64,000 bases of DNA from IMG/VR virus record IMGVR_UViG_3300044911_002321, positions 1-64,000 of that record; one strand, written 5' to 3'. A model generated the notes under the pieces. The model was not told the origin of the DNA and searched no databases. It saw only the letters and a program-made list of their open reading frames with translations. Numbering within the stretch: the first letter of the stretch is position 1; each line of letters begins with the position of its first letter. Below, in pieces: positions 1-64,000 of this stretch. Made by a program: the position numbers and the translations under genes. Origin of the DNA: a virus.

Positions 1-546
1 AGCAAAGTCGTGTTCAAGTTTGAGAGCTTGCTCGGGATAACCTTGGTTGGCGATATGCTTCCAAAGCTTCGAAGTAACCGAGACGTCTTGCTTGCAATAG
101 ACAAGCATTTCCTCTGAGTACTCCGAGAAATCTTTGAACTCAATCTTGTTATCGGAAAGGCGGTAACCCCAGGCTTTAAGACCGGCCATCCCGCGGTAGT
201 TCTTTGGAACTTCCGGATAGAGTTGTACGTCAAGGTCGTAGAGTTTTTCTTTGGGCCAGATGAGTCGTGTGCAGATGAGTGTGTCAAGGATGCGTGCTTT
301 GCAGTTGAATGAATGTAGTTTTTGCAGAACCGGTACGTCGTAGAAGATCACATTGTGACCAATGAGTACATCACCGGTTGCCAGATGAGCAAGAGCATCA
401 TCAATGCGATCAGGCCCATAAGCAAAAGTTTCTTCTCGGTTGATATCGTAGATAACGATACAAAAAACTTTCGTGACTTTATCGTAAAGGCCATCGGTTT
501 CAATATCAAAGACTAACCAAGATTCATTTTTGGAACCGGGCTTCAT
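1..546 (-). CDS. DNA polymerase, 3'-5' exonuclease domain (5' part of gene)
   Basis: This gene runs off the left edge of the window; only about 182 N-terminal residues are visible. They carry the three motifs of a DnaQ-like proofreading exonuclease of family A (T7-type) polymerases: Exo I LVFDIETDGL near residues 11-20, Exo II GHNVIFYDVPVL around 64-75, and Exo III YCKQDVSVT near 150-158. The start is the ATG at 546, which gives MKPGSKNE; it lies inside the end of the upstream gene (23-nt overlap). The polymerase domain should lie beyond the edge. The gene is the last of the minus-strand left arm in this window. A stand-alone exonuclease cannot be excluded from the visible part. Confidence 0.88.
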   Translation of the reverse strand, partial: MKPGSKNESWLVFDIETDGLYDKVTKVFCIVIYDINREETFAYGPDRIDDALAHLATGDVLIGHNVIFYDVPVLQKLHSFNCKARILDTLICTRLIWPKEKLYDLDVQLYPEVPKNYRGMAGLKAWGYRLSDNKIEFKDFSEYSEEMLVYCKQDVSVTSKLWKHIANQGYPEQALKLEHDFA

Positions 547-757
547 CGGAAACCTGGAGCTCATAACAGGAGAGTGTGGGTTCATTGTCCAGGATCCAAC
601 TTAGAACTTGATAAGCATCAGCCCGATAAGGATGGGAGCAAATTCTACTAAGTGAACTAGCAGAATCCAAAGCTAACAGTTCAAACTTGGAGTCGGAACT
701 ATTGGCATGGATGGCGTGTGGCACACCATCCACCAACGTACTAATGATGTAAGCCAT
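524..757 (-). CDS. hypothetical protein, 77 aa
   Basis: No family recognised. It begins MAYIISTLVDGVPHAI with a short beta-rich start and then a serine-rich middle. Its last 23 bases overlap the start of the DNA polymerase gene, which suggests co-translation. No membrane segment or metal-binding motif is visible. Confidence 0.65.
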   Translation of the reverse strand: MAYIISTLVDGVPHAIHANSSDSKFELLALDSASSLSRICSHPYRADAYQVLSWILDNEPTLSCYELQVSDEARFQK

Positions 758-804
758 TGAGCAGGATAAGACCAGGCATATGGTACCAGGTCTTATCGTG
801 ATAA

Positions 805-1563
805 CTACCTTTGTGACTTACCGTAACCTACGAACTTACCTTCTTTCTTCCGTTGCGTTAAGGCTTTCATGGCATCAGATCCAGCACGTTGCGAACCATG
901 CACCAAGAGTGCAAACGGCTTGTCACCAAGGCAATGGCTATCGTCGTGATCGATCTCTAGCCCACGCTCTTGCGCTTCCTCTTCTGTGTAGACCACATAA
1001 GCAATGCGTTGAAACACCTCGGGGTACTTGGGGATCAGGTAATCGAGTGTCCCACCTTGCGACGCAGTAAGATAGAAGTTAGATGGGATGATGTCCTTGA
1101 GGTTCAACCACATGCCAAGCGACTTGGTAAACGCATAGAACTTTTGATGAGGACGACTTGCTGCGACCATGAACCAAGCCCGCATGTACTGCTCAGTCCA
1201 AAAGTCACCTGCTTCATGGACACGAACAAGATCTTTCTCTGGTTGAACCATAAGTGAAAGATCAATCAGGTCACGAATCAACATGCCCTGATCACCACCC
1301 ATATACATAACTTCACGCAGCAGATCCCAGTTGTGCCAACGAGCTTCACGTACTGTTGGCCTAGTCTCTGCCATGGCAGCAAAGCAACGATACTCATCTG
1401 CTTCTGTGCCAGTGAACTGAGGTAGATCCATGATTTTGCCGGTAGCTCGATCAGCCATGGTCTTACACACACCAGCGTGTGGACATGCATAGCCCGCTGG
1501 GATGTTGAAGATCAGACGGTTCTTAAGCTTGCCGTTACCTGTGGAGAACTTGAGGAGTTTCAT
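805..1563 (-). CDS. GP88-family phage protein
   Basis: This 252-residue protein matches the phage 'gene product 88' family as I know it. It starts with a FSTGNGKLKNRLIFNIPAGY-type N-terminus, has closely spaced cysteines in YACPHAGVC (about residues 24-32), and contains the aromatic HEAGDFWTEQYMRAWF and FYAFTKSLGMW stretches. The function of the family is not known; the cysteines suggest metal or cluster binding, which is inference. The leader before the ATG is the SD-less, CAACTCAA-rich type seen across this arm. Confidence 0.8.
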   Translation of the reverse strand: MKLLKFSTGNGKLKNRLIFNIPAGYACPHAGVCKTMADRATGKIMDLPQFTGTEADEYRCFAAMAETRPTVREARWHNWDLLREVMYMGGDQGMLIRDLIDLSLMVQPEKDLVRVHEAGDFWTEQYMRAWFMVAASRPHQKFYAFTKSLGMWLNLKDIIPSNFYLTASQGGTLDYLIPKYPEVFQRIAYVVYTEEEAQERGLEIDHDDSHCLGDKPFALLVHGSQRAGSDAMKALTQRKKEGKFVGYGKSQR

Positions 1564-1641
1564 GGTGTTGAGTTGAGTTGAATGATAATAAAAACTAATG
1601 AGTAGTTTTAGGACGTGCTCAGGTCCATCTTCCCGTTCGGG

Positions 1642-1938
1642 CTATTGCAGTTGACTGCAACCTTTGAATGGTTCTCTTGATAGTCGAATCACAATCTGAT
1701 CACCTGAGTCAGGAACTTCTGATGGACCCTGGTGCACCAAGATCTCCCATATGTTTCTGTTGATTTTCATGATGGAGTTGCAATAGTTTGTCATCAATGA
1801 TTCTTTATCTTGACCTGGTTTATAAGTCAAGATCTTTTTGTGAATGTCAATGGGTTCATCGTCATTGTCCTTGGCATAGACAGCAACCCAATAACTAGAT
1901 GAACGTGTGCGTTCTTTGGTGGAACTAAATCCTTTCAT
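1642..1938 (-). CDS. hypothetical protein, 98 aa
   Basis: No family recognised. The protein is basic at its N-terminus (MKGFSSTKERTRSSSYW), then mixed alpha/beta, and ends near IVIRLSREPFKG. It sits between a 58-aa gene and the GP88-like gene in the same orientation. Confidence 0.6.
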   Translation of the reverse strand: MKGFSSTKERTRSSSYWVAVYAKDNDDEPIDIHKKILTYKPGQDKESLMTNYCNSIMKINRNIWEILVHQGPSEVPDSGDQIVIRLSREPFKGCSQLQ

Positions 1939-1953
1939 AGGTAATGGGTCTGA

Positions 1954-2130
1954 CTACTGGGCTTCAAGCTGTTTAATCCGTTTGTCCATTTGCCATAGCA
2001 AAAGCATTAATGATTCTGTATCTAGTTGAGAAGCATGACTCCCTTGCAAGTATGTAAACTGTGAAACAAATTTATAGTAGTCATCTGGAAGATCAGATTC
2101 ATCTGTGACACGAGCTAAAAGAAAAGACAT
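1954..2130 (-). CDS. small hypothetical protein, 58 aa
   Basis: A short open frame starting ATG at 2130 (MSFLLARVTDESDLPDDYY) and ending KRIKQLEAQ. It fits head to tail between neighbours (4 nt after the stop at 2134, 15 nt before the start at 1938). Amphipathic helical C-terminus; no family recognised. It is supported by tight packing in the operon and normal composition. Confidence 0.55.
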   Translation of the reverse strand: MSFLLARVTDESDLPDDYYKFVSQFTYLQGSHASQLDTESLMLLLWQMDKRIKQLEAQ

Positions 2131-2133
2131 GGC

Positions 2134-2325
2134 TCAACTTGCAAATTGTTTTAAGAATTTGTACATGTCTTGATCTTCTGTGCATTTAGCAAGGCCGGCA
2201 ATAACAACGTAGGCTACCCAACCTGGAAACAAAAGGCCAATAAAACCAAGGACAAAAAGGATAAACCTTCCTTTGATGCCCATGCTTTTATTGAATGCTT
2301 TGCAGGTTTCAGAAATAGAAATCAT
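2134..2325 (-). CDS. small membrane protein, 63 aa
   Basis: One clear hydrophobic segment, possibly a short hairpin (about residues 20-46, GRFILFVLGFIGLLFPGW then VAYVVIAGLA), with charged ends. Family unknown. It lies directly downstream of thyX and the poorly delimited gene at 2350-2589. Confidence 0.55.
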   Translation of the reverse strand: MISISETCKAFNKSMGIKGRFILFVLGFIGLLFPGWVAYVVIAGLAKCTEDQDMYKFLKQFAS

Positions 2326-2349
2326 GGTTGTTTTACTAAAGAGATTACA

Positions 2350-2589
2350 TCACAGTGTATCTGTGATGGGTTGATAGGGTGGCATTAACTTGCCATCTTC
2401 AGCAATAATCCCAGCGTTCATAAGGAATTGCCTAGCTTTTTCTGGCTCACTGTATTCTTCAATCAGACGTTGAATCTGTTGAGAACACAGCTTCTCCGAT
2501 GATGGGGAATTGTTCACAGAAGATTTGTTTGATTTCTCTGGCGATTTGCTGGTGCTCAAGTTGGGTTCCATTGGAGCAACGAAGATCAA
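2350..2589 (-). CDS. hypothetical protein overlapping thyX, start unresolved
   Basis: The C-terminal half (QRLIEEYSEPEKARQF then LMNAGIIAEDGKLMPPY) looks like a real small phage protein. The open frame enters from inside thyX, and the only conventional starts (ATG at 2589 or 2571) lie 110-130 nt within thyX, giving a Ser/Asn-rich N-terminus typical of an off-frame translation. No ATG, GTG or TTG occurs near the thyX stop in this frame. A non-standard start or coupled re-initiation is possible. Confidence 0.45.
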   Translation of the reverse strand: MIFVAPMEPNLSTSKSPEKSNKSSVNNSPSSEKLCSQQIQRLIEEYSEPEKARQFLMNAGIIAEDGKLMPPYQPITDTL

Positions 2590-3109
2590 GGTAGTGTATC
2601 CATGAACGCAATGTACCGTTCATGAACAAACGTGTCTGTGTTGATAAGGGCAGAATGGCACGAGCACATTCCTTTGCAATACCATTGCTTACCATCTCGC
2701 GATACAAATGTTCTGCATCTTCATACAGTTCACTGATACGTCGATAGTAATTAGCAACAACATCAGCAGATAGATCATCAATACTGTTCTGCCGATTCTT
2801 TTGATCTTGTCTACGTAGATGCGGAATAACAGCCGAGCCAAGCTCACTTGTGTCCGCATAACGTTGACTAAATTCCTGGAACGAGAAGGAACGATGACGA
2901 AGAATCTGTGGTGAGATTGCACGTGTCGTTTCAATCTCAACGCACATATTGGCCATCTCAAACGGCGACCAATGTTTGTGCTTGATGAGATACTTCAACA
3001 ACCGTGGAGCTGTATCCATGTTGTCTTGATTCTTCGGCGCGGATACCCGTGCCATCTTGACAATCATTTCCTCTGCATTGGGCGTTGCCCAAACAAGTTG
3101 TACGTTCAT
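2459..3109 (-). CDS. thyX: Flavin-dependent thymidylate synthase
   Basis: ThyX makes dTMP from dUMP with methylene-tetrahydrofolate and reduced FAD. The 216-residue length is normal for the family. The diagnostic motif RHRSFSFQEFSQRY sits at about residues 71-84, and further conserved parts follow (TRLFMNGTLRSWIHYLDLR). The start chosen is ATG 3109, which overlaps the upstream stop as ATGA; a GTG six bases earlier is also open. Together with the dCTP deaminase at 48 kb it would feed dTTP synthesis for phage replication. Confidence 0.95.
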   Translation of the reverse strand: MNVQLVWATPNAEEMIVKMARVSAPKNQDNMDTAPRLLKYLIKHKHWSPFEMANMCVEIETTRAISPQILRHRSFSFQEFSQRYADTSELGSAVIPHLRRQDQKNRQNSIDDLSADVVANYYRRISELYEDAEHLYREMVSNGIAKECARAILPLSTQTRLFMNGTLRSWIHYLDLRCSNGTQLEHQQIAREIKQIFCEQFPIIGEAVFSTDSTSD

Positions 3110-3315
3110 GAGCACTTAAGGAAGTAATGCCAACGAGTTGTGGGATCAGTGTAACGGATTACTGAACAACCTTCGTACTGATCAAGGACTTCAAACTTAG
3201 AGTTGTTCTTAGGTTCATCAGGTGACAGAAAGATTGCAGCAATTAAACCAGTAGCTGCAAACGCAAGGATTGTTGCGCAACAACCACGAAGGAATTGAAT
3301 TTGATTTTCAGTCAT
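3106..3315 (-). CDS. membrane-anchored small protein, 69 aa
   Basis: An N-terminal hydrophobic segment (about residues 10-30, CCATILAFAATGLIAAIFL) is followed by a compact soluble tail with the pattern FEVLDQYEGCSVIRYTD...WHYFLKC. Similar tails with two cysteines occur in small proteins of unrelated phages, but the function is unknown. Its stop overlaps the thyX start (ATGA). Confidence 0.6.
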   Translation of the reverse strand: MTENQIQFLRGCCATILAFAATGLIAAIFLSPDEPKNNSKFEVLDQYEGCSVIRYTDPTTRWHYFLKCS

Positions 3316-3658
3316 TGGGCAGTGCCTCCAGTGCTTTACGAATTAGTTTTTCTTCAGTTGTTGGTCCGAGCATTTTATCTTCAATCACGTTTAGGGCGGC
3401 AAGCGCCCGCTCCTTCAAGCTCGGCGGCTTGGGACGCATTGCTTGTCTCAATGCATCTCCAGATGGTGTGATTGTTAAGTGTGTGCTGAACAAAGCACAG
3501 GTGTCAAGCCACCTTGCGTCCTGTTCTAGCTGCTCATCAGCGCCCCAGCGAGCGGCTTGGGTAGTAACTGCCTCAAACTCGTATAAGGCACCGTGAGTGC
3601 CATCCCACCATTGTTGCACCAGCTCAGGTGGTGGGGTGATCGGATGCTCTTGTGCCAT
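3308..3658 (-). CDS. HPITPPPELV-family protein, copy 1
   Basis: One of three paralogues in this arm (others at 3968-4309 and 8428-8763). Shared layout: an N-terminal HPITPPPELVQQW, a middle region with GADEQLEQ and a tryptophan-containing helix, then RPKPPSLKE(R/Q)AL and a C-terminal ALEALP. The start MAQEHP at 3658 follows the previous stop as TGAcATG; the open frame continues six codons upstream. I associate the family with picocyanobacteria and their phages; its role is unknown. Confidence 0.7.
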   Translation of the reverse strand: MAQEHPITPPPELVQQWWDGTHGALYEFEAVTTQAARWGADEQLEQDARWLDTCALFSTHLTITPSGDALRQAMRPKPPSLKERALAALNVIEDKMLGPTTEEKLIRKALEALPND

Positions 3659-3659
3659 G

Positions 3660-3959
3660 TCATTCACCAGGGACAAGGACTTCTTTCGTCAGACGTTCTA
3701 ACGCTGACACAGGACAGATGCGTGCAGTGGCATGTTCAGTTGGGCTAGGTAAATGATCCCAACGAACAAGCAAGAACTTTTGGGTAGCACCACGTGAATT
3801 GTTTTTGTAGTTGATGCCAACAACTTCACCATACCGCTGGCTCCTGTACTGAGAGATGCGTTCTCTTGTTTGTTGGTTGTTTGTGTAGATCCCATGGGGT
3901 TTGGGACGTTCAGCAACACGGTCACCAATCATGTAATCAAACTGTCGCTTGGTTGTCAT
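3660..3959 (-). CDS. hypothetical protein, 99 aa
   Basis: A basic, beta-rich sequence: YMIGDRVAERPKPHGIY at the N-terminus, then YGEVVGINYK and KFLLVRWDHL, a pattern compatible with a small SH3-like barrel that binds nucleic acid or peptides. That reading is inference. It sits between two HPITPPPELV paralogues. Confidence 0.6.
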   Translation of the reverse strand: MTTKRQFDYMIGDRVAERPKPHGIYTNNQQTRERISQYRSQRYGEVVGINYKNNSRGATQKFLLVRWDHLPSPTEHATARICPVSALERLTKEVLVPGE

Positions 3960-3967
3960 TGTAATAA

Positions 3968-4309
3968 TTAGTTGTTGTCGGGAAGTTGTTCAAGGGCGCG
4001 GCGGATGGTGTCGGAATATTGAGGCCACTCCAATTCTGTTAGACCAACGTCGGCTTCAGCAAGTGCTTGTAACGCCTGCTCCTTCAAGCTCGGCGGCTTA
4101 GGGCGGCGGGCGACGCGGAGGGCTTCTGTTTGCCATAGCGCGGTTTTGGATTCAGTGCGAAGCCACTCACAGCACGCCTCCAGCTCCTGGTCGGCGCCCG
4201 CTTGAAAGATGCTAGTGAACAGTTGATAAATGTTTGCTCCTTGTTCAAACCGTTTCTGCCACTGCTTCACCAACTCCGGCGGCGGAGTGATGGGATGTTG
4301 CTGTGTCAT
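3968..4309 (-). CDS. HPITPPPELV-family protein, copy 2
   Basis: Second paralogue: MTQQHPITPPPELVKQW at the start, AGADQELEACCEW in the middle, then RRPKPPSLKEQALQAL and a C-terminal RRALEQLPDNN. It shares the N-terminal and proline-rich motifs with copy 1 but the linkers differ, so the duplication is not recent. Its ATG overlaps the stop of the upstream zinc-ribbon gene by 4 nt. Confidence 0.7.
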   Translation of the reverse strand: MTQQHPITPPPELVKQWQKRFEQGANIYQLFTSIFQAGADQELEACCEWLRTESKTALWQTEALRVARRPKPPSLKEQALQALAEADVGLTELEWPQYSDTIRRALEQLPDNN

Positions 4310-4641
4310 TTGATGTTGGTGTAAGTTTTGTAGTTGACAATACGTGAGATTGTACTGCGAGCAGTGTCATAGCGTATTGCTATCTGACCATTGCTCAATC
4401 CTTTCTGATGTAGATGACGAATCATTAACACATCATTGTCAGTTAAGAAGGAGTTTCCATTCCTGGTACCAATAGGTTTGTAGACTTTCAATGGAATCGG
4501 TTTAGCAACTTCATACCGTTCAACAGTACGGTACTTGCAACCACAATCAAGACAACGACAATAACGCTTGGTTACATCAGGTCCCAAATGGTCAGTGCAA
4601 GTAACGCGTGTGTTACTGCTGTTGCATTGTCTGCAATTCAT
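4306..4641 (-). CDS. zinc-ribbon plus helix-turn-helix protein
   Basis: Two parts are visible. Residues 3-33 form a zinc ribbon with pairs C3-x2-C6 and C30-x2-C33 (MNCRQCNSS ... YCRCLDCGCKYRT). The C-terminal half holds a homeodomain-like HTH (LTDNDVLMIRHLHQKGLSNGQIAIRYDTARSTISRI). This combination suggests a DNA-binding regulator or a free-standing domain of an HNH system. A related HTH occurs at 12161-12535. Confidence 0.65.
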   Translation of the reverse strand: MNCRQCNSSNTRVTCTDHLGPDVTKRYCRCLDCGCKYRTVERYEVAKPIPLKVYKPIGTRNGNSFLTDNDVLMIRHLHQKGLSNGQIAIRYDTARSTISRIVNYKTYTNIK

Positions 4642-4933
4642 CTTCAGTGAGATTCAATGAGCTGAGTAGTTCAAGGCAATTGATTGCACCCATAATCTTG
4701 AATGCATCAACAATAAGATCTTGTTTTAAATCAGGGAGTTGATAGTAATCATACAGAATTTCTTCTGCACGATCAAAGCCATCATAAGTGCCTGTCAACT
4801 TCTCAAGTGCAGGGCCAGGCATGTTATCCACCAAGGCTGTAACAATTGCTTGTCTTACCTGAGTCCATGCTTGCTCTGGTATCAATGCAATGGTCTTGTC
4901 GACAAGGTCAAAATCAATAGTGTCGTGTGTCAT
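4613..4933 (-). CDS. hypothetical protein, 106 aa
   Basis: All-helical, acidic protein (MTHDTIDFDLVDKTIALIP ... LNLTEDELQTMQQQ); no family recognised. It overlaps the zinc-ribbon gene by 29 nt. A GC-rich hairpin lies immediately upstream of its start. Confidence 0.6.
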   Translation of the reverse strand: MTHDTIDFDLVDKTIALIPEQAWTQVRQAIVTALVDNMPGPALEKLTGTYDGFDRAEEILYDYYQLPDLKQDLIVDAFKIMGAINCLELLSSLNLTEDELQTMQQQ

Positions 4934-4941
4934 AGAGAAAG

Positions 4942-4961
4942 GCCCCCGCTTGCGCAGGGGC
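4942..4961 (-). promoter_or_regulatory. GC-rich intergenic hairpin
   Basis: On the minus strand GCCCC(T)GC-GCAA-GCGGGGGC folds into a stem with a GCAA tetraloop and one mismatch. It is followed by CTTTCTCT, so it may act as a weak terminator or attenuator between the 4985-5344 and 4613-4933 genes. Confidence 0.45.
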
Positions 4962-4984
4962 TGGGTTGATATTCCAAAGGAAGT

Positions 4985-5344
4985 TTACATGGTTATGGCA
5001 GTGGTGTCGACCACTCCACCCCCTCCATCCGTGTTCATGTTCTGTAACATTTGCTCTAGGATCTGAGCTTGTGCCTGTGCTTGTGCCATGAAGTGAGCAG
5101 CACGTTCTGCTGACATGACATGGCAACGTCCATTGGGTTCAATGAAAAGCCAACTGCCATCAGGCTGCTGCTTACCCTGAAGAGCTAGGCGTTCTGAGTT
5201 GCGTGTGTACTTGAGTTCGACGTTGTGGTAGTCACGCAAGCCCTGGTCGTTAGTCCAGGTAGCGCCAACGTGGTAGCCTCTGTCATCCGCACTGAATGCA
5301 TGGAACTCAGGGATGAGGCACTTGATCGAACGAATGATGTCCAT
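4985..5344 (-). CDS. hypothetical protein, 119 aa
   Basis: Start MDIIRSIKCLIPEFHAF at ATG 5344, just after the tRNA-Leu. Beta-rich N-terminal half (GYHVGATWTNDQG), then an Ala/Gln helix (AHFMAQAQAQAQILEQML) and a glycine tail. The open frame continues upstream through the tRNA, which argues for the internal ATG. Family unknown. Confidence 0.6.
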   Translation of the reverse strand: MDIIRSIKCLIPEFHAFSADDRGYHVGATWTNDQGLRDYHNVELKYTRNSERLALQGKQQPDGSWLFIEPNGRCHVMSAERAAHFMAQAQAQAQILEQMLQNMNTDGGGGVVDTTAITM

Positions 5345-5362
5345 TGGTGTAGTGTGTTGAGT

Positions 5363-5448
5363 TGGTAGGAGCGACAGGACTTGCACCTGCACGGCCAAAG
5401 GCCAACGCATTTTAAGTGCGTCATGTTTACTAATTACATCACGCTCCC
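5363..5448 (-). tRNA. tRNA-Leu (anticodon UAA)
   Basis: An 86-nt class II tRNA. Acceptor GGGAGCG pairs with CGCTCCT (first pair G:U) and CCA is encoded after discriminator A. D stem ATGT/ACAT; anticodon stem ACGCA/TGCGT with loop CTTAAAA, anticodon TAA. The long variable arm GGCC-TTT-GGCC is typical of Leu. T stem GCAGG/CCTGT with loop TGCAAGT, where the usual TTC is TGC. The D loop lacks the usual GG. The stop codon of the upstream gene (5439-5441) falls at tRNA positions 8-10. It would read UUA codons. Confidence 0.88.
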
Positions 5449-5696
5449 TCGCTTGGGCTTACGTCAATTGAATCTGACTGCCAAGTGTGGTCTTGAGGTA
5501 GGACTTCCATTCCGTAAGTCCAACTATCGTAATCTTCCTCGTTTCGAGGATCGTCTTCAATCAGGATGTACTGTGGTGAATTGTCATGGATGTACTCGCC
5601 TAAGTTAGCTAATGCCATGGCAAGCAGTTGTTCTTCCGTGGGAGTTATGTCTCTATGCTCATGAGGTTGATCTGTGTGTTTGGTAAAGGGTTCCAT
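5439..5696 (-). CDS. acidic hypothetical protein, 85 aa
   Basis: Acidic protein (MEPFTKHTDQPHEHRDI ... YILIEDDPRNEEDYDSW). No family recognised. Its last ten bases, including the stop, are part of the tRNA-Leu gene, so processing of that tRNA would cut this mRNA at its 3' end. Confidence 0.6.
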   Translation of the reverse strand: MEPFTKHTDQPHEHRDITPTEEQLLAMALANLGEYIHDNSPQYILIEDDPRNEEDYDSWTYGMEVLPQDHTWQSDSIDVSPSEGA

Positions 5697-5703
5697 AGGT
5701 AAA

Positions 5704-5735
5704 GAGGCATCCCATTTACGAGGATAGGATGCCCC
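5704..5735 (-). promoter_or_regulatory. intergenic hairpin between PcfJ-like and 85-aa genes
   Basis: On the minus strand GGGGCATCC pairs with GGGATGCCTC around a 12-nt loop and is followed by TTT. It may terminate or stabilise transcripts; it includes a GGGCATCC string also found in the six-copy element family of this arm. Confidence 0.4.
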
Positions 5736-5745
5736 TGCTGTGGCT

Positions 5746-7476
5746 TCAGCTCTTAGAGCTTAGCTCATCGTTGCGAGATTGCAAGGCCAGCTTGAATGCA
5801 TTGGAGTACTTCTCCTTCTGGTCTTCGTCCAATCGCTGGTTGCCAACTCCAGCAATCTGCTTGACATTCATAACACCCATGGATACATCCAGTTGGATAG
5901 TGAAGGTTGGCTTGCCATCAATCATGCAGAGCACAATGAAGTGCTTACGTTTCTTGATGTCCTCTGCATACTGGGACGCAGATCCAACACAGTTACGGAC
6001 AGCTTGTCCCCATTGCGCTAGCTGATGAGTGTCAATGGGTTGAAGGAATGTCCAATCACTGTCACCCATGCTGACCTTGACAGGTGTGGGGAATAAATCC
6101 TGGTGCAGTGATTCCTTCTTGTTAGCTATCTTCCATGCTTCTGCTTGCACGTAGTCATGGAAGTCAGGCATGCGCCAACGCTTAGGTGCTTCGATAGTCT
6201 TGCCTTCATGCAATACACGTCCAAGCATTGAGAATGTATCATTCATTTCGTACCATGAATGAACAACATAGTCAAAGTCTAAATACGTAGAAACAAGTCG
6301 CCTGTCCTGATTACATTGCTCAACATATTTACGCATCATATTAAAGAATGATGCAACAGGCATGTTCTGTTGTAGCCAGACAAGCAAAGCATCACTGGTA
6401 CGCAGTTGGTTAAGATTAGTTGTACGTAGTTCTTCAAAGTAAGTACGATAGTAATCAAGTGGGCAATCAGGCCAGATCCGATTGATGAAGTAGATAGCGT
6501 TAGTTGTCTGCTCGAATTCTTTGTAGCCATACTTGATTGACTTGCGTTGCTCGTTATCTGGATCTTGATATGCAACAGTGCTGCGATCAAGCATCTGTTG
6601 TAAGCGTGCTTTGATAGCCGGTGTTGTAATGATGTGATCAATACTATTGATCGTTAGATAAGTTGATGATGATGTGTATTCAACTTTATGTTTAGCTGAC
6701 CATGCGTGAGCCAAACCAACAATGGAATCAACACTGAGTTGAATGTTGTTTCTATCTGCAATACCGCTTGTAAGTGCAGTAGGAAACTCAATTGCATCAA
6801 GGATGTTAGTGCACTTCATGCGATCAAACATTGAACGGCTGTCATTCCATGTAGGAATAGTCTCCATCAATGCTTGCTCAAACTGGTTAAGCGTATTATT
6901 CATCTCACGTGTCTTTTGGTAATACGCACCAACACCCATGGCACGCCAGTTGCGATCGTCTTTACCATTGATAATATCTTGTTTGGTCACTAGCATTGTA
7001 CGTACAAACAATTGCGAGCCACGACCAATGGTGTGCTCAGTGCAATTATCTTTACTATCCCAGATATGCTTAGGTAATGTCTTAGCTGCTGATGCAGTGT
7101 TCTTGAATGCGTATGCATAGCCATAAACATATTGATCTTCTTGTCCCTTGGGAGGTAGCCATGCTGCATACCAGCATTGTTCAAAGTGATACAAGATGGC
7201 AATGGTTATAACACGTGCTTCTGGTGTAGCAACATCGACCACCTTGGTAAATCGGCGATGACGATTAGCTACAACTGCTGTATTGATCTGTTCAATTGCA
7301 TCATCTTGATAGCTGCCACGCACAACATCCTCTGGGATGAGATGAGGAATCTTACCCAGTGGATACTTAGCTTTCTTGGTTGTGGACTTAGGTGCTTGTT
7401 CCTTGGCCAAAGCTTTGAGCTTTGGATCGTAGGCAAGCAGCTCTTGTTGGAGATTGGAAGGCAGTTCGAAATGCAT
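5746..7476 (-). CDS. PcfJ-like protein
   Basis: A 576-residue protein whose C-terminal quarter matches the PcfJ-like family known from plasmids and some phages: a Trp/Leu-rich lead-in (DWTFLQPIDTHQLAQWG), then VRNCVGSASQYAEDI, FIVLCMIDGKPTFTIQL and VKQIAGVGNQ, ending in short helices. The N-terminal part (about 1-430) shows no recognised domain and has several tyrosine/tryptophan-rich stretches. The function of the family is unknown. It is the largest gene of the left arm and is preceded by a structured ~90-nt leader. Confidence 0.75.
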   Translation of the reverse strand: MHFELPSNLQQELLAYDPKLKALAKEQAPKSTTKKAKYPLGKIPHLIPEDVVRGSYQDDAIEQINTAVVANRHRRFTKVVDVATPEARVITIAILYHFEQCWYAAWLPPKGQEDQYVYGYAYAFKNTASAAKTLPKHIWDSKDNCTEHTIGRGSQLFVRTMLVTKQDIINGKDDRNWRAMGVGAYYQKTREMNNTLNQFEQALMETIPTWNDSRSMFDRMKCTNILDAIEFPTALTSGIADRNNIQLSVDSIVGLAHAWSAKHKVEYTSSSTYLTINSIDHIITTPAIKARLQQMLDRSTVAYQDPDNEQRKSIKYGYKEFEQTTNAIYFINRIWPDCPLDYYRTYFEELRTTNLNQLRTSDALLVWLQQNMPVASFFNMMRKYVEQCNQDRRLVSTYLDFDYVVHSWYEMNDTFSMLGRVLHEGKTIEAPKRWRMPDFHDYVQAEAWKIANKKESLHQDLFPTPVKVSMGDSDWTFLQPIDTHQLAQWGQAVRNCVGSASQYAEDIKKRKHFIVLCMIDGKPTFTIQLDVSMGVMNVKQIAGVGNQRLDEDQKEKYSNAFKLALQSRNDELSSKS

Positions 7477-7567
7477 GATGGAGTTGGAGTTGAGTTGAGT
7501 ATAGGCAGTTTAACGTCATGCCCAGGACGATGTGTTAAAGGATTGGGATTCCTTTAACGTATGCTTC
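7477..7567 (-). promoter_or_regulatory. structured leader of the PcfJ-like gene
   Basis: On the minus strand GTTAAAGGA-ATCCCAA-TCCTTTAAC forms a 9-bp hairpin. It is followed by CGTC-CTGGGCAT-GACG and then the CAACTCAA-type unstructured stretch leading to the ATG. No U-run follows, so it is not a classical terminator. Confidence 0.45.
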
Positions 7568-7762
7568 TTAACGTGTCAAGAAGTTCTTCATCTTAACTGT
7601 TTCCTCACTAGCCCATGTGTCAATGTACTGGTCAAGTGTGTATGTACTTGTCGGTGTCATGACTGGCATGCGTTTAGCAAAGCCAGTTGCCAAGTACACT
7701 CGACCCTTGGGACCACGCAGTACAAAGTAGTAGCGCTTGAATTCAAGTGAGAAGCCAATCAT
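7568..7762 (-). CDS. hypothetical protein, 64 aa
   Basis: Beta-rich N-terminus (MIGFSLEFKRYYFVLRG), then a helical end. No family recognised. Its ATG overlaps the upstream stop by 4 nt. Confidence 0.6.
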   Translation of the reverse strand: MIGFSLEFKRYYFVLRGPKGRVYLATGFAKRMPVMTPTSTYTLDQYIDTWASEETVKMKNFLTR

Positions 7763-8010
7763 TCGTCGTCACTCAGATCGAGTAGTTGCCAGAGAGGATC
7801 GAGTTGATCAAGATAGCTGCAGAAGCCATCTTCGTCAAGAGGAATCGGTTCCTCTGGATCCAACTCAATAGTTGTTGTGCACAGTGCAGGAGCCCACTCT
7901 TCAGGGTCGAAGCGAGTCGCCCGATAGAGCAGGCGCATGTCGTCAACAACTGCTGTAACTGTGACATGAGTTTGTGTGAAGTAAGTATCTTCGATTGCAA
8001 GGACTGTCAT
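7759..8010 (-). CDS. acidic hypothetical protein, 83 aa
   Basis: Strongly acidic C-terminus (LDPEEPIPLDEDGFCSYLDQ ... LDLSDDE). No family recognised. It shares one base with the upstream stop (TGATG) and 4 nt with the next gene, so the three genes 7568-8195 look translationally coupled. Confidence 0.6.
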   Translation of the reverse strand: MTVLAIEDTYFTQTHVTVTAVVDDMRLLYRATRFDPEEWAPALCTTTIELDPEEPIPLDEDGFCSYLDQLDPLWQLLDLSDDE

Positions 8011-8195
8011 CAGTCAGGCTCCACGAATGAAACGGTGGTTGAGATGTAGCAGTTGTAACGAGTCCACATCTTTGCAGTTGTGTACTCGCTAACAAAACGA
8101 TCGCGATCAAAATGATTATTTTGGGCACGCTCCATTGCGCAGCGTGCAACATTGATGCGATCAAACAAGCTGAGGTTTGTGTTTGTGGTAGCCAT
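8010..8195 (-). CDS. hypothetical protein, 61 aa
   Basis: Starts MATTNTNLSLFDRINVARCA; helical first half, beta second half ending TVSFVEPD. No family recognised. The leader holds a copy of the six-copy RNA element followed by a CAATTCAATTCAACC stretch and no Shine-Dalgarno sequence. Confidence 0.6.
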   Translation of the reverse strand: MATTNTNLSLFDRINVARCAMERAQNNHFDRDRFVSEYTTAKMWTRYNCYISTTVSFVEPD

Positions 8196-8221
8196 GGTTG
8201 AATTGAATTGAGTTGGTGGAC

Positions 8222-8259
8222 AAGACCTGGGACTTACACCGTAAGGATGCCCAGATCTT
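8222..8259 (-). ncRNA. structured leader element, UGUAAGU family, copy 1
   Basis: On the minus strand a fully paired 10-bp outer stem (AAGATCTGGG with CCCAGGTCTT) encloses CAT, a minimal CC-UUAC-GG hairpin and UGUAAGU. The stop codon of the upstream gene (8259-8261) touches its 5' edge. Same core as five other copies in this arm. Confidence 0.7.
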
Positions 8260-8456
8260 TAGATTAACTTAATGTTTGGAATGCTCAAGCCTGTGCCAGG
8301 GATACTGACTGATCCTTTGACGCCATTGGGGCTGGCATTGACAGTCAGTTGGAATGGACCAAGCTTGATCTGTTTACTTACTGATTTGATGCCATGTTCA
8401 GTGATGTTCACACCATGAATGGTGCGATCAAAACTTAATGGAGATTTCCTGGTCAT
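8259..8456 (-). CDS. DUF4236-like small protein, 65 aa
   Basis: The C-terminal pattern KLGPFQLTVNASPNGVKGS then VSIPGTGLSIPNI matches the beta-rich DUF4236 type (repeated strands closing with PGTGLS). Those domains are found in phage and bacterial small proteins of unknown function. Its start lies 29 nt inside the upstream gene. Confidence 0.55.
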   Translation of the reverse strand: MTRKSPLSFDRTIHGVNITEHGIKSVSKQIKLGPFQLTVNASPNGVKGSVSIPGTGLSIPNIKLI

Positions 8457-8763
8457 CTTTGAGTTTGCGGATGAGCTGTTGTAGATCTTCTTCAGTGCCA
8501 GTAATGGACACTGTCATTGAAACTTGCCTTGACTTAGGTCTCCGTCTGTCACGTAGATCACGGACAGATGAGCGTCGTTGAAACTTAGTGCCACATACTG
8601 AATTAGATTCGAATAGTTTGCAGCATTCTTCCAGTTCTGTATCTGCTCCATATTGAACAGCTTCAACAAGAAGATCGCCAAAACTTTTGCCGTACCTTTG
8701 ATACTGATGTATCCAAGCATCAAGCATATACTTTGGTGGAACCACAGGATGTTGTTGAGTCAT
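8428..8763 (-). CDS. HPITPPPELV-family protein, copy 3 (divergent)
   Basis: Third member: MTQQHPVVPPKYMLDAW replaces the usual HPITPPPELV, followed by YGADTELEECCKLFES and RDRRRPKSRQ. The C-terminus differs from the others, with a beta strand VSMTVSITGTEEDLQQLI. The start MTQQ at 8763 matches copy 2; the longer open frame upstream is ignored. Confidence 0.65.
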   Translation of the reverse strand: MTQQHPVVPPKYMLDAWIHQYQRYGKSFGDLLVEAVQYGADTELEECCKLFESNSVCGTKFQRRSSVRDLRDRRRPKSRQVSMTVSITGTEEDLQQLIRKLKDDQEISIKF

Positions 8764-8797
8764 TTTTGAAAAATGGTAATTGTTTATTAAATGAGTG

Positions 8798-9007
8798 TTA
8801 CTTGAGATCCTCCGGCATGAGTGCCATGGCATCATCGTCATCCATGTTTGTCATTACAAATTTCTCTCCATTGGGAGCAATGAAGCCCCCAATGAAACCA
8901 ATGCCATGTCTCTCGGCTGATTCCTTCATCTTCGCTACAAGCTGCATAGCCTGCAGTCGTTGCATGTCAAGTGAGTCGGGAATGCGAGGAGTGTTGGAGG
9001 ATGTCAT
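8798..9007 (-). CDS. hypothetical protein, 69 aa
   Basis: Helical N-terminal half (LDMQRLQAMQLVAKMKE), then a beta hairpin GFIAPNGEKFVMTNMDDDD. No family recognised. The leader contains a candidate pseudoknot and a CAACTCAATTCAA stretch. Confidence 0.6.
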   Translation of the reverse strand: MTSSNTPRIPDSLDMQRLQAMQLVAKMKESAERHGIGFIGGFIAPNGEKFVMTNMDDDDAMALMPEDLK

Positions 9008-9057
9008 TTGAATTGAGTTGATTAACTAGGTCAGTCTACCAGGGCAGTCAAGGTAAA

Positions 9058-9110
9058 GGCCATGCATCAGGGATACTGATACACGGCCAGTACTTATGTA
9101 CTACCTGATG
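9058..9110 (-). ncRNA. candidate pseudoknot leader
   Basis: On the minus strand CATCAGG (9104-9110) pairs with CCTGATG (9065-9071), and GGCCGTG (9082-9088) pairs with CATGGCC (9058-9064). The two stems cross. A 5-bp hairpin AGTAC-ATAA-GTACT (9089-9102) sits inside. It begins one base after the upstream stop and lies about 50 nt before the next ATG. Confidence 0.5.
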
Positions 9111-9398
9111 TTATGAATGCATGGCAAGGTGTTCTTTCCATGCAGCAGTGTGCATTTCATCCATAGTCATGGGTGGTTCACCTGGTTCACTAGGTGTTGG
9201 ATCGTAGTCAAGCTCATCGCTTAACATACCGATCACCTCATCGAGTACGTCACGGGTATGTGGATCGAGATGCTCATCCATCTGATGTCGTTTAGATTCA
9301 CGATTCCGAATTGCTTCAAGTGCATCTAATGCAAGACGCAATTGGTGGTACTCGTTCTTGGTCCAGGTGAGTTCAGGATACTTCTTTGTTTGTTCCAT
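9111..9398 (-). CDS. hypothetical protein, 95 aa
   Basis: Start MEQTKKYPELTW at 9398, chosen because the leader element lies upstream of it inside the longer frame. Helical, charged (LALDALEAIRNRESKR, VLDEVIGMLSDELDYD). No family recognised. Confidence 0.65.
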   Translation of the reverse strand: MEQTKKYPELTWTKNEYHQLRLALDALEAIRNRESKRHQMDEHLDPHTRDVLDEVIGMLSDELDYDPTPSEPGEPPMTMDEMHTAAWKEHLAMHS

Positions 9399-9427
9399 GG
9401 TTGAGTTGAAGGTGAGGTTGGTGTAAC

Positions 9428-9466
9428 CCTGGGACTTACACCACACTAAATGTGTGGATGCCCAGG
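9428..9466 (-). ncRNA. structured leader element, UGUAAGU family, copy 2
   Basis: Outer stem CCTGGG/CCCAGG, internal CAT on the 5' side, inner stem CCACAC/GTGTGG, and UGUAAGU on the 3' side before CCCAGG. It lies about 30 nt upstream of the 9111-9398 start. Confidence 0.7.
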
Positions 9467-9477
9467 CTTAAACTTAG

Positions 9478-9726
9478 ATGAGATCTGAGTTTGTACTTAT
9501 GTTAATTGCTGGCAGGTTTGCAGTTGGTGGTAGTCCATTCCTTGAGGGATGGAAGCAAGAGTACATGAAAGCACAGGGTTCCATGCCACCACCTGAGAAG
9601 GTGATGGATTTCTTGACATCTGTGATACGGAATGAAAGTATTCCAATGCAAAACAAACAGGCAGAGATAAGGATGCTAGAGCAGATGCAGAGATTTAGAC
9701 CTGAGGTTAGGTCAGTGGCTGGGTGA
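9478..9726 (+). CDS. possible plus-strand small gene, 82 aa
   Basis: A plus-strand frame against the direction of its neighbours. The sequence is protein-like (LIAGRFAVGGSPFLEGW, MPPPEKVMDFLTSVIRNES, MLEQMQRFRPEV). The start could be 9478 or the ATG at 9499; neither has a clear ribosome site. It ends just before the iteron region. No family recognised; it may be a false frame. Confidence 0.42.
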   Translation: MRSEFVLMLIAGRFAVGGSPFLEGWKQEYMKAQGSMPPPEKVMDFLTSVIRNESIPMQNKQAEIRMLEQMQRFRPEVRSVAG

Positions 9727-9735
9727 TGATGGGTA

Positions 9736-9945
9736 AAAGGATGAATACCGTGTTATAGAAGGGTAAATACCGTCTTATTATCTTAGATATAGGGTTTCAT
9801 ACGTTGTTAAAAAAGTGTATTAAACCTGGTGTCTAACGGATGAATAGCAGCTTATCCATACAACTTTCTAGAAAGGTATGAAACCCTATAGAGGGTTAGA
9901 TAAGACTGTATTCACTGTTGAATAAGATGGTATTGACGGTTTCCC
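9736..9945. repeat. iteron/palindrome element, copy A
   Basis: Non-coding. Contains a long inverted repeat with arms TTAGATATAGGGTTTCATAC (9783-9802) and GTATGAAACCCTATA plus GAGGGTTAGATAAG (9876-9904). It is flanked on both sides by copies of a GAATACCGnCTTAT-like motif (for example near 9752, 9767, 9841 and, inverted, near 9907 and 9930). A near DnaA box TTATCCATA is at 9852-9860. The same arrangement recurs at 59755-59977. Candidate replication or control region. Confidence 0.7.
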
Positions 9946-10138
9946 CCGTCTTCCCCATGTACATGTGTACTATTCCTTGGTACAAGTGGAGATATCTTTG
10001 GTACGTGTGTACTAGATATAGATATGAATGAAGGATATCCCTGGTACATACCCACTAGTTAGAGGTACATACCAGGGATGGGTAGGTATTAATACTTAAT
10101 ATTGTCTGGCAACAAAGAATTGCCAATACATGCCAATA
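9946..10138. other. non-coding stretch with GGTAC repeats
   Basis: No gene seen. Several GTAC-centred strings occur (GTACATGTGTAC, GGTACAAG, GGTACGTGTGTAC). A perfect 10-bp inverted repeat is at 10037-10079 (ATCCCTGGTA ... TACCAGGGAT, 23-nt spacer). It could hold operators or promoters for the minus-strand arm. Confidence 0.5.
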
Positions 10139-10504
10139 CTATAAACTAGACGGATAACCAGGGAGCATTTGATTAAGACTTGGTGCATATGTTTTGAAAT
10201 AATATCTTTCTGCTTCTGCAAGGATTGAAGAAGCTACTCCTATATCAAACGTTTCTAAAACTTCATACTCAAATAAAAACATAGTCATTTGAAATACTTC
10301 TTTCAAAGAAAAGGTTTGGTTTAGGATGTTTTGCTTGCAAAGTGATAGTCTCCATTGCGGTGAATTACAAAAGCGATGATAATAAGTAAATCGTAAGCGT
10401 AGATTAGAAGTAGCTCCAATGTATTCTTCCTCGTCTTTATAAATGATTTTATAAATACCAGGAAGTTTAGGCGCTGTTTTAAATGACAAAGCTGTGTAGT
10501 ACAT
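10139..10504 (-). CDS. GIY-YIG endonuclease
   Basis: A 121-residue free-standing GIY-YIG domain. PGIYKIIYKDEEEYIGATSN carries GIY at 16-18 and YIG at 28-30. An arginine follows near 36-38, a glutamate in the ILAEAERYYF helix near 98 and an asparagine in SLNQML near 113, the usual catalytic layout. No DNA-binding extension is visible. Likely a homing-type or recombination nuclease; it lies next to the copy A repeat. Confidence 0.85.
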   Translation of the reverse strand: MYYTALSFKTAPKLPGIYKIIYKDEEEYIGATSNLRLRFTYYHRFCNSPQWRLSLCKQNILNQTFSLKEVFQMTMFLFEYEVLETFDIGVASSILAEAERYYFKTYAPSLNQMLPGYPSSL

Positions 10505-10507
10505 CGC

Positions 10508-10750
10508 TTATTGTTCTTTGGGTGCAAGCATGATCCATGCTGTGTAGTTAGCACTGCTTCTGTCTACATGTATCAATCCGTATTCTTCCAGTCGCACCAA
10601 GGCCTGGAGATATTGCTCAAGCCTTGAGCTTTGCGATGGAAGCTTAGGTACGAAGCATGGTGTGTTCCCATACTTCTTCTTGTGATTCAAGTAATACTGA
10701 TATAAATTACGCTGGTTGATACTGAGTGCAGGTGTTGCAGTTGCTTGCAT
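10508..10750 (-). CDS. winged-helix-like small protein, 80 aa
   Basis: The pattern NQRNLYQYYLNHKKKYG, then a helix ending LVRLEEYGLIHVDRS and a short strand YTAWIML, resembles a winged-helix fold and would suit DNA binding. This is inference from secondary structure, not a family match. Confidence 0.55.
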   Translation of the reverse strand: MQATATPALSINQRNLYQYYLNHKKKYGNTPCFVPKLPSQSSRLEQYLQALVRLEEYGLIHVDRSSANYTAWIMLAPKEQ

Positions 10751-10753
10751 TGA

Positions 10754-11122
10754 TCAGCAGTAGTACGGACGTGATTCAGGGTAAGCCTTAGCTAGTTCGT
10801 TGGAGAAGCTGATGTCAATGTTGGATCGAGTTGTTGTATCTCCAAGAGACGGTTGGCCTTCGATCTCGTACTCTTCGAAGTACTTGACGTAGATCTGGAC
10901 CGCTTGCCTCTTGGAGAAGATGCAGTGGCTAACAAGAGGTTCTCCTTGGGTGTAGTACCAACCTCCTTCTTCGGGTCCGCCGTACCTGAGATAGGTTTCG
11001 TGGACCGTGACGACCGTTGGGTCTTTGTGCTCGAAGTACTTGTGCACTTTGTATGCATTGATTGCGAAGCGTGCTTTGTAGGACTTGGGGTAGAACTTCT
11101 TGAGTTCTGAGATGTAAGACAT
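10754..11122 (-). CDS. conserved phage-type hypothetical protein, 122 aa
   Basis: A GGAG ribosome site lies 11 nt before ATG 11122, unusual for this arm. The protein has an internal YGGPEEGGWYY motif that I recall from proteins of many phages, then VSHCIFSKRQAVQIYVKYF. Function unknown. Another reading frame overlaps almost the whole gene (see findings). Confidence 0.65.
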   Translation of the reverse strand: MSYISELKKFYPKSYKARFAINAYKVHKYFEHKDPTVVTVHETYLRYGGPEEGGWYYTQGEPLVSHCIFSKRQAVQIYVKYFEEYEIEGQPSLGDTTTRSNIDISFSNELAKAYPESRPYYC

Positions 11123-11209
11123 GATGCAAACTCCGTGATGATGATTGAAATGATTGCGATCAGGATGACGATGATGTCACCATCATCCCATGCTTGACGC
11201 AGTGTGTAC

Positions 11210-11347
11210 TTAGGCTTGGTCATCGTAGGTCTCCAGTTCAGGTGGGTTGAGTTCGTATTCTTCACGCATGGCTTGCTCTTGTTGATAGGCAATGTCTGCC
11301 ATGGCATCAAGCAAGTCAGCGTTGTAGTTGGGATCGAGTTCAGGCAT
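11210..11347 (-). CDS. acidic small protein, 45 aa
   Basis: Start MPELDPNYNADLLDAM at ATG 11347, placed by the CAATTCAAGCA leader and the RNA element upstream. Acidic and helical. No family recognised. Confidence 0.55.
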   Translation of the reverse strand: MPELDPNYNADLLDAMADIAYQQEQAMREEYELNPPELETYDDQA

Positions 11348-11375
11348 TGCTTGAATTGAGTAGGTGGACAGTAAA

Positions 11376-11418
11376 CCCTGGGACTTACACACCGTACTTA
11401 CGTCGGTGCTGCCCAGGG
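11376..11418 (-). ncRNA. structured leader element, UGUAAGU family, copy 3
   Basis: Outer stem CCCTGGG/CCCAGGG; CAG instead of CAU on the 5' side; inner stem CACCG/CGGTG; conserved UGUAAGU before the closing strand. It begins two bases after the upstream gene's stop. Confidence 0.7.
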
Positions 11419-11419
11419 A

Positions 11420-11644
11420 TCAGAAGGTATTGGCCACCTTTGTTGCTAAGGAATCAACAAAGGTTGGACCATCTTCTTGGAATGCGAGCATGTATTGTTC
11501 ACGCTCGTCTTCATCCATCAATGCACCCAGGGTGTGATGCGCATGATAGAAGGCTAGTGCGTTGACGATGGCATACTTCTCATCAACGTTGATGATGAGG
11601 TGATACCGCTTGTTGTCTTCCGTTTGATCCATGAGTGCGCCCAT
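11420..11644 (-). CDS. hypothetical protein, 74 aa
   Basis: MGALMDQTEDNKRYHLIIN opens a beta strand followed by helices (YAIVNALAFYHAHHTLGALM). The leader is CAATTCAAC directly before ATG. No family recognised. Confidence 0.6.
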   Translation of the reverse strand: MGALMDQTEDNKRYHLIINVDEKYAIVNALAFYHAHHTLGALMDEDEREQYMLAFQEDGPTFVDSLATKVANTF

Positions 11645-11672
11645 GTTGAATTGAGGTAGGTGAATAGTTGAG

Positions 11673-11726
11673 CATGGGACTTACACCACTGTTATTGAGA
11701 AGAGTTCTCAATTGTGGATGCCCATG
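11673..11726 (-). ncRNA. structured leader element, UGUAAGU family, copy 4
   Basis: Outer stem CATGGG/CCCATG; CAT; a long inner arm made of CCAC/GTGG and TTGAGAA/TTCTCAA; then UGUAAGU. The inner arm is expanded relative to the other copies while the core is unchanged, as expected for a folded RNA. Confidence 0.7.
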
Positions 11727-11732
11727 TGTTGG

Positions 11733-12089
11733 TTACTTCATATAGAGGTATGAGCCCGCCCAATCAGCATTTTGGATGCAGGTGGCAAACGATACCTCGT
11801 CCATGAGGTTGTAACGTACGTGCTTAGCTGGTGACGCCCAGCTTGCTGGTTTGTAGACAGAACCAGATTGACGGTCAATAAATGCATGGACTGATGCACC
11901 AGTCTTGCCGTCAATGGTTGAACGCTTGACGTCACGTTGAATAAGTTTGTAGTACTTGGTACCTTTAACAATGTCAAAGGTAATGCCGCCATCTCCATAG
12001 TGCTTAGCGTAACTAGCAAGGAGCTTGTCGATGAGACAATTGATGCGAGCTTCAAGTACTTGGATGTGCTCGGCTAGTTGTGTTGTCAT
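11733..12089 (-). CDS. conserved phage protein (VYKPASW family), 118 aa
   Basis: Helical N-terminus, then a beta domain with YYKLIQRDVKRS, SVHAFIDRQSGSVYKPASW and AKHVRYNLMDE. I recall this pattern (a strand-rich end with VYKPASW followed by AK.VRYNL) from small proteins in many tailed phages. Function unknown. Confidence 0.65.
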   Translation of the reverse strand: MTTQLAEHIQVLEARINCLIDKLLASYAKHYGDGGITFDIVKGTKYYKLIQRDVKRSTIDGKTGASVHAFIDRQSGSVYKPASWASPAKHVRYNLMDEVSFATCIQNADWAGSYLYMK

Positions 12090-12117
12090 GGTTTGAGTTG
12101 AGTTGATTAAGGTTTGT

Positions 12118-12156
12118 ACTAGGACTTACACCACACATTGTGTGTGGATGCCTAGT
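12118..12156 (-). ncRNA. structured leader element, UGUAAGU family, copy 5
   Basis: Outer stem ACTAGG/CCTAGT with compensatory changes relative to the CCTGGG copies; CAT; inner stem CCACACA/TGTGTGG; UGUAAGU. The pairing changes on both strands support a selected RNA fold. Confidence 0.72.
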
Positions 12157-12160
12157 GTTG

Positions 12161-12535
12161 TTAACGAGTGAGACGATTAGTGAAGTTATATCTATAGCCG
12201 CTGTCGTATGCAGGTTCTTTATACGTTACGTTGTTAGCAATCTTGCAGATCGCTGACTCACCAATGTGATAGTCCTTAGCAATAGATAGTGCAGTCTCAC
12301 CTTGTGCTTTGCGCATACGAATATCTTCTACTTGGTTATCACTAAGGAAATTACTGCGACGACCACGTTTGATTGGGTCTTTCTCGATCGGAGGACGACG
12401 CCTCACTCGACGTAATACAATTGTCATGTACCCAGGATTACAGTTGACAATGCTGCCGATTGAATCGTAGTCGTACCCCTGGCACCTGAGTTGCCAGATC
12501 CGATCTTCCTTGACGATAGATACTCGATTGCGCAT
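12161..12535 (-). CDS. double helix-turn-helix protein, 124 aa
   Basis: Two HTH-like segments: residues about 8-40 (VKEDRIWQLRCQGYDYDSIG) and about 65-100 (LSDNQVEDIRMRKAQGETAL, then SIAKDYHIGESAICKI), joined by an arginine-rich linker RRVRRRPP. The second resembles the HTH of the 4306-4641 protein. Likely a DNA-binding regulator of phage genes. Confidence 0.6.
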   Translation of the reverse strand: MRNRVSIVKEDRIWQLRCQGYDYDSIGSIVNCNPGYMTIVLRRVRRRPPIEKDPIKRGRRSNFLSDNQVEDIRMRKAQGETALSIAKDYHIGESAICKIANNVTYKEPAYDSGYRYNFTNRLTR

Positions 12536-12560
12536 GGGGATTGATGAGTTGGTTGGGTGA

Positions 12561-12593
12561 CTGGGACTTATATCCTCATGGAGGAAGGCCCAG
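12561..12593 (-). ncRNA. structured leader element, UGUAAGU family, copy 6
   Basis: Outer stem CTGGG/CCCAG; inner stem TCCT/AGGA; 3' internal strand UAUAAGU, one base away from the consensus. The most divergent copy, upstream of the double-HTH gene. Confidence 0.6.
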
Positions 12594-12604
12594 GTTATGG
12601 CTAG

Positions 12605-12811
12605 CTAGTAGCCCATGACGTACAGCTTGGAGGCGTTGATGCCCTGTGGGCCAAGCGACGTGTACTTACTGGCTAGTGCTGCGATGGTGCTAATGCTAGC
12701 CGCAAGTATGAGTGCAGCCACCACAGCTTTCAATAGATGGTTGGACTTATGAGTCTCACCATAAGAATCCATCTGGATGAAACCGTTATGCATGCGATAG
12801 ATCGTCTTCAT
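12605..12811 (-). CDS. small membrane protein, 68 aa
   Basis: Start MKTIYRMHNGFIQM at ATG 12811, one base after the upstream stop (TGAcATG). One membrane segment (about residues 28-48, AVVAALILAASISTIAALA). No family recognised. Confidence 0.58.
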   Translation of the reverse strand: MKTIYRMHNGFIQMDSYGETHKSNHLLKAVVAALILAASISTIAALASKYTSLGPQGINASKLYVMGY

Positions 12812-12812
12812 G

Positions 12813-13088
12813 TCAAACGGTCTCCAGGATATAGCGACAGCAGATGTAGTCTTCATCTGGTAGCTGAACAGGGTTACCTTGTTCGTGCGAACCGTAGGTA
12901 TCTACCCATCGCTCGTCAATTAGTACATCGAGACACTCAAGGAATGCGTCAATGTATTCACGAGCCTGAGACGTTGTTGCTACCCAATGGAGATAGACGA
13001 CGTTGTCATCGAACTCCAGGTGATAGTGATTGATCTTGAACACTGCAAGTGCAGAGTCAAGCTCTTCTTTGCCAACTAGTAGTGCCAT
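12813..13088 (-). CDS. hypothetical protein, 91 aa
   Basis: Mixed alpha/beta: FDDNVVYLHWVATTSQAREY then a helix and EDYICCRYILETV. No family recognised. Confidence 0.6.
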   Translation of the reverse strand: MALLVGKEELDSALAVFKINHYHLEFDDNVVYLHWVATTSQAREYIDAFLECLDVLIDERWVDTYGSHEQGNPVQLPDEDYICCRYILETV

Positions 13089-13110
13089 GTTAAATGCAAT
13101 GGAATGGAAT

Positions 13111-13151
13111 CCAGGATGTTGAGTCCTGGTGGGAAGGGCCGAAGCCCCTCC
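13111..13151 (-). ncRNA. tandem hairpins with CTCAACA loop
   Basis: On the minus strand GGAGGGGC-TTCG-GCCCTTCC (13132-13151) is followed by CCAGGA-CTCAACA-TCCTGG (13111-13129). The seven-base loop of the second hairpin resembles a tRNA T loop and recurs at 14127-14145. No U-run, so not a plain terminator. Confidence 0.6.
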
Positions 13152-13160
13152 AATCAGGAG

Positions 13161-13400
13161 TCAATCCTCATGCCTGCGTTCCCAACGAAGCAGATCCCTG
13201 TTGAGATCTACTTTGCGTTGGAGTACCACGCAGAATGGGACTAGGTCTTGGAACTGGGCTAACCCATCTTGCCATTGGAAGAAGAGATCGAGAGCAGCTT
13301 GACGCTGTTCTTCAATCTCTGCATCAATGACAGGGGAGTCTCTGCGAGCCAATAAACGTGCGTCTTGGGTCAGCAGTTGTTCAACAGCTTTAGGAGTCAT
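13161..13400 (-). CDS. helical hypothetical protein, 79 aa
   Basis: Nearly all helical (AEIEEQRQAALDLFFQWQDG, LQRKVDLNRDLLRWERRHE), rich in Leu, Gln and Arg. No family recognised. Confidence 0.58.
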   Translation of the reverse strand: MTPKAVEQLLTQDARLLARRDSPVIDAEIEEQRQAALDLFFQWQDGLAQFQDLVPFCVVLQRKVDLNRDLLRWERRHED

Positions 13401-13428
13401 GGTCTCCAGTTGGTGTCGTGTGGTGTGT

Positions 13429-13485
13429 TGCAGGTGTGACCTGCAGAAAACTCACCGGCAATACATGTGTACTACCGGGAGAGTT
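13429..13485 (-). promoter_or_regulatory. two-hairpin leader
   Basis: On the minus strand AACTC/GAGTT encloses a CCGG/CCGG stem (13449-13485) and is followed by TGCAGGT-CAC-ACCTGCA (13429-13445). Same 'large fold then short hairpin' order as neighbouring leaders. Confidence 0.5.
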
Positions 13486-13494
13486 ATGTGCAGA

Positions 13495-13692
13495 TTACAG
13501 GTACTTACTGTGGATGCAGTAGTACGTGTCCCCTAGGAATCCTTGTGTACGTACAAGGTTGTGGTTTGGTCTTGCGTTGCAGTGTTCTTCGTAGTGTTGG
13601 TTGAGTAGCTTCTGTACTCCAGTAGATAGGAGTAAGCCACTACCAATGCCAATGACAAGAGCAACACAGGAGTCTTTGAATGAGTTGGACAT
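13495..13692 (-). CDS. membrane-anchored small protein, 65 aa
   Basis: N-terminal hydrophobic segment (about 10-28, VALVIGIGSGLLLSTGVQ), then a soluble tail ending GDTYYCIHSKYL with two cysteines. The layout resembles the 3106-3315 protein, without clear sequence identity. Confidence 0.55.
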   Translation of the reverse strand: MSNSFKDSCVALVIGIGSGLLLSTGVQKLLNQHYEEHCNARPNHNLVRTQGFLGDTYYCIHSKYL

Positions 13693-13720
13693 AAGTTGTT
13701 AGTTGGATTTAGATGGTGTG

Positions 13721-14104
13721 TCAGAAGTCCAGGTAGTCTTCTTCCTCAGGTTGAGACGATGCATCAACAGCCTTAGGCCTTGGTGCTGCACCGATAGTGG
13801 CACGTACTCCTGTGAGTTTGATCTCAGGGTACTTGAGTGCCACAAGTTGACCATCCTTCTGGTAGTGCGTCTTGATAGTGCTGATGCGTACACTCCACTG
13901 CGTGAGGATGAGTTGATGGCCTGCGACTAAGCTGCCCTTGTTAAATGCCGCAAGCAATCCATTGCTATTCGTAAACCGCAAGCGGCACGAACCGCCGAAT
14001 GGATCGTTGACTGCAATACTTGCAGCCAGGAAAACACTATTGTCTTCCCTGGACTTGAGCACCTTGAGGTCGGTGACATAGCGAATGATGGTTGAGCTGA
14101 ACAT
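13721..14104 (-). CDS. putative single-stranded DNA-binding-like protein, 127 aa
   Basis: Beta-rich body (TIIRYVTDLKVLKS, VFLAASIAVNDPFGGSCRLRF, HQLILTQWSVRISTI) compatible with an OB fold, then a proline/alanine linker and an acidic tip EEEDYLDF. An acidic tail ending in Asp-Phe is typical of SSB proteins that bind replication partners. No family match could be checked, so this is inference from layout and from the presence of replication genes. Confidence 0.45.
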   Translation of the reverse strand: MFSSTIIRYVTDLKVLKSREDNSVFLAASIAVNDPFGGSCRLRFTNSNGLLAAFNKGSLVAGHQLILTQWSVRISTIKTHYQKDGQLVALKYPEIKLTGVRATIGAAPRPKAVDASSQPEEEDYLDF

Positions 14105-14126
14105 GAGAATACTGTGGTGTTGACAA

Positions 14127-14182
14127 GCAGGATGTTGAGTCCTGCAGTAAACCCACCGACGTAGTACTGATGTACTGGTGGG
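14127..14182 (-). ncRNA. tandem stem-loops with CTCAACA loop
   Basis: Minus strand: CCCACC/GGTGGG (14152-14182) encloses AGTAC-ATCA-GTACT and is followed by GCAGGA-CTCAACA-TCCTGC (14127-14145). The second hairpin has the same loop as the one at 13111-13129 with a different stem. Confidence 0.6.
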
Positions 14183-14199
14183 AGGGCTTAGAGCAGGAA

Positions 14200-14433
14200 T
14201 CAGAATGCTACTGCATACATGATGTCTTGAAGCATGGTCATTGAGTAGTTGTAATACTCTCTCATCTCGTAGTAAAGCTCCTTGGTACCTGTCGGCATCC
14301 CTGACATGAATGTCAGGGAATCAAGGTCTTCCCACTCGCCATCTTTGATCTTCTGGAAGTGAAGCATAGAGCTGTCACCTCCATTCCAGATGACGCGATG
14401 GAGATTATCAAACTCAGGCTTGTAGATCAACAT
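14200..14433 (-). CDS. hypothetical protein, 77 aa
   Basis: Start MLIYKPEFDNLHRVIW at ATG 14433, placed by the leader hairpin upstream. Beta-rich first half, then methionine/tyrosine-rich helices (ELYYEMREYYNYSMTML). No family recognised. Confidence 0.6.
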   Translation of the reverse strand: MLIYKPEFDNLHRVIWNGGDSSMLHFQKIKDGEWEDLDSLTFMSGMPTGTKELYYEMREYYNYSMTMLQDIMYAVAF

Positions 14434-14449
14434 GGTGTTGTGTAGTAGA

Positions 14450-14525
14450 TGCCACGGGATTGTGGCAATAGTTGTGTGGGGCATTCGATGCCCCGGCTCA
14501 CGGCTGGTCAGAAGACCATCACAAC
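14450..14525 (-). ncRNA. tRNA-like structure 1 plus leader hairpin
   Basis: Minus strand: acceptor-like GTTGTG/CACAAC (14520-14525 with 14471-14476), hairpin TGGTC-TTCT-GACCA, a short GTGA arm, and T-like arm GGGGC-ATCGAAT-GCCCC. It is followed by TGCCAC-N6-GTGGCA (14450-14467). The fold includes the last 18 nt and the stop of the upstream gene. Confidence 0.6.
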
Positions 14526-14702
14526 GTCGTCGGCCTCCATCATCTCCTGGAAGGACATGATCTGCACGTCATGCGTGCCTTGGATGCCGTCGTTTAACTC
14601 GGGTGAGTTAAGTTGGAAGTCCATTTGTGCAGCTTCGATAAGTGCTTCTTCCCACTGGAAGGAGAAGCCGTGCTGCACGCCGTCAATCACGATGTAGTAC
14701 AT
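14508..14702 (-). CDS. hypothetical protein, 64 aa
   Basis: Start MYYIVIDGVQHGFSFQW at ATG 14702, preceded by CAACTCAACACC. Beta hairpin then helices ending MEADDVVMVF. No family recognised. Its 3' end is part of tRNA-like structure 1. Confidence 0.6.
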   Translation of the reverse strand: MYYIVIDGVQHGFSFQWEEALIEAAQMDFQLNSPELNDGIQGTHDVQIMSFQEMMEADDVVMVF

Positions 14703-14720
14703 GGTGTTGAGTTGAGTAGA

Positions 14721-14794
14721 TGCCACGGGATTGTGGCAATAACTGAGCAGGGGATTTGATCCCCCAGCATCACGCTCTACTTACGTAGGCTCAG
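14721..14794 (-). ncRNA. tRNA-like structure 2 plus leader hairpin
   Basis: The most tRNA-like copy. Minus strand: CTGAGC/GCTCAG (14789-14794 with 14743-14748), D-like CTAC-GTAA-GTAG, a minimal middle arm AGC-GTGAT-GCT, and T-like arm GGGGG-ATCAAAT-CCCCT joined to the acceptor without a gap. Then TGCCAC-N6-GTGGCA at 14721-14738. Total acceptor plus T stem is 11-12 bp. Confidence 0.65.
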
Positions 14795-14803
14795 CTAATA
14801 ACT

Positions 14804-14974
14804 TCAGCCTCGACGGATCTGAAGGTTCCTGTCTGCTTTACAAGCAGCAGAAATCTGCTGAGGCGTTGCTGCCTCGCAGAAGTAATTCGGATCACCTCCG
14901 AAGAAATGATCCGTAACCAAAGTAACTTTGCCGTCGTTAGTACGACGGACAAAGAACAGGTTGTTCAGTTGCAT
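14804..14974 (-). CDS. hypothetical protein, 56 aa
   Basis: Start MQLNNLFFVRRTNDGKVTL at ATG 14974, supported by GGAG six bases upstream; frames starting further upstream run through the leader. Beta-rich first half, then a helix PQQISAACKAD. No family recognised. Confidence 0.58.
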   Translation of the reverse strand: MQLNNLFFVRRTNDGKVTLVTDHFFGGDPNYFCEAATPQQISAACKADRNLQIRRG

Positions 14975-14994
14975 GGATCTCTCCATGTGTGTGG

Positions 14995-15064
14995 TGCCCA
15001 TCTCCACAGGGGGCAATAACTGGACCAGGGTTTGCACCTGGTCACCCGCTTAGACGGATCAGTT
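14995..15064 (-). ncRNA. tRNA-like structure 3 plus leader hairpin
   Basis: Minus strand: AACTG/CAGTT (15060-15064 with 15018-15022), small hairpin CCG-TCTAAG-CGG, T-like arm GACCAGG-TGCAAAC-CCTGGTC abutting the acceptor strand (5+7 = 12 bp). The upstream gene's stop TGA (15059-15061) is inside the fold. A variant leader hairpin TGCCC/GGGCA is at 14995-15015. Confidence 0.65.
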
Positions 15065-15241
15065 GGTTGGATAGTTGTTAGCTGCGCACCACGCAAGGTG
15101 GATGTCATGTGCCTCTACTGGCCACTCATGGTTGATGCATTGCTTTGCGGTCGCCTTATCCAACTGATGGATGGTGACCTGAGTACCAATGCCCATGATT
15201 GTGGCTGCGGCAATGACAATGGATGCGATGTGTTCGGTCAT
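15059..15241 (-). CDS. hypothetical protein with N-terminal membrane segment, 60 aa
   Basis: Start MTEHIASIVIAAATIMGIG at ATG 15241; the first 20 residues are hydrophobic enough for a membrane anchor. The rest includes HEWPVEAHDIHLAWC. No family recognised. Its stop lies in tRNA-like structure 3. Confidence 0.58.
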   Translation of the reverse strand: MTEHIASIVIAAATIMGIGTQVTIHQLDKATAKQCINHEWPVEAHDIHLAWCAANNYPTN

Positions 15242-15258
15242 GGTTGGTGTGAAGTAAA

Positions 15259-15322
15259 TGCCACTGGATTGTGGCAATGCTGATGGGAGGACTTGCACCT
15301 CCCTGTCCGCTTACGGATCAGC
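15259..15322 (-). ncRNA. tRNA-like structure 4 plus leader hairpin
   Basis: Minus strand: GCTGAT/ATCAGC (15317-15322 with 15279-15284), small hairpin CCG-TAAG-CGG, T-like arm GGGAGG-TGCAAGT-CCTCCC directly joined to the acceptor strand (6+6 = 12 bp). The stop TGA of the upstream gene is within the first stem. Leader hairpin TGCCAC-AATCCA-GTGGCA at 15259-15276. Confidence 0.68.
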
Positions 15323-15503
15323 GCCCGCTATAGGTAACGCGGGAGTTGTTGCGTTGGTTGTAACGGATGACGTCGCCTGTGATGCGGTCGTTGTAACGGA
15401 TGACGTCGCCAGTAATACGACGGTCGTTTGATTCGTGCCACTCTTGGGAAGCTGCCTGTGCGGCAGCAGAGAATGCACGTCCGAGGGATGTACGGAAACC
15501 CAT
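15318..15503 (-). CDS. hypothetical protein with internal repeat, 61 aa
   Basis: Start MGFRTSLGRAFSAAAQAAS at ATG 15503. It contains a direct repeat (R/D)RITGDVIRYN twice in a row, then SRVTYSGR. No family recognised. The DNA repeat is visible as two GGATGACGTCGCC units on the plus strand. Confidence 0.55.
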   Translation of the reverse strand: MGFRTSLGRAFSAAAQAASQEWHESNDRRITGDVIRYNDRITGDVIRYNQRNNSRVTYSGR

Positions 15504-15519
15504 GGTGTTAGGTAGTAGA

Positions 15520-15589
15520 TGCCACTGGATTGTGGCAATGACCAGAGCCAGGCATTGCACCTGGCTTGGGAGCTATGACTCACCTGGTC
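15520..15589 (-). ncRNA. tRNA-like structure 5 plus leader hairpin
   Basis: Minus strand: GACCAG/CTGGTC (15584-15589 with 15540-15545), hairpin GAG-TCATAG-CTC, T-like arm AGCCAGG-TGCAATG-CCTGGCT joined without a gap to the acceptor strand. The upstream stop TGA (15580-15582) follows the acceptor strand, as in the tRNA-Leu. Leader hairpin TGCCAC/GTGGCA at 15520-15537. Confidence 0.65.
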
Positions 15590-15765
15590 TGTAGTTGACG
15601 CACGAGCTTGCGCCCTGCGTCTAAGCTGAGGAGTGTGGAGCGATGCCACTCTCCTGGGCATTGCGCCTTGAGGATCATCTTCGTGACTCTCACGAGATTC
15701 TCCTCCTTGTTCACCTGGAACTTATAGACGGCTTCGTCTGTGGTCAGGGTGAAGTAGATGATCAT
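15580..15765 (-). CDS. hypothetical protein, 61 aa
   Basis: Start MIIYFTLTTDEAVYKFQV at ATG 15765 with AGAGGA ten bases upstream, one of few Shine-Dalgarno-like sites in this arm. Beta-rich N-terminus, helical basic C-terminus (GRKLVRQLQTR). No family recognised. A structured stretch (GACGT/ACGTC enclosing CGCAG/CTGCG) lies upstream near 15790-15825. Confidence 0.58.
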   Translation of the reverse strand: MIIYFTLTTDEAVYKFQVNKEENLVRVTKMILKAQCPGEWHRSTLLSLDAGRKLVRQLQTR

Positions 15766-16006
15766 GATTGATCCTCTTGATCTGCGACTGACGTGCGCAG
15801 AAGTAACGGCTGCGTTTAACGTCCAGCTTGACGAATGACCCTTGGATCTATTGCTCACTCTTCTGTCTTGCTTGTGTTGAAACAGTGACAATTACCTCGA
15901 GCTTCTCGATGAACTGTTCTGTATCTCCCGCAGTGACGCATAGCCGAAACCCGTTGCGCGCGAAGGGATCTCAGGGATTCGTACGCTGTCTGAAAGTGTT
16001 GCAGCC

Positions 16007-16027
16007 TGTGGAAAAACCTGTGGAAAA
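16007..16027 (-). promoter_or_regulatory. two tandem DnaA-box matches
   Basis: TGTGGAAAA at 16007-16015 and 16019-16027, the reverse complement of TTTTCCACA, the DnaA box reported for freshwater cyanobacteria. They sit 12 bp apart in the non-coding strand switch. Same motif twice near 59.86-59.98 kb. Confidence 0.55.
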
Positions 16028-16235
16028 CTCGTGCATGCCCCCGCTCCGCTCCAATTACTTCTCTACCCTCCCACCGTTCTTTTTTTTCTATGCACATTCG
16101 CATTCCCACAGGTGTTGCAAGAACCGTCAGAAAAATATTTTCCCTATTTTGGGTATATAGGGGCCATTTTCACGAAAAATCGTACACTATCAACAAAAAG
16201 TGTAGACGCTGCAAGGAGTTTGCCCAAGTTTTTAG

Positions 16236-16263
16236 ACAAAAAAGCCGGGGAAGCTACCCCGGC
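16236..16263 (-). terminator. rho-independent terminator
   Basis: On the minus strand GCCGGGG-TAGCTT-CCCCGGC is followed by TTTTTT. A 7-bp GC stem plus U-run directly downstream of the 16315-16536 gene. Confidence 0.85.
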
Positions 16264-16314
16264 GTTAATTAAATTTACACATTTTCTAAATAATTAAAAA
16301 ATTAAAATTCTAAT

Positions 16315-16536
16315 TTAAAATTCTGGACCGCTATTTTGACGTTTAAAGTTACCTGCCGCGACAAACGCACTTTTATATTTGTCTACATCTGGTTTCTGAC
16401 GTGCTAATTCCCGCTGCGCACCAGACGAAAACGTTTTAACAGTAATTGGATCAGCACCTGCATCCTCTAATTCTTTTGTTTTGTCCGCAATTGCCCTTAA
16501 TGCAAGTGCACGTTGCGCCCTATCCGCAGGATCCAT
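16315..16536 (-). CDS. hypothetical protein, 73 aa
   Basis: Basic, helical protein (MDPADRAQRALALRAIADK ... FVAAGNFKRQNSGPEF). It is a single minus-strand gene opposite the virion module, with its own terminator. The composition resembles the small virion proteins rather than the left arm. No family recognised. Confidence 0.6.
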   Translation of the reverse strand: MDPADRAQRALALRAIADKTKELEDAGADPITVKTFSSGAQRELARQKPDVDKYKSAFVAAGNFKRQNSGPEF

Positions 16537-16600
16537 AGATTTCTTGGTACTTTCGCTGTATATAGTCTAACGTACGTTGTCATTTCTTGAATTTTGCACC

Positions 16601-16608
16601 TTAAAATA
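16601..16608 (+). promoter_or_regulatory. TTAAAATA promoter-like motif
   Basis: AT-rich octamer 35 nt before the first virion gene; one of about ten TTAAAATA/TATAATA matches ahead of plus-strand genes. Confidence 0.45.
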
Positions 16609-16643
16609 CAGATATCATAAAAATATCAAGCGATAGAACGCAC

Positions 16644-19600
16644 ATGGCGGAATATTACGAAGAATCACGTAACGAAGGTCCAAATATCTTAGGAATGGCG
16701 GGGCTTCTTGGCTTAGGTGCCCTCGCTGGTGCTGGTGGCTACTACGCATTACGTAACACCAAGGGAAAGAATGCGGCGGCAGAGGCATTGACACGTGCTG
16801 CCCGTAGTGAACGCCCCCGTGGTGTACAAATGACTGACCTTGGCGCACGACGTACCGGTGATTTTGGACTCGTTGACATTCCACCGTCACGTTCTGCTCG
16901 TGTTACAGGTGATCGTGGTGTAACTCAATCGCCTATAACAAACGATGTTGTAACAAATTTACCGGAAGTCATTTCTTCTGCACCACAAGAACGAATGGTG
17001 CGTCGTCACGGACGTATGGTACCACTTTCTTCTGTACAACCTCGAGTTGCTCCACATGCACCGGAGCAATACTCCAATGTTCCACCGAGTGTGCCGCCAA
17101 CTACACCTACTTCTGAACTGCGTTCCCAGGTGTACGCCAATGTAGCTGCCAAGCCTGCGTCGGAATTACCAAGGGTATATAAACCCCAAGGTGGTACGAC
17201 CGAAGAAATGCTTGTTACTGATCCCAATACAGGTGAGATTTACCGCAGGGGTGGCGGTGGCGCATATTTTGCGAGTAAAGCGGCAGAATTAGCAGGCAAC
17301 ATTGTAACGGACCTACCAGAAGTCGTTGCTTCCGCCCCACGGGAACGAATGGTGCGTCGTCAAGGACGCATGGTACCGCTTTCTTCTTTACAGCAAAAGC
17401 AACCAGCCATCCCAAGTGCAACCGTTGATCTCAATACCTTAGAAGCACAGCCTACCGCTCCCGTTCAAACAACTACACGTTCTCAGCCACAAGGTCAGTT
17501 CCTTGCGTTCCATCAAGAACTAGGCAGAAAAGGTTATAGCTTAATGGGGAATCCTTACGATAATGAACTCATTCTTTTGACCGATAGTGGAAAAGAGTTA
17601 TATCTTAAAAACCCACTTTCTTCTCATCCAAAAGAATCTATTCGCCAAGTAGCGTTACAAGAAGAGCAAATTGGTCGTCAAGCCCTGGCGAATGCAGGGT
17701 TTACTTTGGAGCAAGCAGAAGAAGCACGTCTTGAACAATTCCAACGTGCTTTTGGCGGCAACCCTGATTTACAAAACCAAGCAACAAGCGCAGTCGAATC
17801 TGGTGCATCGCAACAAGAAGGACGTGTATGGCAACAGCTCTCACGTAACGAAGATCTTGATAAAACACAGATTGCGCAATTAGAAGCACAAGCTGATGCG
17901 GACTATAAAGCAATGTTGGGATCTAATCCCAGTGAATGGTCTGGCGTTGAAGGTGACGTCGCAATCAATAAGGTAGCTCAAGCTTTACCTGATGGACTTC
18001 CCATCGATCAGGCTGAAGGTATTGGCTACGACCTGCGCACTGGAGAACGCTTTAAGTTTGGTGGTGCGCGTCCAGCACGTACGGGCCTTGCTCCTGGCGG
18101 TACTATCGAATTACAAGCAGCCCCTGGCGCAGACCTAGGACAGAGTTCGGCAGCACGGTTCCTTCAGCAACGACGGGAAAAGCTGATGGAAGATGCCGGT
18201 ACTTCCGGACGTTTAGAAACCCAATTAGCCAAGGCATTTGGTCCTGAAGCATGGCGCGAAGATCCTAAAGCTACAAGGCGTCGCAACGCACTTAAACTTG
18301 GCGCGGCAGGTAATGAGCAGTTTTTTGAAAACTTAAACGAAGGAACCGTAACAATTGCCGGAGAACAATTCCCTGTATCGTCCTTGAAAGAAGGTGTATA
18401 CATGGAAGATACCGCACAAAATCTTGTTGACAAAGTCAAAGGCTATAAAAATTGGCTAGGTAATATTCGGTTAGAAGAAACACGTAATCAAATTGGTTTA
18501 GCAAATGAGCTAGACAACTTGATGGCGCAAGATGCTTTACTTCAAGCCGATGTCGCAAATATGAACGAAGGACGCAGATCTTTCTCGAGCCCACAAGAAC
18601 GTGATGCATACATTACGGCAAGCCGAGGTCGTGAAGTTGCTTTAGATCTACAAGACGAGCTTGACGCACGGGTTAACGAGACGTTGCGTAACTTCGAGAT
18701 GAGTGAGCGACGTCTCCTTGGCGCTGAGAAAGCAACTGCACGTAACATCCGAAGGGCTGCTGTTCCTCAGAAACTAATGGGTGGCGTAGAGGAAGGTATT
18801 GTTGTTCGTCCTATCCTTACGGCACCAGACAACATGGTGGTTGAAGAAGGTGAGCTTTCTAATATTGAACGTGGGCGTCCTGTTGGTCAATACATTTCTC
18901 AAGAGCAGCTTGAGATTGTTCCAGGAGGCCTTCTATCTGGTGGCCGCGCAAAATCTGTTCCCAACATTGGCTCAGATCTTGGTATTGATCCTGAAACTGG
19001 TGATCGCATTACGTTACCTAACGTTAATCAAGACACTGGTGAGACCCTCGTTCAGAAGCTTGCCGGTAAGCGTATGGGCGCTGATGTAAACGTGCGTGGC
19101 CGCGGTGGCGTCGCAGGAATGGAAACCAAAGCTTCCATTGGCATCTACGGTCCAGAGCTTGCCGAGTATGGCACTTCTGCAATGACCAAACAAGGCGAGT
19201 ATACGCCTCAAGCTAGTCGTCCACCTAGCGCAACTGACTCCTCGGTAGGTGTATATAAAGTTCGTAAGTATGTTGTAGATGACGAAAATCCTGAAGGCAA
19301 AGCCGTATTCTTTAGTTCTCCCAGTTCTTACGTAGAACCCGAAGCGTATAAGTATTCGCAAGCCATTACTCCACAAGGGTTGCAGTCTATTGACTTGAGT
19401 CGGGCAGTTCAAGGTATTTACGCAAGCGATCCACGTGAGCTGGCAGAAGCCAAAGTAAAAGTTGGCTTGAGTGGTATGGCACAACTTGCCGGTAAGCAAT
19501 TACCTCCATCGGCAACCAGTAGCCGTTTTGGTGCCACAGGCCCGTCAACTCCTTTAGAAAGAACTATTCAAGAACGAACTCCAGAAGGACAATTTAAGAC

Positions 19601-20111
19601 TTATCAGGTTTCTAATCGTCCAGTAGCTCCGACCGAAGAACCGATTGCAAGTCCCCTGGAACCAACACAGCTTAGCTTCCGTTCTGATGTTGTTCCGCCT
19701 ATTGCACGTACACGCGTATCCGAAGCAGATGCTTATGCAAATCAACTTGCAAACTATATGGCTAAAATGCAAAGAGGACAAACAGAAGCAACAAGTTCTC
19801 CCGCAGTCATTCAACCTAATTTAGTTGTAGCCGAAGAGTATCAATTACCTCTGGCTCTTTCCGCAGGTGCACCTACACCTCAGATGCAAGGTCCTATGCG
19901 TGCTACTCCACAACTTAGAGGACTTGAAGCACCTATACAATATGTAGAGACGTATCAACCAACGTTGTTTGCAGCACCTACTGAAACCCTGGCACTTCAA
20001 AATCCGGTCGCAAACTTAACCTTGCGTGAAAGAAATGCAGAAAATCGTTTACAACGGATTAGAGAAGACATTGCAAACAGGCAACAACGTCGTCTTGCAG
20101 GAGGTATCTAA
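16644..20111 (+). CDS. large putative internal virion protein, 1155 aa
   Basis: N-terminal glycine-rich membrane segment (about residues 15-38, MAGLLGLGALAGAGGYYAL), then a long, polar, Gln/Ala/Pro-rich body. A ~30-residue unit is repeated: LPEVISSAPQERMVRRHG with RMVPLSS at about 104-130 and LPEVVASAPRERMVRRQG with RMVPLSS at about 221-247. It opens the plus-strand late module and is followed without a gap by two small charged proteins. Size, position and the membrane segment suit an ejection or internal core protein; no enzymatic domain is recognised. Confidence 0.65.
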   Translation: MAEYYEESRNEGPNILGMAGLLGLGALAGAGGYYALRNTKGKNAAAEALTRAARSERPRGVQMTDLGARRTGDFGLVDIPPSRSARVTGDRGVTQSPITNDVVTNLPEVISSAPQERMVRRHGRMVPLSSVQPRVAPHAPEQYSNVPPSVPPTTPTSELRSQVYANVAAKPASELPRVYKPQGGTTEEMLVTDPNTGEIYRRGGGGAYFASKAAELAGNIVTDLPEVVASAPRERMVRRQGRMVPLSSLQQKQPAIPSATVDLNTLEAQPTAPVQTTTRSQPQGQFLAFHQELGRKGYSLMGNPYDNELILLTDSGKELYLKNPLSSHPKESIRQVALQEEQIGRQALANAGFTLEQAEEARLEQFQRAFGGNPDLQNQATSAVESGASQQEGRVWQQLSRNEDLDKTQIAQLEAQADADYKAMLGSNPSEWSGVEGDVAINKVAQALPDGLPIDQAEGIGYDLRTGERFKFGGARPARTGLAPGGTIELQAAPGADLGQSSAARFLQQRREKLMEDAGTSGRLETQLAKAFGPEAWREDPKATRRRNALKLGAAGNEQFFENLNEGTVTIAGEQFPVSSLKEGVYMEDTAQNLVDKVKGYKNWLGNIRLEETRNQIGLANELDNLMAQDALLQADVANMNEGRRSFSSPQERDAYITASRGREVALDLQDELDARVNETLRNFEMSERRLLGAEKATARNIRRAAVPQKLMGGVEEGIVVRPILTAPDNMVVEEGELSNIERGRPVGQYISQEQLEIVPGGLLSGGRAKSVPNIGSDLGIDPETGDRITLPNVNQDTGETLVQKLAGKRMGADVNVRGRGGVAGMETKASIGIYGPELAEYGTSAMTKQGEYTPQASRPPSATDSSVGVYKVRKYVVDDENPEGKAVFFSSPSSYVEPEAYKYSQAITPQGLQSIDLSRAVQGIYASDPRELAEAKVKVGLSGMAQLAGKQLPPSATSSRFGATGPSTPLERTIQERTPEGQFKTYQVSNRPVAPTEEPIASPLEPTQLSFRSDVVPPIARTRVSEADAYANQLANYMAKMQRGQTEATSSPAVIQPNLVVAEEYQLPLALSAGAPTPQMQGPMRATPQLRGLEAPIQYVETYQPTLFAAPTETLALQNPVANLTLRERNAENRLQRIREDIANRQQRRLAGGI

Positions 20112-20336
20112 ATGACTAAAGACAAAAAAGACAAGAACTGGATCGACAAGGCTGAGATTAAAAAAGGTGCGTTCACCAAGAAAGCAGCTAAAAAAGGTAT
20201 TACCACTGCGCAGTTACAAGAGAACGTACTTGCCAATCCAGAGGATTATGATAAGTCCACCGTTAAGCAAGCAAACTTACGCAAGACTTTAGTATCATTG
20301 AAAAAGAAAAAGTACCGCAAAGCTGAGGAAGATTAA
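20112..20336 (+). CDS. lysine-rich small protein, 74 aa
   Basis: Very basic (MTKDKKDKNWIDKAEIKKG ... SLKKKKYRKAEED). The FTKKAAKKGITTAQLQENV part resembles short 'KKG' proteins common in phage virion modules. Start ATG follows the previous stop directly (TAAATG). Confidence 0.6.
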   Translation: MTKDKKDKNWIDKAEIKKGAFTKKAAKKGITTAQLQENVLANPEDYDKSTVKQANLRKTLVSLKKKKYRKAEED

Positions 20337-20950
20337 TGGCACGGGATGCACGCCTTGCTGGTCACGGCAGCAATTACTTTTCTGGGAATGAACCGCAGCG
20401 TTACATTGACTTTACAAAAGACGTCTTTGAGCGAAAAAGTAAAGTAGATTATGCAACGTTGTTTACAACACCTGCTGATAGTTTTCAAACACCTTTTTCC
20501 CCTGGTCGTTTTAATGAAACAGATATTAGAAAAAGCCTTGCGGCACGAAAGTTAAAGTTAAATCCTGGCTTGGGATATGTTGAGTTTAAAGAAGACGAAA
20601 AAGGTCGCGTTGTTCCCAACGAAGTGTTTGCTGGTATTGGCGGACCCTTTAGGCGTGATGAAGATTATGACTTTGAAACAGGTCGCCCAAAGACAAGACA
20701 ACGTCCAGAAGATCAGCCTGATTACAATCCCATGTGGAAAGAGATGTATTCCTATAGTCCGACCGTAAAAGAGCTTAGCGAAAATCCAATGCCATCTTTT
20801 TATAACCCAGATCCCACGGGACGTATCATGGAGCGGCAAAAAGCTAAAGCTGAGAATGAAGTGGAGGACAACAAATCTGTTGCGCAATTACTTGCGGAAG
20901 ATAAAGGTGGCAAGGGTAAAAAAGAAGATGAAAAAAGCTCTAAAGCCTAG
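20336..20950 (+). CDS. putative virion protein, 204 aa
   Basis: Hydrophilic, low in cysteine, with proline-rich segments and a charged, lysine-rich C-terminus (AEDKGGKGKKEDEKSSKA). ATG overlaps the previous stop (TAATG). No domain recognised; virion role inferred from position. Confidence 0.55.
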   Translation: MARDARLAGHGSNYFSGNEPQRYIDFTKDVFERKSKVDYATLFTTPADSFQTPFSPGRFNETDIRKSLAARKLKLNPGLGYVEFKEDEKGRVVPNEVFAGIGGPFRRDEDYDFETGRPKTRQRPEDQPDYNPMWKEMYSYSPTVKELSENPMPSFYNPDPTGRIMERQKAKAENEVEDNKSVAQLLAEDKGGKGKKEDEKSSKA

Positions 20951-20954
20951 CGCT

Positions 20955-20962
20955 TTATAATA
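20955..20962 (+). promoter_or_regulatory. TTATAATA promoter-like motif
   Basis: Located 19 nt before the 20982 start. Confidence 0.45.
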
Positions 20963-20981
20963 AAAGAAAAACAATATTCAG

Positions 20982-21677
20982 ATGCCAGCACCAGTAGTAG
21001 CCGCCGCTGCAGCCGCAGCACAACCAGCTCTTTTCGCAGGGTTTATGAACTTACTTCGCCCTGCTTTAATGAGTGGCGGCATTAGTACTGCTGTTAGCGT
21101 AATGCTGGGTGAAGAGTTACCCAAAGCTTTACTATATGGCGCTGGAGATACTCTGGTTTCTACCGCAGCAATTGGGGGATTACGTGCGGTAAGACCAGGA
21201 AAAAATGTGGAAATAAAAGACGTAAAGACTGGCAAGATAAGAAATGAATATCAGCCAAGTAGATTAGAAACCCCTGTCAATGTTATTGCTTCCCTTGGAG
21301 CGGGCAACTTAGTTAGTGCTGCCCTTGGAAGACCATCTTTATTTGGCCCTGGTCGAGAAACACCTCAACAGCATCAAAGCCAATCTTTACAAGAAACAGA
21401 TCTTAGTAATGTTAATTTAGATCAATTAACTGAGCCAGAGTTAGCGCAATTATCTGACGAACAGATCCTTACTATTATTCAACAAAACAATCAACGTGAC
21501 CAAGTTAACAGGAAGCAATTCTTAGATAGTTACATGGATAAGCTTGCCCCTGGAACAATGTTCCAAACTGCCGGACTACCTAGCAGGCAGTCGATGAACG
21601 ATGAGTTTATGCGAACTGAAATGAACACCGACTTTGGTGAAATCCAAAAAATGATGGGAGCAATTGCCGGTGTCTAA
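20982..21677 (+). CDS. putative internal virion protein, 231 aa
   Basis: Alanine-rich start (MPAPVVAAAAAAAQPALF) with two weakly hydrophobic segments (about 15-75), then a charged, Gln-rich middle and a methionine-rich end. Composition typical of internal or ejected virion proteins. Confidence 0.55.
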   Translation: MPAPVVAAAAAAAQPALFAGFMNLLRPALMSGGISTAVSVMLGEELPKALLYGAGDTLVSTAAIGGLRAVRPGKNVEIKDVKTGKIRNEYQPSRLETPVNVIASLGAGNLVSAALGRPSLFGPGRETPQQHQSQSLQETDLSNVNLDQLTEPELAQLSDEQILTIIQQNNQRDQVNRKQFLDSYMDKLAPGTMFQTAGLPSRQSMNDEFMRTEMNTDFGEIQKMMGAIAGV

Positions 21678-22662
21678 TCCAAATCGGTTTCAACGTTTAC
21701 TATCTAATACTTCGCAAGCATTAAAAGAAGGTGCAAAGAAAAGTGAACGTGCTACACGCATCGCAGATGAAGTTTATCCAAGCGTTTTAAATATCGCTGG
21801 TAAATACCACGACGCATTACGTGCACAAGGAGTTAGCTTAAAAGAAACACCAATCCAAGCTATTGGTGCTTTTGGTACGCGTTTAGTGACTGACTTAACC
21901 AACGACGGCACAAGGGGTGTGTATTGGCGTTACAACCACCCATTGGCAATATTGGATACTGGTATTGAAAACACAATGAAAGCCGTCGCTGGCAAGGATG
22001 CGTACAAAGATTTAGGCAAAACACGAACAGGGTTAATGGCTGCAAGTGTGGCAATCCCAACTACGATCATGAGTGGTGCATTCAATGTTTTGAATCCAGG
22101 AGAAGCTTTCCGTGCCACTGGATACGCGCAAACATATTCTCCTGAGGGTACAGATGATCGCAGACAAACAGAACAACCAGTACAAGAATTATTCGATCGC
22201 TTCTTCCTTGGTCGTCAAGGAGCACCATTAAAATATGAAACTGCAAAAGCAGAGATTCCGAGTTTAACGCCAGAGCGTTATGCCAATTTCATGCAAAATT
22301 ATTACCAAGATCGTGGTTTCTTGGGACTTATAAAAGCAACTCCTGAAAACCTAGAAGGAATTCCAGAAGCTCGTATGCTTGGCTATCCAGTTAACATTGC
22401 AACAGCTACAACTGCACTTGGTGGACTAGCTGGTTTAACTGCAGGAATACGTAGCACACCAACTAAGACAGTACCTGGCAGAGGCTATCGTCAACATACT
22501 ACAGAAACAGTACGCACTGGTTTAACGCGCCGTGGTTTAATTGGTGGAGCAGCAGGTGCTCTCGCTGGTGCTGCGGTAGGTGCAACAATTAACGCAACTA
22601 TTGCACAAGCTAATCGCCCTAAACTACCAACAGTTGCTGAATATTCAGAAGAAATGCAATGA
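21670..22662 (+). CDS. putative internal virion protein, 330 aa
   Basis: The start chosen is GTG 21670 (MSNPNRFQRLL): GGGAG lies 9 nt before it, while the TTG at 21664 would be too close. Overlaps the previous gene by 8 nt. It has a hydrophobic segment near 120-140 (GLMAASVAIPTTIMSGAFN) and a glycine-zipper-like C-terminal segment (LIGGAAGALAGAAVGATI). Probably membrane-active on DNA entry; inference. Confidence 0.55.
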   Translation: MSNPNRFQRLLSNTSQALKEGAKKSERATRIADEVYPSVLNIAGKYHDALRAQGVSLKETPIQAIGAFGTRLVTDLTNDGTRGVYWRYNHPLAILDTGIENTMKAVAGKDAYKDLGKTRTGLMAASVAIPTTIMSGAFNVLNPGEAFRATGYAQTYSPEGTDDRRQTEQPVQELFDRFFLGRQGAPLKYETAKAEIPSLTPERYANFMQNYYQDRGFLGLIKATPENLEGIPEARMLGYPVNIATATTALGGLAGLTAGIRSTPTKTVPGRGYRQHTTETVRTGLTRRGLIGGAAGALAGAAVGATINATIAQANRPKLPTVAEYSEEMQ

Positions 22663-22693
22663 TAGAATTAGCAAATAACAGATAGCAGTAAAC

Positions 22694-23842
22694 ATGGCAG
22701 TCGTAACGGGAAATGTCACCGATGAGGAGTACGGTACTCGCCGTGGCCAAGGTGCACGCAGGGGCGGTAGGGTAAATGACCAAGATTTTCTTGCTAAATA
22801 TATTGAAAGACCAGCACAAAGTGTAAGAGCAGCTTATGATGCAGTTGTTCGTGGTCTTTCAACACCTTCTGTCGCTACTGCCGCGGCGGCTGCTACTCCT
22901 GCTGCTGCCGCATTGACTCCAGATACTGGTGCAGCAGAGCAAGTAAGTGTAATCCTAGATAAAAATGGGAATCCTATCGTAATCAATCCTTCTTCAACTC
23001 CTAGCCAAGTAGTTAATACGGCTACAAACGTAACTCCTTCGCCATCAGCTACACCACCTAGCAGTGGCGGTGGTGGCACTCCACCTCCTACTACTGGCGG
23101 CGGTACTCCACCGGCTGATGACACACCAAACCCTAATCAACGCGGTGGTCTTTTAGCAAGCACCAGCGATTTACTTGGCGGTGCTTTAAAAGAAGGTGAT
23201 CCGATCAAACGAAATATTGGACGACTTGGTTACTTAGCACCTGCTGTTGCCGCTTTCCAGGATTACACCGAAGGCAATAACCCATATGCTGTCGGCGGTG
23301 GTGCCGCTGCAGGTTTAGGTGTTACTGCATTAACACGTGCGGCGGGTCGTTCTGTTGGCGGTGGTAAGGGTGCAGTTCTGCAAATGGTTGCACCACTCCT
23401 TGGCTTAGGAACACAACAGTTAACAACTGCAGCCATCCAAAAGGATCGTCAACGGAAAACCGGTGAAGGAGATCCTAGTGCTTTCTCTACACAGTTAGGT
23501 CGCTTAGAGCAACTGCGTAAGATTGGTAACGAAGGCCAAATCCAAATGATGAATGCAGAACGTGCAGGAGTCAAAGACATTTATGGCTACATGGTTGATA
23601 AAGACCGAGAAAATTTACAAGCAATGGCGCCGCTGATTGAACGACAACGTGACAATCAAGCTGTTCGTGAGCAGCAAATCATGAATACCATGGGTCAAAA
23701 CTTTGCAATGCTTGGTAGCATGGCAACAACGGGTAAATTAGCCCTTGGGGCACAAACCCAAGCAGGTGCGAATCTCCGTGCATTTATGACTGCTGCTCCT
23801 TACTCTGGTTCAGTCCTTCAAGCTCCCAACATTACTTTCTAA
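22694..23842 (+). CDS. putative virion protein with Gly/Pro linker, 382 aa
   Basis: Basic N-terminus (RRGQGARRGGRVNDQDF), alanine tracts, then a Pro/Ser/Gly linker (SSGGGGTPPPTTGGGTPP, about 118-142). A helical Gln-rich C-terminal half with glycine-zipper segments follows (AVGGGAAAGLGVTALT). The linker suggests two separately folded parts. No domain recognised. Confidence 0.55.
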   Translation: MAVVTGNVTDEEYGTRRGQGARRGGRVNDQDFLAKYIERPAQSVRAAYDAVVRGLSTPSVATAAAAATPAAAALTPDTGAAEQVSVILDKNGNPIVINPSSTPSQVVNTATNVTPSPSATPPSSGGGGTPPPTTGGGTPPADDTPNPNQRGGLLASTSDLLGGALKEGDPIKRNIGRLGYLAPAVAAFQDYTEGNNPYAVGGGAAAGLGVTALTRAAGRSVGGGKGAVLQMVAPLLGLGTQQLTTAAIQKDRQRKTGEGDPSAFSTQLGRLEQLRKIGNEGQIQMMNAERAGVKDIYGYMVDKDRENLQAMAPLIERQRDNQAVREQQIMNTMGQNFAMLGSMATTGKLALGAQTQAGANLRAFMTAAPYSGSVLQAPNITF

Positions 23843-23854
23843 TAGGTACTGATT

Positions 23855-24352
23855 ATGTTAGGCGCACTTAGTGGATTATTCGGAGGAGGAGGAGGCCAAG
23901 GTGGGTTCATGAGCCAACCTTATGGCGATTGGCGCACTACTTCAGGAGAAGGCAGCGGGAATCCAAATCTCGCTGGTAGGTATTCAGACATTGTCAAAGA
24001 GTATCAAGATCTGTATAGAACCAATGCTCCAATTGATCCAAAAGATCCAATGTCTGTGGCAACGAATCTGATTAAAGACCAACAAATGCATATATCGCTT
24101 TCCCAGGATCCTCGCATTGTTGGTATGCAAGCACAAGCTTATGTTGATCCAATGAATCAACTAGCGGACAAAGCATCTGAGCGTGGCGCAAAAGGTCGTA
24201 TCTTTGCCCTACAGGAAAAGTTGCCTTATCTTTATGCTGAAGCGATGGCACGTAAGTTTGACTTCATCAATCCTGTAATTGCAGAAATGCGAGCCAATAG
24301 AACCAAACGGTTCCAAGATTCCGGCGGCAGTATACTTAAATTTAACGTCTGA
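23855..24352 (+). CDS. putative virion protein, 165 aa
   Basis: Glycine-rich start (MLGALSGLFGGGGGQGGF), then a helical body (YSDIVKEYQDLYRTNAPID ... MARKFDFINPVIAEMRANR). Spaced 12 nt from the previous gene. No family recognised. Confidence 0.55.
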   Translation: MLGALSGLFGGGGGQGGFMSQPYGDWRTTSGEGSGNPNLAGRYSDIVKEYQDLYRTNAPIDPKDPMSVATNLIKDQQMHISLSQDPRIVGMQAQAYVDPMNQLADKASERGAKGRIFALQEKLPYLYAEAMARKFDFINPVIAEMRANRTKRFQDSGGSILKFNV

Positions 24353-24362
24353 GGAAAATACA

Positions 24363-24878
24363 ATGTTCCCTGGTGCTTTTAATTTACCCGCCGGTTCATT
24401 TGGTAATTATTCCGGAGTTGATCTTAATAACCCAATGTATAAATTCCCTGATCCAGGGAGTGTTAAATTTGATCCTTCTGTCTATACTGCTGATCTTCCC
24501 GCAGGTTCTTTCGGTTCGTTTCCTAGCGTAGATGGATCTGCTGCTGGAAAAGCTGCGTTTGGTGGAGCTACTCCAGGGGGCGGATTATCTTGGGGCGCTG
24601 TACAAAGCCTTGGTAACTTGGCCAATATGGGTATCCAAGCGTTTGGTAATCAACAAGGAACTACAGCAGGTAAAAACTATCTTGACTTCATGGCAGACAT
24701 GCGGGATGCCAACTTTGGTTCCGATTTAATTGAACGTAATATAGGCATTGCCGATACAGCTAGAATTACAGATCTTGTTGCAAATATGCGTGCAAATAAT
24801 CCAAACTTACGACAAGAAACCCGAATGATGAATGTACCGAAATTAGCCGGCAGGCTTAGCGGTTTCTTAAATACTTAA
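24363..24878 (+). CDS. putative virion protein, 171 aa
   Basis: Start MFPGAFNLPAGSFGNYSG at ATG 24363, with GAGGAAAA ten bases upstream. The motif LPAGSFG occurs twice (about residues 8-14 and 46-52). Gly/Phe/Asn-rich, with a helical C-terminus. No family recognised. Confidence 0.55.
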   Translation: MFPGAFNLPAGSFGNYSGVDLNNPMYKFPDPGSVKFDPSVYTADLPAGSFGSFPSVDGSAAGKAAFGGATPGGGLSWGAVQSLGNLANMGIQAFGNQQGTTAGKNYLDFMADMRDANFGSDLIERNIGIADTARITDLVANMRANNPNLRQETRMMNVPKLAGRLSGFLNT

Positions 24879-24889
24879 ACATAAACACC

Positions 24890-24897
24890 TTAAAATA
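24890..24897 (+). promoter_or_regulatory. TTAAAATA promoter-like motif
   Basis: Located 23 nt before the 24921 start; a GAGAAAGAGAG purine tract follows it. Confidence 0.45.
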
Positions 24898-24920
24898 GTG
24901 AGAAAGAGAGCATAGTCATT

Positions 24921-25589
24921 ATGGCGTTTAACATCGGGGGAGCTGGTAGTGGCGTTATGCAAGGTGCTTCGGCAGGCATGTCGATCGGTGGTCCTTGGGG
25001 TGCAGCAGCAGGCGCCTTATTTGGTGGTCTTACAGGCGGTTTTGGCGGCGGTGGCGATGCTCTTGAATACGGTTTGACTCCAAGGGAAAAAGAACTTCAG
25101 GACTATGCGTTTGATCAAGTAAAAGCTTCTCCTCTTGAAAAACGTAAAACTATTAGTAAAGCTAAACAATATTTAGCAGATGGTGATCGAGGATCGTTTG
25201 AATCATATCTTGAAGGACTTGCAGGTCGCTACACCAACCCTGAGTTTATTGACAAACGCTTAGCCAAAAGCTACAGAAAACCTATTGATTATTACGGTGA
25301 TAGCTACCAAGCTACCGCAAAAGGTTTATTTGGTACACAAGGCATTGGGTTTACACCTGCTGAGTACGACAGTTTTGTAGATCAAGCTAAAGCACAAAAA
25401 GTAAGGAGTGCCGCAGCATTTGGTGACCTACTGAAATCTAATATGATTGCCAGTGGTAAAGTAATGTCAGAAGATCAACAGAGGCTTGCTAATATCTTTG
25501 GAAAAGCAGAAAGAGATGCCTCTGGTACACTAACAGGTAGATACGGCGACATCTCAAACAGTATTCTATCCAAATACGTAAGAGCATAA
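24921..25589 (+). CDS. putative virion protein, 222 aa
   Basis: Glycine-zipper N-terminus (GGAGSGVMQGASAGMSIGG then WGAAAGALFGGLTGGFGGGG), then a charged helical domain (LTPREKELQDYAFDQVK, AKQYLADGDRGSFESYLEG). Glycine-zipper leaders of this kind occur in ejection proteins of podoviruses; the match here is by composition only. Confidence 0.55.
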   Translation: MAFNIGGAGSGVMQGASAGMSIGGPWGAAAGALFGGLTGGFGGGGDALEYGLTPREKELQDYAFDQVKASPLEKRKTISKAKQYLADGDRGSFESYLEGLAGRYTNPEFIDKRLAKSYRKPIDYYGDSYQATAKGLFGTQGIGFTPAEYDSFVDQAKAQKVRSAAAFGDLLKSNMIASGKVMSEDQQRLANIFGKAERDASGTLTGRYGDISNSILSKYVRA

Positions 25590-25601
25590 GGAGTTTTAAT
25601 C

Positions 25602-26540
25602 ATGTCACAAAAAGGAAATAAGGGTAAAGACAACGCTCCCAACAAGAGTGTCAACACTCCAAGGAAGGATAGTCCTTCCAATCAAACCAACAATACTCCA
25701 AAAAAAGACAATACTCCTAGCAGGACTGACAATACTTCAAGGAAAGATAGTACTCCTGACAAAGGTAAGAATGCAGCAGTTGCCTCAAAAACATACAAAG
25801 AAAAAGAAAAAGATAAAGCAAAAGTTCCGTCTGTGATGATAGAAGGAACGCGATATGACGCGCCAAATAAGCAAATCACACCAAAAATCTTTAAAGAAAT
25901 TGTTGCTGCAAACCCAACTATTTCCCTGCCAGACTTAAGGGACGATATAAAAGATAAAGGAAGAACGCTTACACCAAAGGCCAAAGATTATTTTACTAAA
26001 TTTAAAGACACTTTAAATCAATCCACGGCGGCCAGTAGCAATGCAGGTGACGCTAATGAAGAGGTATCATTAGATTACGATGACGATGGCAACGTAAATG
26101 CACCCCGTGGAGCTGATCCATTTGAATGGCAAGCTTACGGTAATATCGCACTTGGAGAGCTTCAAAAAGAAACTTCAGTAGAAAGTGAAGCAGTTCGAGG
26201 GAAGTATTTAGCAGAAGTTGCCAGGATCCAAAGAGGACAAAGTGACTATGCACAAGATGCAGAGACAAAACGTTCTTTTTATTCGGACGACAGTGAAGAG
26301 CGCTGGCGTAAATTTGCCAGTACTGCCGACAAAGAAAAGGCTATTGAAGTACAAAAAATTGTTGCAGCCGGTTTAAGAGATGTGGCTGAGATTGAAGGTA
26401 GTTATGGTCTTAAAGGAATTCAAGCAAAAGGTGAAGCAGATAAAGCAGTTATGGGTATTAGGGCTCAAGCAGATAAGGATATTTCTCGAATGGATAACAC
26501 TTCAAGAATGTATAGCCTGCTGGGCTTAGCCTTTGGTTAA
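25602..26540 (+). CDS. putative virion protein with Asn/Thr/Pro/Lys repeats, 312 aa
   Basis: GGAG nine bases before ATG. The N-terminus holds a degenerate repeat of the form (N/D)(T/S)P(R/K)KD: NTPRKDS, NTPKKDN, NTSRKDS and related units in residues 17-60. The rest is charged and helical with an EKDKAKVP stretch. No domain recognised. Confidence 0.55.
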   Translation: MSQKGNKGKDNAPNKSVNTPRKDSPSNQTNNTPKKDNTPSRTDNTSRKDSTPDKGKNAAVASKTYKEKEKDKAKVPSVMIEGTRYDAPNKQITPKIFKEIVAANPTISLPDLRDDIKDKGRTLTPKAKDYFTKFKDTLNQSTAASSNAGDANEEVSLDYDDDGNVNAPRGADPFEWQAYGNIALGELQKETSVESEAVRGKYLAEVARIQRGQSDYAQDAETKRSFYSDDSEERWRKFASTADKEKAIEVQKIVAAGLRDVAEIEGSYGLKGIQAKGEADKAVMGIRAQADKDISRMDNTSRMYSLLGLAFG

Positions 26541-26546
26541 GTCTGT

Positions 26547-26554
26547 TTATAATA
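26547..26554 (+). promoter_or_regulatory. TTATAATA promoter-like motif
   Basis: Located 30 nt before the 26585 start. Confidence 0.45.
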
Positions 26555-26584
26555 ATTAGATACCTACACATTGGGTTATAAAGA

Positions 26585-26764
26585 ATGACCAACGCTCTTA
26601 CCGATACCGGTACTGACAACGCCACTAATTTTGACCTCAGTAACTTTGAGAAGCTCCTTGAGCGTCTCGAGGCATCGAAAGGTCGTCAACAGCGCCAGAA
26701 GTCTGTGGAAGGTCGCCGTGACATCTTCCAACAGGGTCTCGCTAGCATGATGTCTAACTTCTGA
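26585..26764 (+). CDS. small hypothetical protein, 59 aa
   Basis: A short open frame: MTNALTDTGTDNATNFDLS then a basic amphipathic helix (FEKLLERLEASKGRQQRQK) and GLASMMSNF. It fills the gap between two virion genes and has a promoter-like motif upstream. No family recognised. Confidence 0.58.
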   Translation: MTNALTDTGTDNATNFDLSNFEKLLERLEASKGRQQRQKSVEGRRDIFQQGLASMMSNF

Positions 26765-26784
26765 TCTTGAGGCAACTATAAGCC

Positions 26785-27039
26785 ATGACAACGTTGCCTC
26801 CCGGCCAGGTCAATAAAACAACTGAGGACGACCCGTTTGATATTGACAAATATCGACAGGCCGCTGAAGTGGCTTATAGTTTCTCCAAGAAAAAATTAGA
26901 AGATGCTGGAACCCAAGAACGCGAAACCATCGGTAAAGGTGCGTCAGAACAACGCACCTCTGCAGAGCAAGCCCAGCAATTCAAAGACACAGAAGAAGCC
27001 CGAGACTACAACCAGGCGCAACGAGGCTATCGATATTGA
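26785..27039 (+). CDS. hypothetical protein, 84 aa
   Basis: Hydrophilic helical protein (DPFDIDKYRQAAEVAYSFSK ... AQRGYRY), 20 nt after the previous gene. Its last 137 nt overlap the next open frame in another reading frame (see findings). Confidence 0.5.
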   Translation: MTTLPPGQVNKTTEDDPFDIDKYRQAAEVAYSFSKKKLEDAGTQERETIGKGASEQRTSAEQAQQFKDTEEARDYNQAQRGYRY

Positions 27040-27529
27040 GTTATTTGACCAATGGGTCGATAACTTAACATCCTCAGATCAAGATGCGTTTTGTAGTTTT
27101 GCCGAGGAAACTTTCTCGGTAATTGAATGCTATCTGTATGCCAGGTTCCTTGGCTATGGCGGTAGTATTTCTGCGTGTGATCTATGGGTTAAATCTCATT
27201 ACAAAAAGCCTGATCATCGCAAGAAACTCCTCTATGAAATTGAGGAGATGCAAGAAGATATCCGCAAGCTACGAGAAGACGTAGATAACGGTGTCGTTAA
27301 ACGTGATGCTGGCGTGGCACGTATCGCTGGTATGCAGAAAGAATTGCGCGGCACCATTGCACAGATAGAACTATTTACATCTAGCCGTGATCGCAAAGGA
27401 TTGCTAATGGCTGGTGCAGATCGTGCTCTACGTGAATTGCAGATTATCTTCAAGGATGACCCAATTGAAATCCCCTTGGAAGAAGCATCCATGAGTATTT
27501 GGGCCAAAATGCAATACGAAGACAGTTAA
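26903..27529 (+). CDS. putative terminase small subunit, start unresolved
   Basis: The body from about residue 40 (ELFDQWVDNLTSSDQDAFCS, then a long charged coil with YEIEEMQEDIRKLREDVDNG) is helical and coiled-coil rich. Its place two genes before the large terminase suits the small subunit. The first 45 residues lie over the 26785-27039 gene and look like off-frame sequence. No ATG/GTG/TTG follows that stop nearby, so translation may start at a rare codon or by frameshift. Confidence 0.42.
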   Translation: MLEPKNAKPSVKVRQNNAPLQSKPSNSKTQKKPETTTRRNEAIDIELFDQWVDNLTSSDQDAFCSFAEETFSVIECYLYARFLGYGGSISACDLWVKSHYKKPDHRKKLLYEIEEMQEDIRKLREDVDNGVVKRDAGVARIAGMQKELRGTIAQIELFTSSRDRKGLLMAGADRALRELQIIFKDDPIEIPLEEASMSIWAKMQYEDS

Positions 27530-27530
27530 G

Positions 27531-27538
27531 TTAAAATA
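27531..27538 (+). promoter_or_regulatory. TTAAAATA promoter-like motif
   Basis: Only 5 nt before the 27544 ATG, so transcripts starting downstream of it would be leaderless or would miss that start; the match may be fortuitous. Confidence 0.3.
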
Positions 27539-27543
27539 CACAT

Positions 27544-27945
27544 ATGATGAACTCACCACAATCAAATGCAACTCCTGGTCAAGCACCAGGAACTGACGCC
27601 ATGCTTGCGGGTAGTCTTGGCGCCGCTGTGCAAAAATTACAAGAGAATCGCAATCGTTTTGGTGGGCGACGTGAATTACAAGGAGCACCCATTGGTGGGG
27701 AAGCTAAAAGTCCTGCAGCGCAAGGCGCCAAAGTATTGAGTGCAGTTGCAGAAACACGTAATGAACAGTATGGAAACCAACCGCCGACAGCTCCCACAAA
27801 TCCTGGCGCACCTCAAGGAACGGGAAGCCCGCAACCAGGACAACAGCCCAATGTCGGACAAAGACAAGCACCAAGCAGCACTGGAAAAGGCACGCCAGTA
27901 CCAAGCACAGAAGAAGAAAAACAAAAACGCCAACGAATGAAGTAG
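27544..27945 (+). CDS. low-complexity hypothetical protein, 133 aa
   Basis: Pro/Gln/Gly/Ala-rich throughout its second half (PPTAPTNPGAPQGTGSPQPG), basic at the end. Start ATG 27544 or 27547. Directly upstream of the large terminase. A second frame (GTG 27740 to 27940) overlaps it and encodes a more ordinary charged helix, so the true coding frame of the 3' half is uncertain. Confidence 0.45.
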   Translation: MMNSPQSNATPGQAPGTDAMLAGSLGAAVQKLQENRNRFGGRRELQGAPIGGEAKSPAAQGAKVLSAVAETRNEQYGNQPPTAPTNPGAPQGTGSPQPGQQPNVGQRQAPSSTGKGTPVPSTEEEKQKRQRMK

Positions 27946-27972
27946 TATTCAGTTACTAGCTGATTACTTATT

Positions 27973-29499
27973 GTGCCTGCATATCAACATCTTGCATATC
28001 GACGTAACGCGCAAGCTGCTGCACGTAGGCAACAAATTCGTGTACCACGTAATCTTGAGTCTCTAAAGAAAGCAAGAGAAGACTTTGGATACTTTTGTGA
28101 TTACGTAGCCGATAAACCTCCTGCACAGCATCATAAAGAATGGCATCGTCATTTTGTTACAGGCGAAGATAGTGCGTGTCTTTTAAAAATTGCAGGACCA
28201 AATGTTGATCTTCTGGCACCACGTGGATCTGCTAAGTCCACAATCTTAGGTTTGTTCACGGCATGGGCTATTGGTCTTCATACACAAGCCAAGAAGCCAC
28301 TACAAATTCTTTATCTCTCCTATACGGTTGACATTGCACGCTCTAAGTCGGCAACTATTAAACGCATCATTGAAAGCAAACGATACCAAGAAGTATTTCC
28401 AACTGTACGTCTTCTCAAGAACGTAACCAGTAATGAGTACTGGTCAATTGACCACAAGTTCGCTGGCATTGATACCACAGGTGAAGAACAATTTACACTC
28501 TGTGCCGCAGGTCTTAAAGGCTCAGTGACCTCCAAGCGTTCGCACCTTGTGATCATTGATGACGCCATTAAATCTGCCGCAGACATTTCCAACCCTGACA
28601 TTCGTAAACAGATGCAGGACAACTGGAATGCTGTGATTGCACCCACTATGTTTGAAGGAGCCAGGGCTATCTGCCTTGGTACTCGCTTCCGACATGATGA
28701 CATTCATGCAACAACATTTAACACACAAAACAACTGGCTTCAGATTGTGTTATCTGCAATTCTTACTGATCCCAAAACGGGAGAAGAAGTTTCATATTGG
28801 CCAGACATGTGGTCACTTGATTACTTAAAAGAAAAGAAACGACAAGCACCAATTGCCTTCTCGTTCCAGTACATGAATCAAGTTGTCAGACAAAACGAAT
28901 TGTCCTTGGCACCAGAGCTGATTGTTAAAGCGGAGATTGCAACTGAATTTGATTGTCTTGCTGTAGGCGTTGACCTATCTGCGGGCACCAAAGAGAAGAA
29001 TGACTACACTGTCATGACGCTTGCAGGTCGGATTGGAGATCGAATTCATGTTATTGATTACCGTCGATTGCGTGTGATGGGTAATCTTGAAAAACTAGAT
29101 GCTCTTAAGGAACTCCTCAATGATTGGAATATTGTGGGTCAAGATGAAAATGGTAATTACTACCCAACGTATTCAACATGCGACATCTATTCAGAAGCGG
29201 TTCAGTACCAGGCTTCTTTGGAGGCCGACTTTAAACGTGTATGCTTAACTAATGAAGGGCTTTATAACTTAAATTGGCACCCTGTCAAAGGATTCCGAGC
29301 TGATAAACTAGCACGCTTCCGTGGATGCATGGGGTTGTTTGAGGACCGCAAATTGATTTTTAATCGTTATCGCAACTTTACTGCAATGTTTGAAGAGCTG
29401 ACTAATTTTGGTGTTAGTAGCCATGATGATTGCGTTGACAGCTTGGTTTGGGTCATCAATGGGCTAATGCGAAAAGGTCGCCTGCACGTTGATTACTGA
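27973..29499 (+). CDS. terL: Terminase large subunit
   Basis: ATPase-nuclease motor that packages DNA into the prohead. Visible motifs: Walker A APRGSAKST at about 82-90, Walker B HLVIIDD near 191-197, coupling motif CLGTRFRHDD near 233-242. The RNase H-like nuclease has first acid in VGVDLSAGTKEKND (about 330) and last in SHDDCVDSLVW (about 483). 508 residues is normal. The start is GTG 27973 with no clear ribosome site. Confidence 0.92.
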   Translation: MPAYQHLAYRRNAQAAARRQQIRVPRNLESLKKAREDFGYFCDYVADKPPAQHHKEWHRHFVTGEDSACLLKIAGPNVDLLAPRGSAKSTILGLFTAWAIGLHTQAKKPLQILYLSYTVDIARSKSATIKRIIESKRYQEVFPTVRLLKNVTSNEYWSIDHKFAGIDTTGEEQFTLCAAGLKGSVTSKRSHLVIIDDAIKSAADISNPDIRKQMQDNWNAVIAPTMFEGARAICLGTRFRHDDIHATTFNTQNNWLQIVLSAILTDPKTGEEVSYWPDMWSLDYLKEKKRQAPIAFSFQYMNQVVRQNELSLAPELIVKAEIATEFDCLAVGVDLSAGTKEKNDYTVMTLAGRIGDRIHVIDYRRLRVMGNLEKLDALKELLNDWNIVGQDENGNYYPTYSTCDIYSEAVQYQASLEADFKRVCLTNEGLYNLNWHPVKGFRADKLARFRGCMGLFEDRKLIFNRYRNFTAMFEELTNFGVSSHDDCVDSLVWVINGLMRKGRLHVDY

Positions 29500-29503
29500 T
29501 TTG

Positions 29504-29511
29504 TTAAAATA
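29504..29511 (+). promoter_or_regulatory. TTAAAATA promoter-like motif
   Basis: Located 11 nt before the HNH gene start at 29523. Confidence 0.4.
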
Positions 29512-29522
29512 AATTTTTTACA

Positions 29523-29990
29523 GTGAAGCGTTTAAATCCAAGCACTGGCCGCCCTTGGGAATATGGAGAAGTTTCCTCAGAGGGTAAGGTTTTTATTCAA
29601 CACAGATGCAAAGAGCCTTTAACCAAAGATGGGTTTTATCGTGTCAACTGGGCTACACCAGAAAAATGGGAAGAAAGAAAAATCTATACGCTAAAAACTT
29701 CTAGCGCCCGTCGCAAACAAAACTTAGAATTAGTACAGGCAGAGAAAGTAAAACGTGGCTGTGCTTGCTGCGGATACAACAAAGACGCCTGCGCATTAGA
29801 TTTTGACCATTTAGATCCAGATAAGAAAAATGCAGGTGTTGGGCGTATGATGACACACAGTTTTTCTAAAATCCTGGAGGAGATTGAAAAATGCCAAATA
29901 CTTTGCGCAAATTGCCATCGTATCAAAACACATAACCCCGAAAAATTTACCACTATGTGTAATGCAAAACAAGTTGAACTAAAAGAGTAA
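29523..29990 (+). CDS. HNH endonuclease
   Basis: Treble-clef HNH nuclease: GCACCGYNKDACALDFDHL gives the first Cys pair and the catalytic His region, and CQILCANCHRIKTH gives the second Cys pair and final His. 155 residues from a GTG start. Placed between the terminase and later head genes, a position typical of free-standing homing or packaging-linked HNH proteins. Confidence 0.85.
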   Translation: MKRLNPSTGRPWEYGEVSSEGKVFIQHRCKEPLTKDGFYRVNWATPEKWEERKIYTLKTSSARRKQNLELVQAEKVKRGCACCGYNKDACALDFDHLDPDKKNAGVGRMMTHSFSKILEEIEKCQILCANCHRIKTHNPEKFTTMCNAKQVELKE

Positions 29991-30028
29991 ACTTGATTAC
30001 TAAACCTTAGAATTAGAAAAAAGCGAAT

Positions 30029-30331
30029 TTGGTCGTGGGGCCTGAATATATTGCTATTGGTTTAACGGCCGTTGTATCCGCTATTACCGGTGGCAGTTGG
30101 GTCGCAGGTAAAATCCTTGGAAGACAAAACGACCAGATCCAACAAGCTTTTAATTACATCGGCTCGCAGAAACGAAGGATTGACGTTTTGGAAGACGACT
30201 TAAAACGCATGCCTTTAGATTACGTGCTTAAGGTAGACTTCCTAAGAGAAATCCAGCAAATGCATGATAATTTCAATCAAATCAACAATAAGCTTGATAA
30301 GCTAATGGAGAAATTGCTCGAATCAAAATGA
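30029..30331 (+). CDS. membrane-anchored coiled-coil protein, about 100 aa
   Basis: N-terminal membrane segment (about 5-28, IAIGLTAVVSAITGGSWVAG), then a charged coiled coil (RQNDQIQQAFNYIGSQKRR, NNKLDKLMEKLLESK). The start is TTG 30029 or GTG 30035. The layout recalls some holin-like or spanin-like phage proteins, but it sits in the head module, so the role is open. Confidence 0.5.
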   Translation: MVVGPEYIAIGLTAVVSAITGGSWVAGKILGRQNDQIQQAFNYIGSQKRRIDVLEDDLKRMPLDYVLKVDFLREIQQMHDNFNQINNKLDKLMEKLLESK

Positions 30332-30510
30332 GTTACATTCTTGAAGTTCAAGAGGATGAGAACGGAGACCAGTACATTACATTTCCCGACGAAGTAGTCG
30401 AAGAGCTTGGCTGGCAAGAAGGCGACGTCCTTAATTGGGATGTACGTGGCACCGGCATTATCATTACCAAAGTTAATGATGCCGCTGGCTACGAAGTTAT
30501 AGAAGAGTAG
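30328..30510 (+). CDS. AbrB/MazE-like DNA-binding protein, 60 aa
   Basis: The strand-turn pattern ILEVQEDENGDQYITFPDEV then VEELGWQEGDVLNWDV and GIIITKV is that of a swapped-hairpin AbrB/MazE domain. Usually a DNA-binding regulator or antitoxin; no toxin gene is next to it. Overlaps the previous stop by 4 nt. Confidence 0.65.
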   Translation: MSYILEVQEDENGDQYITFPDEVVEELGWQEGDVLNWDVRGTGIIITKVNDAAGYEVIEE

Positions 30511-30539
30511 AATAGTCCCAATAGCAGAAAGTATTTAGA

Positions 30540-30953
30540 GTGGAAAGGTATCTTCCGCAACCGGGTGGTCTTTACGGTTCCCAAGTTGGCAATCCCCTTG
30601 GAGTAATGGCCGCAAGTCCTTTTGATCCTCGTTTTCAAATTCCGGGTGCAAAGAATAAGGACAAGCCCATTCTTCCCGGTGAGAATCGCAAGAACATTGA
30701 TGACGTGTATGGCCCAGGGCAGCCGCAGCCAATGCCAGGAGCCCCAGGATTCCCTCAGCTTCCGATGGCAGGTAGTCCGTTTGGTTCCAGTAATCTTTAC
30801 GGCTCTATGGCGCAGATGGGTGGACGCTATGACCCAAGTGCTCCAGGGAATGGTGCGGCGATGAGCAATCTTCCCAATGGTGCTAATGCAGCCAACGCAA
30901 CGTTTTATCGGGGAACACTCCCTGCTGGGTTTTCAAATATGACGGTTTCTTGA
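30540..30953 (+). CDS. Gly/Pro/Met-rich hypothetical virion protein, 137 aa
   Basis: Disordered composition (GPGQPQPMPGAPGFPQLPM, GSSNLYGSMAQMGGRYDPS), GTG start. Possibly a minor head protein; no domain recognised. Confidence 0.5.
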   Translation: MERYLPQPGGLYGSQVGNPLGVMAASPFDPRFQIPGAKNKDKPILPGENRKNIDDVYGPGQPQPMPGAPGFPQLPMAGSPFGSSNLYGSMAQMGGRYDPSAPGNGAAMSNLPNGANAANATFYRGTLPAGFSNMTVS

Positions 30954-30988
30954 AACCTGCTAGTATTACTCAATAACCAAAGCAAATA

Positions 30989-33262
30989 ATGGCGGACGCT
31001 AAAGCCAGACTTCAAGAAATTGTCAACGCTTATCTTGATCGAGATAGTGGCGTTGTGGTTGACACAGGCATTGTCGCGTCCCATATTGCACAGATGAAAC
31101 TCTTTGGTATTCGCCAAGGAGTTGAATTCTTCCCATCCCAAGATAACTTCGGCTCACAACGTAAAGACTTCCTTGATCGCGTTTGCAAATACAACAAGCT
31201 TGATACGAGACTTGATTCCATTTGGGAGTATTTCATTTGTGATGGCCAAGGACTTTTTTACATCCGTCCTACTAAAAACAATTACCGTCTGTATTATTTC
31301 CGCAAACACGAATATCGTTCCTATTACAACGTTGATGGCGAACTGGATGAAGTTGTAATCATCTACAGCTATAAGGTGCGCAAGGCCATGAATGGCTTTG
31401 GTGACATCCAGATGAAGAGTCTTACCAATACTCCCGGTGTTAACAACGCTTATAGCCCTGGAGCAAAGAGATACATTCGTTTGTCAATCAAAGCAGATTC
31501 AATCGAAGAGACTCATTCTGAATCTGAACTCAACTTTGATATGCCCACGTACACCTTGACGGGTGATACCAAGAAGTTTCCAAACACCCTCAATTTCATT
31601 CCATGTGTTGAAATTACCAACAATCCTCAGGGCTTCTCTGCAGAAGGATATGGTGACTTTGACGCACTAGCCAATGCCATTTGTACGCACGATGAATTGA
31701 TGCGTACGATGCGTAAGAACATCACGTTCTTTGGTAACCCAACGCTGTTGTCATCGCGTCCCAAAACCGACCTTATGGAGTCCGGTGGTGACATGGCGAT
31801 CCAGCGTCCTTCGATTGCCGCTAACTCAGGGTTTGCTAGCCAATCCCCCATGAGTGCGTCCATGTTCAAGGCTGATCCCGTCAGTCGTGGCATGGAAGCA
31901 CAGATCAGAGTGCCACGCGTCATTGCAAACCTGGAACCAAACGATCGAGTTGGTTACATTGTTCCAGATGCAATCACCGGAGACCAGAATGCTTTTGGTC
32001 GCCAATATCGAGAAGAGATTCGTACCGCCCTTGGCGGCGTTGATGAGCTTTCTATTTCCGCAGGTGTTACCGCTACTGAATACAAATCACTCTTTGGTCG
32101 TGTTGCCGCAACAACGAAGAAGAAAGCAAATGCTATTTATGAGCATGGTATTTGTCGTTGCTTTGAATTAATCATTTATCAAGAAGAACAACTCTTCAAA
32201 TCAACCTTGGCACAAGCAGCACAGCTTGAGAAACCAATTCCTTTGGAACCTGGTGCACCTGAAGAACAACAAGCGCTGTATAAAGAAGCCATGCAGATGT
32301 ATGAGCAAAAGCTCAAGCAAATTATGATGGCGTGCATCGAAACGCAAATGATTCCGCCTAGTGTGGTGGGGTTAATTCCAGATGGCGACATAACAGTTTT
32401 GTGGCGCTGGCTAGGCCCTGTTTACGAGGACTCTACGCAAGATATTCTTAACAACTCAATTGTTGTAAGAAACCTTCAAGAGTTAGGGGTTGATAGCATT
32501 GAAGCACTGAAATATCTTTTCCCATCTAAAACAGATGAGGAAAGAGCGGAAATGCTATCTGGCTTTCCGTTCAGGATGGTGAACGAATTGCAGGGTGCAT
32601 ACGCTGCATTTTCTAAACTAGTGGGGGGCATGATGCAGACTCCTCACCCGCAAGCACCGGATCTTCCGATGGCTGCGGATCCAAGATTGGATTTAACGCC
32701 ATATCTGTATCGAACTTTAGAAGCTTTACAAAAGGAGATGAGTTATGCAGGACGCTACCGTCCAATCGATCCCACAGACGAGCCAAGTTCCGGCAGCGGT
32801 GGCTCCAAGCAGCTACGTGGTGCCGAGCTACCAAGCAGCTCCAGTGGGACAACCAGCCCAGTATCAGGTGGGTACGAGCTACCCCCAAGCGGTACCACAG
32901 GCGGCCCCCAATTACCAATCAAACCCGTCTCAGTACGCCCCCCAATCCCCATCGGAGACGACGGGCAATCCATGGGAATCGGCGTTCAACAAGGTGGTGG
33001 GCCTTCTGAGCAGCCCAGTTCAATCCCCGTTCCAGGGTCAACCGTCAGCACCGACGACCTACAGTCCAGCCAATTACGGACAGGCCAACGGCCAGGGTAC
33101 GTATCAATCGGTTCCGCAGACCTCGCAAGCCAACCAGACATACTCGCCCAATTATTCCCAAACTTCTTCGACAGCCTCCGCGGAAACCAACGGCCAGTCG
33201 CTGAGCCAACTGGTGGCGGACAGCCTAAATCTAAGCAACGAAAGCCGGTTCGTAGTAAATAA
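30989..33262 (+). CDS. Portal protein
   Basis: 757 residues; placed between the terminase and a scaffold/capsid pair, the usual portal position. Its size is in the range of P22- and N4-type portals. Residues 1-580 look like a normal folded protein (VCKYNKLDTRLDSIWEYF, ARLKQIMMA-like helices, a clip-like segment near VLWRWLGPVYED). The last ~172 residues are Ser/Gly/Pro-rich and lie over the start of the next gene in a different frame. No family search was possible. Confidence 0.72.
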   Translation: MADAKARLQEIVNAYLDRDSGVVVDTGIVASHIAQMKLFGIRQGVEFFPSQDNFGSQRKDFLDRVCKYNKLDTRLDSIWEYFICDGQGLFYIRPTKNNYRLYYFRKHEYRSYYNVDGELDEVVIIYSYKVRKAMNGFGDIQMKSLTNTPGVNNAYSPGAKRYIRLSIKADSIEETHSESELNFDMPTYTLTGDTKKFPNTLNFIPCVEITNNPQGFSAEGYGDFDALANAICTHDELMRTMRKNITFFGNPTLLSSRPKTDLMESGGDMAIQRPSIAANSGFASQSPMSASMFKADPVSRGMEAQIRVPRVIANLEPNDRVGYIVPDAITGDQNAFGRQYREEIRTALGGVDELSISAGVTATEYKSLFGRVAATTKKKANAIYEHGICRCFELIIYQEEQLFKSTLAQAAQLEKPIPLEPGAPEEQQALYKEAMQMYEQKLKQIMMACIETQMIPPSVVGLIPDGDITVLWRWLGPVYEDSTQDILNNSIVVRNLQELGVDSIEALKYLFPSKTDEERAEMLSGFPFRMVNELQGAYAAFSKLVGGMMQTPHPQAPDLPMAADPRLDLTPYLYRTLEALQKEMSYAGRYRPIDPTDEPSSGSGGSKQLRGAELPSSSSGTTSPVSGGYELPPSGTTGGPQLPIKPVSVRPPIPIGDDGQSMGIGVQQGGGPSEQPSSIPVPGSTVSTDDLQSSQLRTGQRPGYVSIGSADLASQPDILAQLFPNFFDSLRGNQRPVAEPTGGGQPKSKQRKPVRSK

Positions 33263-33719
33263 CTACGGCTGGGAAGCACCAGCAATTCTTAACCAATATG
33301 CTCTTAATCTTGAGGGCATGCTGGATAGTGCTGTTGCATGGGGTCAACAAGCACAAGGTCTGTTAACTGGTTATGCCAGTTTTGCAGTTAACGAGCACCA
33401 AGAGAACCTTGCTTATAACGAAATCCTGACGAACCCCGATGTTCTCAGCGATTACACCCTGCAGTTCTTTGGTCCTGAAGGTCCGTGCCCTGTGTACGAA
33501 AACGAGGCAGAACTCGAGACTCCTGGTTATCGCACCGCACCTGTTGATGCGATGAATGCGTATATGCCAGCACCTCCTTCTGCAACTGCTCCCCAACGTC
33601 CTGAAAACTTCTGGGGTAGCTTTAAGCAACAGATGGATATGGATCCCGCAAACGCTTGGCGTTTACTGAATCAAGCCCAACCTCAAGTTGTTGCAAACAA
33701 ATTGTTTGTAATGGAGTGA
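32745..33719 (+). CDS. putative scaffold or head protein, 324 aa
   Basis: ATG 32745 has a strong AAAGGAG seven bases upstream, inside the portal gene. N-terminal half Gln/Pro/Ser/Tyr-rich (PSYQAAPVGQPAQYQVGTSY), then a helical domain (LNQYALNLEGMLDSAVAWG, VNEHQENLAYNEILT) and a C-terminal helix FWGSFKQQMDMDPANAWRLL. Position between portal and capsid and the helical end suit a scaffolding protein. Overlaps the portal by 518 nt. Confidence 0.62.
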   Translation: MQDATVQSIPQTSQVPAAVAPSSYVVPSYQAAPVGQPAQYQVGTSYPQAVPQAAPNYQSNPSQYAPQSPSETTGNPWESAFNKVVGLLSSPVQSPFQGQPSAPTTYSPANYGQANGQGTYQSVPQTSQANQTYSPNYSQTSSTASAETNGQSLSQLVADSLNLSNESRFVVNNYGWEAPAILNQYALNLEGMLDSAVAWGQQAQGLLTGYASFAVNEHQENLAYNEILTNPDVLSDYTLQFFGPEGPCPVYENEAELETPGYRTAPVDAMNAYMPAPPSATAPQRPENFWGSFKQQMDMDPANAWRLLNQAQPQVVANKLFVME

Positions 33720-33723
33720 GGCA

Positions 33724-34170
33724 ATGAAACTGGCCGGTAAGTTTGATCCATTACTCGCAAGGGGTAAGGCGGCATTAACAAATGCAGCAATGAACCCAGC
33801 ATTGTCGACTCTTGGTGCAGGTGCCGCCGCCGCTGGTCTTGCCACTCTTGGAAACGTTGTTACCGGTCAAGCACAAGAAAAAAGTCCCGGTCGTCTAATT
33901 GCGGAAGCGTTAGGCGCCGGTGCTTTAGGTGCAGGAGTAGGAGCAACTCTTGGGCCAGGCTATATGAACAGACTTGTTAAGACTGGTTCTACTAGTCCCA
34001 AAGCTGAGTTTGCACTTGGTACCGGGATTGGTGTTCTTGGTGCAGGTGCACTTGGTGGCACGATTGGTGGTGGTGTTATGAACGTCGTTCAAGGTGAGGA
34101 TCCAGAGCGTTATGGATCCAGCAATACCTTGATGGCACGTACTGCCACACCTACTTTGCAGTATACGTAA
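33724..34170 (+). CDS. glycine-zipper membrane-active protein, 148 aa
   Basis: Dominated by small-residue membrane-type segments (LGAGAAAAGLATLGNVV, ALGAGALGAGVGATLGPG, GVLGAGALGGTIGGGV). Such glycine zippers insert into membranes. Located between scaffold and capsid genes; perhaps an internal protein. Confidence 0.55.
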   Translation: MKLAGKFDPLLARGKAALTNAAMNPALSTLGAGAAAAGLATLGNVVTGQAQEKSPGRLIAEALGAGALGAGVGATLGPGYMNRLVKTGSTSPKAEFALGTGIGVLGAGALGGTIGGGVMNVVQGEDPERYGSSNTLMARTATPTLQYT

Positions 34171-34280
34171 CTAATAAGTTACTAACTGCTAAAATTTCTA
34201 ATAGATAAGACATGGAAATGTCTGAATCTTTTACCCGATAACAAACACTTCCTAGACGATCACACGGAGGATGAAACAAA

Positions 34281-35444
34281 GTGTTTATTGATAATGACTT
34301 TCCAAAAATCTTGGGTGCGGAACTTTACCGTCCCCATCCTGCGTACATCGCAGAAATGGCAGTCGAGCCTGTGGTCGTTCATGACTTCACTCGTCAGCCT
34401 GGTCAAACTGTTCAGTTAGACCGCTACAAGTTCTGGGGTACCCCTGGTACTAAGGACAGCCGTGAGCGTGTGTCCGATCAAACCATCGGTACTGCCAACA
34501 GCCGCAACATCACCAAAGAGAAGGTGCTTGTTGTGCTGAAGGAATACACGGGTCCTGCAGACCCGGGTGATCCAACTCAACCTTCGACCTTCAAGATTGC
34601 TCGTGAGACCCTGATTACGGCCCAGCGCCTTCTTCTGGACTCTGGCAACCTCAACATGTTCCACCAGTCGATCGGTAGCCTGACGCTGCTCGACGACTAT
34701 CGCCGTTGGCGTGACCGCGTGTTCCTTGATGAACTCGCCAAAGCTGAAGCCAATGGTGCCGCCTCTACTTCGCAAGGCGGTTACTACTTTGCTGGTGGTA
34801 AGACCAAAGATTCTTCTGGTCGCATTAGCTACACCGGCACTGAGTACACTGCTGATGTGCAGCAGTTCCAAGTTCGTACCGACCTTCTGAACGTCGTTAA
34901 GGACCTGCGTAAGCGTAACGTGCCGACCTTCTCTGATGGTCTGTATCGTTGCATTTGCGATCCCGTCTTCATGATGCACCTGCGTCGTGACCCAGACTTC
35001 CGTGAGATCGCTCGTTACGCTGGTAACCCTGGTCAAGGCATGTACATGGGTAATCCCATGATGCCTAACAACGCCAGCTTCTACATGGGTCCCCAGGCTG
35101 GTCAAGGTTACTTCCTGGCTGGCGAACCTGTGATGCCTACTGGCGTTCAGTTCGAAGGTGTGAAATTCTTCGAATCGACCAACTTCCCAAGCAAGAATAT
35201 TACCGCTTCTTTCGATGGCGGCTCTACTTATGCTTCCAAGGAAGTTGCCCAAGGTTACTTCTTCGGTCCTCAAGCTGTTGGCGTTGGTATCGGCGGCCCG
35301 AATGCTCAGGTGCTGATCAACAACAACGACGACTTCAGCCGCTTCATCATTCTGATTTGGCAACTGTACGCTGGTTTTGAAATCCTTAACACTGATTTCA
35401 TCACCACCGCGTTCAGCTTCATTCAAGATGATGGCAACATCTGA
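34281..35444 (+). CDS. Major capsid protein
   Basis: 387 residues, directly after portal and scaffold. The codon use is markedly more GC-rich than its neighbours, as for the most highly expressed phage gene. Segments such as QPGQTVQLDRYKFWGTPG, ITAQRLLLDSGNLNMFHQS and CDPVFMMHLRRDPDFREIAR recall the N4/P22-type coat proteins. The start is GTG 34281, eleven bases after GGAGG. Confidence 0.75.
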   Translation: MFIDNDFPKILGAELYRPHPAYIAEMAVEPVVVHDFTRQPGQTVQLDRYKFWGTPGTKDSRERVSDQTIGTANSRNITKEKVLVVLKEYTGPADPGDPTQPSTFKIARETLITAQRLLLDSGNLNMFHQSIGSLTLLDDYRRWRDRVFLDELAKAEANGAASTSQGGYYFAGGKTKDSSGRISYTGTEYTADVQQFQVRTDLLNVVKDLRKRNVPTFSDGLYRCICDPVFMMHLRRDPDFREIARYAGNPGQGMYMGNPMMPNNASFYMGPQAGQGYFLAGEPVMPTGVQFEGVKFFESTNFPSKNITASFDGGSTYASKEVAQGYFFGPQAVGVGIGGPNAQVLINNNDDFSRFIILIWQLYAGFEILNTDFITTAFSFIQDDGNI

Positions 35445-35472
35445 TAACAACAAGCATATCTGGAATAGATAG

Positions 35473-36285
35473 ATGACTTATTTAACGGCTAAAAAGATTT
35501 ATCCAGGTAACTGGAATAATGCTCTCAACGGTTGGTATCGCAATATCAACCCTAACGCCTCTGGTACTGATACCGGTTCCAACGCAGGCCCTACTTCGGT
35601 GCTTGCTACTCCTGGTTACCGTTACTTCCAGCAGCGTGGTTATGTGCCAGTCGTTGGCATTTCTGGTGGCACCGGCTCTCTTGCCGTGACCACTACCGCT
35701 GATGTGATCGTTCCTTCACCTTACCGCCAAGACGACACTCGTCCCAACATCACCGGTATGGTGATCTCTGGTGACTCCACCCTGCCCGCTTACGTGTATC
35801 GCACTGCGATTTCCGTTGCTTCCGGTTGGGATGGCACTGTTGCTTCTGGTGTGTATGCCGCAACTGGCAACGTGATTTCTTTCGGTCGTAGCAATGGTGG
35901 CAACCCCACCGCTGCTTCGGGCGTTGGTGAAGGTGTGGCACAAGCCAACCTCACCTCTACCGTTTCTGGTACTCAAGCTGGTGAAATTTATTTCTCCGGT
36001 GGCACCGCTGGTTACGGCACCAATCCTTTCATTCTGAGCTCCGGCGTACTTGGTCCTCTTCCTGGTAACGCTTACTACTCGCTGAATAGCTCGACCACTT
36101 TCAAAGTGTTCGCTAAGGAAACCGCTAATAGCACCACGACTTCCGGTGGTTTCTATATTTCCGCTGCTGACAGTGCCGCTAGCCGCGCTGGTTACCTGGT
36201 TGTGGAAGTGTGCTACATCCAACCTGATGTCGCCCCTGGTTACGAAGATATTGACATGTACCTCACCGGTCGTGTTGTTAGCTGA
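35473..36285 (+). CDS. second abundant virion protein, 270 aa
   Basis: Thr/Ser/Gly-rich beta protein (GNWNNALNGWYRNINPN at the start, ITGMVISGDSTLPAYVYRT and YLVVEVCYIQPDVAPGYED later) with the same GC-rich codon use as the capsid gene, so likely made in large amounts. Candidate head decoration or fibre-base protein. Confidence 0.6.
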   Translation: MTYLTAKKIYPGNWNNALNGWYRNINPNASGTDTGSNAGPTSVLATPGYRYFQQRGYVPVVGISGGTGSLAVTTTADVIVPSPYRQDDTRPNITGMVISGDSTLPAYVYRTAISVASGWDGTVASGVYAATGNVISFGRSNGGNPTAASGVGEGVAQANLTSTVSGTQAGEIYFSGGTAGYGTNPFILSSGVLGPLPGNAYYSLNSSTTFKVFAKETANSTTTSGGFYISAADSAASRAGYLVVEVCYIQPDVAPGYEDIDMYLTGRVVS

Positions 36286-36320
36286 TTAGGTTAAACTAAG
36301 ACCAGTGAACAACTGGTCTT

Positions 36321-36752
36321 ATGTCTACGCCAACTGCAGATATGCTTTATCAGCATAAAAAAACAGGTGCACGAGTTGAGATTGTAAGCGAATGGGATAA
36401 CGGCGATTGGTTCATGGTCAAAGACCAGGACGGTCGCCTTTATACCGCTTACAAAACTGAACTCACACCTGATGAAGAAGCCACGAAGAAAGTAAAAACT
36501 CTTCGCGTGAAAGATAAAGCATCGCAGGAAGAACCACGCACTTTCCCCCCGGACACACGCCTTAACATCAATGGCGCTACCCCACAAATGATCGCTGATC
36601 ATATTAAGGGTATCGGATTGAAAACAGCTCGAGAAATTAAAGATCTTCAGATGTCCTTATCGGGTGAAAGGTTTAACAATCTTGAACAGTTAAAGCAAAT
36701 TAAACGGGTTGATTGGGACGCGGTTTTAGCAGCAGACTTGATCAGAGTTTGA
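36321..36752 (+). CDS. SH3-like plus helix-hairpin-helix protein, 143 aa
   Basis: An N-terminal beta part (YQHKKTGARVEIVSEWDNGD, TAYKTELTPDEEA) is followed by a ComEA-type helix-hairpin-helix: LNINGATPQMIADHIKGIGL then TAREIKDL and LEQLKQIKRVDW. The latter binds DNA non-specifically in other proteins. Followed by a strong terminator. Confidence 0.7.
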   Translation: MSTPTADMLYQHKKTGARVEIVSEWDNGDWFMVKDQDGRLYTAYKTELTPDEEATKKVKTLRVKDKASQEEPRTFPPDTRLNINGATPQMIADHIKGIGLKTAREIKDLQMSLSGERFNNLEQLKQIKRVDWDAVLAADLIRV

Positions 36753-36770
36753 TACTTATCTCCTATCTAG

Positions 36771-36794
36771 CCCCTGGGAAACCGGGGGTTTTTT
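36771..36794 (+). terminator. rho-independent terminator
   Basis: CCCCTGG-GAAA-CCGGGGG followed by TTTTTT, 18 nt after the 36752 stop. It ends the capsid transcription unit. Confidence 0.9.
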
Positions 36795-36798
36795 GCAC

Positions 36799-36806
36799 GT
36801 AAAATA
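36799..36806 (+). promoter_or_regulatory. GTAAAATA promoter-like motif
   Basis: Directly after the terminator and 14 nt before the 36821 start, so a new transcript may begin here. Confidence 0.5.
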
Positions 36807-36820
36807 AGAAATAAAACAAC

Positions 36821-37555
36821 ATGGCATACTCTGTTAATCGCAGTGGATATACAGGACCTAGTAATAAAATTGGTGGCAGTTCTCCCTATCACATTGATTG
36901 GAAAGCGTTAAAGTCGCTCCCTGCTATTGAGAAAGTCAAAGCAATGGATGCATTGGCAAACCAATACGGTTCTCATGGGCGCGAAATAGAATTCTCAAAC
37001 AACGCAGTGGCTGGAAGGAGGTGGAATACAGCAGCAGATCTATCAGATAAAATTGATTTACTAGAAAGAGCAGCAGCGGCGCACGCTCATAGTCAAAGTC
37101 CTGGATTTGATTCTTTTGATTTCTATGTACCTTTTAAAGGTAAAAGCAGGTTTGATAAAGGTGCTGTAGAAGACGCATCTATTTACATACCTGGCATTGC
37201 AGGCGGCAAGATTCGTCGCGGTAGTGGTGGAGGATATGGATATTTTTCTGAGGCTTTAGATCCTAGTGGTAAAGTTGTATTCCGCGTTGGCCATGGTAAC
37301 GTTGATCGCCCTGAAACAGAAACTGAAGTCTTAATTCCCACTGGTCAAGTTGTTAGTCCAGGCGCTACTACTGATGCAAATACTGCAGAAACACGACAAG
37401 ATTTTTTGAAACGTTATATGCAAGATCAAATGCAAACAACAATGATGCAACAATTACTTAATCCTCCGCAACGCACTGATCATCGCGCAACGATGGAACA
37501 AATGATGCAAGCAATGGGAGGCCTTGGAGTTCTACAAAATCCAATGAGCTTATAA
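36821..37555 (+). CDS. putative virion protein, 244 aa
   Basis: Mixed composition: GSSPYHIDWKALKSLPAIEK at the start, a glycine-rich centre (GGKIRRGSGGGYGYFSE), and a Met/Gln-rich C-terminal helix (YMQDQMQTTMMQQLLNPPQ). No family recognised. Confidence 0.55.
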   Translation: MAYSVNRSGYTGPSNKIGGSSPYHIDWKALKSLPAIEKVKAMDALANQYGSHGREIEFSNNAVAGRRWNTAADLSDKIDLLERAAAAHAHSQSPGFDSFDFYVPFKGKSRFDKGAVEDASIYIPGIAGGKIRRGSGGGYGYFSEALDPSGKVVFRVGHGNVDRPETETEVLIPTGQVVSPGATTDANTAETRQDFLKRYMQDQMQTTMMQQLLNPPQRTDHRATMEQMMQAMGGLGVLQNPMSL

Positions 37556-37578
37556 TGAAAAACATACGGAACTAAGCT

Positions 37579-38040
37579 GTGCATCTCAGCGACTTCGATA
37601 AAAGTAGAGTCCGATACCACCTCGGCTACTTCACGGTCACCGTACCAGCGGGCGATTACAGTCGGCTGGAAGAAGCTATGAATACCATCCCGGATTCATA
37701 CTTCTACGACAAAGTTATTATTCAACTTGGTCGTTGCGATACTGCCGAGAAGAAAACCGAAGTTGCTACTTCGCCTTCTACTCGTATTGAGAACATCGTT
37801 GGTGATGTGGATCGTACAATTCGCTCCAGCAATGCCAGGGAATCTTTGAAGGTTTGGGACGAGATTTATCTCTACGAAACCAATCGACTTGCACAGATTC
37901 TTTACGTTCCAAACTACAAAGATCCGTTCCAGGCTCGTTATCGTTACGAACGTTCTGGTGCTGAATTCATCCAGGCATTACCTGGCCCTGCCGACACTGC
38001 TGTTGGTTCACGCATTTATTTACATGAGGTTTGGAGGTAA
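37579..38040 (+). CDS. putative head-tail or tail protein, 153 aa
   Basis: Well-folded composition (RVRYHLGYFTVTVPAGDYSR, DEIYLYETNRLAQILYVPNY, RYRYERSGAEFIQALPG). I associate this family with cyanophages; a head-completion or adaptor role is inferred from its position after the capsid block. GTG start. Confidence 0.6.
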   Translation: MHLSDFDKSRVRYHLGYFTVTVPAGDYSRLEEAMNTIPDSYFYDKVIIQLGRCDTAEKKTEVATSPSTRIENIVGDVDRTIRSSNARESLKVWDEIYLYETNRLAQILYVPNYKDPFQARYRYERSGAEFIQALPGPADTAVGSRIYLHEVWR

Positions 38041-38042
38041 TT

Positions 38043-38855
38043 ATGACCGGTAATCCTACAGGTAATACAATTACCAATCAAATTGCGTACATCGCTAACA
38101 TGATTGGTAAAAATCAAATGCCTTACGGCGGTAGTGCTGTTGGAAATTATCTACAGCAATTAGCCAACCCTTTTCAAAGTGGAGCGATTCAACGTCGTCC
38201 AATCGTAAACCCAGAATTCATGCGTCCAGATTATTCTGGTGCAGGGGAACGTGCACGTCGTTTTCAAGAATATCAAACAGGTCGCGACATCCCTGGAGCC
38301 AATACCGATTATTCGGGACGTTTAAACAGTGCCCCACGTTCTCCGGGAGCAGCACAAGGCGGCGGAGGTGGTTCTCCCGGTCCCGGTTCTTTTGCACCTA
38401 TTGATCCGTACGCTGCACAAAACCGTGAGTACGAACGGGAGCGTGCCAGGGTTGAGGCGATGGTGAAAGCTAACCCCGACATGCAGAAGCAAGCAATTGC
38501 TGATGAACGTGCTAAGGTACGTGACCAAGGCATGGCAATTTGGGCAGCAAAGTATGGCGCCCCTGGTGGCCTTGCTTCCAAAGTAAAACCAGGCGCTGTT
38601 GGCTACGATGCAATTCAACGCGGTATTGGTATCCAAGAACTTCCATCCCTGGAAAAGCGAGCTGAGTTCACTTGGAACCAAGCTACTCAAGGCCCCACAC
38701 CCGCCGTACCAATGGCAGATGCTATGTTGAATCCCGCAGGCCCTGGTTTTATTGGTGGAGAAGGTGCACCGCCTGTGAACTTTGCTGATCCACGTTTTGA
38801 AAACATGAGTCCAGAAGAGTTCCAAAAGCTTTTAAACCAATACACCAAACGTTAA
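38043..38855 (+). CDS. putative virion protein, 270 aa
   Basis: Start ATG 38043 with GGAGG five bases upstream. Long disordered centre (RSPGAAQGGGGGSPGPGSFA) between helical parts; C-terminus EFQKLLNQYTKR. No domain recognised. Confidence 0.58.
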   Translation: MTGNPTGNTITNQIAYIANMIGKNQMPYGGSAVGNYLQQLANPFQSGAIQRRPIVNPEFMRPDYSGAGERARRFQEYQTGRDIPGANTDYSGRLNSAPRSPGAAQGGGGGSPGPGSFAPIDPYAAQNREYERERARVEAMVKANPDMQKQAIADERAKVRDQGMAIWAAKYGAPGGLASKVKPGAVGYDAIQRGIGIQELPSLEKRAEFTWNQATQGPTPAVPMADAMLNPAGPGFIGGEGAPPVNFADPRFENMSPEEFQKLLNQYTKR

Positions 38856-38940
38856 TTCTTGGCATTGCTCAGCATGTAAGCCCAACCTACTGGACACAGA
38901 TCTTTGATCTACGGGGGCCAGTGTTGTTGCTTTTAAACCA

Positions 38941-39057
38941 ATGATTCTCTGTCCTAATTTTGTCAAGCGTTTAGCCACGAAGATCAGTCTTGTTGCCGCT
39001 GTACAGACTGTTTTTATTCCTGGACTCAAAGCAGATTCAAATTGGGTAGGAGAATAA
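38941..39057 (+). CDS. possible very small gene, 38 aa
   Basis: In the 215-nt gap before the lytic-domain gene: MILCPNFVKRLATKISLVA then AVQTVFIPGLKADSNWVGE. No ribosome site and no family; it may be chance. Otherwise the gap shows only the strong AGGAGG site for the next gene. Confidence 0.22.
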   Translation: MILCPNFVKRLATKISLVAAVQTVFIPGLKADSNWVGE

Positions 39058-39070
39058 TTTAGGAGGTAAT

Positions 39071-39793
39071 ATGCCACCAAAAACAGTACAGCAGTTATTT
39101 AATTTAAAGCCAGAAGAAGTTAACGCACTTACGGTGCTTTCTGGTTTGGAAGGGTATCGTGGCGGCCGTGGTGAAGACGCAGCAGCAGTTGCTGCTAACG
39201 TACTTGCTCGGCGTTTAGCTGGCAACTGGGGTGGCATTGATATTAGAAACATTGCGAAGTCTCCTGGTCAGTACGAAGCTGTTTTTGATTATTCAATGCA
39301 GCAACTAGCTGACCCAGCTTTTGGTGCTCAAAAGTTAGGAAGCGAAGCTGAATACAATCGCATCCGTAATATTGTTAACGACCCATCTTTGGTTGGTGAG
39401 CAGTTCAGAAAATCTCAAGGCGCACAGTCTTTTAGAGGCGTATCTGCATACGGACGCAAAAAACAAGGTGACTACATGCCAGTCCCTGGTAAAAGTAATT
39501 ACTATTTTGATCCTTTGAACTCTACACTGTATAACAAAGGCCTTGGTATTTTTGGTGCAGCTAACGCAACTAATCCAAGTACAAGTCAGCCGCAATCAAC
39601 GAGCACTGCATCTTCCTATGGCCCTACAGTTGAAGAAGCAATGGGTCTTCAGTTGATGCAACAAGCAATGCAAGGTGCTCCACCACCTCCCAATCCAGCA
39701 CAGAAGTTTGCCAACTTCTTGTCTGGGGTTAGCAAAAACCTTGGCAAAAACCTAGGAGGTATCATCAATCCGTTAACCACACCTGGTTATTAA
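39071..39793 (+). CDS. virion-associated cell-wall hydrolase (SleB-like), 240 aa
   Basis: AGGAGG six bases before the start. Residues about 15-80 have the SleB/hydrolase-2 layout: ALTVLSGLEGYRGGRGEDAA with the likely catalytic Glu, then VAANVLARRLAGNWGGI and IAKSPGQYEAVFDY. The C-terminal half is Ser/Pro/Gln-rich and ends in a hydrophobic LGGIINPLTTPGY. Likely opens the wall during infection as part of the particle. Confidence 0.65.
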   Translation: MPPKTVQQLFNLKPEEVNALTVLSGLEGYRGGRGEDAAAVAANVLARRLAGNWGGIDIRNIAKSPGQYEAVFDYSMQQLADPAFGAQKLGSEAEYNRIRNIVNDPSLVGEQFRKSQGAQSFRGVSAYGRKKQGDYMPVPGKSNYYFDPLNSTLYNKGLGIFGAANATNPSTSQPQSTSTASSYGPTVEEAMGLQLMQQAMQGAPPPPNPAQKFANFLSGVSKNLGKNLGGIINPLTTPGY

Positions 39794-39831
39794 AACTCAG
39801 GTATAATGGTGGATATTAGTGCTGTAGACCC

Positions 39832-40620
39832 TTGGCTTCGACAAATACAAATAAGCAGCCCCTGTTAGTTGACAGGCCTCTTTTTGATTCGGTAAGAGTC
39901 ACGACTCAGACCGTTGGTAGCGCATCTGCTAACACACTCTTTGTGCAAGGCGGACAAGCTCCATCAATTCTGGTCGACATGGATGCCGCACTGCAAGAAG
40001 ATAACAATAGCGGTGGCGTTGTTGACTCCATCACTATTGTAAGGAACGATTATTACCGTAACCCGGACTACACGCTAGAGACCGCAACGACGGGCACTCG
40101 AGTTCGCTTAGTTAGCGGGCAGTCTGTTTACATTACCGCCACTGGACTTAACACACCAGCAGCCGAGAGTGGCCTTGGTTACTATACCTACACAGGTGCT
40201 ACAGCAATTACCGGCACCTTGGGAACAATTCGGTACTCTGGTGTTGCGACGCCTGACGCGAGTGGCTTTTCCTATGCAGGCACTGTTGGTCCTTATCAAC
40301 CAGAAGTAACGTTTGTCGTATACCAAACCCGTGGTACTACACAACCAATTCCAGCAAGTGGCGATTACAAAGTTATACTTGCCAAGCGTGTTCCTGCCAA
40401 TACTCAACAAGTTGATTGCTCTGATGTAATGCCTCAAATCGCATCTCCTGTTGCACATGCAGGAAACACTAACGGCCTTGGACAAACCGCACCACTGCGC
40501 AACAAAGGCATCTACCTGGAGCGTGGCGACCGTCTATACGTTGGTGTCTTTCCGGACGGTCCTAACGCATCTGGGTACATCCCTGGTGCACACGTCTACG
40601 CTGAAGGCGGTTTCTTCTGA
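39832..40620 (+). CDS. putative structural protein, 262 aa
   Basis: Beta-rich, Thr/Val/Gly-rich (VRVTTQTVGSASANTLFVQG, RVRLVSGQSVYITATGLN, YLERGDRLYVGVFPDGPN). TTG start. Probably a head fibre or tail component, by composition and neighbours. Confidence 0.55.
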   Translation: MASTNTNKQPLLVDRPLFDSVRVTTQTVGSASANTLFVQGGQAPSILVDMDAALQEDNNSGGVVDSITIVRNDYYRNPDYTLETATTGTRVRLVSGQSVYITATGLNTPAAESGLGYYTYTGATAITGTLGTIRYSGVATPDASGFSYAGTVGPYQPEVTFVVYQTRGTTQPIPASGDYKVILAKRVPANTQQVDCSDVMPQIASPVAHAGNTNGLGQTAPLRNKGIYLERGDRLYVGVFPDGPNASGYIPGAHVYAEGGFF

Positions 40621-40622
40621 TC

Positions 40623-42167
40623 ATGTCAAAAAGAGGCAGCTCTTTTGGTGTAAGAGGAACTGGTTCTTTCGGTGATTTTGGTAAAATAAAAGAACAGATA
40701 AACCCCAAAGAAGTAAAACCAATTCAAGGGGAGTTTTCCAAAGGATCACTTCCTGGTTCAATCTGGACGATCGACAGGGAGTCGGCATGGTCACGTTGGC
40801 GTAGAGGCTACGAAATATATTCAAACGGACAATACTTTACATACGAATTTGAGTACAACATTCCAGACGTTGTATTTGCTCCTAGTCCTCCCATTGTTAT
40901 CCAGGGAGCGTTTATTGGCTTTCCAACGAAGAGTCGAGAGCTTGGGATGCATTGGTGTTTATGGCGCTATGCAGGAGCCATTAGAACTGACTTATACACC
41001 GACCCCGTAAGTACCAGCAACTTATCCGTTGAAGCTGTAACAGAAGACAAAAACTATTGGTACGTAAAACTAACAGGCACCTGGAGTTCATTAAACCCAT
41101 TGCCACCGCCATTCTTTTTCCCTGGTGGGCAGAAGCCTTTGATTTCGGAAGTGTTTGAGGATCGTATTGTTACTTCCGGTGGCGATCTAATTGAAATTGA
41201 TACAATCAACCCCAATACACAAACACGGTATGGTTACGTATCTGCAGTGTTACTAGACATCAACGAAAACACTGGCATCCTCAAATTCCGTAAGTCAGGT
41301 TCGGTACAAGCAACATCAGACGAAAACTTTGTCACTCCTTCGCCTATTGGATTCACTCCTGGACGTTACTTAAACTCTGGCGCACGATACAGTTGCACAT
41401 GCCAAGATTTCACACGGCGAGACTACTTCTATGTATCTTCGGAGAATCCTCGCAAGTTATTCCCAAGAACTAATATTGCCACGGTTAAACCAGGTCGTTT
41501 TGAACTCACCAAGCGTGATGGTATTTTGAGAACTCCTGCGCAAGTAGATTCCTCCATCAACTTGACGCTAGAAATTACAGCACCTCCTTCGTTTGATCTG
41601 ACAAACCAAGTCACAACAGATCGAGTCATTAGTCGTGATGCGACAAGAGACAGCCCAGGACTCTATGCGGACTTTGGTGGTACTTATACACGCAGCACCG
41701 ACAACCTTGGCACGCAAGGCTCTTCTGCAGAAGGCATGCCAACCTTTGCTGACTATACCTCTGTAACAGAGACTCTTGATAGCAGTTCCATTCCACAAAA
41801 CACATTAATAACCCTTGAAGATAGATGGACGCCTGTGTTAGATGAGTTGCGTTACTGTAAACACATCTACTCACTTAAATTTGCAGATCGCGTATTTCCT
41901 CCTGAGCCATCTGATTTTCCGACTGACATAGAAAGCATGGCTGAATGGGAAAGGCAACTAGTAGCAAAGACAGATAGCGAAATAGACGCCATTAAAAAAG
42001 ATAAACTTGCCAGGGAATCACTATCAAGAATGGATGTACCTCCATATAACTGCCAATCATTATCTGTGTACCCAATGTTGCAACGTTTGTTTAACTTTGC
42101 AACAGATCGGATTGAAGTACAAAATTTCACAATGATTGATCAGTATGGCAATCGTTCGCAACCATGA
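40623..42167 (+). CDS. putative tail protein with SWIM-like cysteine motif, 514 aa
   Basis: Large beta-rich protein (SIWTIDRESAWSRWRRGYEI, YWYVKLTGTW, GRYLNSGARYSCTCQDF then TRRDYFYVS at about 252-276). The CxCxDF part resembles the start of a SWIM zinc-binding motif. I recall similar proteins as structural components in cyanophages. C-terminus helical and charged, ending QYGNRSQP. Confidence 0.6.
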   Translation: MSKRGSSFGVRGTGSFGDFGKIKEQINPKEVKPIQGEFSKGSLPGSIWTIDRESAWSRWRRGYEIYSNGQYFTYEFEYNIPDVVFAPSPPIVIQGAFIGFPTKSRELGMHWCLWRYAGAIRTDLYTDPVSTSNLSVEAVTEDKNYWYVKLTGTWSSLNPLPPPFFFPGGQKPLISEVFEDRIVTSGGDLIEIDTINPNTQTRYGYVSAVLLDINENTGILKFRKSGSVQATSDENFVTPSPIGFTPGRYLNSGARYSCTCQDFTRRDYFYVSSENPRKLFPRTNIATVKPGRFELTKRDGILRTPAQVDSSINLTLEITAPPSFDLTNQVTTDRVISRDATRDSPGLYADFGGTYTRSTDNLGTQGSSAEGMPTFADYTSVTETLDSSSIPQNTLITLEDRWTPVLDELRYCKHIYSLKFADRVFPPEPSDFPTDIESMAEWERQLVAKTDSEIDAIKKDKLARESLSRMDVPPYNCQSLSVYPMLQRLFNFATDRIEVQNFTMIDQYGNRSQP

Positions 42168-42202
42168 GGTGAGCTTAGAATAAGTTAACGGCCATTGACA
42201 GC

Positions 42203-42541
42203 ATGTTTTGCAACGAGCACGAGCCCCTCGCCCTGCTAGTTGAACTAACTCCAAAGCTTGCCAAGAAACGTTTTAGACAAAGCATATATGAAGCCTGGGA
42301 CCACAAATGCGGATACTGTGGTGACTCGGCGTCAAGCCTTGATCACATTGTTCCAAGGTTTAAGTCGGGTTCTTCTAATCGACATAATTTGATTCCTTGT
42401 TGCAGACGTTGTAACGCAAACAAAGGATCAGAGGACATGAAAAAATGGTACGAAAAACAATCTTTTTTCTCTTCTTCATCTCTTGCTAGGATTGAAGCCT
42501 GGATCCAACAGCAAGCTGTTTTTATTTTTGGTGAGTGCTAA
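42203..42541 (+). CDS. HNH endonuclease, 112 aa
   Basis: Compact McrA-type HNH: KCGYCGDSASSLDHIVPRF then HNLIPCCRRCNANKGSEDM, with paired cysteines and the DH/N/H catalytic residues. It sits between two virion genes, its stop overlapping the next start (TAATG). Likely a homing nuclease. Confidence 0.88.
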   Translation: MFCNEHEPLALLVELTPKLAKKRFRQSIYEAWDHKCGYCGDSASSLDHIVPRFKSGSSNRHNLIPCCRRCNANKGSEDMKKWYEKQSFFSSSSLARIEAWIQQQAVFIFGEC

Positions 42542-45375
42542 TGGGCGTCTTTAATGACTATGTTTCTTCTTATGGCGATATTGCACAGGCTTATAGTACT
42601 TGGTTGAATGACAGGGGCAATATTCATTGGTCTCAATATGTTGACGCAGCGCCAGATTTAACGCAAGCGTGGCAAGCTGCTAACAAAAGAAATGGCATAT
42701 CAAAATGGGATTGGGGGTACAAACATTATCAAAACATAGGGAAAAACGAAGGACGTTTAACGCCAAAGATTGTAAACACAAACGGTTTGCCAGATACACC
42801 AGGAGATAAAGGACGTGGTGGGTATACAACACTACCCGTGTATCAAGATGACCAAGGAAGGCCATATACTAACGAAACAGCCCAGGAAGGGTTTGGATAT
42901 GACCACTGGGATAAACAAGGTGGGAAAAATGAGTATCGTATTTTACCTGGCGGCGGTCAATTCAACATTCAACCTGATGGCAGTATTTCGGTAAACACAG
43001 AATCTATTGGGACAGAGGCTCAACAGGCATTTAAAAACTTTGCAAATAGATACAACAGCAGCAATGGCACTAATTTTAAAGAAATTGCGGATTCTTTAAA
43101 CGCATTAGGAACAACTGAATCAAAAATACTAACAGAATCAGGATCAACTAATACACTTGTTAATGCCTTTTACGGCAAAGTTTCCCCTTGGGATCCAAAA
43201 GACAACGCGGCTTATCAACCGCCAATGGGAGCATTTGATCCTACTTACTACGTCACAACAGATCAAGGAAGAGAAGCATATGATCAGTGGCAAAAAGCTG
43301 TTGAAGGCACTATTAATATCGGTGGTCAAGCTTATCCAGATGTTTCAATAGTTGGAAAGTACAACCAAGATTCGTTTTTACAGTATAACTATGCAGTTGT
43401 ACATGGTAAAACCGAACGAGGAAATCGAATTGTCAAAGCGGAGGCCGCCGAGGATTTCAAAGAAATCCCAATGACCGATGCACAGTACCAATTGTATCGC
43501 GATCAGGTATTGGGTCTAGGTTCTTTTACCACATTGAAAGAATGGGAAGCAGCACAAGATCCCGCATTCTTAAAGGAGTGGATTTCTTCTTTATCCCCAG
43601 AAGATGCGGCAGATCGCAAGAGTGGCTACTTAACAATTCCATCTATTACTCAATTACCAGAAAAGATTCGCTCGCAAGCAAAGATGTCGCGAGGGAATAC
43701 ACTTCTTGAAGGAAAGTTAACTACTGTACTTGGAGCAAAAGAACAAGAGGCAGCCGATAAGTTCAGATCTTTAACCGTTGATACGTTTAAAGAAACTTTA
43801 AACGAGTATAAAAAACAACGTGCCAAAGAACAGCAGTTTGATTTTTACAGCGGTATGCCAGGGTTTGATGAGATTTTTAACGTAAACAAAGAACTGTCTA
43901 ATTCCCTTTTAGGGGAGACTGGCGTAGGAGGTCTTCTTTCGTTAACAGGACAGAACCAAGAAAAATCAACAGATAGTTTAGAGAGACAGTTTTCTGCGCT
44001 AACTGGTATCCCATCTAAAGCAAATACAGTTTATAACTGGCAAAAATGGTTTGATGAAACGTTAACAAAACGCTATCAAGAAGGAGCTGACTTTGCAGAT
44101 TTTCAAGACCCTGCTAAACAATACACAATTGACAAAGAATTTGCAGAGGACTATATCAAGCGTTATTTAAATCCTCGTTTTAATACCTCGCGTTCTATGT
44201 CAGAATTTATGAGTTACATGGATGTGACTCAAGGAGAGGAAAATATTTTCCAAACACAAAGTGCATTGAACTCTTTGAAAACGCTGGCAGATTTACGAGC
44301 ACAAAAATATTTAGACGACATCAAAAACTCAGGTACCTCTGGGTTTGATTCCGAGTTTTATTTTAATCCTTCCGGAGGAGATGTAGATATCTCAAAGCAC
44401 AATTTACAAAAAACAAAAGTAACTGAAGACTGGGACAATGCCAGAAGGAATGGAGAGCAAGTTGTCCCTGGTACAAATCCACCACAGACCTGGAACCAAC
44501 TGGCTTATTTCCATGGGTACAACCTAAACGACAAAGCACAATTTGCTAAATTGCACTATCAGGTTTATGGAAGGCAACAGGGATTTGACCCGGCGCGTGA
44601 CAAGTTATCCTTTAATGCTGCACAGTCTTTTATTGATAATGACATACTTCCTGCTATTGCAAATGAAAAATTAAAACTAGGTGGTGTTTCTTTTTTAAAC
44701 TTTGTAACACCTCGTGAGTATGCAGACAAGATGCTGGAAGGTATTGACCCTGCCAAGAATAAACCTGAGTGGGAGAAAGTGCTTGAGTCTATGGGGCTTT
44801 CGGGCAAAGACATGGGTATTGAAGAAGTAAAGACGTACATTGAAGAGGCTTTTCAAACAGGAGAAGCAACTAAAATCCGTGAAGCAATCAAATACTTGAA
44901 CGAAAAGAAAGAGAAGGTAACGCAAGAAAAACTTGGCGTAGACTATATTCAACGTCCAGAAGACACTGAGGCGCGTACTAACCCAAATGAAACTGAACTC
45001 TATAACGTATTTAAGAACGCAGGGTTTTCTGGAACAGAAGATGATTTTTACAAAGAGTTTATGCCAGACGTTAATCGAGAAGATATGGAACTTTTGACAC
45101 AGGCAGGAAAAGGCTTTAAAGAAGGGAGTATATTTAGTAAGTTAAACAGTAGTGATCCATTTGAATCCTTGGGTTCAATTGAAGGCTTGTTTACAGATGA
45201 AGACAACACTGAAGAAACAAGCAGTAAGACAAGCTCTTCTGCAGAAGATAAGTCTTATTTCAAGTTGTATAACGATGATGATACCGAGGATACAGTAACC
45301 GCAAAATCAAAGTCAGGCCAAGGATTTCTTGGTAGTTTCACTAGTGCATTTAAAGGTTTAACACCCAAGTATTAA
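42541..45375 (+). CDS. large virion protein, 944 aa
   Basis: Start ATG 42541. Near the N-terminus (about 45-75) KWDWGYKHYQNIGKNEGRL, and near residue 660-690 YFHGYNLNDKAQFAKLHYQV then YGRQQGF. Both match the 'HYxxxGxxEGR' type of repeat found in surface and virion proteins. The rest is long, charged and helical with a Ser/Thr-rich end. Size and place before the lysozyme suggest a tail or internal protein. Confidence 0.6.
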   Translation: MGVFNDYVSSYGDIAQAYSTWLNDRGNIHWSQYVDAAPDLTQAWQAANKRNGISKWDWGYKHYQNIGKNEGRLTPKIVNTNGLPDTPGDKGRGGYTTLPVYQDDQGRPYTNETAQEGFGYDHWDKQGGKNEYRILPGGGQFNIQPDGSISVNTESIGTEAQQAFKNFANRYNSSNGTNFKEIADSLNALGTTESKILTESGSTNTLVNAFYGKVSPWDPKDNAAYQPPMGAFDPTYYVTTDQGREAYDQWQKAVEGTINIGGQAYPDVSIVGKYNQDSFLQYNYAVVHGKTERGNRIVKAEAAEDFKEIPMTDAQYQLYRDQVLGLGSFTTLKEWEAAQDPAFLKEWISSLSPEDAADRKSGYLTIPSITQLPEKIRSQAKMSRGNTLLEGKLTTVLGAKEQEAADKFRSLTVDTFKETLNEYKKQRAKEQQFDFYSGMPGFDEIFNVNKELSNSLLGETGVGGLLSLTGQNQEKSTDSLERQFSALTGIPSKANTVYNWQKWFDETLTKRYQEGADFADFQDPAKQYTIDKEFAEDYIKRYLNPRFNTSRSMSEFMSYMDVTQGEENIFQTQSALNSLKTLADLRAQKYLDDIKNSGTSGFDSEFYFNPSGGDVDISKHNLQKTKVTEDWDNARRNGEQVVPGTNPPQTWNQLAYFHGYNLNDKAQFAKLHYQVYGRQQGFDPARDKLSFNAAQSFIDNDILPAIANEKLKLGGVSFLNFVTPREYADKMLEGIDPAKNKPEWEKVLESMGLSGKDMGIEEVKTYIEEAFQTGEATKIREAIKYLNEKKEKVTQEKLGVDYIQRPEDTEARTNPNETELYNVFKNAGFSGTEDDFYKEFMPDVNREDMELLTQAGKGFKEGSIFSKLNSSDPFESLGSIEGLFTDEDNTEETSSKTSSSAEDKSYFKLYNDDDTEDTVTAKSKSGQGFLGSFTSAFKGLTPKY

Positions 45376-45377
45376 TC

Positions 45378-45674
45378 ATGAGTAAGCACAAAAAAGCAGC
45401 TAGTGCCGCCAAGATCCACAAGGATTCCATGGAGTGCAACAAGCCAAGAAAAACTCCTGGTCATGCAACTAAATCACACGTTGTCAAAGCATGTGAAGGA
45501 GGCGAAGAAAAGATTATTCGGTTCGGTCAGCAAGGCGTAGAAGGCGCCGGCAAGAATCCCAGAACAGAAAAAGATAAGGCACGTAAAAAATCGTATTACG
45601 CCAGACACAATGCTCAGGATTCTAACCCTGACAAAATGTCGGCACGGTACTGGTCGCATAAAACGAAATGGTGA
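45378..45674 (+). CDS. conserved phage protein (IRFGQ/ARYWS type), 98 aa
   Basis: Basic, with the pattern KIIRFGQQGVEGAGKNP, KKSYYARHNAQDSNP and KMSARYWSHKTKW. I recall this set from many phages; function unknown. Several Cys/His residues (CNKPRK, KACEGG) may bind metal. Starts 2 nt after the previous stop. Confidence 0.7.
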   Translation: MSKHKKAASAAKIHKDSMECNKPRKTPGHATKSHVVKACEGGEEKIIRFGQQGVEGAGKNPRTEKDKARKKSYYARHNAQDSNPDKMSARYWSHKTKW

Positions 45675-45904
45675 TGCAGTTAGCAGGAAAGTATTTGGAA
45701 TTTGACATGTTATTGAGTCCAGCATTTAGGACTACTCTTGGACCTCAGTATGAAAATATTACACAAGATCAGTTTAAAAAACTGGACAACGCCTTAAGAA
45801 CACTTGGTACTGCTCCTCAGGGAAGCGATCAAGCTATTAAAGGAATGATTCAATTAGGGGAAGTTCAAAACGAAATAGGTGCAGCCATGGCTGTACGTCG
45901 CTAA
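45668..45904 (+). CDS. hypothetical protein, 78 aa
   Basis: Helical (FDMLLSPAFRTTLGPQYEN ... MIQLGEVQNEIGAAMAVRR). The start is ATG 45668, or ATG 45674 overlapping the previous stop. No family recognised. Confidence 0.55.
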   Translation: MVMQLAGKYLEFDMLLSPAFRTTLGPQYENITQDQFKKLDNALRTLGTAPQGSDQAIKGMIQLGEVQNEIGAAMAVRR

Positions 45905-45930
45905 ACTGTGTAGGCCGCTTTTTCATCAGT

Positions 45931-46053
45931 ATGGCAAAGCCTAAGTCCACCACGATCTTAATTGAGTCCAAGCCTAAGAAGACTCGTCAAGGCGACGGTA
46001 AAAACTCACGTCCTAGTCACGGGCGTAAATTGTCTCGCGGCCAAGGCAAGTAA
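45931..46053 (+). CDS. basic small protein, 40 aa
   Basis: MAKPKSTTILIESKPKKTRQ then GDGKNSRPSHGRKLSRGQGK. Strongly basic with an N-terminal strand. I recall very similar 40-45-residue proteins in cyanophage virion modules. Probably nucleic-acid binding. Confidence 0.6.
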   Translation: MAKPKSTTILIESKPKKTRQGDGKNSRPSHGRKLSRGQGK

Positions 46054-46069
46054 AAATTATGTATACTTG

Positions 46070-46089
46070 GGGGTAACACTTGTTACCCC
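46070..46089 (+). promoter_or_regulatory. perfect hairpin at lysozyme start
   Basis: GGGGTAAC-ACTT-GTTACCCC, 8 bp with a 4-nt loop, ending one base before ATG 46091. It would hide the ribosome-binding region; a -10-like TATACT lies just upstream at 46062-46067. Confidence 0.6.
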
Positions 46090-46090
46090 T

Positions 46091-46720
46091 ATGGATAATT
46101 ACAGGCAAGCGATTGATTTAATTTGTCGTTACGAAGGCTTCAATGAACTTGCTTACCCAGATCCTCAAACAGGTGCAGAGCCTTACACGATTGGATTTGG
46201 TACACAGTATTATCCTGACGGCAGTGTTGTAAAGAAAACCCAGTGCTGCACACAACGCAAAGCCCTGGAGTACCTTGTTGATGAACTCACCGTTCTAAAC
46301 ACAGAACTTCTGAAGTTGAACCTAGGCTTGGACGAGTGCATGCACCAAGCATTACTTTCGTTCTGTCATTCGGTTGGTTGGGAAAGTTTCCTGTACAGCT
46401 CCATTATTGACTGTCTTGAGGTCGATGACTACGTTGGCGTAACAGAAGAAATTGCACGGTGGGTCTTTGATGCAGATCACCAAGTCATCGGTGGTCTCCT
46501 GGAACGACGCAGGGAAGAGATCAACCTATTCCTTTCCGACGTTGAAGCCAAGCCTTGGGTTGCCACAGACGTACTGCTGCGTGCGTTTAGAAGCTATGGT
46601 GCGAAGCCCCATGAGACGGAAGCAATCCGAACCTTGGAAGCGACAATCAATCCCTATGCGCTTGCAGAATTTGCTAACCGTTTCAAGCTTGACGACGCCT
46701 CTGCCTTTTCAAGTGACTAG
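46091..46720 (+). CDS. T4-type lysozyme (GH24 endolysin), 209 aa
   Basis: Muramidase that cleaves peptidoglycan between MurNAc and GlcNAc. The N-terminus LICRYEGFNELAYPDPQTG carries the catalytic Glu at about 15 and Asp at about 24; YTIGFGTQYYPDGS gives the catalytic Thr and the GFGT turn. The start is ATG 46091; the longer frame upstream covers the 40-aa gene. No signal peptide, so it depends on a holin. A perfect hairpin precedes the start. Confidence 0.85.
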   Translation: MDNYRQAIDLICRYEGFNELAYPDPQTGAEPYTIGFGTQYYPDGSVVKKTQCCTQRKALEYLVDELTVLNTELLKLNLGLDECMHQALLSFCHSVGWESFLYSSIIDCLEVDDYVGVTEEIARWVFDADHQVIGGLLERRREEINLFLSDVEAKPWVATDVLLRAFRSYGAKPHETEAIRTLEATINPYALAEFANRFKLDDASAFSSD

Positions 46721-46753
46721 CGTCCTAGAATAAATGCAGTACTCAGGCTTTCC

Positions 46754-47050
46754 ATGGAGAACGAATCCACACGTAAAGAGTTTGAATTACCTTTAGAACT
46801 TCAGTTTGCCATGCGTAAAGCTGAGCTGCAAACAGAGGAGATGTGTTGGGAAGAACTGCAGGCGGCACTGTTAAACCTGTACTTCCAACGGATGATGGAA
46901 TGGGCAGCCGTTAAAGAAATCATGTGTTCTGAAGGGATTGATATTGAGTGGGATCTGCCTAGTGAGTTGGAACTTAGTGAACTCGCCCTGGCTTGTATGC
47001 AGGACGAGTCAGACGATGACGACGATTTACACTACGCTCATCCCTTTTGA
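46754..47050 (+). CDS. NblA-like protein (phycobilisome degradation family)
   Basis: The core PLELQFAMRKAELQTEEMCW then EELQAALLNLYFQRMMEWAA and VKEIMCSEG follows the NblA pattern (L.xEQQF...Q...SREQL..LF...RQ.M...K.M...G). NblA binds phycobiliproteins and the Clp protease to dismantle the light-harvesting antenna; some freshwater cyanophages carry it. At 98 residues it is longer than host NblA (~60), with an acidic tail ending DESDDDDDLHYAHPF. The assignment is by eye. Confidence 0.5.
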   Translation: MENESTRKEFELPLELQFAMRKAELQTEEMCWEELQAALLNLYFQRMMEWAAVKEIMCSEGIDIEWDLPSELELSELALACMQDESDDDDDLHYAHPF

Positions 47051-47364
47051 CTTTCGTCCAATTGAATAAGACGATCTAGGTACCACTGTGCTTTCTTCAG
47101 TGATTCTGTCTCGCCTTTGTGGCGCTCACGCCAAATATACTTTATGTTATTTCCCTTGCAGTAACCACGGAATTCTTCGTTGGTTAAAGCCGCCTCAATG
47201 GCTTCGATGCATTCGATGCCCCCATCAGTGTAATGCGAGGGATGATTTACGACATCCTCTTTGATTGTGGGAGTTGTTTCAAGCGGTTTAATGGTAACCC
47301 AGGGTACTGGACAAACGCCATCTACACACCCATTGGTTTCGTCAACAGGGGAAAACATGTCCAT
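47038..47364 (-). CDS. DUF3310 protein, 108 aa
   Basis: The second half reads VNHPSHYTDGGIECIEAIEA, RGYCKGNNIKYIWRERHKG and LKKAQWYLDRLIQLDE, the signature of the DUF3310 family. Members are widespread in phages and sometimes labelled nucleotide-kinase-like, without proof. Ends convergent with, and overlapping, the NblA-like gene by 13 nt. Confidence 0.85.
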   Translation of the reverse strand: MDMFSPVDETNGCVDGVCPVPWVTIKPLETTPTIKEDVVNHPSHYTDGGIECIEAIEAALTNEEFRGYCKGNNIKYIWRERHKGETESLKKAQWYLDRLIQLDESQKG

Positions 47365-47397
47365 TGTAAAAATGCCGACTGAGACAGCCTAGCAGTT

Positions 47398-47763
47398 TTA
47401 ACGCATTAAGCCTTTGCGTTTGGCGGAAAGCAGCAGTTCCATCTCATCTGGATCACCGTCAATATCACCAAGAACGCCAGGAGGCTTGGGGTTTGCACCA
47501 TATAACTCCATACCTTCTTCCATGGAAGGAATGTAACCCGTCAAGCCTGGACGTTGACCATATAAACCTTGACCTTCAATATTAAGTGGGTTGCGCTGCA
47601 TGCCATCCATGGGAGCAACTAAGCCCGTGTTATACATATCTTGAAGAGGTACGTCGTTGGTTTCGGTATCGAGGGGCGCACCAAAATCTTCAAAACCAAT
47701 ACAACGGCACTTTACTTGATCATTATTTGCCGCAAACTCTTGCAAAAACATTGAGGGCCGCAT
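47398..47763 (-). CDS. hypothetical protein, 121 aa
   Basis: Acidic, Gly/Pro/Met-rich (PLNIEGQGLYGQRPGLTGYI, ANPKPPGVLGDIDGDPDEME). Divergent from 47801. Composition fits a virion protein; no family recognised. Confidence 0.55.
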   Translation of the reverse strand: MRPSMFLQEFAANNDQVKCRCIGFEDFGAPLDTETNDVPLQDMYNTGLVAPMDGMQRNPLNIEGQGLYGQRPGLTGYIPSMEEGMELYGANPKPPGVLGDIDGDPDEMELLLSAKRKGLMR

Positions 47764-47800
47764 TGTTTTCTTAGCGATATATCCTTTCTATAATGATAGT

Positions 47801-48124
47801 ATGAGCAAGTTTAGATCCGAGACTTACGACGCAGCCAAGGACTCCGGCACTTCTGCTGGAGTACCAACGGATCTGAACCCTGGAAGAGCTTATAACGTGG
47901 ATCTGCGGTACGTGCGACCGCAAGAACGAGGTGTCGTTGGTTCCGCATCAAAAGGAGCAGTGGCACGCGTTGACCGTTTCATGAAGAGTGCACGTGCTGC
48001 TGGCAAATATCAAAAGAACCAACTGATTAACGAACCCACCAGTGCCACGGCTGGTGACAGTGGTGGGCGTGCAGGATCTACCGCGTATGCAGACAAACCC
48101 AAACAATCGTTTGGACGTAGTTAA
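47801..48124 (+). CDS. hypothetical protein, 107 aa
   Basis: Basic, Gly/Ser/Ala-rich (YNVDLRYVRPQERGVVGSAS ... KPKQSFGRS). Preceded by TATAATG-like sequence. A small plus-strand gene inside a minus-strand block, overlapping dcd convergently by 4 nt. Confidence 0.55.
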   Translation: MSKFRSETYDAAKDSGTSAGVPTDLNPGRAYNVDLRYVRPQERGVVGSASKGAVARVDRFMKSARAAGKYQKNQLINEPTSATAGDSGGRAGSTAYADKPKQSFGRS

Positions 48125-48708
48125 ACCTGTGGAAATACTACGGTATTTGGTTGATCTTGGTACTTACCTTTCCGATCTTGGTAGCTGACTTCACAAGGAT
48201 TACCACGGTAGAAAAGCAGTTGAGTGATACCTTCGTTTGCATAGACACGATTGAATAGACCAGTACAATTACTGATCTCAAGCGTCAGGTAACCTTCCCA
48301 CCCACTTTCAGCGGGCGTGATGTTAACTAGAATTCCTGAGCGTGCGTACGTCGATTTACCAACTGCAACAACAGTGACATCACGAGGCAACTTTAGACGT
48401 TCTTGTGCAACGCCTAAACAATACCCATACGGAGGAAGAAGAAAGTATTTGCCGCGTTCATCTTCCAGAAGTTCTGCAGGTTTTAAAATACTCTCGTCAA
48501 AGGCTTTTGGGTCGCAGTCACCGGTTTGAATTTTACCAAAGATTAGGCACTGGCTAGGGGACAAACGAATGTCATATCCGTAAGAGCTAAGGCCATAACT
48601 TAACAAACGCCGACCATCCTCTTTGCTGATCAGACGATCAACAAAGGGTTCGATCATTTGTTCTTTCTCGGCACGCTCTTTGATTTCCCAATCGGCCAGG
48701 ACGCTCAT
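48121..48708 (-). CDS. dcd: dCTP deaminase
   Basis: Converts dCTP to dUTP (trimeric dUTPase fold). Visible: GLSSYGYDIRLSP near 39-51, VVAVGKSTYARSGILVNITP near 112-131, then AESGWEGYLTLEISN with the catalytic Glu region, and a C-terminal YQDQPNTVVFPQ tail. 195 residues is normal. It would supply dUMP precursors for ThyX. Confidence 0.9.
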   Translation of the reverse strand: MSVLADWEIKERAEKEQMIEPFVDRLISKEDGRRLLSYGLSSYGYDIRLSPSQCLIFGKIQTGDCDPKAFDESILKPAELLEDERGKYFLLPPYGYCLGVAQERLKLPRDVTVVAVGKSTYARSGILVNITPAESGWEGYLTLEISNCTGLFNRVYANEGITQLLFYRGNPCEVSYQDRKGKYQDQPNTVVFPQV

Positions 48709-48726
48709 AAGACCTCAATAGCTTGT

Positions 48727-49326
48727 TCAGTCTACAAGGAGATGGCCACGTTCGCCGTAGATTTTACAGAAGTGTTCTACTGCATCTCCTGACCGATCTT
48801 TGGGAGGCAGGTAAACCAAGAAAGACGTGCACGTTTGTTTTTTCTCTACATTCCCATCAAGATTACGGAGCAGGTAAGGGACGGTACGTAGAACGCACAT
48901 AGGAAATTTAAAGATCTTTGGCTCGTATCGAATCATGTCAGGGCAGTTGCTGAAGTAAAGCCCTTGCTTAATCTCGTCCGCTAGCCATGCATGGTACATT
49001 CGACGGAACCATACGGCATGCGAAGAAGTCAACGTCAATGACGAAGCGCGTGTCATCTTCCACCGTTGGTTCTTTTGGTCCCAGAAGTATGATCCCGCTG
49101 GTGGAAACAAATAGCAGCTTCCATACCATTGTTGGTTATTTAACCCATCATCCACGGGTGTGTAGTATTCAGTCGCTTGTACGTACTCATTGGCAACCTT
49201 GGAGCTAGCCACATCCAAGTCAATGCCGCCTAAAAGTTCGTTGGCAGCATGCACCAAGTCTGCGTTGGTGATGAGTTCTGCGCCTTCAACCCTGGCGGAT
49301 ACGCCGCGAATACCTTTCTCAGTCAT
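48727..49326 (-). CDS. Dam-like phage methyltransferase, catalytic motif altered
   Basis: The layout of phage DNA N6-adenine methyltransferases (Dam family): LLGGIDLDVASSKVANEYVQ, then YTPVDDGLNNQQWYGSCYLF. The expected (D/N)PPY motif after the last strand reads FPPAG, so the catalytic Asp/Asn and Tyr are both missing. Either a dead enzyme used for binding, or a divergent member. 199 residues. Confidence 0.65.
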   Translation of the reverse strand: MTEKGIRGVSARVEGAELITNADLVHAANELLGGIDLDVASSKVANEYVQATEYYTPVDDGLNNQQWYGSCYLFPPAGSYFWDQKNQRWKMTRASSLTLTSSHAVWFRRMYHAWLADEIKQGLYFSNCPDMIRYEPKIFKFPMCVLRTVPYLLRNLDGNVEKKQTCTSFLVYLPPKDRSGDAVEHFCKIYGERGHLLVD

Positions 49327-49708
49327 TGTTAACGATGTCGTTATACGCTATTTCCAAATAGCGAAGACCCTTGTCATCATTGATGATGTACCCTGCCTTC
49401 TCCATCGGATCAATCTTTTGTGCTGCCCCAAGGATGCGTCGTAATGTTTCGGCAAGATCACCGTTATTGTTATGCTCGCAATCTTCTTCTGCCGCGTGAA
49501 TTTCTTTTAACGTCCAAAAGAATATAGAGCGCTCTTTATTGTCAGGCTGGAATACCAAGACGCCAGGACCTTCTGCATCCCAGAACTTAACGTACTGTGC
49601 GCCCATGTCCCCAAGGATGAGCTTGACTGTAGTATCAAGCATTTTTGCCTTGGTCTCATCCAGTTCAGGACCAATGACTGACGCAATTAACTTCTCACGG
49701 CGATCCAC
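49319..49708 (-). CDS. hypothetical protein, 129 aa
   Basis: Mixed alpha/beta, acidic (VKLILGDMGAQYVKFWDAEG, PGVLVFQPDNKERSIFFW). Overlaps both neighbours by 8 and 14 nt. No family recognised. Confidence 0.6.
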   Translation of the reverse strand: MDRREKLIASVIGPELDETKAKMLDTTVKLILGDMGAQYVKFWDAEGPGVLVFQPDNKERSIFFWTLKEIHAAEEDCEHNNNGDLAETLRRILGAAQKIDPMEKAGYIINDDKGLRYLEIAYNDIVNND

Positions 49709-50165
49709 TTTTTAACAACCCTTGACGATGCAGAGATTCTAACAGTTTTGGCGTTGGCTGGTACAAGACAACCAACTTGCCAAGCACGCCGCGTTTCTTG
49801 CAGAGCTTTCCTTGCTCATCTCGGACCTTATCAAATTCCCCGGACCTTATCAAATACTCGGCAACACATCGCAACCGACGTTTAAGAGGCAACTCCGCTT
49901 GTGGAAATTTACCGCAGATTGTGTCTGGGTTCAGATCTTTGAATGCCAGTCGCAATCGATTGGCCAAGGTCATACCAGAGTTGGCGTCTTCTTCTTCATA
50001 GTTTTTTAAGTTTTCTAGGTAGCGACGCAAGCAACCGTCATCGAAGGAGCCCCAGGGTGGTAAGAACATTTCCACTTGCTCTGCCAGGGATTTAGGCAGC
50101 AGCTCCTCATGGTTATCGATATTGATGGCATCGATATCAATTCCCTTGAAACGATGTGCCATCAC
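49695..50165 (-). CDS. hypothetical protein, 156 aa
   Basis: N-terminal acidic part (GIDIDAINIDNHEELLPKS) and a C-terminal part with LRCVAEYLIRSGEFDKVRDE and KLVVLYQPTPKLLESLHRQ, resembling a winged helix. No family recognised. Part of a four-gene minus cluster read from 50572. Confidence 0.58.
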   Translation of the reverse strand: MMAHRFKGIDIDAINIDNHEELLPKSLAEQVEMFLPPWGSFDDGCLRRYLENLKNYEEEDANSGMTLANRLRLAFKDLNPDTICGKFPQAELPLKRRLRCVAEYLIRSGEFDKVRDEQGKLCKKRGVLGKLVVLYQPTPKLLESLHRQGLLKSGSP

Positions 50166-50572
50166 TCAAGAACCTCTTTGGTCGCATGATACAAGTGATA
50201 CTGCGCACGTAGGTTTTTAAGATTGATGTTTTCATTTTTAGCAAAGGATTGAATGAGGCGATTCCATGGAATACGCAAGACTGCTTTTTTGTGGACGTCA
50301 GGAGAAACGTTGACATAATGAATACCTTCGACCCAGCCTTTGTCAGCGTTTTTTCTACCGATTGCAATCCAGTTGCGGATGGTTTGATCGGAGACTCCTA
50401 AACGCCTGCCGCATTCCTCTGTCGAAATGTATTCATCTGCAAACATTTCGGGATTGGCGATGTCGGTCTCAGCGTTTGAGTACCGACTGTGCCACATGGA
50501 ACCAAGGATATTCCTGATTCCTTTCAGTTCGTAGGCAATGTCTTCCAAGCCTTTGCGTAGTCCGTACGGCAT
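50162..50572 (-). CDS. excisionase/MerR-type HTH protein, 136 aa
   Basis: DNA-binding segment YISTEECGRRLGVSDQTIRN then WIAIGRKN at about 49-76, as in Xis/MerR-like HTH proteins, and a C-terminal RIPWNRLIQSFAK. First gene of the minus cluster, so it may regulate it. No integrase is seen, so an excision role is not implied. Confidence 0.68.
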   Translation of the reverse strand: MPYGLRKGLEDIAYELKGIRNILGSMWHSRYSNAETDIANPEMFADEYISTEECGRRLGVSDQTIRNWIAIGRKNADKGWVEGIHYVNVSPDVHKKAVLRIPWNRLIQSFAKNENINLKNLRAQYHLYHATKEVLE

Positions 50573-50623
50573 ACTGCACTCCGATCAATTAAATGCTAGT
50601 CTTTTGTAAACAACTTTGTGATC

Positions 50624-50920
50624 ATGGAAGAGCAAATTCCACCTAGCCAACCTCCCATGCAACAGACTTTAGAAGGGCAGATCACTCCTGAAGCGTTGGC
50701 AGAAATGAAAGCACGTGCGATGGAGTTAGCCATCCAGCAAACAGCACCTTTCCGCACGTCTGTAGAAATGCCGCCGCAAGTAGTGTATGTGCGGCGTAAT
50801 TTAACCGTGGCAGAACTGCTGTTGGTACTATTGCTTTCTTGTGGAATTGTAACAGGAATCCAAGGGCTTTGGTACTTGGGTACTAATTTATTGCCACGTC
50901 TTGAGATTAGGGTACGCTAA
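50624..50920 (+). CDS. membrane protein, 98 aa
   Basis: Gln/Pro-rich N-terminal half (EEQIPPSQPPMQQTLEGQ), then a single membrane segment (LTVAELLLVLLLSCGIVTGI) and a short WYLGTNLLPRLEIRVR tail. Start ATG 50624, or GTG 50618. Role unknown; it precedes the fibres. Confidence 0.55.
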   Translation: MEEQIPPSQPPMQQTLEGQITPEALAEMKARAMELAIQQTAPFRTSVEMPPQVVYVRRNLTVAELLLVLLLSCGIVTGIQGLWYLGTNLLPRLEIRVR

Positions 50921-50931
50921 ATAAGCCGCAC

Positions 50932-50939
50932 TATAATAA
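50932..50939 (+). promoter_or_regulatory. CTATAATA promoter-like motif
   Basis: Located 24 nt before the fibre gene at 50964; AAAGAAAAG follows. Confidence 0.5.
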
Positions 50940-50963
50940 AGAAAAGAATTGCGCAGTAGATAG

Positions 50964-52802
50964 GTGGCAAACCGCCGTATTACCGAATTTCCTGCAATTG
51001 CAGCGAACGAAATTGTAGATCAGGATGTCATGACCCTGGTCCACGTTTTTGAGGTGGACCCGTCACTGCGCAACAAAAAGATTACCTTTTCCCAATTCCG
51101 GGATTATCTCGATTTATATTATGCCCCTGGTAGTGGCGCTTTAATTAGTGGCAACGTCACGATCACTGGCAATTTAACAGTAGGTGGCAATTCCAGTTTT
51201 AATACGGTAACTGCGTCTGGTCTTAGTACGTTTAGTGGAATTGTTGTTCAAAACAATGCCACTGTCAGCGGTACGATCAGTGGAACTACGGTAACAGGTA
51301 CGTTTGTACAAGGTAGTCAAGTCAACGCAGTAACAGGTACCTTTACAACCTTGGCGACAGGAGCCACTGCGTCTTTCCCAACAGGTAACTTCACAAGTCT
51401 TACGGGCACTACAACAAGTGGTGTAAGTGCTTTTTTTACAAACGGCACGTTTACCAACGTAACTGGCACGACGTTCACAGGGACAACCGTTGCCGCAACC
51501 ACTGGCACGTTCCAGGTTTTGAGAACGCCAATTCTTGACGTCAGCGGGAATTTATCTGTTGCAAGTGGACTAACTGTCACGGGACTTGCACAATTTGCAA
51601 GCGGTGTACGAGTCAGTGGCACGCTATCGGGAACAACAGTTACTGGAACTACGGCACAGTTTTCAACAGTCTCTGGTGTTTCTGGTGTATTTACTACGCA
51701 AGTATCAGGTGCCACGATTACCGGCAATACGTTGCTTGCTTCGAACGTAACAGGTGTTTCCGGTACGTTTACGACTAGAGTTTCAGGTGCAACCGTAACT
51801 GGCAACACAGGTTCTTTTGGCACAATCACCGGAGTCTCTGGTGTATTTACACAAGTTCTTTCAGGTCAAACAATTACAGGAGACGTTGGTAACTTTGGAA
51901 CGGTAACAGGTGTTTCTGGTACGTTTACCAACGTGTCTGGGGCAACTGTTACAGGTACTGTTGTTAACGCAGGGACGGTTACTTCGGTTACTGGTAACTT
52001 TGGCCGCGTGTCAGGCACAACAGTCACAGGTAATGCCGGACAATTCACAACAGTTACCGGTGCCACGGTCATTGGAACCACCAGTGTTTCCGGTGCCACC
52101 GTCACAGGAAATGCAGGACAATTTACAACTGTCACAGGCACTACAGTTGTTGGCACCACGAGCATCTCTGGTGCAACCGTTACAGGTAATACGGTACTTG
52201 CAACAAACTTAACCGGTCAAGTAGGTACTTTTACAACGAGTGTTTCTGGGGCTACAGTCACTGGTAACACAGTTTTAAGTACTTCGGGAAGATTCCAGCA
52301 TGTAAGTGGGCTTGTTATTACTGGCGATACCATACAAGCCGGTTTACTCTCGGCGGTATCTGGTGTTTTTACAAACATTGTCTTTGTTAACACCGTTGTT
52401 TCAGGTAACCTTTCCGTATTAGGAACAGGTATTTTCTCTACAGGAGGCATTGTTTCCTCCGGAATAATTAGCGGAAGCACGGTTACTTCCCCTAGTGGCA
52501 TCTTTACTTACCTTTCAGGAACAACAGTTACCGGCACTACGGTTCAATCGGTTACAACCTCGGCAACAACTGGGACATTTACCTCATTAACAGGAACAAC
52601 AACCACAGGTGTTACTGCGACATTTACAACTGTTTCCGGTGTAACAGTCACTGGTGCAACCGGTACGTTTACCAATATCACCGGTAGTACTCTTGCAGTC
52701 ACAACACCATCTGGTGCAACACCTGCCATTGTTTGTTCTGGCGTCGTATCAGGTGGTGCAAGCGGATTTGTAATTCAAGGGCCTCTTGTAATATTGCCAT
52801 AA
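50964..52802 (+). CDS. Tail fibre 1, 612 aa
   Basis: Residues 1-55 form a conserved-looking attachment domain (RRITEFPAIAANEIVDQDV, RNKKITFSQFRDYLDLYY). From about 60 on the protein is a long run of Thr/Val/Gly/Ser repeats of the form (S/T)GTTVTG and VSGTFT, as in trimeric beta-helical fibres. The C-terminus is short and hydrophobic (FVIQGPLVILP). GTG start. Likely the host-binding or fibre-shaft protein. Confidence 0.8.
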   Translation: MANRRITEFPAIAANEIVDQDVMTLVHVFEVDPSLRNKKITFSQFRDYLDLYYAPGSGALISGNVTITGNLTVGGNSSFNTVTASGLSTFSGIVVQNNATVSGTISGTTVTGTFVQGSQVNAVTGTFTTLATGATASFPTGNFTSLTGTTTSGVSAFFTNGTFTNVTGTTFTGTTVAATTGTFQVLRTPILDVSGNLSVASGLTVTGLAQFASGVRVSGTLSGTTVTGTTAQFSTVSGVSGVFTTQVSGATITGNTLLASNVTGVSGTFTTRVSGATVTGNTGSFGTITGVSGVFTQVLSGQTITGDVGNFGTVTGVSGTFTNVSGATVTGTVVNAGTVTSVTGNFGRVSGTTVTGNAGQFTTVTGATVIGTTSVSGATVTGNAGQFTTVTGTTVVGTTSISGATVTGNTVLATNLTGQVGTFTTSVSGATVTGNTVLSTSGRFQHVSGLVITGDTIQAGLLSAVSGVFTNIVFVNTVVSGNLSVLGTGIFSTGGIVSSGIISGSTVTSPSGIFTYLSGTTVTGTTVQSVTTSATTGTFTSLTGTTTTGVTATFTTVSGVTVTGATGTFTNITGSTLAVTTPSGATPAIVCSGVVSGGASGFVIQGPLVILP

Positions 52803-52844
52803 TTATCTACTGGGTATATACTGTATGAAGTCTTTTGGTTTTAT

Positions 52845-53408
52845 GTGAACTATCCCAAGCCGCTTCCTCCTCTTGAGGAGCTACAAGAGGTTTTTTGTTT
52901 ATCTGAGCTGTGGCCGTCTGGCTTGGCGTGGAAAATTAATCCGTCAAAACAAGGAGGCAAAAAGGCGGGCTCACCCGCAGGAAGCATGCCCAACCAAGGA
53001 CCAAGATATTGGCGGGTTAAATACAAGCAAAAAAATTACCAGTGTCACAGAATACGATGGTCACTTCTCAACAATCGTTTGATTTTGCCGGAAGAATACG
53101 TAGATCACGTGGATGGAAACACAGAAGAAAATAGAAACGAATTAAGAGTAGTAACGTTAAGCCAAAATCAATACAACCGAAGCCGCAAGAAAAGTACCTC
53201 AGGATTTAGATGGGTAGTCTATACCAAGACATATCCCAAGAAACCATGGCGTATCATGATGAAAATTAATGGTAAATGCGAATACTTTGGCTATTATGCA
53301 AATGCGGAAGAGGCTGCTTTAAAAGCAGATGAGATTGCTGTTGAAAAACTGAACGTCGATTACATTAGATTGAATTTTCCAGAGTTAAAATTAAAAGACA
53401 AGAGGTAG
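52845..53408 (+). CDS. HNH-AP2 homing endonuclease, 187 aa
   Basis: HNH part YQCHRIRWSLLNNRLILPEE, YVDHVDGNTEENRNELRVV, then an AP2-like DNA-binding domain SGFRWVVYTKTYPKKPWRI and EYFGYYANAEEAALKADEIA. Lies exactly between the two fibre genes, which share repeat sequence, so it could drive fibre-gene exchange. GTG start. Confidence 0.88.
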   Translation: MNYPKPLPPLEELQEVFCLSELWPSGLAWKINPSKQGGKKAGSPAGSMPNQGPRYWRVKYKQKNYQCHRIRWSLLNNRLILPEEYVDHVDGNTEENRNELRVVTLSQNQYNRSRKKSTSGFRWVVYTKTYPKKPWRIMMKINGKCEYFGYYANAEEAALKADEIAVEKLNVDYIRLNFPELKLKDKR

Positions 53409-53413
53409 TTTAA

Positions 53414-54685
53414 ATGGCTTACGGGATTTTAAAGTGCGATACGGTTACTTTTACCGATGCTGGTATTGATAAGAGCGTTACGCTTTCTGGTTTAGTTCAG
53501 AATCCTACCTTTAGTGGTAACGTCACCGTCACCGGTACTCTTTCGGGTGTTACCGTAACCGGTACGACGGCTAACTTTACGAGCGGTAATTTTACTAATA
53601 TTAGTGGCGGTACTCATACCATTACATCGGGTGTATTTGCAGCAGGTAGTGCGGCAAGCCCTTCGATTACTTTTACAGGTGATTTAAACACAGGCATTTA
53701 CTCCCCTGGTGCAGACCAAGTAGCCATCTCGACTAATGGCACTGGGCGGTTGCTTGTTGATTCGAGTGGGAATGTAGACATAGCCACAGCCGGATCTAGC
53801 TTGACGTTTGGTGGATGGACTAATGATAGGACTGTTTTACAACAGGCATTTGACTCCCAGTATTTCAATCGAATTGCTTTTGATGCCGCGAATCGTGATG
53901 TCCGCATCCAGTCAAACAGCGCCGATTCCACAGCCAAAATCACCTTTTGGACCGGAGCAAGTGGGACCGTAACAGAAAAAATGCGCCTGGACTCCAGTGG
54001 CCGTTTAGGTCTGGGGACTAGTAGCCCTGGATATGCTTTTGATTGCGTTGCAAGTAGCGCTGGTGTTGTCGCGGCAAGGTTCAGGGGAAATTCTAGTGGA
54101 AGCAATAATACCCAAATTCGTTTCTATGGAGCCAGTACCGCAACGGACCAATGGGCGGTTGGTAATGCCGTTGCCACGGATGATGCTACCAGAAACTTTG
54201 ATATTTATGATCTTGTATCCAATGCAAATAGACTCAGGATTGATTCCTCAGGCCGCGTAGGGATTGGCACTACTGGGCCCAGTTATCAACTCGACGTTGT
54301 TTCAGCGTCGACATCAGTCGCAGAGTTCTCTGGCCCTGCCAACGCCAGTGTTGAGTTTAAGGGAAGCGGTTTTGTAGAAGGCAAGATCCAGTGTGGAGGC
54401 GAGCTTATTGTTGGATCTACGAATAACTATCCAGTTGCTTTTGCGGTTAATAACACCGAACGCGCCCGCATCGACAGCTCCGGAAGGTTGTTGGTTGGCA
54501 CGTCCTCGCAGTCTGGCGGATCACTCTTACAAGTAAACGACAATCGCATCAGAATTGCGACAGCAAAAACACCGGCATCGGCTACCGATACTGGCGTAGC
54601 TGGCGAGATATGCTGGGATGCTAATTACGTCTATGTCTGCACTGCTACGAACACATGGAAGCGCTCAGCAATCAGCACATGGTGA
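53414..54685 (+). CDS. Tail fibre 2, 423 aa
   Basis: The N-terminus shares the VTVTGTLSGVTVTGTTANF repeat with fibre 1. Then come the blocks FTGDLNTGIYSPGADQVAI, and RLDSSGRLGLGTSSP-type repeats (four copies of R(I/L)DSSGR(L/V)), ending in a compact C-terminal GEICWDANYVYVCTATNTW domain. This architecture is common in marine phage fibres. Ribosome site AGAGG nine bases before ATG. Confidence 0.82.
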   Translation: MAYGILKCDTVTFTDAGIDKSVTLSGLVQNPTFSGNVTVTGTLSGVTVTGTTANFTSGNFTNISGGTHTITSGVFAAGSAASPSITFTGDLNTGIYSPGADQVAISTNGTGRLLVDSSGNVDIATAGSSLTFGGWTNDRTVLQQAFDSQYFNRIAFDAANRDVRIQSNSADSTAKITFWTGASGTVTEKMRLDSSGRLGLGTSSPGYAFDCVASSAGVVAARFRGNSSGSNNTQIRFYGASTATDQWAVGNAVATDDATRNFDIYDLVSNANRLRIDSSGRVGIGTTGPSYQLDVVSASTSVAEFSGPANASVEFKGSGFVEGKIQCGGELIVGSTNNYPVAFAVNNTERARIDSSGRLLVGTSSQSGGSLLQVNDNRIRIATAKTPASATDTGVAGEICWDANYVYVCTATNTWKRSAISTW

Positions 54686-55161
54686 TGACGTGTCCCGCGC
54701 TGCGTCAGTGCAACATCTGCAAGGAGCACAAACCGCAGACTGACTTCTACAAAGTCAAGCGGGCAAAGAAGGACATTCTTGGTGTGCCTCGTATTTCACG
54801 CTGCCGTCAGTGCGAGATACAGAAGTACATGGAGCTGGATCCACGGCAGAAGATGGTCTACGCGGCTCGCAATCGGGCTCGCATCGCCGGACTGGACTGC
54901 ACCATCACAAAGGACGACATTGAGATTCCCGAAACCTGTCCGGTGTTGGGCATCCCACTGTTCGCTCGTGTTGGCGCTGGCAGATCAAACCGCGATCAAG
55001 TGGAGAACTCCCCGAGCCTGGATCGGATCGACAACAGCAAGGGGTATGTGCCCGGCAACATTGCAGTCATCTCGATGCGAGCAAACATGATCAAGAACAA
55101 CGCCACGCTTGCTGAACTGAAGGCCATCGTGGCCTACATAGAAGCCAGCCAGAGCCAGTAA
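54679..55161 (+). CDS. endonuclease VII-like HNH protein
   Basis: N-terminal zinc module CNICKEHKPQTDFYK with RCRQCEIQKY, then CPVLGIPL and SPSLDRIDNSKGYVPGN followed by IAVISMRANMIKNNATLAEL. This is the pattern of recombination-endonuclease-VII-like HNH proteins. Base composition is clearly more GC-rich than the flanks, suggesting recent arrival. Start ATG 54679 or 54685, overlapping the fibre stop. Confidence 0.82.
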   Translation: MVMTCPALRQCNICKEHKPQTDFYKVKRAKKDILGVPRISRCRQCEIQKYMELDPRQKMVYAARNRARIAGLDCTITKDDIEIPETCPVLGIPLFARVGAGRSNRDQVENSPSLDRIDNSKGYVPGNIAVISMRANMIKNNATLAELKAIVAYIEASQSQ

Positions 55162-55183
55162 ACCTACTCACTAATCACACCTG

Positions 55184-55191
55184 GTAAAATA
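55184..55191 (+). promoter_or_regulatory. GTAAAATA promoter-like motif
   Basis: Located 19 nt before the 55211 start. Confidence 0.45.
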
Positions 55192-55210
55192 AAAGAAAAC
55201 ATCATTGACT

Positions 55211-55534
55211 ATGGCTAACACTGTTTGGGATATTGCTACCCTTGAGCGTCATCTTCCTGATGGTGACACCTGTCCTGATGGCGCTGTATACACCGTCCAT
55301 TGGACTGCATCACTGGAGGAAGACGGTGAAACTGCTGGTTGCTACGGCAGCGTTGGCCTTGGTGAACCCAACCCTGATAACTTCACTCCTTTCAGTGAAC
55401 TCACTAAAGAAGAAGCGGTGAACTGGACCTTGGCAGCACTTGGCGTTGATCAAGTTGTTTCGATTGAAGAAGCATTGCACAATCAAATCCAAGCCAAACT
55501 ACACCCAACTTCTGAATCAGGCGTTCCCTGGTGA
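55211..55534 (+). CDS. small cyanophage-type protein, paralogue 1, 107 aa
   Basis: Pattern VWDIATLERHLPDGD, VYTVHWTASLEEDGETAG, ELTKEEAVNWTLAALGVDQV, SIEEALHNQI, ending GVPW. A clear paralogue of 55755-56126. Start ATG 55211. Role unknown, perhaps a small virion protein. Confidence 0.65.
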   Translation: MANTVWDIATLERHLPDGDTCPDGAVYTVHWTASLEEDGETAGCYGSVGLGEPNPDNFTPFSELTKEEAVNWTLAALGVDQVVSIEEALHNQIQAKLHPTSESGVPW

Positions 55535-55568
55535 TTTTTGTTATACTCTTTGAAGTTATCTGTTCATT

Positions 55569-55751
55569 ATGGCTTGCACAAAGTCTCAGCTAGTTAGCGC
55601 CATCAATTCTTTTGGTTCTGCACGTGCTACTGGTGATGGCAACCTCATTGCTTTTTCTGCAAACCTCATTGGTCAATTGATTGATACGATTGAGTTTGCT
55701 CCAGAGGAAGAGCCCGCACCTGCCATTGATCCTGAAGTTGTTGAGAGCTGA
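55569..55751 (+). CDS. small protein, 60 aa
   Basis: Helical with an acidic Pro-rich tail (QLVSAINSFGSARATGDGN ... FAPEEEPAPAIDPEVVES). No family recognised. Confidence 0.6.
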   Translation: MACTKSQLVSAINSFGSARATGDGNLIAFSANLIGQLIDTIEFAPEEEPAPAIDPEVVES

Positions 55752-55754
55752 AAA

Positions 55755-56126
55755 ATGAACAAAACTACCTGGGGAATTTCATTGCTTGACCGGAGACTTC
55801 CGGATAGCGCTTCCTATCCAGGTAGTGAAGTCACAGCAATCCATTGGTTTGCGTATCAGATGGCGGGTAAGTACACAGTCAGTACTTCTGGCATTGTTGA
55901 ACTTGCCCCCGCTGACCGTAAAAAATGGGTGCCCTATCTCAGTCTCAATAAAGAGACCGTCATGGGCTGGTGCAAAGATGCCCTTACGTCTGACCGCGTT
56001 AAGGAAATTGAAAACGCCTTGGCAGCACGCGTTGATGCGGAATTAAACAAAGCATCAGGACTCCCCTGGGACGTACCAGATCCTTTGCCGCCGTTACCGC
56101 ATCCACTTGGTTACGTTGAGGTTTAA
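55755..56126 (+). CDS. small cyanophage-type protein, paralogue 2, 123 aa
   Basis: TWGISLLDRRLPDSASYPGS, VTAIHWFAYQMAG, LSLNKETVMGWCKDALTSDR, VKEIENALAARV, SGLPW: same order of motifs as 55211-55534, with an extra proline-rich tail DVPDPLPPLPHPLG. Confidence 0.65.
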   Translation: MNKTTWGISLLDRRLPDSASYPGSEVTAIHWFAYQMAGKYTVSTSGIVELAPADRKKWVPYLSLNKETVMGWCKDALTSDRVKEIENALAARVDAELNKASGLPWDVPDPLPPLPHPLGYVEV

Positions 56127-56147
56127 AACACACGACACTACTATCAG

Positions 56148-56155
56148 TTAAAATA
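56148..56155 (+). promoter_or_regulatory. TTAAAATA promoter-like motif
   Basis: Located 21 nt before the endolysin start at 56177. Confidence 0.5.
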
Positions 56156-56176
56156 AAAACAATTGATAGTCGTGTT

Positions 56177-57181
56177 GTGACAATTAAACTTACAGACGCT
56201 GCTGAGTTCTTTAACAAAGAACAACATCAAATTGACGCATGGAATTGGCTCCAGTCTCAGTTAACACCTGAGGTCCTGGAGTCTTTTTCTGTTAAGTATC
56301 GCAATAAACCAATTAAGGAAAGCACCATTACTTGGGACGTTGTTGTTAAAACAGCAAAAAAAGCTGGTAGCGCATGGCCCGAATGTGTTGCTGCACAGTG
56401 GGCACTTGAATCTGGCTGGGGTCAACACACTTCTGGTAAAAACAATTACTTTGGATTAAAAGGATCTGGCTCTACGGTTGAAACAAAGGAATTTATCAAC
56501 GGTCAGTGGATCACAATCAAGGCTGGATTTATTGATTTTCCAGATTTAAAAACATGTGTTTCATACCTTGTTGATCGTTGGTACAAAGACTTTGATGGGC
56601 ACAAAGGTGTTAACAGGGCAGCCAGTAGAAATGAATGTGCACGTCTACTAGTCAAAGAAGGGTACGCTACTGATCCAGACTACAGTACAAAACTGATTCA
56701 GATCATGGATCGACAACTCCAAAACATTGGAGAGAAAAAAGATGCCGATCCGCACGCAAGTAATTTTACTCCTTGGAGCCCATTCACATATAAAATCACA
56801 CCTAACATCACCTATGGTGAATTAACTCTTAACCAAGAGGCTCGTCGTTTTACCAAGCAGTATCAATGTGCTGTAGCAAAAGAACTGTGTTTATTTTTGG
56901 AGCGGGTACGTAAACAGTTTGGGAATAAACCGTTAATTATTACAAGTGCCTCCAGGCCTGAGCCTATTAATACCCAAGTAGGCGGTGCAAAAAACAGCGA
57001 ACATACTTATAATTCACCATCAACAGGAGCAATTGATTTTTACGTAGATGGTGTTGACAGCAATGCAGTACAAGCTTGGTGCGATAAAAATTGGCCATAC
57101 TCATTAGGGTACGGCGCACCAAAAGGGTTTGTTCACGTTGGTATACGAGATGGAAACCCACGTGTTAGGTGGGATTACTGA
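56177..57181 (+). CDS. Bifunctional endolysin: glucosaminidase plus M15 peptidase
   Basis: Two wall-cutting domains. About 50-190 is a glucosaminidase (PF01832 type): ECVAAQWALESGWGQHTSGK with catalytic Glu near 78, then NNYFGLKG and SYLVDRWYKDF. About 210-334 is an M15-type peptidase: LIITSASRPEPINTQVGGAK, NSEHTYNSPSTGAIDFY (zinc His and Asp) and KGFVHVGIRDG with the last His. GTG start, no signal peptide. It faces the holin-like gene convergently. Confidence 0.88.
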   Translation: MTIKLTDAAEFFNKEQHQIDAWNWLQSQLTPEVLESFSVKYRNKPIKESTITWDVVVKTAKKAGSAWPECVAAQWALESGWGQHTSGKNNYFGLKGSGSTVETKEFINGQWITIKAGFIDFPDLKTCVSYLVDRWYKDFDGHKGVNRAASRNECARLLVKEGYATDPDYSTKLIQIMDRQLQNIGEKKDADPHASNFTPWSPFTYKITPNITYGELTLNQEARRFTKQYQCAVAKELCLFLERVRKQFGNKPLIITSASRPEPINTQVGGAKNSEHTYNSPSTGAIDFYVDGVDSNAVQAWCDKNWPYSLGYGAPKGFVHVGIRDGNPRVRWDY

Positions 57182-57183
57182 GA

Positions 57184-57372
57184 TCAACGCCGGCGACGAC
57201 GCTTTTCAGTGCCGGGTTCTTTGGCACACCCAACCACCAAAGCACATAATTCGATGATGCGGTAAGCTTTTACTGCAAGCGCGTCATCTTTTGGGGTTGG
57301 TGTTAAGGCGGTAATGACAGAAGCCGCTGCATGAACAGCGAGAGCAGCTTCGATATAGTTATTTACGTTCAT
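57184..57372 (-). CDS. putative holin, 62 aa
   Basis: MNVNNYIEAALAVHAAASVI then TALTPTPKDDALAVKAYRII and ELCALVVGCAKEPG, with a run of arginines at the end. The TPTPKDD turn between two weakly hydrophobic helices and the basic tail match small phage proteins I know as holin-like. Its position next to the endolysin supports a lysis role. Confidence 0.5.
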   Translation of the reverse strand: MNVNNYIEAALAVHAAASVITALTPTPKDDALAVKAYRIIELCALVVGCAKEPGTEKRRRRR

Positions 57373-57395
57373 GGTAAGTGTGGGTTTTCTTTATT

Positions 57396-57536
57396 CTACC
57401 GGTCAAACTCTCTTAGGTAATCCAAGTTTTCTTGCTCGGCAAAAAAATCTTGCCAATCTTCTTCAGTGGCTTCCGTAATTTTAGAAGGCACTGGTTTAGG
57501 TTCTTTGGGCTTTTGAGGAGGATCTAAAAGAGTCAT
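57396..57536 (-). CDS. small hypothetical protein, 46 aa
   Basis: MTLLDPPQKPKEPKPVPSK then an acidic helix EEDWQDFFAEQENLDYL. It overlaps the stop of the next gene upstream (ATGA), which supports it as a real, coupled gene. Confidence 0.6.
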   Translation of the reverse strand: MTLLDPPQKPKEPKPVPSKITEATEEDWQDFFAEQENLDYLREFDR

Positions 57537-57655
57537 ACGTCATACATGCGGCACCCTGATGCCGATGGATTTTTCATACAATAGCGCAACCAAGCAACAT
57601 GCGGATAATGTTTACGTGGTTTTTTACGAAATAAAGCAAGTAGCTTTTTGATCAT
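57533..57655 (-). CDS. small conserved-type protein, 40 aa
   Basis: MIKKLLALFRKKPRKHYPHV then AWLRYCMKNPSASGCRMYDV. Basic N-terminus and a WLRYCxxNPSAxxCRxYDV motif I recall from cyanophage small proteins. Overlaps both neighbours by 4 nt. Confidence 0.65.
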   Translation of the reverse strand: MIKKLLALFRKKPRKHYPHVAWLRYCMKNPSASGCRMYDV

Positions 57656-58560
57656 GGTCTGTTTGTTAGCGGAATAAAGACCTCAGGGAAACGATCGGTA
57701 TCTTGATGTTCCCTGCTCCATGCATTTTGCCAATCAGACAAGGAGTGGTCATGAATAGTATCGTAGTATGCATCATCACCTGGTTCTAAATCAATTTTGA
57801 AGTCATTGATATTGCTACTTGGAATGCGCGTGCCAATAAACCATGTGGAGTTGGGGCCAACGGTAACACTGCCCCCTGGAGATTCAATAACGCAAAGAGC
57901 TTCACTAAATGCGCCGCTATTGGGTGGAATAATAACTGCAGTGTCTACAGGACTAACAATCTCTGGAACATCAATTGTGTACTCTTGTAGTGCAACGCTG
58001 CCATCTACGTCTTCAAGTTCCCAAAATCCTTCTTGAGTGGTAGAAGCAGGCTCGATAACAACACCAACTTCGTAGTTAAGGGGTTCGTTGCGTGTAGACG
58101 AGATGCAAATTAAATAACTACCAACGCCTAAAGGAAAGTATCGGTCATCACCACGATCAAGCCGCAACCTATCAAAGGTGTTGTAAAGATCAGATTGAAC
58201 ACTCATTACCGTGTCAAGGTAAGGAATGTACACATCCCCTAGATTGTTAACACCATCAGTCAGTGAATCAGCCTGGAACACAGGCAAATCTGTCTGAGGG
58301 ATGTTGTTGAGATCATAAACGCTGACGTTGATGTATGTAGGGCGCGGCGGCCCTTTGGTAACAATGATCCAAGCAGGTGCCGAAAGGTTGACCTGGAACC
58401 AGTTGTTGTACGTACCGCCGCCAAACCCGTTGGTTTTTACTTGGTACTTTGCACCAAGATTACCACGTAAATAACGCAGCGAAAGCTGATCAAAAGTACC
58501 AAGTACTAATGGATTATTTTTAGTGCGTTGCTCTTGACTAACTACTGAATTCCTGGGCAT
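57652..58560 (-). CDS. putative virion (tail/neck) protein, 302 aa
   Basis: Start MPRNSVVSQEQRTKNNP at ATG 58560. Beta-rich: LSLRYLRGNLGAKYQVKTNG, YNNWFQVNLSAPAWIIVTKG, RYFPLGVGSYLICISSTRNE, VGPNSTWFIGTRIPSSN. Composition and motifs fit a structural protein of cyanophages; it is unusual in being on the minus strand, away from the main virion block. Confidence 0.55.
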   Translation of the reverse strand: MPRNSVVSQEQRTKNNPLVLGTFDQLSLRYLRGNLGAKYQVKTNGFGGGTYNNWFQVNLSAPAWIIVTKGPPRPTYINVSVYDLNNIPQTDLPVFQADSLTDGVNNLGDVYIPYLDTVMSVQSDLYNTFDRLRLDRGDDRYFPLGVGSYLICISSTRNEPLNYEVGVVIEPASTTQEGFWELEDVDGSVALQEYTIDVPEIVSPVDTAVIIPPNSGAFSEALCVIESPGGSVTVGPNSTWFIGTRIPSSNINDFKIDLEPGDDAYYDTIHDHSLSDWQNAWSREHQDTDRFPEVFIPLTNRP

Positions 58561-59257
58561 ATGAACCGTAATACAGCTCCTGTGTATCATCATAATCCGG
58601 GGTGTTTTTATTCACCAACGGATGTTGAATCGTTTGTTTGTACTTGGCTTTCATAATGGGTTCAGGTGTTTCTTTTAGCTGGTTATCTGCAGCGTGCATT
58701 AATTTGCTGGGGTCAAACGTGTGATGGAACGGTTGGATCTCAACGGGTGGGAAGGTGCGATTCCAACTTGAAATCATATGCAAAGGATTAAGACAATCTT
58801 TATTTCGGCACGTACGTGTTACAACCATTTTGCCGACATCTCCCCATGCACATTGATAAATGACTTTATGTGCACTAATGTTTTCAGCTAGGTTTTTACT
58901 GTTAGCAGAACGATAGGAAGGAAAACGAATGCGCGACTTTGTTAACGCAGGTGCTTCCCAGCACTCTTCAAAATCTTTTACAGGTATCTTGCTCCAGATG
59001 GATAGCAAGCGATGTTTGTACAAGCCATCAATGTAGTTGATGTCAAAACCACAGTTGTTATTGGAAATTTTACGAACACATTCGTAACACCAGTGATAGG
59101 TTTTGTCACGAATGGTATGCCCATGGGGGCATATAAATCCCCTGTAATAACCGTGTGCACTTAACTGTGCATCCGTAAGTAACTCAATGTTGGCGACGTA
59201 CCGGAAAGGCGACAGTACAGAAGCCAGTTCGTTGATGCGTTTGGTGTAGTTGGCCAT
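58538..59257 (-). CDS. HNH-type protein, 239 aa
   Basis: N-terminal Cys/His module (ICPHGHTIRDKTYHWCYECV), later a second part with SAHKVIYQCAWGDVGKMVVT and CRNKDCLNPLHMISSWNR. The 'AHK/R ... C.NP.H' pattern is that of cyanophage HNH proteins. Possibly a homing nuclease. C-terminus overlaps the next gene by 23 nt. Confidence 0.65.
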   Translation of the reverse strand: MANYTKRINELASVLSPFRYVANIELLTDAQLSAHGYYRGFICPHGHTIRDKTYHWCYECVRKISNNNCGFDINYIDGLYKHRLLSIWSKIPVKDFEECWEAPALTKSRIRFPSYRSANSKNLAENISAHKVIYQCAWGDVGKMVVTRTCRNKDCLNPLHMISSWNRTFPPVEIQPFHHTFDPSKLMHAADNQLKETPEPIMKAKYKQTIQHPLVNKNTPDYDDTQELYYGSYAQEFSS

Positions 59258-59259
59258 GA

Positions 59260-59688
59260 TTAGGAACTGAGTGGGTTGCCGATAAGGCGTTGGTATTTGT
59301 GGAAGGACATACCGTTCTCCAGGTTGTAGACCAGCTCTCCTTCGGCGTTACGTGTGCGGCGTCGGTATGAAGGCGCAGGACGGGTGCGGCGTTGTTTGAG
59401 GGCTAGTTCCTGACGGTTGTCGTACGTGACGTTGGAGGGGTCGTGAACGACGTCTGCGTTCCCTGGATCGCTACCAGTACGTAAGTAGTACACGATGCGA
59501 TGCGCTTGGTACCGTGCGCCGCAAAGAGAGACGTAACAGTACTTGCCATGCTGCCGGCCAGCCATGTCACCGGGCTTGTGACCACGTGCTTGCGTCTTCC
59601 ACGCAAGACCTGTCGCGTATTGATCAGAGAGCTCTAGCTGGTCCTGTACGTACCAAAGCGGAAGCATCTCTAGGTAGGTGCGTGCCAT
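59260..59688 (-). CDS. HNH-type endonuclease, 142 aa
   Basis: Start MARTYLEMLPLWYVQDQ at 59688 (the open frame runs 12 codons further upstream; AGGAGG lies only 2 nt before this ATG). Pattern YATGLAWKTQARGHKPGDMA, YQAHRIVYYLRTGSDPGNAD, VVHDPSNVTYDNRQELALK: an HNH of the same type as 52845-53408. C-terminus basic. Confidence 0.72.
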   Translation of the reverse strand: MARTYLEMLPLWYVQDQLELSDQYATGLAWKTQARGHKPGDMAGRQHGKYCYVSLCGARYQAHRIVYYLRTGSDPGNADVVHDPSNVTYDNRQELALKQRRTRPAPSYRRRTRNAEGELVYNLENGMSFHKYQRLIGNPLSS

Positions 59689-59754
59689 GACCTCCTGGTG
59701 GTGGGGACCATGACACTGTACCACTGTTGGGAAGTGTACGCAAGAGAAACTGTG

Positions 59755-59977
59755 AATACCGGCTTGTGGAGGGGTGAATACCGCCTTATTTACTTAGATA
59801 TAGGGTTTCATACTGTGTTGAAAAAGTGTTGCACCTCTGTGTGGCTTCATGATTTTTTCCACAAATGCAACACTGTTTTAACAACGTATGAAACCCTATA
59901 GAGGGTTAGATAAGGCTGTATTCATCCTTGAATAGGACGGTATTCATTGTTTTACCCCTCTCCGTACGTTTTCCACA
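59755..59977. repeat. iteron/palindrome element, copy B
   Basis: Non-coding, between two minus-strand genes. Arms TTAGATATAGGGTTTCATAC (59794-59813) and GTATGAAACCCTATA plus GAGGGTTAGATAAG (59886-59914), extended inward by GTGTTGAAAAAGTGTTGCA and its near-complement. Flanked by GAATACCGnCTTAT-type motifs (59755, 59776 and, inverted, 59914, 59935). Exact DnaA boxes TTTTCCACA at 59855-59863 and 59969-59977. Counterpart of 9736-9945. Confidence 0.72.
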
Positions 59978-59998
59978 GTACATACGTACCATCAAACG

Positions 59999-61261
59999 TC
60001 ACTTGCCAAGTTTCCGGGTCTTCGTACGGTCCTTCCGTTCCTTCCGTTTTTCTTTAGGTTCTGCCACAGGTTCAGGGTCTTGGGACAACACCTCCTCAAA
60101 GATGCCACCAAATTGAGACGCAACTGTGTCCCATGAGAACTGCGTATCCATCACTCGTTCCCGGCAACGTGTGCCCACCCATTCACGAATACCTTTGTCT
60201 TGGTACAGATACTCCAGAATCTCAGCGAGGTGGTCAGAGGACGGGCATGGCATCTCACGTGCGTAGTTGGTATCCACATCAACGTGGTCACAACGAATCA
60301 ATTCGCCATAGCCCTCAAAGATTTCTTTGCAGGACGTATGGTCGGGCACTACTTGCGGCACACCACAGGCAGCGTGTTCAAAGTTGACAAGCCCCCAGCC
60401 CTCACCCTTACAGGTGTTGACGCCCACGTCACATGCGTTGTAGATGGTGTTAAGCATCTCCACCGATACGTTCGGCGGCCCATCCGATTGCGTCGTCATG
60501 ATGATGCGTCCGTTCGGATCAAGACCCACCCTTGACATCTCTCTGGCAAACACACCCATCAGATCCCAACCTTGGTCTTTGAGACCCATGTGGAGGTAGA
60601 GCTGTGCTTCTGGTTTATTGACGGCAAACTTGGCAAAGGCTTTGATTGTGATGTCTTGCCGTTTGCGGAATTGATTCCTGTTCCCATTGAACACAATGAA
60701 GATGTCTTCTTTAAGTCCAAGCTTGCGACGGCATTCATTCTTATCCATGGGATAGAACTGCCCTGGTGTCACACCATGAGGAATGACGGCAATTGGCTTA
60801 TAGATGCCGCCTTTCACAAATTCGTGTGCACCAAATTCTGTGTACGAAATAATGGCGTCCCAATCATTAGCAGTTTCATCTAGGCAACCAATCCAGCCAT
60901 ACGAATCCATTGGTGCGTAACCAACGAATTTAAATTTCCCTTGCTTATGCAGGTCTTGGATCTGACGGTATTGCTCATTAATGATCCACATATCATTGAT
61001 CGTAAATACCACGTCGGGTTGTTCACGTTCAACGATCTCACGAATGCGTTGCTCACCAAAGGGTGCGGTCTGATGACGATTGGATGACGGGTACATCTTG
61101 TACTCCTCTTGCAAAGGCGTTGGATCACCCCACCAGTTATTACCTAAGACAACGATTTCAAAGTCGTCTTTCAAACGGGAGATAACATTCTCGGTCACAC
61201 GTGAAAACCCGGTCATGGCAACGATGTCACCACACCACAAAAGTTTTGCTTTCTTAGACAT
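59999..61261 (-). CDS. GT4-family glycosyltransferase, 420 aa
   Basis: Two-domain GT-B enzyme. N-terminal LLWCGDIVAMTGFSRVTENV; linker YKPIAVIPHGVTPGQFYPMD; C-terminal nucleotide-sugar site with FNGNRNQFRKRQDITIKAFA and CKGEGWGLVNFEHAACGVPQ (E-x7-E), VVPDHTSCKE. It ends in a Lys/Arg-rich tail. Start MSKKAKLLW at 61261. It could modify phage DNA bases, virion proteins or the host surface; the sequence does not tell which. Confidence 0.85.
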   Translation of the reverse strand: MSKKAKLLWCGDIVAMTGFSRVTENVISRLKDDFEIVVLGNNWWGDPTPLQEEYKMYPSSNRHQTAPFGEQRIREIVEREQPDVVFTINDMWIINEQYRQIQDLHKQGKFKFVGYAPMDSYGWIGCLDETANDWDAIISYTEFGAHEFVKGGIYKPIAVIPHGVTPGQFYPMDKNECRRKLGLKEDIFIVFNGNRNQFRKRQDITIKAFAKFAVNKPEAQLYLHMGLKDQGWDLMGVFAREMSRVGLDPNGRIIMTTQSDGPPNVSVEMLNTIYNACDVGVNTCKGEGWGLVNFEHAACGVPQVVPDHTSCKEIFEGYGELIRCDHVDVDTNYAREMPCPSSDHLAEILEYLYQDKGIREWVGTRCRERVMDTQFSWDTVASQFGGIFEEVLSQDPEPVAEPKEKRKERKDRTKTRKLGK

Positions 61262-61281
61262 TAGATCGGAATAACTCCGAC

Positions 61282-61644
61282 CTACTCTACACAATTACTT
61301 GGTTCAATTGATCGCACAAGCTCTTTTTCTTCCGCTGTTGTTGCCTTGAGTTTTGATTTCAAAAATTCTGCAGCACGATGAGTAAGTGTCGTATCACCAC
61401 AGGTGTATAAATCGACTGCTGCATAGCCTACTTCTGGCCACGTGTGGATAGATGCGTGGGATTCAGACAGTAGTGCCAACAATGTAACGCCTTGCGGCTC
61501 GAATTTCTCACCAAAGATACGTAAGATATTTGCTCCCGCCAAAACAAGAGAAGCTTCCAGCAAACGCTGGAGCTCCTCATAGTTATCTAAAAGGTTTTGA
61601 TCACAACCATAAAGGTCAAGGATCAAATGACGACCGTTGCTCAA
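61282..61644 (-). CDS. speD: S-adenosylmethionine decarboxylase proenzyme
   Basis: Makes decarboxylated AdoMet for spermidine synthesis. 120 residues as in the bacterial short class. LLSESHASIHTWPE (about 59-72) contains the self-cleavage site between Glu61 and Ser62; Ser62 becomes the pyruvoyl cofactor. TCGDTT near 81-86 holds the conserved Cys. speD is a known auxiliary metabolic gene of cyanophages. Its start overlaps the primase-helicase stop by 4 nt. Confidence 0.93.
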   Translation of the reverse strand: MSNGRHLILDLYGCDQNLLDNYEELQRLLEASLVLAGANILRIFGEKFEPQGVTLLALLSESHASIHTWPEVGYAAVDLYTCGDTTLTHRAAEFLKSKLKATTAEEKELVRSIEPSNCVE

Positions 61645-64000
61645 TGGTTTGTCGCAATGTATTCCTCCATTATCGCAGGGTTAACACCGTACATTTCTTT
61701 GTACTTGGCAGGGTCTGCAGCTACTTCCAGGATGGAGGGGTAACACTTGTAGTCATCCCTGACACCATCACGTATCAAGATATTGTGAATTACCAGCCCA
61801 TTGGTTTTTTTGGTTGCGTAGACATTTAGTTTCAGTTGGTTTTTACAGATGTCCATAAGTAGGACCTCAAAGCGAGAACGCCCCGATACACCAACATTGG
61901 CACTACGACAATGCTCTGCGTAAGACGGATACACCTGCGTGGTCCAGTCGACATAGTAATTGACACCCCCTGGTGAAGGTTTACACATACCCATAGCAAC
62001 TTCCGCCCCGGGCACAAAGATGACGCGTTTATCCAGCCAATCTAAAATTGGGTTGGAACGAATGGCTTGATCCTTCTCATAAGCCTGGAAGAAGTCAACG
62101 TGCTTTGATGTCTCCATCAAGTAGTCACGCATTTCCGATTCAGACATAGCCAGGATCCAGTTGACAAGTCCTGGAAGCAAGGGTGCAAAATCTCCTTCAG
62201 GAGTACCCTTACTATCGAAACCCATTAAGGTACGTTGTTGCGCTTGCCCACCAGTGAAAGGACGGTCGAACGGAATAGTGAGGCGACGACGAGCAAGACC
62301 AGAGGTGTAGTCGGTGGATTGAATTGCTTCGTTAGCAGTAATGATGACAACACCTTGGAACTGGAAAGGCTCCAGTTGATCTGCTTGGTACTTGAACTCA
62401 GAACGAATCCAGTCACCACCAGTGATGGCTTTTAGTTTTGAAACACTGCCACCATAACGGTCAGAGTCTTGGAACAGAATGATTTTCTTACCCATGAAAC
62501 TTGCAGTTTCAAATCGGTTTTTCTCAATCTGTTCTAGCTCTGTGGAGCAGACGTTACGTTTACCTACCAATGCAACACATAGGTTTGCGTAGGTGGACTT
62601 ACCAGATTTACCAGGACCAACCAACTCAAGAAACTTCTGGAGTTCGTGGCGACCAAGAAGAGTTGCTCGCAGCCATGCACGAAGAACTTGCGTACGTTTT
62701 TCAGAACCATGCTGCGTGTAACGAAGCCAATCAATGATCGGTTCGCAGGTTGCTTGAGGGTTATAGGCATATGGCATTTGCTGCGTCATATGCAAATTAC
62801 GGTCAAATGGCCGGAGTTCCTTTGTTGCAACGTCAAGAACACCGTTGGTAAATAGAAGGACATCCGTTGCCTCGTGCCATTTATCGCACGGGACCATTGC
62901 TTGCAGTTGCTTGAACATATCATCAAGCATTTGAAAGCTAAACCCTTCGCGTAACCAACCACTAGTAATGAGAGCTTGTAGCTTGGAACGGATATCACCA
63001 AGCATTTCAATCTTGCTTACCTTGTTCCATAAACCCTGACTAGGGTCATACATAAAGAATTGATTGTGCGGAAGACTAAAGAGCAGATTGTTTGCATAGA
63101 TTCCAAGTAGTTTGTCCGCAACTTCATTCTTAGGTTGCCTGAGTTCCTTCTCTTTATTTTTCTTGGTGCTTTTAGGTTGTACATCATCGCCATAGTCTTC
63201 GATGTTCATTAGAGTTGTGTCGGTTGGAGTTGCAGTGTTGAGAAGGCGATTCATTTCTTCTTCCACATTTCTTTCGATTTCGGGAAGAATGCTTGCCGCC
63301 AGATTAATCGTAGCATCGTCAGGGGAGGAAACCTTGTCTTCCTGCGGACGTTTCCATCCATTCTGCTCAGCCAGATGGTAAAGCGTACCAATGCCCCGGC
63401 CACCACCTTTTGTAAAGGATAACCAACGCTTATGGCATTCGTTCTCTTTGTATTTGTCACTTTGTTTGGACCATTCATCCCATTGATCAAGCAGGGATTC
63501 ATCCAATTCATGGAGCGACTGTCCGATCGCAATCCAGATGTCATAGTCATCGACTGCCTCAATGGGGAGTGCCCACATCGCAGCAACTGCCAATTGCATA
63601 TCCCGTTCCAATCCAATGCGACTGGTGATTGCGAACGAGTTACCGATGATGCGTGAGACTTCTTCAGCAGGACGCCCTTGTTTTGCATTCCTGGTAATGA
63701 TGCCATTCAATACCCAATCCGGAAGTTCAGGCAATTTGTCTGCCCATTCAAATCCCAAACCTTCGGCAGTGAAGTAACCTTGCGTATCTGGATGTGCACC
63801 CATCAATACGCCTTGGTGCCGCTTCCACAAGATTTCAAGTTTTTCCATGGACCCCTGCGAGGTCCATGTGTATTTGTTACGAATGAAATGCTTTTGTTTT
63901 TCTTTACTTACTTTGTAGAGGCGACGCTCTCGGCCTGCTTTGCCACTGAGGATGGTAAGGGTGGGAGGCAACGCATCGAGTATGGGGAGGTTTGAGATTT
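61641..64000 (-). CDS. Primase-helicase (prim-pol/PriCT/SF3), 5' end outside window
   Basis: The frame stays open to the right edge; the visible start of the protein (LDALPPTLTILSGKAGRERR) is the end of a bifunctional primase-polymerase domain, so the real start is beyond 64000. Then a PriCT-2-like part (YDIWIAIGQSLHELDESLLD, GGGRGIGTLYHLAEQNGW). Last is an SF3/D5 helicase with Walker A GPGKSGKST (about 450 residues in), QDSDRYGG, VVIITANEA and arginine finger RRRLTIPF. Replicative helicase-primase. Confidence 0.9.
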   Translation of the reverse strand, partial: ISNLPILDALPPTLTILSGKAGRERRLYKVSKEKQKHFIRNKYTWTSQGSMEKLEILWKRHQGVLMGAHPDTQGYFTAEGLGFEWADKLPELPDWVLNGIITRNAKQGRPAEEVSRIIGNSFAITSRIGLERDMQLAVAAMWALPIEAVDDYDIWIAIGQSLHELDESLLDQWDEWSKQSDKYKENECHKRWLSFTKGGGRGIGTLYHLAEQNGWKRPQEDKVSSPDDATINLAASILPEIERNVEEEMNRLLNTATPTDTTLMNIEDYGDDVQPKSTKKNKEKELRQPKNEVADKLLGIYANNLLFSLPHNQFFMYDPSQGLWNKVSKIEMLGDIRSKLQALITSGWLREGFSFQMLDDMFKQLQAMVPCDKWHEATDVLLFTNGVLDVATKELRPFDRNLHMTQQMPYAYNPQATCEPIIDWLRYTQHGSEKRTQVLRAWLRATLLGRHELQKFLELVGPGKSGKSTYANLCVALVGKRNVCSTELEQIEKNRFETASFMGKKIILFQDSDRYGGSVSKLKAITGGDWIRSEFKYQADQLEPFQFQGVVIITANEAIQSTDYTSGLARRRLTIPFDRPFTGGQAQQRTLMGFDSKGTPEGDFAPLLPGLVNWILAMSESEMRDYLMETSKHVDFFQAYEKDQAIRSNPILDWLDKRVIFVPGAEVAMGMCKPSPGGVNYYVDWTTQVYPSYAEHCRSANVGVSGRSRFEVLLMDICKNQLKLNVYATKKTNGLVIHNILIRDGVRDDYKCYPSILEVAADPAKYKEMYGVNPAIMEEYIATNH

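Follow-up and report, generated by a model that had tools for sequence, protein, structure and literature searches.

What are the structured sequences that stand between the small genes of this phage locus, and what do they do there? The window, i.e. the whole stretch of 64,000 nucleotides that was analysed, is part of a 70,387-base IMG/VR record that is related to Synechococcus phage S-EIV1, a freshwater isolate (80% identity over one stretch of 800 bases). On its minus strand, six genes of 56-77 codons are kept apart by five tRNA-like folds. The genes occupy 15580..15765 (61 aa, upstream of fold 1), 15318..15503 (61 aa, between folds 1 and 2), 15059..15241 (60 aa, between folds 2 and 3), 14804..14974 (56 aa, between folds 3 and 4), 14508..14702 (64 aa, between folds 4 and 5) and 14200..14433 (77 aa, after fold 5). 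None of them has a match in Pfam or PHROGs; the 60-aa product has a homologue in phage S-EIV1 (43%).

We propose that each element between these genes is an mRNA boundary composed of two abutting RNA structures, with RNase Z cutting after the discriminator base. The sequences themselves show the anatomy, its covariation and fixed spacing, the obligate coupling of fold and leader, the modularity of the cassettes and the occurrence in phages and hosts. We infer the cleavage, the enzyme and the protection of the ends, and hold the chances of the proposal to be slightly better than even.

Folds and leaders of the window

A sequence-only reading had placed five folds at 14450-15589. All of them are present, on the minus strand between 14471 and 15589, and their T loops are those described: TGCAATG, TGCAAGT, TGCAAAC, ATCAAAT and ATCGAAT in folds 1 to 5. 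The upstream stop codon is indeed inside the fold in four of the five, the exception being fold 4 with its TGA 9 nt upstream. The dimensions need some correction. The acceptor, given as 5-6 bp, ranges from 4 to 9 bp, while the total of 11-13 bp agrees with a modal value of 12 bp. Instead of one or two short hairpins throughout, acceptor and T arm are separated by a single mini-hairpin, and by two only in folds 4 and 5. The folds measure about 44-58 nt and have no anticodon arm.

Fold 1 (15540..15589) combines the acceptor GACCAG/CTGGTC (6 bp), a mini-hairpin and the T arm AGCCAGG-TGCAATG-CCTGGCT into a 13-bp coaxial helix. Fold 2 (15279..15322) has the acceptor GCTGAT/ATCAGC, the mini-hairpin CCG-TAAG-CGG and the T arm GGGAGG-TGCAAGT-CCTCCC, with a helix of 12 bp. 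Fold 3 (15018..15064; AACTG/CAGTT, CCG-TCTAAG-CGG, GACCAGG-TGCAAAC-CCTGGTC) also reaches 12 bp and represents the commonest subtype. In these three the enclosed stop codon is TGA. Fold 4 (14740..14797) consists of the acceptor TAGCTGAG/CTCAGTTA, two mini-hairpins and the T arm TGGGGG-ATCAAAT-CCCCTG. Fold 5 (14471..14525) has the acceptor GTTGTG/CACAAC, whose 5' strand lies within coding sequence, a hairpin over the stop codon, a mini-hairpin, the T arm GGGGC-ATCGAAT-GCCCC and one unpaired A.

Compared with shuffled sequences, 3' structure included, folds 1 to 5 have z-scores of -4.4, -3.5, -2.2, -5.3 and -3.0. The minimum free energy structure of fold 5 keeps the T arm and lacks the acceptor stem, so that this acceptor rests on comparison with relatives. 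The covariance model R1 recognizes fold 3 with 73.1 bits (E 2.5e-19) and fold 2 with 33.8 bits, gives fold 4 a weak score and misses fold 5. Because R1 covers the CCGTNNAAGCGG subtype only, counts obtained with it are lower bounds.

Known RNA families do not account for the folds. The Rfam tRNA model RF00005 and ARAGORN find a single tRNA in the window, tRNA-Leu at 5363-5448, and no tRNA match in nine element-rich phage loci, even with E up to 5. At gathering and permissive thresholds, no Rfam family covers the fold in phage or host loci, and searches of open-access papers found no report of such elements. With TGCAAGT, the tRNA-Leu(UAA) itself shows the T loop of fold 2, which is unusual in having G55. 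In its slot, nine relatives (L011, L035, L039, L048, L058, L060, L069, L076, L123) carry tRNAs with very different bodies and the UAA anticodon kept, several of them between near-identical flanks. Some are 86-88 nt long with a long variable arm and some 74-76 nt without it; the short ones possibly do not accept leucine.

The second half of the element was overlooked in the sequence-only reading. Each fold is followed by an unpaired discriminator base and a U, and then by the structured leader of the next gene. In four of the five this is the hairpin ATTGCCACAATCC[A/C]GTGGCAT, i.e. UGCCAC-AAUCC[A/C]-GUGGCA (four matches, 0.02 expected); leader 3 alone forms an H-type pseudoknot, UGCCC-CCU-GUGG-AGAU-GGGCA-CCAC. 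Past the structure comes an unstructured CA-rich stretch and then ATG; the start codon lies about 30-50 nt past the fold-leader junction. Leader 1 (15504..15539, minus strand, as the others) begins with discriminator A (15539) and U, continues with hairpin TGCCAC-AATCCA-GTGGCA (15520-15537) and the unstructured stretch, and ends before ATG at 15501-15503. Leader 2 (15242..15278) has discriminator A, U and the same hairpin at 15259-15276, with ATG at 15239-15241. Leader 3 (14975..15017) consists of discriminator A, U, the pseudoknot at 14991-15015 and a Shine-Dalgarno/start hairpin CATGGA-GAGA-TCCATG, with ATG at 14972-14974. The hairpin TGCCAC-AATCCC-GTGGCA is found in the last two: in leader 4 (14703..14739) it precedes CTCAACTCAACACC and ATG at 14700-14702, and in leader 5 (14434..14470) it follows U, discriminator A and U, with ATG at 14431-14433.

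The hairpin CATGGA-GAGA-TCCATG (14972-14991 in the window) recurs in many pseudoknot leaders, where it pairs GGAG with the start region; it looks like a translational switch or thermosensor. Two other readings of the hairpin leaders were rejected. Intrinsic terminators (GC hairpin and U-run) are at chance level, leader hairpin 2 alone being flagged, with a weak tail, and resemblance to sigma-70 promoters is at chance level as well.

Further intergenic structures occur on the minus strand. One family (8226-8258, 9428-9465, 11377-11416, 11670-11724 and 12118-12152) has an outer stem, an internal loop with CAT/CAG opposite TGTAAGT, and an inner hairpin; it is present in S-EIV1, and phage loci contain 52 distinct copies vs 3 in shuffles. 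In a third type (13100-13165, 13425-13490, 14150-14225), one strand can pair with either of two partner copies (e.g. TCCTG ... CAGGA CTCAACA TCCTGG), which makes it a possible switch. In addition, two pairs of repeats of 77 and 86 nt, 81-84% identical and containing TAGGGTTTCATAC-type sequence, lie 50 kb apart at 9742-9951 and 59753-59961. They are possible replication or control sites.

Relatives and covariation

The hairpin leader sequence alone retrieves 50 IMG/VR stretches, and in all but two of them it stands after a fold of the same plan with different stem sequence. The two, L026 and L032, are chance matches in unrelated contigs, and were set aside together with L085, L086 and L115 as chance pattern matches. 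The bias of searching with a single leader type was removed by two further scans. Firstly, an independent scan anchored on the fold-internal sequence CTGATCCGTNNAAGCGGG finds at least 119 stretches. Secondly, a descriptor made of acceptor stem, T stem and T-like loop, with no leader required, gives 107 distinct matches in 698 kb of loci vs 0 in Markov shuffles; over 1.44 Mb (IMG/VR contigs and S-EIV1) it finds 262 distinct copies. S-EIV1 has two elements, on the complementary strand of KJ410740 at 43454-43501 and 43748-43795.

The claim that stems differ in sequence and keep their pairing holds among these relatives, and the original idea thereby survives one of its own refuting conditions, a lack of covariation. 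For the commonest subtype we collected 101 sequences, chosen by internal sequence outside the T arm. The helix forms in 96 of them; of the other five, three are chance matches, one has an inserted base and one is truncated where its contig stops. Among 33 distinct T stems, 31 are fully paired; pairing amounts to 99.7% vs 67% with 3' strands shuffled. The covariation score of a 40-sequence alignment is 0.538 vs 0.152 when shuffled, and structures slid along the alignment reach at most 0.134. All these counts are uncorrected for relatedness. The sequence of the mini-hairpin CCGTNNAAGCGG is conserved beyond the needs of a mere linker, which hints at a specific binder.

The combined acceptor and T helix is mostly 12 bp long, as in tRNA (133 of 262 copies, the modal value), although the share of each stem varies (4+7, 5+7, 6+6, 7+5 or 8+5). 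When the loop filter is omitted, 131 of 222 structures scoring at least 12 (59%) carry a T-type loop [ATG][TG]C[AG]ANN, which fits about 1% of random 7-mers. The distance from the end of the T loop to the start of the leader (TTRCC) is restricted too: within a searched range of 8-18 nt, 13 nt (206 elements) and 14 nt (29 elements) are the sole values found, and TT stands at one of them in every one of the 235 elements whose leader is of the TTRCC kind. The discriminator is A in 178 of 206. Leaders other than TTRCC are mostly other hairpins in the same position.

Fold and leader are tightly coupled. A strict fold ends within 3 nt of 80 of 95 hairpin leaders; the 14 exceptions listed comprise ten folds of the bulged fold-5 type, two mismatch variants and two chance matches. 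Directly upstream of pseudoknot leaders a strict fold is present in 101 of 110 cases; a chance match accounts for one of the listed exceptions, and a fold with a single mismatch or bulge for each of the others. These leaders are thus practically never found except behind a fold, which is the expected outcome if the leader owes its 5' end to the fold. The pseudoknot covaries as well: stem 2 is fully paired in 113 of 114 leaders vs 74 expected by shuffling, in eight pair combinations including GCGG/CCGC, GTGG/CCAC, GCAG/CTGC and CAGG/CCTG.

The elements are not confined to phages. In one cyanobacterial family, chosen as that of the one cyanobacterial genome matching the pattern, the subtype covariance model matches 32 of 201 genomes; a phylum sample of 244 genomes gives four matches, all among those of the family. 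The evidence, which includes the host of S-EIV1, suggests that these genomes are picocyanobacterial. In an alignment fitted to the model, host copies show a covariation score of 0.455 vs 0.168. Most of them lie 8-25 nt past the stop codon of a conserved histone-like gene, and many are on large chromosomal contigs; on these grounds a prophage origin was rejected for most. The encoded protein (in L171, L175, L178, L179 and others) is rich in lysine and alanine (MSQLSIKVSAKGEAMIA...) and belongs to no clear Pfam family. Five other host copies precede a DUF932-type gene, at least one of them standing behind an ArdC gene. These five are followed by a TTGCCGG or TCGCCGC hairpin with phage geometry, and the set may be mobile.

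Behind the histone-like gene, host copies are followed by U-rich DNA and often by no same-strand gene; for many host copies no such gene was found within 260 nt downstream. The copies behind the histone-like gene show a location at the 3' end that does not depend on a gene downstream. Because a close same-strand gene is often missing behind host copies, 3'-end formation describes the element better than punctuation does.

From tRNA-like fold to a proposed mRNA boundary

How could such an element work? We suggest that the upstream half is a minimal tRNA mimic, in which the acceptor would stack on the T arm to give 12-13 bp and a mini-hairpin would replace the D and anticodon arms. This mimic would form the 3' end of the upstream gene's mRNA, and the hairpin or H-type pseudoknot two bases further on would form the 5' end of the next one. 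Host RNase Z, the tRNA 3'-end endonuclease, would recognize the T-loop and the 12-bp helix and cut after the unpaired discriminator base, just before UU. The upstream mRNA would then retain its stop codon and end in the tRNA-like structure, to which CCA may be added, while the next mRNA would be freed with a folded 5' end resistant to RNase J and RNase E.

Several features argue for RNase Z in particular. A 12-bp acceptor/T helix, a T-loop, a free discriminator with U74/U75 behind it and the absence of CCA are all present in the elements and fit an RNase Z substrate, and the structured leader begins right at the predicted cut. Since only about two bases between fold and leader structure are unpaired, there is little room for a single-strand RNase. 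Downstream uracils are said to stimulate the B. subtilis enzyme (work attributed to Pellegrini et al., 2012). Host tRNA genes in our sample look alike: 12 of 13 clean ones lack CCA, and 9 of 13 have UU after the discriminator, as in the folds. The cut by RNase Z falls behind N73, and a C at position 74 inhibits the enzyme (PMC3161902); its gene is single-copy in cyanobacteria (PMC10989914). Against RNase Z stands the elbow, which the enzyme grips in tRNA (PMC4810234): the usual loop UGCAA has G55 in place of the near-invariant U55, and no D-loop partner for an elbow is visible. Furthermore, we have to consider length. RNase Z can be inhibited by a long 5' leader, a position taken here by the entire upstream mRNA, which may hinder the enzyme.

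The sequence-only reading had the transcript cut into single-gene mRNAs by way of RNase P and tRNA 3' processing enzymes, or else the ends protected. Full excision of the fold between mRNAs, as in mitochondria, would agree with the true tRNA-Leu gene that occupies an equivalent slot between two genes, and acceptor/T-arm minihelices are model substrates of RNase P. However, in 209 of 251 elements the fold encloses the stop codon of the gene before it. RNase P is disfavoured because a cut at the 5' end of the acceptor would remove this stop codon from the mRNA; in fold 5 the acceptor 5' strand is even coding sequence. Of the original idea, the RNase Z half is retained as a prediction based on substrate-like anatomy and the RNase P half is given little weight, and we regard excision by both enzymes as very unlikely.

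The position of the stop codon, which is offset 2-3 nt into the acceptor strand in 138 of 251 elements, may also evoke a translational device. The fold over the stop would then, together with the leader, direct termination-reinitiation or hand the ribosome over in the manner of an intergenic IRES. The start codon at its short distance past the junction and the absence of a clear Shine-Dalgarno sequence from hairpin leaders suit this explanation. It is difficult to reconcile with the many host copies that lack a nearby same-strand gene to be translated next, and with leaders of unrelated structure standing behind one and the same fold type, and we give it a very slim chance.

A competitor of the RNase Z proposal is a passive cap: the fold would block 3' exonucleases and shield mRNA ends on its own, and another nuclease would cut or the ends would form separately. 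The stability of the folds against shuffles and the host copies in front of U-rich DNA, often with no same-strand gene, favour it. Nevertheless, a cap needs neither T-loop and 12-13 bp ruler nor free discriminator and UU, nor an obligatory 5' structure 2 nt further on, and intrinsic terminators in the array do not exceed chance. We consider a passive cap unlikely.

The way in which elements are combined with genes provides another view of their unit. The type of fold goes with the gene upstream (purity 0.85, against 0.66 after shuffling) and that of the leader with the gene downstream (0.86 against 0.55), while 28 of 31 upstream gene families pair with more than one downstream family. Because the fold follows the gene before it and the leader the gene after it, the shuffling unit is leader + ORF + fold, which is the same unit as the predicted processed mRNA. 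Such strong modularity would be expected also from recombination sites acting in DNA, like integron attC, that shuffle small genes. The conservation of the T-loop points to RNA instead, and the phage integrase domain PF00589 is absent from this record (possibly not a complete genome), S-EIV1 and two relatives, the control being found in 14 of 14 genomes. Short shared junctions and ordinary homologous recombination explain the shuffling with no dedicated enzyme, and dedicated DNA sites appear highly improbable to us.

We also put forward a broader proposal, which we rate at somewhat below even chances. Picocyanobacteria and their phages would share an undescribed route of mRNA 3'-end formation that uses a tRNA-like fold and the tRNA 3' machinery. 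Phages would have multiplied it into arrays, every cut laying bare a hairpin or pseudoknot that caps the 5' end, and the units of mRNA, processing and cassette would coincide. If this is true, tRNA punctuation of the mitochondrial style is found in bacterial chromosomes and a bacterial virus as well, and host enzymes alone allow a phage to divide the long message of its tiny genes into mRNAs that are each protected. Hundreds of minimal tRNA mimics would present a natural set for testing the requirements of tRNA enzymes; a new family of pseudoknot leaders would be a further gain, as would a module that keeps genes apart in synthetic operons. Because the isolated phage S-EIV1 has two copies, the idea is directly testable.

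Comparison with known systems

At the sequence level, the folds immediately follow or overlap stop codons and precede leaders. Several known systems resemble the elements in some respects. What was called a "tRNA-like gene" in halovirus HF2 is an attP site and unrelated. Integron attC cassettes, too, are small ORFs strung into arrays, with a structured 3' element of variable sequence behind each one, and are shuffled; our folds differ from attC by the T-loop and tRNA ruler, by RNA-type conservation and by the lack of a detected integrase. The mascRNA and menRNA sites belong to vertebrate lncRNAs, and RNase P cuts 5' of their cloverleaf-like fold. In that module (MALAT1, NEAT1) a tRNA-like fold likewise makes an RNA end via tRNA enzymes (PMC12941219).

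The tRNA-like domain of tmRNA, a molecule that is two-piece in picocyanobacteria (PMC1242208), is likewise reduced to acceptor and T arm. In contrast to tmRNA, the folds have no tag reading frame and occur in several copies per genome between genes, and cmscan at a permissive threshold gives no Rfam match to tmRNA in phage and host loci.

By working principle, the nearest systems are plant mitochondrial t-elements and mitochondrial tRNA punctuation. The t-elements are tRNA-like, lie at the ends of protein genes, encode no CCA and define mRNA ends through recognition by RNase P/RNase Z; they show homology to complete tRNA genes, and a genome has only a few of them (PMC11658184). The folds, unlike t-elements, have no anticodon arm and no tRNA or Rfam match, form arrays, overlap stop codons and are coupled to a structured leader. 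Mitochondrial punctuation likewise places tRNA-type signals between the genes of a polycistronic transcript (PMC9181182), but there real tRNAs are excised by RNase P and RNase Z, whereas the folds are degenerate mimics whose stop codons are compatible with a 3' cut only. Sequence comparison gives no support for descent from a tRNA, tmRNA, t-element or attC site, and the folds would constitute an unlisted RNA family. On present evidence this family is probably best filed with the tRNA-like mRNA processing signals, with RNase Z as the candidate enzyme.
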